Shown here: in pieces, positions 1 to 27,814 of the stretch
How positions within the stretch are numbered: the stretch's first letter is position 1
Layout: the number at the start of each line of letters is the position of its first letter
Virus record (IMG/VR): IMGVR_UViG_3300045912_000114
Span: 1 to 27,814 of that record
DNA: 27,814 nt
Source: a virus
Reading direction: 5' to 3' (one strand)
Notes under the pieces: generated by a model
Databases searched by the model: none
Told to the model about the DNA's origin: nothing
What the model saw: the letters and a program-made list of their open reading frames with translations, nothing else
Made by a program: the position numbers and the translations under genes

Positions 1-203
1 GAATCGTATTGCCTTTAATGCTGATAAATACTTCATTATGGAAACAAGAAGACAGTATGAGAAAGGGTTTAATCTCAGAGGTGTATTTACTGATACAGAA
101 ACTGTCGAGCCAGTTATTTTACCAAAGAATGTAACTTATGCTGATGTTGCTGAATACTTTAAAAATAACCACAAACAAGGTGTTATTGATTGGGGTATTT
201 ACT
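1..203. repeat. Terminal direct repeat of the contig, left copy
   Basis: These bases match 27612-27814 at every position except 76 (C here, G at 27687). The difference is synonymous (CTC or CTG, Leu). The helicase reading frame runs through the repeat without a break, which indicates a circular or circularly permuted genome assembled with an overlap rather than a true boundary. One mismatch in an otherwise exact overlap points to population variation or an assembly error. Confidence 0.95.
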
Positions 204-523
204 CCACAAAAACAGAGTGGATTGATTTAATTACAACTTATTATAATCTTTACAAGAAGGCTCCTTCCACTGACATAACACGAGTTAAAGCACTTATTGA
301 AGCTTATACTGAACCAGTTAAACAGTTACAAATTAAAGTACACAGTGCTTTCAAGACTGATCATCGTTATACCAGAAAAGAAGTTAAAGAAATACTTAAC
401 GGTATTTATAAAGTAAGTGGGGTAAAGAGAAATGCGAAGTATTCTGATCTTTTTGAGTTCTGTAAAGAAGTTAAAGAAACATCCTCAAAAGGTGAGAGAT
501 ATATGACAATCATTAAGAAGTAA
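1..523 (+). CDS. SF2 DEAD-like helicase, C-terminal part (continues from 26386)
   Basis: This is the 3' end of the helicase gene that begins at 26386 and runs off the right end of the window. Its codon frame starts at base 2. Joining the two pieces across the 203-base overlap gives a 1749-nt gene of 582 codons ending in TAA at 521-523. The segment holds the C-terminal region downstream of helicase motif VI; it is rich in Lys, Glu and Tyr and I see no motif in it. The Met at base 38 is internal, corresponding to residue 422 of the full protein, and should not be taken as the start of a 161-aa gene. The next gene begins 19 nt downstream, so the two are probably cotranscribed. Confidence 0.93.
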   Translation, partial: NRIAFNADKYFIMETRRQYEKGFNLRGVFTDTETVEPVILPKNVTYADVAEYFKNNHKQGVIDWGIYSTKTEWIDLITTYYNLYKKAPSTDITRVKALIEAYTEPVKQLQIKVHSAFKTDHRYTRKEVKEILNGIYKVSGVKRNAKYSDLFEFCKEVKETSSKGERYMTIIKK

Positions 524-542
524 TAACCGACAATTAAATAAG

Positions 543-812
543 ATGAAGATGAATACACAAGAGTTTGAAAGATATATCCAGAGTTTACCTAAAGAATACA
601 CGATTAGTGAACCAGTATTCTGGGTTTTAGTAGAAGAAGATACGTTCAGTTATTCAATAGAGTTTGACTCTTTTAGTGTATATGTTTGTGAGAACACACT
701 GACTTATTGGGACGGATTTGGTGGTTTTGTATTACCACACATTGAAGTTGTAAAATCTAGCTCAGGATTTATAATTAATTATCCTAATGGGAGTTTGACA
801 ATAAAACTTTAA
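543..812 (+). CDS. Hypothetical protein, 89 aa
   Basis: I do not recognise this protein. It is a small acidic product rich in aromatic residues (Tyr, Phe, Trp) and beta-branched residues, with no membrane segment, signal peptide or zinc motif. The pattern suggests a compact beta-sheet fold. It sits 19 nt after the helicase stop and 4 nt before the RecB-like nuclease start, so it is very likely translated from the same message. By position it could be a DNA-metabolism accessory protein, but that is inference only. The start at 543 (context AATAAGATG) fits the A-rich initiation leaders elsewhere in the genome; an in-frame ATG two codons later is an alternative. Confidence 0.75.
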   Translation: MKMNTQEFERYIQSLPKEYTISEPVFWVLVEEDTFSYSIEFDSFSVYVCENTLTYWDGFGGFVLPHIEVVKSSSGFIINYPNGSLTIKL

Positions 813-816
813 TTCA

Positions 817-1458
817 ATGATACGTAATAGCAACTTTACACACATCTTTGATAAATTTAAATCAGTCATTTACGACGATACAACACATAGTTATACGCTT
901 GACGGTAATAAATTAGAAAATGTTACAACTTATTTGACAAATAAGTACTTAAAACCATTTGATAAATGGAAAATCGCCTCGATACTAGCTACCACCACTG
1001 ATAAACCTTCACATTATTGGATTGATTATTGGAAATTAACTGGCGATGAGGCATCAATAGTTGGTTCAAGAGTTCACTTATTCGCTTCATGGTACTCAAA
1101 TAAAAGTAAGCCTAAAGATAAGCTAGAAGAAGCTGTTAGAGACTTCTATGAAGATCATTTAAAAGACGGTTGGACTATTGTATGTACAGAATTATGTGTA
1201 CATAATGATAAATTAGCTGGTCGTTTTGACTTACTGATGTATAAACCACAAGAAGGTTATTGGTTATTAGACTTTAAAACTACCAAAAAAGACTTGATAA
1301 AAGACACTAAAGAACTAAAGAACGGAGGTAGTATAACACTCATAGACTTTTACGGGATGCAATTAAAATGTTATGAATACTTGTTAGGATTAGATACAAT
1401 AAAGAAATCAGTTGTCCACATAAAAGAGAGTGGTTATACTTTATTTGACATAGTATAG
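817..1458 (+). CDS. PD-(D/E)XK nuclease, RecB/AddB type
   Basis: The 213-aa protein carries the motifs of RecB-family nucleases in the expected order: a GSRVH motif with His87; Glu125 in the strand TELCV; Asp138 in GRFDLL; the Asp152-Phe-Lys154 catalytic DxK in LLDFKTTKK; and Gln182/Tyr186 as the QxxxY motif. Enzymes of this family cleave DNA with divalent metal ions and act as exonucleases in recombination, end processing or replication. All the catalytic positions are present, so the enzyme should be active. It follows the helicase and the 89-aa protein in one operon. A helicase next to a RecB-like nuclease suggests joint processing of replication or recombination intermediates. It ends with TAG, nine bases before a strong hairpin terminator. 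Confidence 0.88.
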   Translation: MIRNSNFTHIFDKFKSVIYDDTTHSYTLDGNKLENVTTYLTNKYLKPFDKWKIASILATTTDKPSHYWIDYWKLTGDEASIVGSRVHLFASWYSNKSKPKDKLEEAVRDFYEDHLKDGWTIVCTELCVHNDKLAGRFDLLMYKPQEGYWLLDFKTTKKDLIKDTKELKNGGSITLIDFYGMQLKCYEYLLGLDTIKKSVVHIKESGYTLFDIV

Positions 1459-1466
1459 AGAAGAAT

Positions 1467-1500
1467 GGTAAGTTAGCTTTATGCTAACTTACCTTTTCTG
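1467..1500 (+). terminator. Strong rho-independent terminator after the helicase/nuclease operon
   Basis: A perfect 11-bp stem, GGTAAGTTAGC (1467-1477) with GCTAACTTACC (1483-1493), closes a 5-nt TTTAT loop and is followed directly by TTTTCTG. It separates the DNA-metabolism genes from the tail genes; the next start codon is only 10 nt past the stem. Confidence 0.85.
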
Positions 1501-1503
1501 TTT

Positions 1504-1950
1504 ATGAAACGAACGCAAAGATTGAGAACCTTAAAATATGACTATATGAATTTAGAGATTAACAAATTAATTAAAGATATTGACAACACACTTGGACTGA
1601 CTTTAAGTAAAGTTGGTTTATCTAACTCTAATCTTAGTAAAAATACAAAGATTATTATTTCTCAAGATGTTTTGAGAGTAATAATGCCAGATTATGCTAT
1701 TTATGTGGATAAAGGAAGGAGAGGTGGTAAAAGACCTCCGATCAAAGCCATATTAAATTGGATGAAACAAGCTGGGATTAATACTAAGGGAGTTAGACAA
1801 ATAGATATAGCTTATGCTATTAGTAATAGTATAGGTCAGAAAGGTATAAAGCCTAGACCGTTTATTGATACTTTTCAAAAAAGTATTACTAACTTGATAA
1901 TGAAACAGTTAGAAAGACAAATTGATAACATATTAAATAATAAGAGATGA
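1504..1950 (+). CDS. HK97 gp10-like tail completion / neck protein
   Basis: The 148-aa product has the layout of the HK97 gp10-like family: a basic N-terminal helix, a central YAIYVDKGRRGG segment (about residues 61-72), and a C-terminal IGQKGIKPRPFIDTF segment followed by a helix. Members act at the head-tail joint or at the tail end, as adaptor or tail completion proteins. The size is normal for the family. The gene opens the tail operon directly behind the terminator and overlaps the next gene through ATGA at 1947-1950, which suggests translational coupling. The start at 1504 has almost no untranslated leader beyond the hairpin, so its message probably arises by read-through. Confidence 0.75.
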   Translation: MKRTQRLRTLKYDYMNLEINKLIKDIDNTLGLTLSKVGLSNSNLSKNTKIIISQDVLRVIMPDYAIYVDKGRRGGKRPPIKAILNWMKQAGINTKGVRQIDIAYAISNSIGQKGIKPRPFIDTFQKSITNLIMKQLERQIDNILNNKR

Positions 1951-3635
1951 ATATACTTAATAATTGGAGATTCCAGAGAACAGCTCAAAGTTTGGCTGAT
2001 ACGAAATACAGTCTAGTATCACAACCCCCTTATTTGGGAGTTAGTGAGAATATTTTGTCATATAAGTTTACACCGAGATCTCTTAATATCGCTGGTACAA
2101 AAGCTTATATACAAATCACAGTAGTTAACAATCCAATGGATGGTTCTACGTTTATGTTAAGTAACAATAATGGAGATAATATAGCATTAACAGCATCGGT
2201 CACTCCAAGTACTCAAGAGTTTTTAACATTTAATGGTCTTAATCAATTAAGTAGACAATTTCAGATAGCTCAGTCATTAGCAAACGAATTACTTGATAGT
2301 TCTTTTAGAGATAATTATGAGATTTGGGTAACATCTAATGTACTACATATTAGAGCTTTAGACTATGGTCCGCAGTACACTTTAAGTTTTAGTAATACTC
2401 CAGCTCTTATTTTGACTTATAACGTTGCTGGGAGTAATAATTATCAACTAGATAGCTTTATTGACTATTCGTTATATGCTAAAGTTATTATACTAAATAC
2501 TAGAGTTGGTTTTAATGTCATTGGAGGGAATGTTGATCGTACTGCTGGTCAAGTTATTGGGGAAATTATTCTACCTTATTACGGTCAAGATTGGTATTTT
2601 AATATTGACGGTTATTTGAAAAATTATGTAGGTGTTGTAGTACCAACTAAGAATCCAAACTTCAATATAGTATATCAAGAATTAGATAAAGACGCTGAGT
2701 TTCCCATATTACGTGGATATTACTTAAGTCTTGGTGATTCTTTTAGATATGTAAGTGGAGGTGAGCGAAAACGTGTTATAAACGCTTGTACTGATGTTCA
2801 ATATGTACAAAATGGAGCGTTAGATCTTATGTATAGTTACAATATGTTAGATTATACTTTAGAAGCTAGCACACCGTCAGTTCTTAAATTCCTCAATAAA
2901 TGGAATGTAAAAGATACTAGGATAGATGCTAATGAGTTTTTACAGTTTATAGAATCCAAGAACAATGCTTCTACGAGTTGTGTATTTGGTGTTGAAGTTA
3001 CATTTAGATTTATAGATGGCACTATAGTTACAAGAGATACTAGCTTGGGCAACTTTAACAGTACTTTTGGAGGTAACATTAGTATTGATGTATCGCCTCG
3101 TAAAGTTAAAGTAGATCAAGAGGAAGCTCTAGCTGGCGTTTGGGTTGATTACTATGACGTTAGATTGTATTGGCAAAGACCTTCATATCCTAGGTATTAT
3201 AGTGAGATAAAGCGTTTTATAATGAAAAGAGAGTGTGGTGAACATATTAAAAACTTTATATGGTTTAATGAATTAGGAGCTTGGGACTCTATAACAGTTA
3301 AGGATAATATGTCAACAGATTATCAACGTGAATTAATTAAGATAAAAAGAATTACTCCATTGAATCCAAGTCCCGATAAGGATATAACAAGAGTTATTAA
3401 TATTAACTATGATGAACTAAAAGAAGTTAGCACTTTCGAGCTTGATAAAGCTAATTATGTAATGTTAGAAGGTTTATTTAAAAGTACAGCTGTGTACTTA
3501 TATGACCCAAGCATTAATACTTTTGTACCAGTTATTATCACCGATAATAATTACTCGAATGAAGCTAATAAGGATATTAGAACTGTAACATTCAAATATA
3601 AATTGACATACCCATCTAACATAATAACTAGATAA
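1947..3635 (+). CDS. Putative tail/baseplate structural protein, 562 aa
   Basis: I do not recognise a named family. The protein is rich in beta-branched and aromatic residues and Asn/Ser/Thr, with no membrane segment, as is typical of phage tail-tip and baseplate proteins. Residues about 45-150 look like a beta-sandwich module, and a similar-looking stretch occurs in the large fibre at 19359. Near the C-terminus (about residues 390-440) is a segment rich in Tyr, Trp and Arg. It overlaps the upstream gp10-like gene by 4 nt and the downstream 863-aa gene by 1 nt (TAATG), and lies upstream of the tape measure gene. A distal-tail or baseplate role is inferred from composition and position. No lysozyme or peptidase motif is evident. 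Confidence 0.7.
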   Translation: MNILNNWRFQRTAQSLADTKYSLVSQPPYLGVSENILSYKFTPRSLNIAGTKAYIQITVVNNPMDGSTFMLSNNNGDNIALTASVTPSTQEFLTFNGLNQLSRQFQIAQSLANELLDSSFRDNYEIWVTSNVLHIRALDYGPQYTLSFSNTPALILTYNVAGSNNYQLDSFIDYSLYAKVIILNTRVGFNVIGGNVDRTAGQVIGEIILPYYGQDWYFNIDGYLKNYVGVVVPTKNPNFNIVYQELDKDAEFPILRGYYLSLGDSFRYVSGGERKRVINACTDVQYVQNGALDLMYSYNMLDYTLEASTPSVLKFLNKWNVKDTRIDANEFLQFIESKNNASTSCVFGVEVTFRFIDGTIVTRDTSLGNFNSTFGGNISIDVSPRKVKVDQEEALAGVWVDYYDVRLYWQRPSYPRYYSEIKRFIMKRECGEHIKNFIWFNELGAWDSITVKDNMSTDYQRELIKIKRITPLNPSPDKDITRVININYDELKEVSTFELDKANYVMLEGLFKSTAVYLYDPSINTFVPVIITDNNYSNEANKDIRTVTFKYKLTYPSNIITR

Positions 3636-6226
3636 TGAATGCGATACAAATATATATCAATAATCAGCTTATTGATCTACCAGAAGATTCTGATATCGGG
3701 CTGAGACTTCAGAGATTCGTTCAAGATGATTATGAAATAACACAGAGAGGTGGTGATTATTCGTTAAACATCACATTGCCTATTACAAAGAATAATGCTA
3801 GAATATTTGGTCCTAAAGATCAATTTTATCAATTCAGAAAGTTTGGTGAAATAAAGGACTATGAAGCTAGGATTGTTGACTCTGGTCAAATATTACTAGA
3901 AGGCGTATTTAGATTAAATAGTGTAAGTGATAAGGGTTATAAAGGAGATTTCGCATCTATTAACGTAGATTGGTTATCTAAACTTGAAAGCATTAGACTG
4001 ACTAAGCTAGGTTACAAAGACGATGTTGCTACTTGGACAGTTCCCTTTAGAGGTATGAATGATGCTAATTACTATAATGAGAATTACAATCAAGACATTG
4101 TATTTCCAGATATTAGTTACAACAATGTACCGGTAACTGACTACTTATTTTATTCATATGACGACGTATTCGGACCTAATGCTTTAGACCTACCAAATAT
4201 GATGCCCACTAACAATGCTTATTGGTCATGGAGATTTGGAGCTAGTTTTGAAGATTTTCCTCCAGCAGTAAAACTTGAGTCAATATTGAAGAAAATAAGT
4301 GAAGAGATTGGTTATGAGATGAAAGGTGATATATTTAGTCAAGATAACTTTGATAGATTAATTCTACCTTATGTTGGTAATGGTTATGTATGGAACTGGG
4401 GTACTTTAGCGTCTCTAAGACTAACGTTGATAAATAATCCAATAACTTATTTAACCGATATTCAGATATTGACAGCACCAAATTCAGTGTTCAGTGATTT
4501 GTACGGTCCAAATAATGAGTTTAACTTACAATTAAAAAGATGGGATACTTTATTAGACAATCCTTCAGTTAGAACTGACTATGTTGCTAATTTTAACAAG
4601 TATGGTGTAACAGCTGGTAAACAAGGCTACGTAGCACCAATTGATGGTAAATATAGGATTAGTATAAGAACTATACATAGAACTAATTTAACTCATAATC
4701 TATTGATGAATAATGAGTGGCTTAATATAGGTCAAGGTCAAATAGGTAGAAGTTGGTCAAATGAAGTGCTAGTTATTGTCAGACAGAATCAAAATGGAGA
4801 ATATGTACTAAATCCTCAGTGGGAAAAAGATCTAGCTAACTATCTAGCTGGTATTAACGACGATTTTATTAATAAACCTAGCGACGTTATTGCTTACATT
4901 ATTCCAGCACAATATAATGTTATTAATACGTTACCAAATAGAAAGTACGCTTTAGGATCTCCTATTCAAGAATGGCAACAAGAACCTACTGTACTACTAA
5001 GTTGGTGTGTACCTAATCCAACAATGACTACAAAAAACGTTTCTAATATGGTTGATTTTTCAATTGATGTTCAACTTTTAAAAAACGAGAGAGTCTATGC
5101 TTACTGGTATAGTCCTATAAATATTGTAAGCTTTTCAACAAATGGTGCTGCTAATAGTTTATATTCAGCTACGAATGAAACATTTTCACCGAGCTTTAAA
5201 ATTGATGTACATTGTGGAGATACAGATATTGACATAGCTAGAAACTTACCAGACATAACAGCTAAGGATTTTATAACTAGCTTTATTAGATTATTTAATT
5301 TGAACTTCACTGTTGACAATTCTACTAGAACAATAAACTTTAGATTTAACAATAGTAAAAAACTGAGTAAATCAGTTGTAGATTTAACCGACTATATTGA
5401 TGCTGAAACTATTGAGTTTAGACCAGTAAGACAACCTAAAGAACTACTTATAGGTTATACAAATGATGAAAAAGATAGGTTGTTAACTATGCCGAATGTC
5501 AATTGTAATAATCAAAAGAAAATTAGTTTAGATTATGCTAACGTAAGGTTGACTAATAATAATATTTATACTAACGGTGTTAAGGATGTTAGAACGAGTT
5601 TTAGTGCTACTAAATTTGTTAGAGGTAGATTTCAAACAGTTAATGTAACCGCTAATCCTCCCACTTTTGTTAGCACTTACAATGACCCTAATGGAAATCC
5701 TTTCTGGATAGGTCTTAATTACGGAGCTACTAATGCTATTGATAATTTTTATTGGGATATTCCTAGTATACAAAGCTTAGAAAGTTTTAATCAAAAAAGA
5801 GTTGGTGATTTAGAGTATAGTTGGGATTACGCTTCAAGATTATTATATTTTATAGGTGTACCTCAACCTAATCAATACTTCTTAGTAGGAGCTCCTTTTG
5901 ATACAATTACACAGACAAACTTCTGGAAGAAACCAACAGCTTGTACTTTCGCTGGTGAAAACTCTTCTTTATTTGGTTCTGGTACTTACCCAAGCTTACG
6001 TTTTGATCATAGATTGTATGAAGAAATGTTTAACAACCAACTAGAGGTCTGGAAAAACGGTTACATATTATCAGCTAAAATTTATTTGAACAGTAGATTA
6101 TGGGAGTTGTTACAAGGATCGCAAAGAATTGTGGTAAATGGCGATGTGTTTCAATTAATGACAATTGAGGATTATGATATTACTGGTAATAATCCTAGCA
6201 CAATAACACTACTTAAATTAACGTGA
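3635..6226 (+). CDS. Putative tail/baseplate structural protein, 863 aa
   Basis: This large beta-rich protein begins with a short domain containing an EITQRGGDYSLNITLP segment (about residues 32-50), a pattern I associate with structural proteins encoded beside the tape measure gene in Bacteroidetes phages; no formal family name can be given. The body is rich in Asn, Tyr, Thr and Trp and has no membrane segment or coiled coil. The C-terminus contains a segment with LNSRLWELLQGSQRIVVNGDVF (written here only as a landmark, residues about 820-845: Arg, Leu, Trp, Gly and Val-Asn-Gly-Asp are the key residues). Its start overlaps the upstream stop (TAATG). It lies 16 nt before the tape measure gene. 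A baseplate-hub or tail-tip role is inferred. Confidence 0.68.
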   Translation: MNAIQIYINNQLIDLPEDSDIGLRLQRFVQDDYEITQRGGDYSLNITLPITKNNARIFGPKDQFYQFRKFGEIKDYEARIVDSGQILLEGVFRLNSVSDKGYKGDFASINVDWLSKLESIRLTKLGYKDDVATWTVPFRGMNDANYYNENYNQDIVFPDISYNNVPVTDYLFYSYDDVFGPNALDLPNMMPTNNAYWSWRFGASFEDFPPAVKLESILKKISEEIGYEMKGDIFSQDNFDRLILPYVGNGYVWNWGTLASLRLTLINNPITYLTDIQILTAPNSVFSDLYGPNNEFNLQLKRWDTLLDNPSVRTDYVANFNKYGVTAGKQGYVAPIDGKYRISIRTIHRTNLTHNLLMNNEWLNIGQGQIGRSWSNEVLVIVRQNQNGEYVLNPQWEKDLANYLAGINDDFINKPSDVIAYIIPAQYNVINTLPNRKYALGSPIQEWQQEPTVLLSWCVPNPTMTTKNVSNMVDFSIDVQLLKNERVYAYWYSPINIVSFSTNGAANSLYSATNETFSPSFKIDVHCGDTDIDIARNLPDITAKDFITSFIRLFNLNFTVDNSTRTINFRFNNSKKLSKSVVDLTDYIDAETIEFRPVRQPKELLIGYTNDEKDRLLTMPNVNCNNQKKISLDYANVRLTNNNIYTNGVKDVRTSFSATKFVRGRFQTVNVTANPPTFVSTYNDPNGNPFWIGLNYGATNAIDNFYWDIPSIQSLESFNQKRVGDLEYSWDYASRLLYFIGVPQPNQYFLVGAPFDTITQTNFWKKPTACTFAGENSSLFGSGTYPSLRFDHRLYEEMFNNQLEVWKNGYILSAKIYLNSRLWELLQGSQRIVVNGDVFQLMTIEDYDITGNNPSTITLLKLT

Positions 6227-6242
6227 TTAAATTAATAAGAAT

Positions 6243-9200
6243 ATGAATAGAGAAATTAACATTGAGGTAAATGGTATCCAGAAACCTCTAGCTGATGTCA
6301 ATAAATTAATGAAAGCCGTTGATGATTTAGAGAACGGCTTTTCTGATTTAACAAAGACTACTGATAAAATAGGTGGTGATTTAGCTAAAGGGTTTAAAGA
6401 ATTAGAAGGTGCTGTAAAAGAAACTAGTAAAAACATTAAAGATGATCTTCAAAAGTCTATGGGGAGTGTAGAAGGTATTGGGGTAAAATTGACTAAAACT
6501 TTGAAAGAAGGGTTTAAGCAAATCGACTTGTCTAGTTTGGAATCTCTTGATACGTTTTTCGATAGAGAAGTAGAGTTCCGTGATAAGATGATAAATTTAG
6601 CTAACGTTGCTGGTAATGTAGCTGAAGCATTTGGACCTATCGGTAAAGCTATATCTTTCGCATTTCAACTAGCAGCTCCAGTATTTGCTGATTTTATGGA
6701 CGAATTACGTAAAGCTGATAGAGAAGCTTTTAGAGCTTCTCAATTACCTAAAGCTTTGAAAAAGTACGAGAGAGAGCTTAAGGATGAGCTAGACGAGGTA
6801 ATCATTAAATACCGTGTTTTAGATAAACAATCAGAAGAGCTTAAAAAAACCAGAATAGATCTTGTAAAAGCTACTGCTCAATTGGAAGCTGCCGAGTATA
6901 AGTTAGGTGAATCATTCGGTGCTGAATTAAGTGAGATGAACGGTATTTATGATGCTATGACTAACGTTAATTTATCTCTCGATGAGAGAGCTAATGCTAT
7001 TGAACAGTTCATGAGCACTTATGGTAATTATTTGTCTGACCTTGATCGAGAGAAAAGAACTTTAAAAGACATCATAGCTCTTTATGAAGAAAACGTTGCT
7101 GCTATGCTCAAGAAAGATATAACATCTAAATTCGAGCCTCAACTAAAAGCAATAAGTGTCGCTATGATGGCAGCAGCTAAAGAAGCTGTAGAAGCTCAGC
7201 GTAAGTTAGATGAAATGGATGCGGCTGGTCCATTTAGTAAAGGCTTGGGACGTGATGGAAAGAGTTATGAGCAATGGAAAGAAAAACTCGATGCTGCTAA
7301 TGCAAAAATACTTGAAGCAAAGAATGAAGAGGCAAAGATTAGAGAAAAAATCAGAGAAGAAACAGTATCTTACGGTCAAGCATTAGGTCTTACTGTCACT
7401 ATTAATGGTCAAAACAAAAAGTTAGCTTATGAACAATATAGTGCTACTAAGAGTCGTCGTATGGAGGAAGAAAGGATTACAAAAGAAAAAGCTAAGCAAC
7501 GAGCAATATACTATGAAGAGAGATCAAAAAAAACCACTGAAGATTTTGAAAAAGCATTAGGAGAAGGTAAATTTGATGAAGCTGAAAAAGCTTTAAACAA
7601 AAGAAGAGCTCAGCAGTTAAGTTATATAAATCGGATAAAAAGAGATAAGCTAGATATGGGTGCTCTTGACGATAAGATAAAAGAAGCTGAAGAGAGGATT
7701 GAAGAATATGAAGAAAAATATGTAGAAACTGTAAACAAAAGACGTGTAGATCTTGAAAAGCTAGGTCTATCGGGGATTACTACTCTTTATCCTGACATAC
7801 TCGGTATTGATGCTACAAACGTACCAAAAGAGTTTAAAACAACCATAATTGACCAGACTACAAAGACTACAAAAGAAGCTATTAGAAAGTTTATAACTAC
7901 CAGTGGTAAAGATTTTGAAGAAGCTAAAAAGGATTACGAACGAATTGTTAGTGATTATCTTCAATCTGGTAGCTTAGACGAGGAAGAACTTTTCAAAAAA
8001 CTACGACAAGCTGGTATTATATCGGTTTTTGAAGCTATTGCTAAAAAAGATAAAGAAGGATTAACTAAAGCGCTTGACCAAGAGCGTTCTAATATTGAGA
8101 AATATCAGAAAGCTAAAGAAGAGGGTCAAATAGATTTGATAGAACTACAAGAAGAGTACGACAAGAAGTATAATGAAGATTTGAAAAAACTAACAGATGC
8201 TCGAATTAAACAACAAGAGAAAACAGAAGAAGCCGCTCGTAAGATACAAGCAGCAACAAACTTACTAACTGGATCTCTTGGAAAAATTACTTTAGAGAAT
8301 TACATAAAAGAGATTGAAGACCAAAAAGAAGTAGAAATTCGAGACGTACTAAAACAAGCTGAAGAAGAACTTGGTTATCTTAACAAATTTGGAGAATTAC
8401 TTGTAACTTTTAGTGGGGGTGGAATAAGTGTCGGTGATTTAAAGCAACTAGTTGAACAAAATAAGATTACAGAAAAAGTGTACGAGAGTGCTATAGAGTT
8501 AGCTAGTAATTTTAATAATCAAATTGCCGCTATTAATGAGCAACGTGAAAAATTACTTAAAGAAGCTCCTATAACTTTCGCTGAAAACGCTTTCGAGTTC
8601 ATTAAAGCTGATCTTGAAAGAACTATGAGAAGTTTAGATGTAGATATTGAATCTGGATTATTAAAATGGGAAGCTAGATTTGACCAAGCTGTAATAGATA
8701 AAGAGAAGGCTATTGAGAAACGTGGAAAATTAACTGGTAAAGCGTTGAAAAAAGCTAAAGAAGAATCAAAAAGATTGTTGAATGAACTAGAGTCAATAAA
8801 ACAAGCTGAAATAGCTAAAGTTGGTGGTATTTATTTGGAAAAATTAGAAGAGGTTAGTAAAAGCGGTGGTGATGTAACCTTAATCTTGAAAGAGTTGAAC
8901 TTAGAGATAGTTAAAGTTATCGATAAGTATGCTGAAATGGAGAAAAAAGCTAAAGAGTTAATACCAAAAAAGAAAGAATACACTGTTGATAACTATGTCG
9001 AAATAGCAAATGAAGTAACAAACGCTTTCATGAGTATAGGTCGAGGCTTTGGTGATTACTTAAATATGTTGTCTAATAGTTTAATTGAATCACTTCGAGG
9101 AAACCTAGCACAAATTGACTCAGAAATATCTAATAGTACTTCAAGGTTAGCTTCATTAGAAAATGACTTACAAGGTAAAGTAAGTGGGCGTAGAGATGCT

Positions 9201-9854
9201 GTATTAGCAGCAATTGAATTAGAGAAACAGAGAAATGAAGAGTTACAGAAAAGTAAGATTGCTTTAGAGGCACAGTTATTGAAAGAACAAGAGAAAGCTG
9301 CTCGTCGTCGTAAAGCTATGGCAATAACTGAGGCGGTTATTAATGGTGCTCTAGGTATAATGCAAATATGGGCTTCTAAATCTGTACTTCCTAGCCCAGC
9401 TGCTGAGATTGTAAAAGGTGTAAACACAGCCGCTTTAGCTACTACAACAGCTTTACAAGTTGCAACAATATCAGCACAAAAATTTGCCAAAGGTGGTTTT
9501 ACTGGTAATGGTACTGTTAAAGATGAGACTGGATATAAAGTGGCTGGTGTTGTTCACGAAGGTGAGTGGGTTGCTCCAAAGTGGATGGTAAACAGTCCTT
9601 CCTTTAAAGGGATTATAAGCTCATTAGAAGCTTCTAGACAACGTGGTAGTACAACTCTAGGTGCACCATCAACTGATGTTATAGATGGCATCAGTGCCTC
9701 GTTAAACCCTAATTCTGACGTTATTAGACAGATGAAGACTTATACAGAAGCCGTTATTAAGCTGTCTAATAGACCAGTAATAGCTGACGTGAAGGAGTTT
9801 AGTAATGTAGCTTCTGGTATGTATAAAAGAATGAAGATTAACACGATAGGATAA
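6243..9854 (+). CDS. Tape measure protein, 1203 aa
   Basis: This is the longest gene in the window. The product is dominated by charged coiled-coil helices rich in Lys, Glu, Ala and Leu. Hydrophobic stretches lie at about residues 120-150 and about 1023-1079, the latter Ala/Ile/Val-rich. The C-terminus has the Bacteroidetes tape-measure ending: KGGFTGNG, then Gly-Val-Val-His-Glu-Gly-Glu-Trp-Val-Ala-Pro. Tape measure proteins set tail length and fill the tail tube before DNA ejection. A 1203-residue ruler implies a long tail of roughly 150-180 nm at the usual helical rise per residue, which supports a siphovirus. No peptidase or lysozyme domain is visible. It ends the tail operon, before a 237-nt intergenic region holding promoter P1. 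Confidence 0.92.
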   Translation: MNREINIEVNGIQKPLADVNKLMKAVDDLENGFSDLTKTTDKIGGDLAKGFKELEGAVKETSKNIKDDLQKSMGSVEGIGVKLTKTLKEGFKQIDLSSLESLDTFFDREVEFRDKMINLANVAGNVAEAFGPIGKAISFAFQLAAPVFADFMDELRKADREAFRASQLPKALKKYERELKDELDEVIIKYRVLDKQSEELKKTRIDLVKATAQLEAAEYKLGESFGAELSEMNGIYDAMTNVNLSLDERANAIEQFMSTYGNYLSDLDREKRTLKDIIALYEENVAAMLKKDITSKFEPQLKAISVAMMAAAKEAVEAQRKLDEMDAAGPFSKGLGRDGKSYEQWKEKLDAANAKILEAKNEEAKIREKIREETVSYGQALGLTVTINGQNKKLAYEQYSATKSRRMEEERITKEKAKQRAIYYEERSKKTTEDFEKALGEGKFDEAEKALNKRRAQQLSYINRIKRDKLDMGALDDKIKEAEERIEEYEEKYVETVNKRRVDLEKLGLSGITTLYPDILGIDATNVPKEFKTTIIDQTTKTTKEAIRKFITTSGKDFEEAKKDYERIVSDYLQSGSLDEEELFKKLRQAGIISVFEAIAKKDKEGLTKALDQERSNIEKYQKAKEEGQIDLIELQEEYDKKYNEDLKKLTDARIKQQEKTEEAARKIQAATNLLTGSLGKITLENYIKEIEDQKEVEIRDVLKQAEEELGYLNKFGELLVTFSGGGISVGDLKQLVEQNKITEKVYESAIELASNFNNQIAAINEQREKLLKEAPITFAENAFEFIKADLERTMRSLDVDIESGLLKWEARFDQAVIDKEKAIEKRGKLTGKALKKAKEESKRLLNELESIKQAEIAKVGGIYLEKLEEVSKSGGDVTLILKELNLEIVKVIDKYAEMEKKAKELIPKKKEYTVDNYVEIANEVTNAFMSIGRGFGDYLNMLSNSLIESLRGNLAQIDSEISNSTSRLASLENDLQGKVSGRRDAVLAAIELEKQRNEELQKSKIALEAQLLKEQEKAARRRKAMAITEAVINGALGIMQIWASKSVLPSPAAEIVKGVNTAALATTTALQVATISAQKFAKGGFTGNGTVKDETGYKVAGVVHEGEWVAPKWMVNSPSFKGIISSLEASRQRGSTTLGAPSTDVIDGISASLNPNSDVIRQMKTYTEAVIKLSNRPVIADVKEFSNVASGMYKRMKINTIG

Positions 9855-16543: not shown

Positions 16544-17641
16544 ATGGATCAAAATTTAATTCCAAATTACAGAATTGAGGGTGATGACTCTACTGTAATC
16601 TTCGACACATCTTATGTAGCAAATCCAGCTACTCAAAAAGGATTCTTAAAGTTTAAGAAAGTTAAATTCAAACAAATGAAGAATACTAAACAAATGAGAG
16701 TTACTAAGTTTAAACAAATAAAAAATACTAAGTTTAAACAAATGAGGACTACTAAGTTTAAACAAATGAAGAATGCTAAGTTTTCAATGCTTGGAGAATG
16801 GGAACGTATGACATCTGGTGTATGGTTTATGCCAGACACTCAGTATCTACGAGTAGATGATCAAGGTAATTATTATACTGTAGAAATTAGTAAAGAAGCT
16901 TTAAAAAGCGCATTGATAAATTTCCTAAAAAGAGGTTTCGCTAATAGTACCAGTTTAGAACACTCACAACCTATGTCTGATGATAAATTCATAGCTGTTG
17001 AATACTGGATCATTGATTCTCCAGAAACTTTAAGTCCTATTTATAAATTAAGCTTAACTGATTTAGGCTACGATCCCAATGAAATACCAATTGGTACTGT
17101 TATGAAAACAACTTATGTTGCTGATGAGCAATTTTGGAATGATTATGTGTTAACTGGTAAAGTAACTGGTTACTCAATCGAAGGGTTATTCTCATTAACA
17201 TTAGACAATATACAATCTTTTAATGAAGTAGTAGAAGATACTATACCAGAGGAAGTTAAACAGAAAGCTCAAGAGATTGTTGATGGTGAGATTACTGTTG
17301 ATGATACTACCTATATTGTTAGTGAAGGTAATGTGGTAGATATAGTAAAATCTACAGAAGAAGAAGTTCAAGACTTTAATGAAGACTCTACTGATAGTAT
17401 TGAAGATGAGTCAGTAGAGGTAAGAGATTTAGCTAGAGAACTAGACGAGTTAAAAGAACTAGTCTTACAGCTACAAGATGAGAAAGAAGCTCAAAAAAGC
17501 GAATTGGAATCTAAGGAGAAGCAACTAGAAGCAATGCGCAAAGAGCTAAATAATCAACCTATTAAATCGAACTTTACCGCTTCAAGTGTTAAGCAAAATC
17601 TTAAAGAGTTCAAAATTGGCGGTAAAACATTTTACATTTAA
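16544..17641 (+). CDS. XkdF-type prohead protease fused to scaffold-like coiled coil
   Basis: This 365-aa protein contains an XkdF-type phage serine protease domain (peptidase S78-like), about residues 84-225. It has His140 in SLEHSQ, the AVEYWIIDSP strand, an EQFWNDYVLTGKVTG segment and Ser211 in GYSIEG, the family's His and Ser positions. The protease matures the prohead by cutting scaffold and capsid precursors. The C-terminal half is acidic (220-290), then a Leu/Lys/Glu coiled coil (about 293-340), as expected of a scaffold joined to the protease. Unusually, residues 41-80 are a Lys-rich tandem repeat (octapeptide KFKQMKNT and variants) ahead of the protease, giving a strongly basic N-terminus against an acidic C-terminus. 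The capsid gene follows 19 nt later. Confidence 0.85.
   Translation: MDQNLIPNYRIEGDDSTVIFDTSYVANPATQKGFLKFKKVKFKQMKNTKQMRVTKFKQIKNTKFKQMRTTKFKQMKNAKFSMLGEWERMTSGVWFMPDTQYLRVDDQGNYYTVEISKEALKSALINFLKRGFANSTSLEHSQPMSDDKFIAVEYWIIDSPETLSPIYKLSLTDLGYDPNEIPIGTVMKTTYVADEQFWNDYVLTGKVTGYSIEGLFSLTLDNIQSFNEVVEDTIPEEVKQKAQEIVDGEITVDDTTYIVSEGNVVDIVKSTEEEVQDFNEDSTDSIEDESVEVRDLARELDELKELVLQLQDEKEAQKSELESKEKQLEAMRKELNNQPIKSNFTASSVKQNLKEFKIGGKTFYI
16664..16783 (+). repeat. 24-nt tandem repeat encoding KFKQM(K/R)NT
   Basis: Units begin at residues 41, 49 (shortened by two residues), 55, 63 and 71 of the protease-scaffold protein and end in a partial KF at 79-80. The core at DNA level is AAGTTTAAACAAATGAAGAA with few changes. 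Most changes between units are conservative (K/R, M/I, N/T), and the unit length of 24 nt keeps frame, so copy number could vary by slippage without breaking the gene. Confidence 0.88.
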
Positions 17642-17660
17642 CGATTAAATTTTAATTACA

Positions 17661-18638
17661 ATGAGTTTTACAATTAATCCTAATTACTTTGGTGGTGAAT
17701 TTAACCAAGGTTTGTTTTTACCACGTATTAAACAAACTCGTGATTTAGGTTCTGGGTTATGGAGAGTAGTGGATGGTAAAGATTACGCTATTGTTCCTAT
17801 TTTATCACACGAATCATATGTTCAAACTGGTTCTAACTGTTCATTGGTACCTACAACTAGTAACACAATTGCTGAGAAACGTCTCGATCTCGTTCAATTA
17901 GGTATCCGTCATTTGAAATGTAAAGACGAACTCATTCGCTCTAACTATGCTCTTCAAATGGCTCGTGGTGTTTATAACGATGATATTGTAGCACCCGTTC
18001 TTGAAGGTCTTATTTCTTCTATGGCTGATACTCTTAATAACACATGTGCTCGTCTTCGTTGGGTAGGTTCTGTAGCTGGTGGTGATGCTATGGACGGTAT
18101 TATTACTAAACTTCAAGCTGCTGGTGCTTATAATAACCTTACTAACCCCACTGGTTACAGAGCTGTAGCTGCTGGTACTGTGAACGCCAGTACTGTTATC
18201 GGTGAAATACAAAAAGTTATTGATGCTACTCCAGTTGAAGTTCGCTTTTCTACTGGATTCAAACTAGTAATTTCTCCAGCTGTATTTAGTGCTTATCAAG
18301 CTGCTGCTGCTCAACAAAATGCTTTTGCAACTTGGGGTGTAGGTAATGTAAATGATCCTATGACTAGCTTACCAGCTTTTGTTGGTTATTTTGCTGGTAC
18401 TGCTGTTCCTATGTTTGTTATTCCTCAATTGACTGGTACATTAATGTTAGCTGGTAACTTTGAAGATAACGAAAACGGTAATCTTGTATTGGCTACTGAC
18501 CTTTTACTCGATTTTGGTAATGTAATTGTATTTGACAAGCAAACTGTTAATCCTTTGGATACCCAAATCGAGTTTGGTATGGCGATTCGCCAAGCTGTAG
18601 ACTTTATGGATGCTAGCCAAATTGTCCTATACATTTAA
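17661..18638 (+). CDS. Major capsid protein
   Basis: The 325-aa product follows the prohead protease/scaffold gene and has the composition of an HK97-fold major capsid protein: Ala/Gly/Val-rich, no cysteine cluster, a long helix (about 78-130) and a C-terminal domain ending in QIEFGMAIRQAVDFMDASQIVLYI (landmarks: Phe-Gly-Met-Ala-Ile-Arg-Gln-Ala, final 22 residues). The N-terminus GEFNQGLFLPRIKQ could be the arm processed by the protease. Codon use is distinct from most neighbours, with more CGT for Arg, more CTT/CTC for Leu and GCT for Ala, consistent with high expression. The fold is inferred from position, size and composition. Confidence 0.82.
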   Translation: MSFTINPNYFGGEFNQGLFLPRIKQTRDLGSGLWRVVDGKDYAIVPILSHESYVQTGSNCSLVPTTSNTIAEKRLDLVQLGIRHLKCKDELIRSNYALQMARGVYNDDIVAPVLEGLISSMADTLNNTCARLRWVGSVAGGDAMDGIITKLQAAGAYNNLTNPTGYRAVAAGTVNASTVIGEIQKVIDATPVEVRFSTGFKLVISPAVFSAYQAAAAQQNAFATWGVGNVNDPMTSLPAFVGYFAGTAVPMFVIPQLTGTLMLAGNFEDNENGNLVLATDLLLDFGNVIVFDKQTVNPLDTQIEFGMAIRQAVDFMDASQIVLYI

Positions 18639-18666
18639 TATTCTCTAACTCTTAAAACTTTAAAAT

Positions 18667-19233
18667 ATGAGTTTATATTGCCCAGCATTGAATGATAACA
18701 TTAATGCTAACTGTTTGGGTTTGATGAGAGCTGGTATCAAAACACTTTATGCTGCTAACTTTGGTCAAGTATCAGCTATTTTGGATAACACTTTGACAAA
18801 AGAAGTGGATACTATCATAATGGCTACCAACCCTCTCACGTCTCAACCTTACTACTGGTATCGTATTGCATTTAAAAAAGATACAGCTGGTCTAGTTAAC
18901 GAACTAGCTGTTGAAGGTACTCGATATATCAATCAAACTTTTAACTTCTCTGTTGAAGGTATTACTCGTCAAAGTTTGGAACAACTAGAATTACTAGCTT
19001 CTGGTGATGTAGTATTTATCGCAGTAGACTATGAAGGTGTAGCTCACGTTATTGGTCGTCAAGGTGGTCTAAAAATGTCAACTATGAATTATGGTACTGG
19101 TACCGCCCTCGGTGATATGTACGGTGGTGAAATTGTATTTACTGGTGCTGAATCTGAATTGACAAACGTAATTGCTCCTGGTACAACCATTCAAGTATGG
19201 AATGGTACTAGTACTGACACTGTTACGTTCTAA
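18667..19233 (+). CDS. Putative major tail (tube) protein, 188 aa
   Basis: This gene follows the major capsid gene by 28 nt and shares its codon preference, so it is expected to be abundant. The protein starts with SLYCPALNDNINANCLGLMRAGIKTLYAANFGQV (landmarks: Cys5, Cys17 and Gly-Ile-Lys at residues about 23-25), then has alternating beta strands and a Gly/Thr-rich C-terminus, as in tail tube subunits. The fibre at 19359 opens with a comparable Cys-x-n-Cys...SGI start, hinting that both carry a related domain that stacks in the tail. It is the last gene of the capsid operon; its 3'UTR holds a complementary-leader motif and a strong terminator. Confidence 0.65.
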   Translation: MSLYCPALNDNINANCLGLMRAGIKTLYAANFGQVSAILDNTLTKEVDTIIMATNPLTSQPYYWYRIAFKKDTAGLVNELAVEGTRYINQTFNFSVEGITRQSLEQLELLASGDVVFIAVDYEGVAHVIGRQGGLKMSTMNYGTGTALGDMYGGEIVFTGAESELTNVIAPGTTIQVWNGTSTDTVTF

Positions 19234-19240
19234 TTATTTT

Positions 19241-19295
19241 AGTGTTTATTGGTTACTTAAGCTCTGGTGTCGTGATGACACTGGAGCTTTTTGTT
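19241..19295 (+). ncRNA. Candidate 3'UTR-derived regulatory RNA (antisense to gene leaders)
   Basis: Between the tail-tube stop and the terminator stem lies GTTTATTGGTTACTT (within 19241-19260). The strand read as RNA is perfectly complementary to 17 nt of the leader at 10065-10081, 15 nt at 12782-12796 and 15 nt at 25709-25723, each just upstream of a start codon. A pairing segment followed directly by a terminator hairpin is the architecture of 3'UTR-derived small RNAs. No promoter of its own is visible, so it would have to be processed from the capsid operon message. The function is inferred. Confidence 0.4.
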
Positions 19296-19297
19296 TT
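19261..19297 (+). terminator. Rho-independent terminator after the capsid/tail-tube operon
   Basis: GCTCTGGTGTC (19261-19271) pairs with GACACTGGAGC (19277-19287), an 11-bp stem with two G-U pairs around a GTGAT loop, followed by TTTTTGTTTT. This is the best-formed terminator in the window. Confidence 0.88.
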
Positions 19298-19358
19298 AAT
19301 CTACGCAAAGATGTGACAGCGGTAACCAGCTAATTGAATAACCTTAAAATTAATAAGA

Positions 19359-22300
19359 ATGTCTTGTAAATTAAACAACATTCCCAGTAATTGTGAACTA
19401 ATAGTTTCTGGGATACAGAGACTCTGGTTAATACCTTACGGAGATGTTACCAACTTAAGATATAATCCGAATAACCTAAGTTTCATAACCGACTACCAAC
19501 TTTTATCAATCCCAATTGAGTGGAACACTGGTAGAGATACTCGTTTTACATCTAACTTAAACTATAATGATAAAATACAAACTTTTACACATAGTCTTGA
19601 AGTACAATTAATAAAACTAGAGCCTTTTAAACGTGAAGAAATAGAGAAAATCCGTCGTCAAGATTGGTCAGCTATCTTTAGTGATATGACTAAACAATGT
19701 AGATTCTTAGGAGAATCTAGTCCATTGAGACTCAAGTCTATTGACGAAGTTACTGGTTCTCGTAATGAAGGTTCATATGAATACAGATTAAGATTCGAGA
19801 CAATAGCCCAACATCAAGCTAAATTTATAAATTGCTTTGACGCTGAATGTTTTAGTTCTTTTATTGGTGAAGAATCAAGACGCTCAGTATTTCTGATAAA
19901 TAACGCTTCAACGTTAGTTAGCACTGGTTCATTACAAATTGTCGCTGATACAGATCTCTTAACTAGCTCTGGTACAATAACACCAACTGGTTGGAATAAC
20001 CCATTAGTGGTTAACACAGATGTTCAAACATTGAACTCACTATTAGGCGGTAGAGGTGTTGTTGAAGCTCTTCAATACAATTCTGTAAGCGATTTAGCTC
20101 TGATATCTTTAGCATCTTTTGATACAACATTCGACTACTTTAAAGGATTTACAGCAAACCCTATTAGATCTATTAGAACTAGATTTTTAGAATTAAGCAT
20201 ATTAACTGGTACAATAGCTAATGGTTCTACAATAACTGTAACAGATTCATTTAATAATGTATTATACAGCGGTTTAATCAGTGATCCTATAAGTGGTCTT
20301 GGTCTTTCTGGAACAGTTGGTAATGCTACAATTGAAGTTTCAACTTTATATTCTACTAGTGTTACGTTTACAGCTACAATAACTGGAACATCGTGTGAAA
20401 CAAGACAGTATACATACAACTATGAGCCATTAACAACGTGTGATACTACTTTTGACTATCAAGTACTTGAAGGTACTCAATACAGTGTTACGTTTTCTAA
20501 GTATGATTTTGCTCCCTCATTTAGACGAATGAGCTTACATTATGGAGGATTCTCTAGTATTATATTAGGAAATGCTTCTGAATATACAAGTGATTTAGCA
20601 ACATTCCAAACAGCTGTAGTGAATGCTATAACTAATTGGGGATCTGATATATCAATAAATACTATTCAAGTCATTGATGGTGGTTCTGTTGTAACAATCT
20701 TGTTTCAAAGTTCAAACCCAAATTCTTACTTTCACGTAATACTTTATGGGAACGATTTTGGTTCTTATACAAATGATGTAAGATATGTAGCTGGTACCAA
20801 ATCTGTATTATTGAACTTAATAACAACTACAGCGCAATCTGATATATCAATTAGACAAAGTAGTTCATTAATTGAGGGTTTAAATGGACAACCTCCTACA
20901 ACTGTTAATGGATTTTTATTAGAGACTGTTAATGGTGTTCAAAATACTACAAATAATGTAAATATTGTATTAAATCCGTTCCCAGAAACAGCTCAATTTG
21001 AAATTGATGTAACTAGTTCTAGTTGTCCAACATATAGCCATCTTCAAGATATTGTTACGTGTGTTACAGAAACAACATCCAGAAACGGAGGTGTTTATTA
21101 TATTTTAGAGTACCCAGTAGTAAGTAGTGCTGAAATCGGATTTAGTTTCTGGGAAATATATAATGGTGCTACACCATTAGGTAGTTTTTTTATGTCCCAA
21201 GTTAATCCTAATAATTATGCTCAGTTAGCATTTAATCTAAATGACTTTGGTTTTGAATTATTAAATGCTCAATTCAGCTGGGCACAGTCATTGTGGATTA
21301 TTGAATTAAGACATAATGTAGAATACTCAGCACTACGTATTAATATTGATGGAGCTCCAGCGTTTACTATAAGTAGATCGTTTAGCATTGCTGATTGTAA
21401 CTTTGACGATGTTTTACATCCTAGTATTACAGTTGATTATAACTTACCTACGATTGATCCAGCACTACCAACTCTTAACGTTGTAAATCAACGAGCTGAC
21501 TCTCCAGTATACTACTTTATGAGAGATCAATATCAAATAGCTTATTTAGATTATGATACTGGTACTGGTGACTTAGATATAACTATTAACAATAGTAGTG
21601 GTATTACTGGTGACTTTTACTTTGACTTATATAATACTTTCCCAACACCAACAGTAACTCCAATGATAACTTATCAGGTAAATGCTGGTAATACTAATGC
21701 TACTTTCAATTATCTTACTGATCTGGCATTAGTGGGCTATGTACCTACTGATACTGCTTATGTAGTCGTTCGTAATGATAACGGATTTTATCATAATAAG
21801 CTTTATGTAATTGCTACAAATACTGCAGTATCAATTGATGAGGTTATATTATACAGATCAATATGGGGACGTGGGCAACAATTCTGGGCATTAACTAGTG
21901 ACTGGTCCGCTTATTATTACACTTGGTCTATAAACTCTTTACTATGTCCGTTATTTAGTCCTTTAAGATTAAATTCAGATTTACTTTTATGGGTTAGACC
22001 AGAGGGTCAGACTATTAGCTGGCGAACGACAACAACTAGAACTCTTACTAATGGTTCTCTAACTTATACTGGTTCTTCTTCACTAGAAGTTAACGCCCTT
22101 GTATCATTTGACGCTGGTGTTACGTATTACATAGTAACTAATGTTAGTGGTTCAACAATTACTTTAAACAGACCTATTAGTGAGCCTTCTGGACCGCATA
22201 TGGAGTTTGTTGCTGTTGTTGATAACTTAACTGATTCGTCTACGTATAATAGAACTGGTTTAGGACACGGTAATACTAGATATTATTTAACTAATGTTAA

Positions 22301-22895
22301 CGGAGGATTTTCCGGAATATATATAAACAGTAGCTCTTATTATTCATTAAATCCTATTACTGTATCGAACCCTAACTCACTAGATATGTTTACAGTTGTT
22401 AGATCAGCTAGTGGGTCAGCTAGTATACTGTTTGCACATAGATCTAGTACAAATGCTCTAGTCCAATTCAATGTTAATCCTACAACTTGGTGTGCTGTCG
22501 GGCAATTTAGAGACTCTAACGGTATTAATTTACAAACAGCAACTTCTACTGTAAATGCTCAACCGTTCCCTATTTTTAATTTATACAGTTATTCTTTTGT
22601 TCAAGGTGTTAGTCCTTCTCCCGATAATATTCAAGTGTGGAATAACGGTGATTATAACAACAGAGCTAGTGCTAGTACTAATATGACTGGTACATTTACA
22701 AGCTCACAACAACTTATTGGAGCTTTTAATATCGGATCTGTACAGCCTGGGTTTGCTGGAATAATACAAGAAATTATTATAACTAATGGTTTATCGTTAG
22801 CTGATAAACAGAAAGTTGAAGGATGGATTGCTTGGAAATACGGAATGCAATCTTTCTTACCTAATTATCATCCTTATAAGAATGTAAGACCTTAA
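19359..22895 (+). CDS. Large tail fibre / receptor-binding protein with concanavalin-like C-terminus
   Basis: The 1178-aa protein has an N-terminal domain of about 170 residues (with a SGIQRLWLIPYGDV segment and a KQCRFLGESSPLRLKS segment) that probably attaches it to the tail. A central series of beta-sandwich, Ig-like modules rich in Thr, Ser and Asn follows, and then from about residue 868 a laminin-G/concanavalin-like domain. The last part carries the ending of that domain type: GFAGIIQEIIITNGLSLADKQKVEGWIAWKYG (landmarks: Glu-Ile-Ile-Ile, Val-Glu-Gly-Trp-Ile-Ala-Trp-Lys-Tyr-Gly), then LP...HPYK near residue 1175. Such domains bind sugars, so this is the likely host-recognition protein. 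The leader between 19296 and 19358 contains no recognisable promoter. No catalytic motif of a depolymerase is evident. Confidence 0.82.
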   Translation: MSCKLNNIPSNCELIVSGIQRLWLIPYGDVTNLRYNPNNLSFITDYQLLSIPIEWNTGRDTRFTSNLNYNDKIQTFTHSLEVQLIKLEPFKREEIEKIRRQDWSAIFSDMTKQCRFLGESSPLRLKSIDEVTGSRNEGSYEYRLRFETIAQHQAKFINCFDAECFSSFIGEESRRSVFLINNASTLVSTGSLQIVADTDLLTSSGTITPTGWNNPLVVNTDVQTLNSLLGGRGVVEALQYNSVSDLALISLASFDTTFDYFKGFTANPIRSIRTRFLELSILTGTIANGSTITVTDSFNNVLYSGLISDPISGLGLSGTVGNATIEVSTLYSTSVTFTATITGTSCETRQYTYNYEPLTTCDTTFDYQVLEGTQYSVTFSKYDFAPSFRRMSLHYGGFSSIILGNASEYTSDLATFQTAVVNAITNWGSDISINTIQVIDGGSVVTILFQSSNPNSYFHVILYGNDFGSYTNDVRYVAGTKSVLLNLITTTAQSDISIRQSSSLIEGLNGQPPTTVNGFLLETVNGVQNTTNNVNIVLNPFPETAQFEIDVTSSSCPTYSHLQDIVTCVTETTSRNGGVYYILEYPVVSSAEIGFSFWEIYNGATPLGSFFMSQVNPNNYAQLAFNLNDFGFELLNAQFSWAQSLWIIELRHNVEYSALRINIDGAPAFTISRSFSIADCNFDDVLHPSITVDYNLPTIDPALPTLNVVNQRADSPVYYFMRDQYQIAYLDYDTGTGDLDITINNSSGITGDFYFDLYNTFPTPTVTPMITYQVNAGNTNATFNYLTDLALVGYVPTDTAYVVVRNDNGFYHNKLYVIATNTAVSIDEVILYRSIWGRGQQFWALTSDWSAYYYTWSINSLLCPLFSPLRLNSDLLLWVRPEGQTISWRTTTTRTLTNGSLTYTGSSSLEVNALVSFDAGVTYYIVTNVSGSTITLNRPISEPSGPHMEFVAVVDNLTDSSTYNRTGLGHGNTRYYLTNVNGGFSGIYINSSSYYSLNPITVSNPNSLDMFTVVRSASGSASILFAHRSSTNALVQFNVNPTTWCAVGQFRDSNGINLQTATSTVNAQPFPIFNLYSYSFVQGVSPSPDNIQVWNNGDYNNRASASTNMTGTFTSSQQLIGAFNIGSVQPGFAGIIQEIIITNGLSLADKQKVEGWIAWKYGMQSFLPNYHPYKNVRP

Positions 22896-22896
22896 C

Positions 22897-22927
22897 TCCC
22901 ATTGAACACTTATGATAGTCAGTGGGA
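22897..22927 (+). terminator. Possible weak terminator or hairpin after the fibre gene
   Basis: TCCCATTG (22897-22904) pairs with CAGTGGGA (22920-22927), eight base pairs with one G-U, around a 15-nt loop. No immediate T tract follows, so termination is uncertain; an mRNA-processing or stability hairpin is equally likely. Confidence 0.4.
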
Positions 22928-22969
22928 TATAGAACCTTATTTTAATAATTAATCTTTAAATTAAACAAA

Positions 22970-23338
22970 ATGATTACTTCACAAATTACTGGTCGTCCGA
23001 TCTTTGGATCTGACCCATCTGGTTACACACCTTTAACACCAAATCCAGTTAAATATGTAATTACTCAGTCAAAACGAGTTGAGTTTGATTATACTGACCT
23101 CACTTTTGGTGTTAACATCCCAGCTACAAAAGATAATTTTCTAACAATGGTAAAGACTAAGTTAGATAATGATTACAGTGCTTTGGTCTTTACTGACCCA
23201 GCAGCTAACTATGATATTCGGTATGAAGTTGTAGATGTTAGACTTGATTTTGAAGTGGCTGGTACTGATCGCTCGATTTGGTCAGAACGTACTTGGAAAT
23301 GGTATGTTGATGTCGTTATTAAAGTAAATGTAAACTAA
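22970..23338 (+). CDS. Hypothetical structural protein, 122 aa
   Basis: I do not recognise this family. The protein has no membrane segment or cysteine; it has a Pro/Gly-rich N-terminus and then alternating beta strands with many aromatic and charged residues (such as TWKWYVDVVIKVNVN at the end). It lies between the fibre and the portal and has its own leader (TAAACAAAATG) and a terminator after its stop, so it appears to be a separate, possibly abundant, transcript. Codon use (CGT for Arg) is closer to that of the capsid gene than to the fibre. A minor capsid, decoration or tail-completion role is plausible from this context but is not shown by sequence. Confidence 0.72.
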   Translation: MITSQITGRPIFGSDPSGYTPLTPNPVKYVITQSKRVEFDYTDLTFGVNIPATKDNFLTMVKTKLDNDYSALVFTDPAANYDIRYEVVDVRLDFEVAGTDRSIWSERTWKWYVDVVIKVNVN

Positions 23339-23360
23339 TACGTATTGTTTACGCAAAGTT

Positions 23361-23396
23361 GGGTGAGGAGCTTGTGCTTCTTACCCTTTCTTTGTT
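23361..23396 (+). terminator. Rho-independent terminator before the portal gene
   Basis: GGGTGAGGAGC (23361-23371) pairs with GCTTCTTACCC (23376-23386), an 11-bp stem with two G-U pairs and a TTGT loop, followed by TTTCTTTG. It separates the 122-aa gene from the portal gene. Confidence 0.82.
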
Positions 23397-23420
23397 TAAA
23401 GACGATACCAATTAGATTTG
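23391..23420 (+). promoter_or_regulatory. Candidate promoter for the portal gene
   Basis: TTTG at 23391-23394 (-33 region), an 18-nt spacer and TAGATTTG at 23413-23420 fit the Bacteroidetes promoter pattern. It overlaps the end of the upstream terminator and lies 22 nt before the portal ATG. Unlike P1-P3 it has no upstream ATTGAGTATCG-type box, so it would be regulated differently. Confidence 0.5.
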
Positions 23421-23442
23421 ATTAAATTTAAAAGAACTAGAA

Positions 23443-24720
23443 ATGAATAAACAAAACAGAATTAAACAGTGTCCTAAACTAGGTACTTCGCTTGAATTTT
23501 CATCTGAAGCTGGTTTAGGATTACCTATTGTTAGGAGTTCTGGATTTTCCCGTAAAGGTAACAGATATATACCTTATAGTGCTAATTCACAACGTATTAC
23601 ATCTAACAATAACCTCCCACAGCTACTTATTAAAATAGCTTTAGAATCACCCACACACGGTGCTGCTATACAACGTAAAGCTATGATGATTGAAGGATTA
23701 GGTATTGATTTGAATAGACTATCACCGTCTCTTGTAAAGAAACTTGAGAACTCTTTAAATGAAAGAGGTGAAACCTTAAACGACATACACGAGAAAATCA
23801 GTCAAGATTACGCTTATTTTAACGGTTATGCTATTAAAGTTTATTGGGGTAATGATGGTTACATTGCTAGAATAGAACACGTACCATTTGAACAAGTAAG
23901 AAGAGGCGAGCCTATAGGTGATTTACAATACTATATTATCTCAAACAATTGGGATGATACACTTAGTCCGAAGTATGAAAAAACATATCAATTACCAGAG
24001 TTTAATCCTAAATATTTCGGCAAAGATTCAGTACCAGTCGATGAGTTAGGAATACCTACACCTACTCAAGAACAAATAGAACAAGGTTGTCAGTTAATAT
24101 ATGTTTACGATTATAAACCTAGTGCTTCATCTGGTCAACTATTTTATCCGTTACCCGATTACTGGTCTGGTATTGATGCTGCTTTGACAGAAATACAAAT
24201 ACTTATTGCTAATAAATCATTAATTGATAACGGCTTCAATGGAAAATATCTAGTAACGTTACCATATGTCCCAACATCTGAGAATGAAAAAGATGAACTA
24301 GATAAGTTATTGTTAATGAATTATGGCGGAGCTGCTAATCAAGGGAGAATTATGACTCTTTATGTTAATGATCAAAACTCAATGCCTAAAATTGATAAAA
24401 TCGAGCCTATAAATGCTGACACTTATTTGAATGTTGATAAATCAGTAAAACAAGCAATTGTTACAGCACACCAAATTCCGGCGATTTTACTGGAGTACAA
24501 TGAAGGTGGTGGGTTTAACAACAGAGCTGAAGAAATGACTGTGGCATTTGAGCAATATCAAAACAGTAAGATCAAACAGTTTCAAGCTAAATTAGCTAGA
24601 ACTTACAAGACTATTATGTATTATATGGGATGGGATAATGAAGATGTACAAATCATCCCTTTTAGTCTTGATAGTCAACAGAAAGAGCAATTAAATGGTG
24701 AAACCTCTTTAAATGTATAA
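23443..24720 (+). CDS. Portal protein
   Basis: This 425-aa protein shows the typical phage portal pattern: an N-terminal LLIKIALESPTHGAAIQRKAMMIEGLGI-type segment (landmarks: His-Gly-Ala-Ala-Ile-Gln-Arg-Lys at about residues 71-78), a wing region with FEQVRRGEPIG and YYIISNNW, then PLPDYWSGIDAALTEIQI, a stretch starting FNGKYLVTLP, and the C-terminal VDKSVKQAIVTAHQIPAILLEYNEGGGFNNRAEEM (landmarks: Ala-His-Gln-Ile-Pro and Gly-Gly-Gly-Phe-Asn-Asn). The portal is the dodecameric DNA channel at one capsid vertex and the docking site of the terminase. Unusually it lies about 5 kb downstream of the capsid gene and 8 kb after terL rather than between them. Its stop is next to the start of the connector gene. 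Confidence 0.85.
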   Translation: MNKQNRIKQCPKLGTSLEFSSEAGLGLPIVRSSGFSRKGNRYIPYSANSQRITSNNNLPQLLIKIALESPTHGAAIQRKAMMIEGLGIDLNRLSPSLVKKLENSLNERGETLNDIHEKISQDYAYFNGYAIKVYWGNDGYIARIEHVPFEQVRRGEPIGDLQYYIISNNWDDTLSPKYEKTYQLPEFNPKYFGKDSVPVDELGIPTPTQEQIEQGCQLIYVYDYKPSASSGQLFYPLPDYWSGIDAALTEIQILIANKSLIDNGFNGKYLVTLPYVPTSENEKDELDKLLLMNYGGAANQGRIMTLYVNDQNSMPKIDKIEPINADTYLNVDKSVKQAIVTAHQIPAILLEYNEGGGFNNRAEEMTVAFEQYQNSKIKQFQAKLARTYKTIMYYMGWDNEDVQIIPFSLDSQQKEQLNGETSLNV

Positions 24721-24721
24721 T

Positions 24722-27814: not shown

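Follow-up and report, generated by a model that had tools for sequence, protein, structure and literature searches.

What purpose could be served by a short stretch between a stop codon and a terminator that is complementary to the sequences just before several distant start codons of the same phage? This is the question raised by the window, by which we mean the whole stretch of 27,814 nucleotides that was analyzed. In the following sections, we describe the locus, ask whether the matches exceed chance, look for the same layout in other phages, and weigh the explanations.

The Genome and Its Setting

The first 203 nt of the window recur at its end with a single mismatch (1-203 versus 27612-27814), so that the genome is circularly closed, at ~27.6 kb. 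A large ORF from ~26386 crosses the end junction and stops at 523. The genes present include TerL (with an intein), portal, and DUF6712, and the window contains A-rich leaders and Bacteroidota-type promoters with a TATATTTG -7 box, one of which lies at about 10031, upstream of target leader 1 (Table 1). From these promoter, leader, and gene features, together with the relatives, we infer that the phage probably infects Bacteroidota-type bacteria. The sequence AAATATTGAGTATCG occurs at 9978-9992 and 26154-26168, with a variant near 25885, ~40-60 nt upstream of Bacteroidota-type -7 boxes, and is possibly an activator site.

Some of the gene labels deserve care. The preliminary description had called the gene next to that of the major capsid protein (MCP) a tail tube gene; this label finds no support, the sole match being phrog_19091, a family of unknown function. 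Homologs occupy the same place in L209, L523, L524, L526, L527, L121, and L530. The nuclease-like label of the gene at 10092-10583 comes from a PD-(D/E)XK-like sequence judged by eye, and searches of Pfam and PHROG with this gene gave no match. The TerL intein carries a LAGLIDADG domain and splits the P-loop (GRQVGK / TLTA); it begins with V, and we take it to resemble a class 3 intein. Because the intein splits the full TerL, the C-terminal extein was used as the query when searching for relatives by this protein. Single-protein scans with TerL, MCP, and portal for close relatives returned either none or one distant locus only.

A 3'UTR Complementary to Several Leaders

Downstream of the MCP-adjacent gene lies TTATTTTAGTGTTTATTGGTTACTT, followed by a strong hairpin and a T-run. 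The 28-nt 3'UTR (19234-19261) is antisense to several gene leaders of the window (Table 1), and the predicted terminator probably marks the 3' end of the RNA.

Table 1. Features of the anti-leader locus and its predicted targets in the window
Feature	Position	Strand	Remark
Target leader 1, 17-nt match	10065-10081	+	Precedes the nuclease-like gene (10092-10583), with 10 nt between match and ATG
Target leader 2, 15-nt match	12782-12796	+	4 nt before the terL ATG (12801)
terL	12801-14996	+	Target leader 2 lies upstream
MCP-adjacent gene, phrog_19091	18667-19233	+	3'UTR holds the anti-leader segment
Anti-leader segment, AGTGTTTATTGGTTACTTAA	19241-19260	+	Mostly unpaired 5' of the terminator hairpin (predicted fold)
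Intrinsic terminator, AAGCTCTGGTGTC-GTGAT-GACACTGGAGCTT and T-run	19259-19297	+	Predicted
Target leader 3, 15-nt match	25709-25723	+	Precedes a 27-aa ORF (25729-25812), with 5 nt between match and ATG
Target leader 4, TTAACCA-TAAACACTAAA, one-base bulge	26030-26047	+	Precedes a 33-aa ORF (26050-26151), with 2 nt between match and ATG

The three perfect matches given in the preliminary description were all found, as was its one-base-deleted variant before 26050. Its statement that one 15-mer recurs in three leaders needs correcting: exact copies of AAGTAACCAATAAAC are present in two of them (10067 and 12782, both on the + strand, with the inverted copy at 19244), but the core common to all three is only 12 nt (TAACCAATAAAC). 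The match of the third perfect leader (AGTGTTTATTGGTTA at 19241 against TAACCAATAAACACT) extends on the other side of this core, and the 3'UTR includes the union of the matches. Since the perfect leaders extend in different directions along it, the 3'UTR behaves as a hub.

Chance was assessed against dinucleotide-shuffled genomes. The + strand holds four sites of at least 12 nt that are antisense to the 28-nt 3'UTR, all of them leaders, and the - strand of the window holds none outside the anti-leader element itself. Shuffled genomes gave a mean of 0.185 such sites and a maximum of three; at a length of at least 15 nt, the real count is three and the shuffled maximum zero. The earlier judgment that the repeated copies are not due to chance is thus borne out. 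When leaders are ranked by RNA duplex energy, the four targets take the first four places (-23.2, -21.7, -20.6, and -19.7 kcal/mol), and the next leader reaches -14.8 kcal/mol. Only one other locus in the window has four distant antisense matches, namely an intergenic hairpin family (GGGGTGCAAAAA...TTTTTGCNCCCC) with copies at 10589-10641, 14997-15060, and 26294-26357.

In its layout, the element has what is seen in 3'UTR-derived sRNAs: it lies in a 3'UTR, a predicted intrinsic terminator comes right after the segment, and its complementarity to distant mRNAs exceeds chance and falls in the translation initiation region. It does not have the layout of cis-antisense RNAs of the OOP/sar type, as the targets are ~6.4-9.2 kb away and on the same strand. 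OOP, sar, and aQ each act on a single adjoining phage gene. No Rfam family scored above its gathering threshold in the window, L632, L229, L281, or L524.

Recurrence in Other Phages

A clade of 33-kb phages that includes L530 offers the most telling comparison, of one 3'UTR carrying another seed. Here, the gene 5' of the terminator and the MCP-adjacent gene of the window are members of one family (phrog_19091 at E 1.4e-17 and 3e-8; E 3e-9 in pairwise BLASTP), and in the homologous 3'UTR the terminator is preceded by TTTTGGTTGGTTGG, a seed unlike that of the window. Leaders in L530, L537, L544, and L558 carry the matching AACCAACCAA. In these phages, the + strand copies of AACCAACCA are leaders, with one exception, and the - strand copy, of which there is one per phage, is the 3'UTR. 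Leader and homologous 3'UTR sequence therefore differ in step between the window and this clade, a recurrence that independently supports reading the element as a putative RNA.

The related pair L229/L281 has the arrangement at another gene. Here, TTGGTTAAT lies in the 3'UTR of a holin-like gene and is antisense to leaders over 12-13 nt in L229 and 9-11 nt in L281; two of these leaders are orthologous between the two phages. A change from CCAAT to CCAAC in the leader is matched by one from ATTGG to GTTGG in the 3'UTR.

Larger phages provide further cases. The 217-kb phage G154 has two antisense 3'UTR copies, one lying between a terminator and a gene whose product has a ribosomal protein S21 domain (PF01165), the other immediately 3' of a stop codon with no clear terminator. 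G152/G153 have one antisense copy, with a terminator directly after it. In the two large-phage groups, the antisense copies match motif-bearing leaders over long stretches. The cultured Cellulophaga phage phi38:1 has a terminator-proximal stretch that is antisense to three leaders over 20, 14, and 14 nt (shuffle mean 0.08 at 14 nt); its pairing sequence is AT-rich and unrelated to that of the window. The stretch is located at 36849-36886, and the three leaders are those of gp075, gp048, and gp024. As this phage is in culture, the claim can be tested.

Among 58 terminator 3'UTRs of related loci, six were antisense to leaders against one in the sense control (P <= 0.01), some of the six being of low complexity. 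The contrary sense case is the terminator 3'UTR at L523:6415-6452, which contains a 15-nt sense leader copy (ATCAAAAGATTTTCA). Several supporting cases were reached by following the motif, so that their number should not be read as an unbiased frequency. P12024S was considered as a further case and set aside; its P values are low, but the matches are A-rich low-complexity runs. The antisense layout was not seen in the first 50 kb of crAss001, and the antisense-leader test gave nothing convincing in phi46:3. A search for 8-mers enriched upstream of terminators gave a signal dominated by related contigs.

Conservation Among the Nearest Relatives

The nearest relatives of the cassette (L209, L523, L524, L526, and L527) have portal proteins 34-40% identical to that of the window, and the terminator is kept in all of them. 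L209, L523, L526, and L527, as well as the more distant L121, which also keeps the terminator, have no significant complementarity between 3'UTR and leaders. L524 is suggestive: the pairing spans 12 and 9 nt, and P is 0.008 when the testing of six relatives is left uncorrected. The opposite strand of L524, too, holds a 12-nt match. L209, the nearest long relative, has a leader motif of its own, GTACATACAATAAA/GGTACATACAATAAA, at about 7735 and 11135 (variant at about 18267), and no antisense copy of this motif was found in that phage.

We also followed the gene family more widely. Where enough downstream sequence was available, a recognizable terminator followed the gene at 102 of 143 loci (a redundant set). 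In the 3'UTR test, in which near-identical 3'UTRs were tested once and many contigs were too short to include the target module, significance was reached only in the window, L524, L530, and P12024S, the last being of low complexity.

The preliminary description had held that leader and 3'UTR copies drifting independently in related phages would speak against the proposal, and that compensatory changes would speak for it. Drift is what part of the clade displays, four of the five nearest relatives being without significant pairing and L524 suggestive. Matched change is found in the L530 clade and L229/L281, but not in those same four relatives, where the complementarity does not reach significance. 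The broader claim, that of a 3'UTR element pairing with several leaders, thus stands on the window statistics and the other lineages but not on conservation in the nearest relatives. With significant pairing mostly absent there, either the anti-leader element is gained and lost quickly or it is used by a minority of these phages.

Weighing the Alternatives

The leader copies may be nothing more than a leader motif of Bacteroidota phages, concerned with translation or the 5' end, with the antisense 3'UTR copy being incidental or vestigial. A scan for GTAACCAATAAAC before ATG matched many phage contigs, and 17 of 99 non-redundant matches were true gene leaders compared with seven of 104 for the reversed motif. 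Leaders of the AACCAATAAA type recur in unrelated phages, so the motif is not private to the phage of the window. Some large phages reuse AACCAATAAA in about a dozen leaders each (15 copies versus 0 for the control in G152, 16 versus 1 in G153, and 15 versus 2 in G154), right after recognizable promoters and no more than 20-30 nt from the ATG. Since the motif is common in other phages, the presence of the leader copies does not by itself call for a 3'UTR partner. In some motif-bearing phages, a search for an antisense partner detected none, and the antisense copy is likewise absent from the nearest relatives. What this explanation leaves unaccounted for is the 17-nt antisense copy before a terminator, which is improbable by chance, and its recurrence in other lineages, including a homologous 3'UTR with another seed. 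We consider it unlikely.

Two further observations concern the motif itself. As a general host leader motif it was rejected: among the matches listed for 148 Bacteroidota chromosomes, TAACCAATAAAC followed by ATG was not enriched (28 versus ~27 for the reversed control). Promoters in the large phages are of more than one type, with a promoter-like TTGTAACTTTTTAAA-N-TCGTTATA and then AACCAATAAA upstream of many genes in L015/L078 (142- and 168-kb phages), and sigma-54-like promoters (TGGCAC-N-TTGC) before many leaders in L632 and L106 (217-kb phage G154).

A phage regulator might bind TAACCAATAAAC as DNA, irrespective of orientation, both at the leader copies and where the capsid operon ends; the preliminary description had named such a site as its alternative. 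All copies do have this sequence in common, and parallel change could mimic compensation in L229/L281 and L530. It should be remembered that matched changes of leader and 3'UTR do not by themselves separate RNA pairing from a DNA site, because parallel site change looks alike. Orientation is more telling. In each recurring lineage, the leader copies are sense and located at initiation sites, whereas the terminator-side copies are antisense (the one sense case among the 58 aside), directly 5' of terminators, and devoid of the promoter elements of the leader copies, which favors RNA-RNA pairing. In addition, two of the perfect leader copies of the window have no visible promoter adjoining them, and the sequence is not palindromic. 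A DNA site is, in our opinion, improbable.

Finally, the - strand of the 3'UTR copy does read in leader orientation, but the idea that it is the leader or promoter of an opposite-strand gene was rejected as hardly credible: the window has no start codon at leader distance, the antisense copies in other phages open no sizeable opposite-strand ORF (very short ones only), and the promoter elements of the leader copies are missing on that strand.

Proposed Mechanism

The explanation that we prefer, and regard as reasonably probable, is that a 3'UTR-derived, trans-acting anti-leader RNA blocks translation initiation of the tagged phage genes. The anti-leader segment would do the pairing in an RNA that stops at the terminator, whether this RNA is the 3' end of the capsid-operon mRNA or a small RNA cut from it. 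Such an RNA would pair in trans with four leaders, those of the nuclease-like gene, terL, and two micro-ORFs. Three of these would form 15-17 perfect pairs, and the fourth would form 18 pairs interrupted by a bulge. Pairing would cover 2-27 nt before the start codons and most likely prevent 30S loading, masking a leader region whose low structure favors initiation in Bacteroidota (PMC6847099). As capsid messages rise, the tagged genes would be turned down. The existence of the RNA, its action in trans, the repression, and its timing are all read from sequence; the simplest outcome would be that accumulating capsid message represses these four genes, and pairing may possibly have a stabilizing or processing role.

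A broader proposal is more tentative, and we would not put it quite at even chances. It envisages a widespread RNA regulon of Bacteroidota-type phages, in which AACCAA-type tags in 5' leaders are answered by an antisense tag before the terminator of a late or structural operon, the two tags co-diversify from lineage to lineage, and the tagged genes are shut down by the structural transcript once it is complete.

If true, phages would time or balance expression by a self-encoded antisense tag, beyond promoters and repressors, and leaders of the AACCAATAAA type would gain a regulatory partner. The window, the L530 clade, L229/L281, the large phages, and phi38:1 would then make up a natural series of seed/leader pairs for tests of RNA pairing, in a phylum whose ribosomes ignore Shine-Dalgarno sequences.

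Comparison with Known Systems

Both 3'UTR-derived small RNAs and phage-encoded antisense RNAs are already known (PMC13250501, PMC12197685). Literature searches found no phage 3'UTR that serves dispersed leaders through a shared tag and changes in step with them between lineages, which is weak evidence of novelty.

Phage-encoded regulatory RNAs reviewed to date include VpdS, PreS (LPR1), lambda OOP and aQ, P22 sar, and 24B_1 (PMC12197685). Like the candidate described here, they are encoded by phages and act by base pairing, and some block initiation of phage translation, such as P22 sar on ant. VpdS and PreS work through Hfq and have their effects on host mRNAs, and the review describes no single 3'UTR that serves several dispersed phage leaders with a common tag (PMC12197685).

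CisR, a small RNA from the prtV 3'UTR, inhibits the phage mRNA cep by pairing (PMC13250501). The likeness is that a pairing region in the 3'UTR of one mRNA acts on another. CisR, however, is encoded by the host, whereas here a single phage would supply both the predicted RNA and all of its predicted targets. These targets have in common a leader tag that is used repeatedly, and it is matched, perfectly and over a long stretch, by an RNA that is itself a prediction from sequence.

Initiation in Bacteroidota depends on mRNA structure and on A-rich positions upstream of the start, and the leaders are characterized by low structure and Kozak-like adenines, without the use of Shine-Dalgarno sequences (PMC6847099). 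The leader copies of the window sit in that same initiation region. These rules concern single positions and structure, whereas the feature considered here is a AACCAATAAA-type tag with a putative antisense partner.
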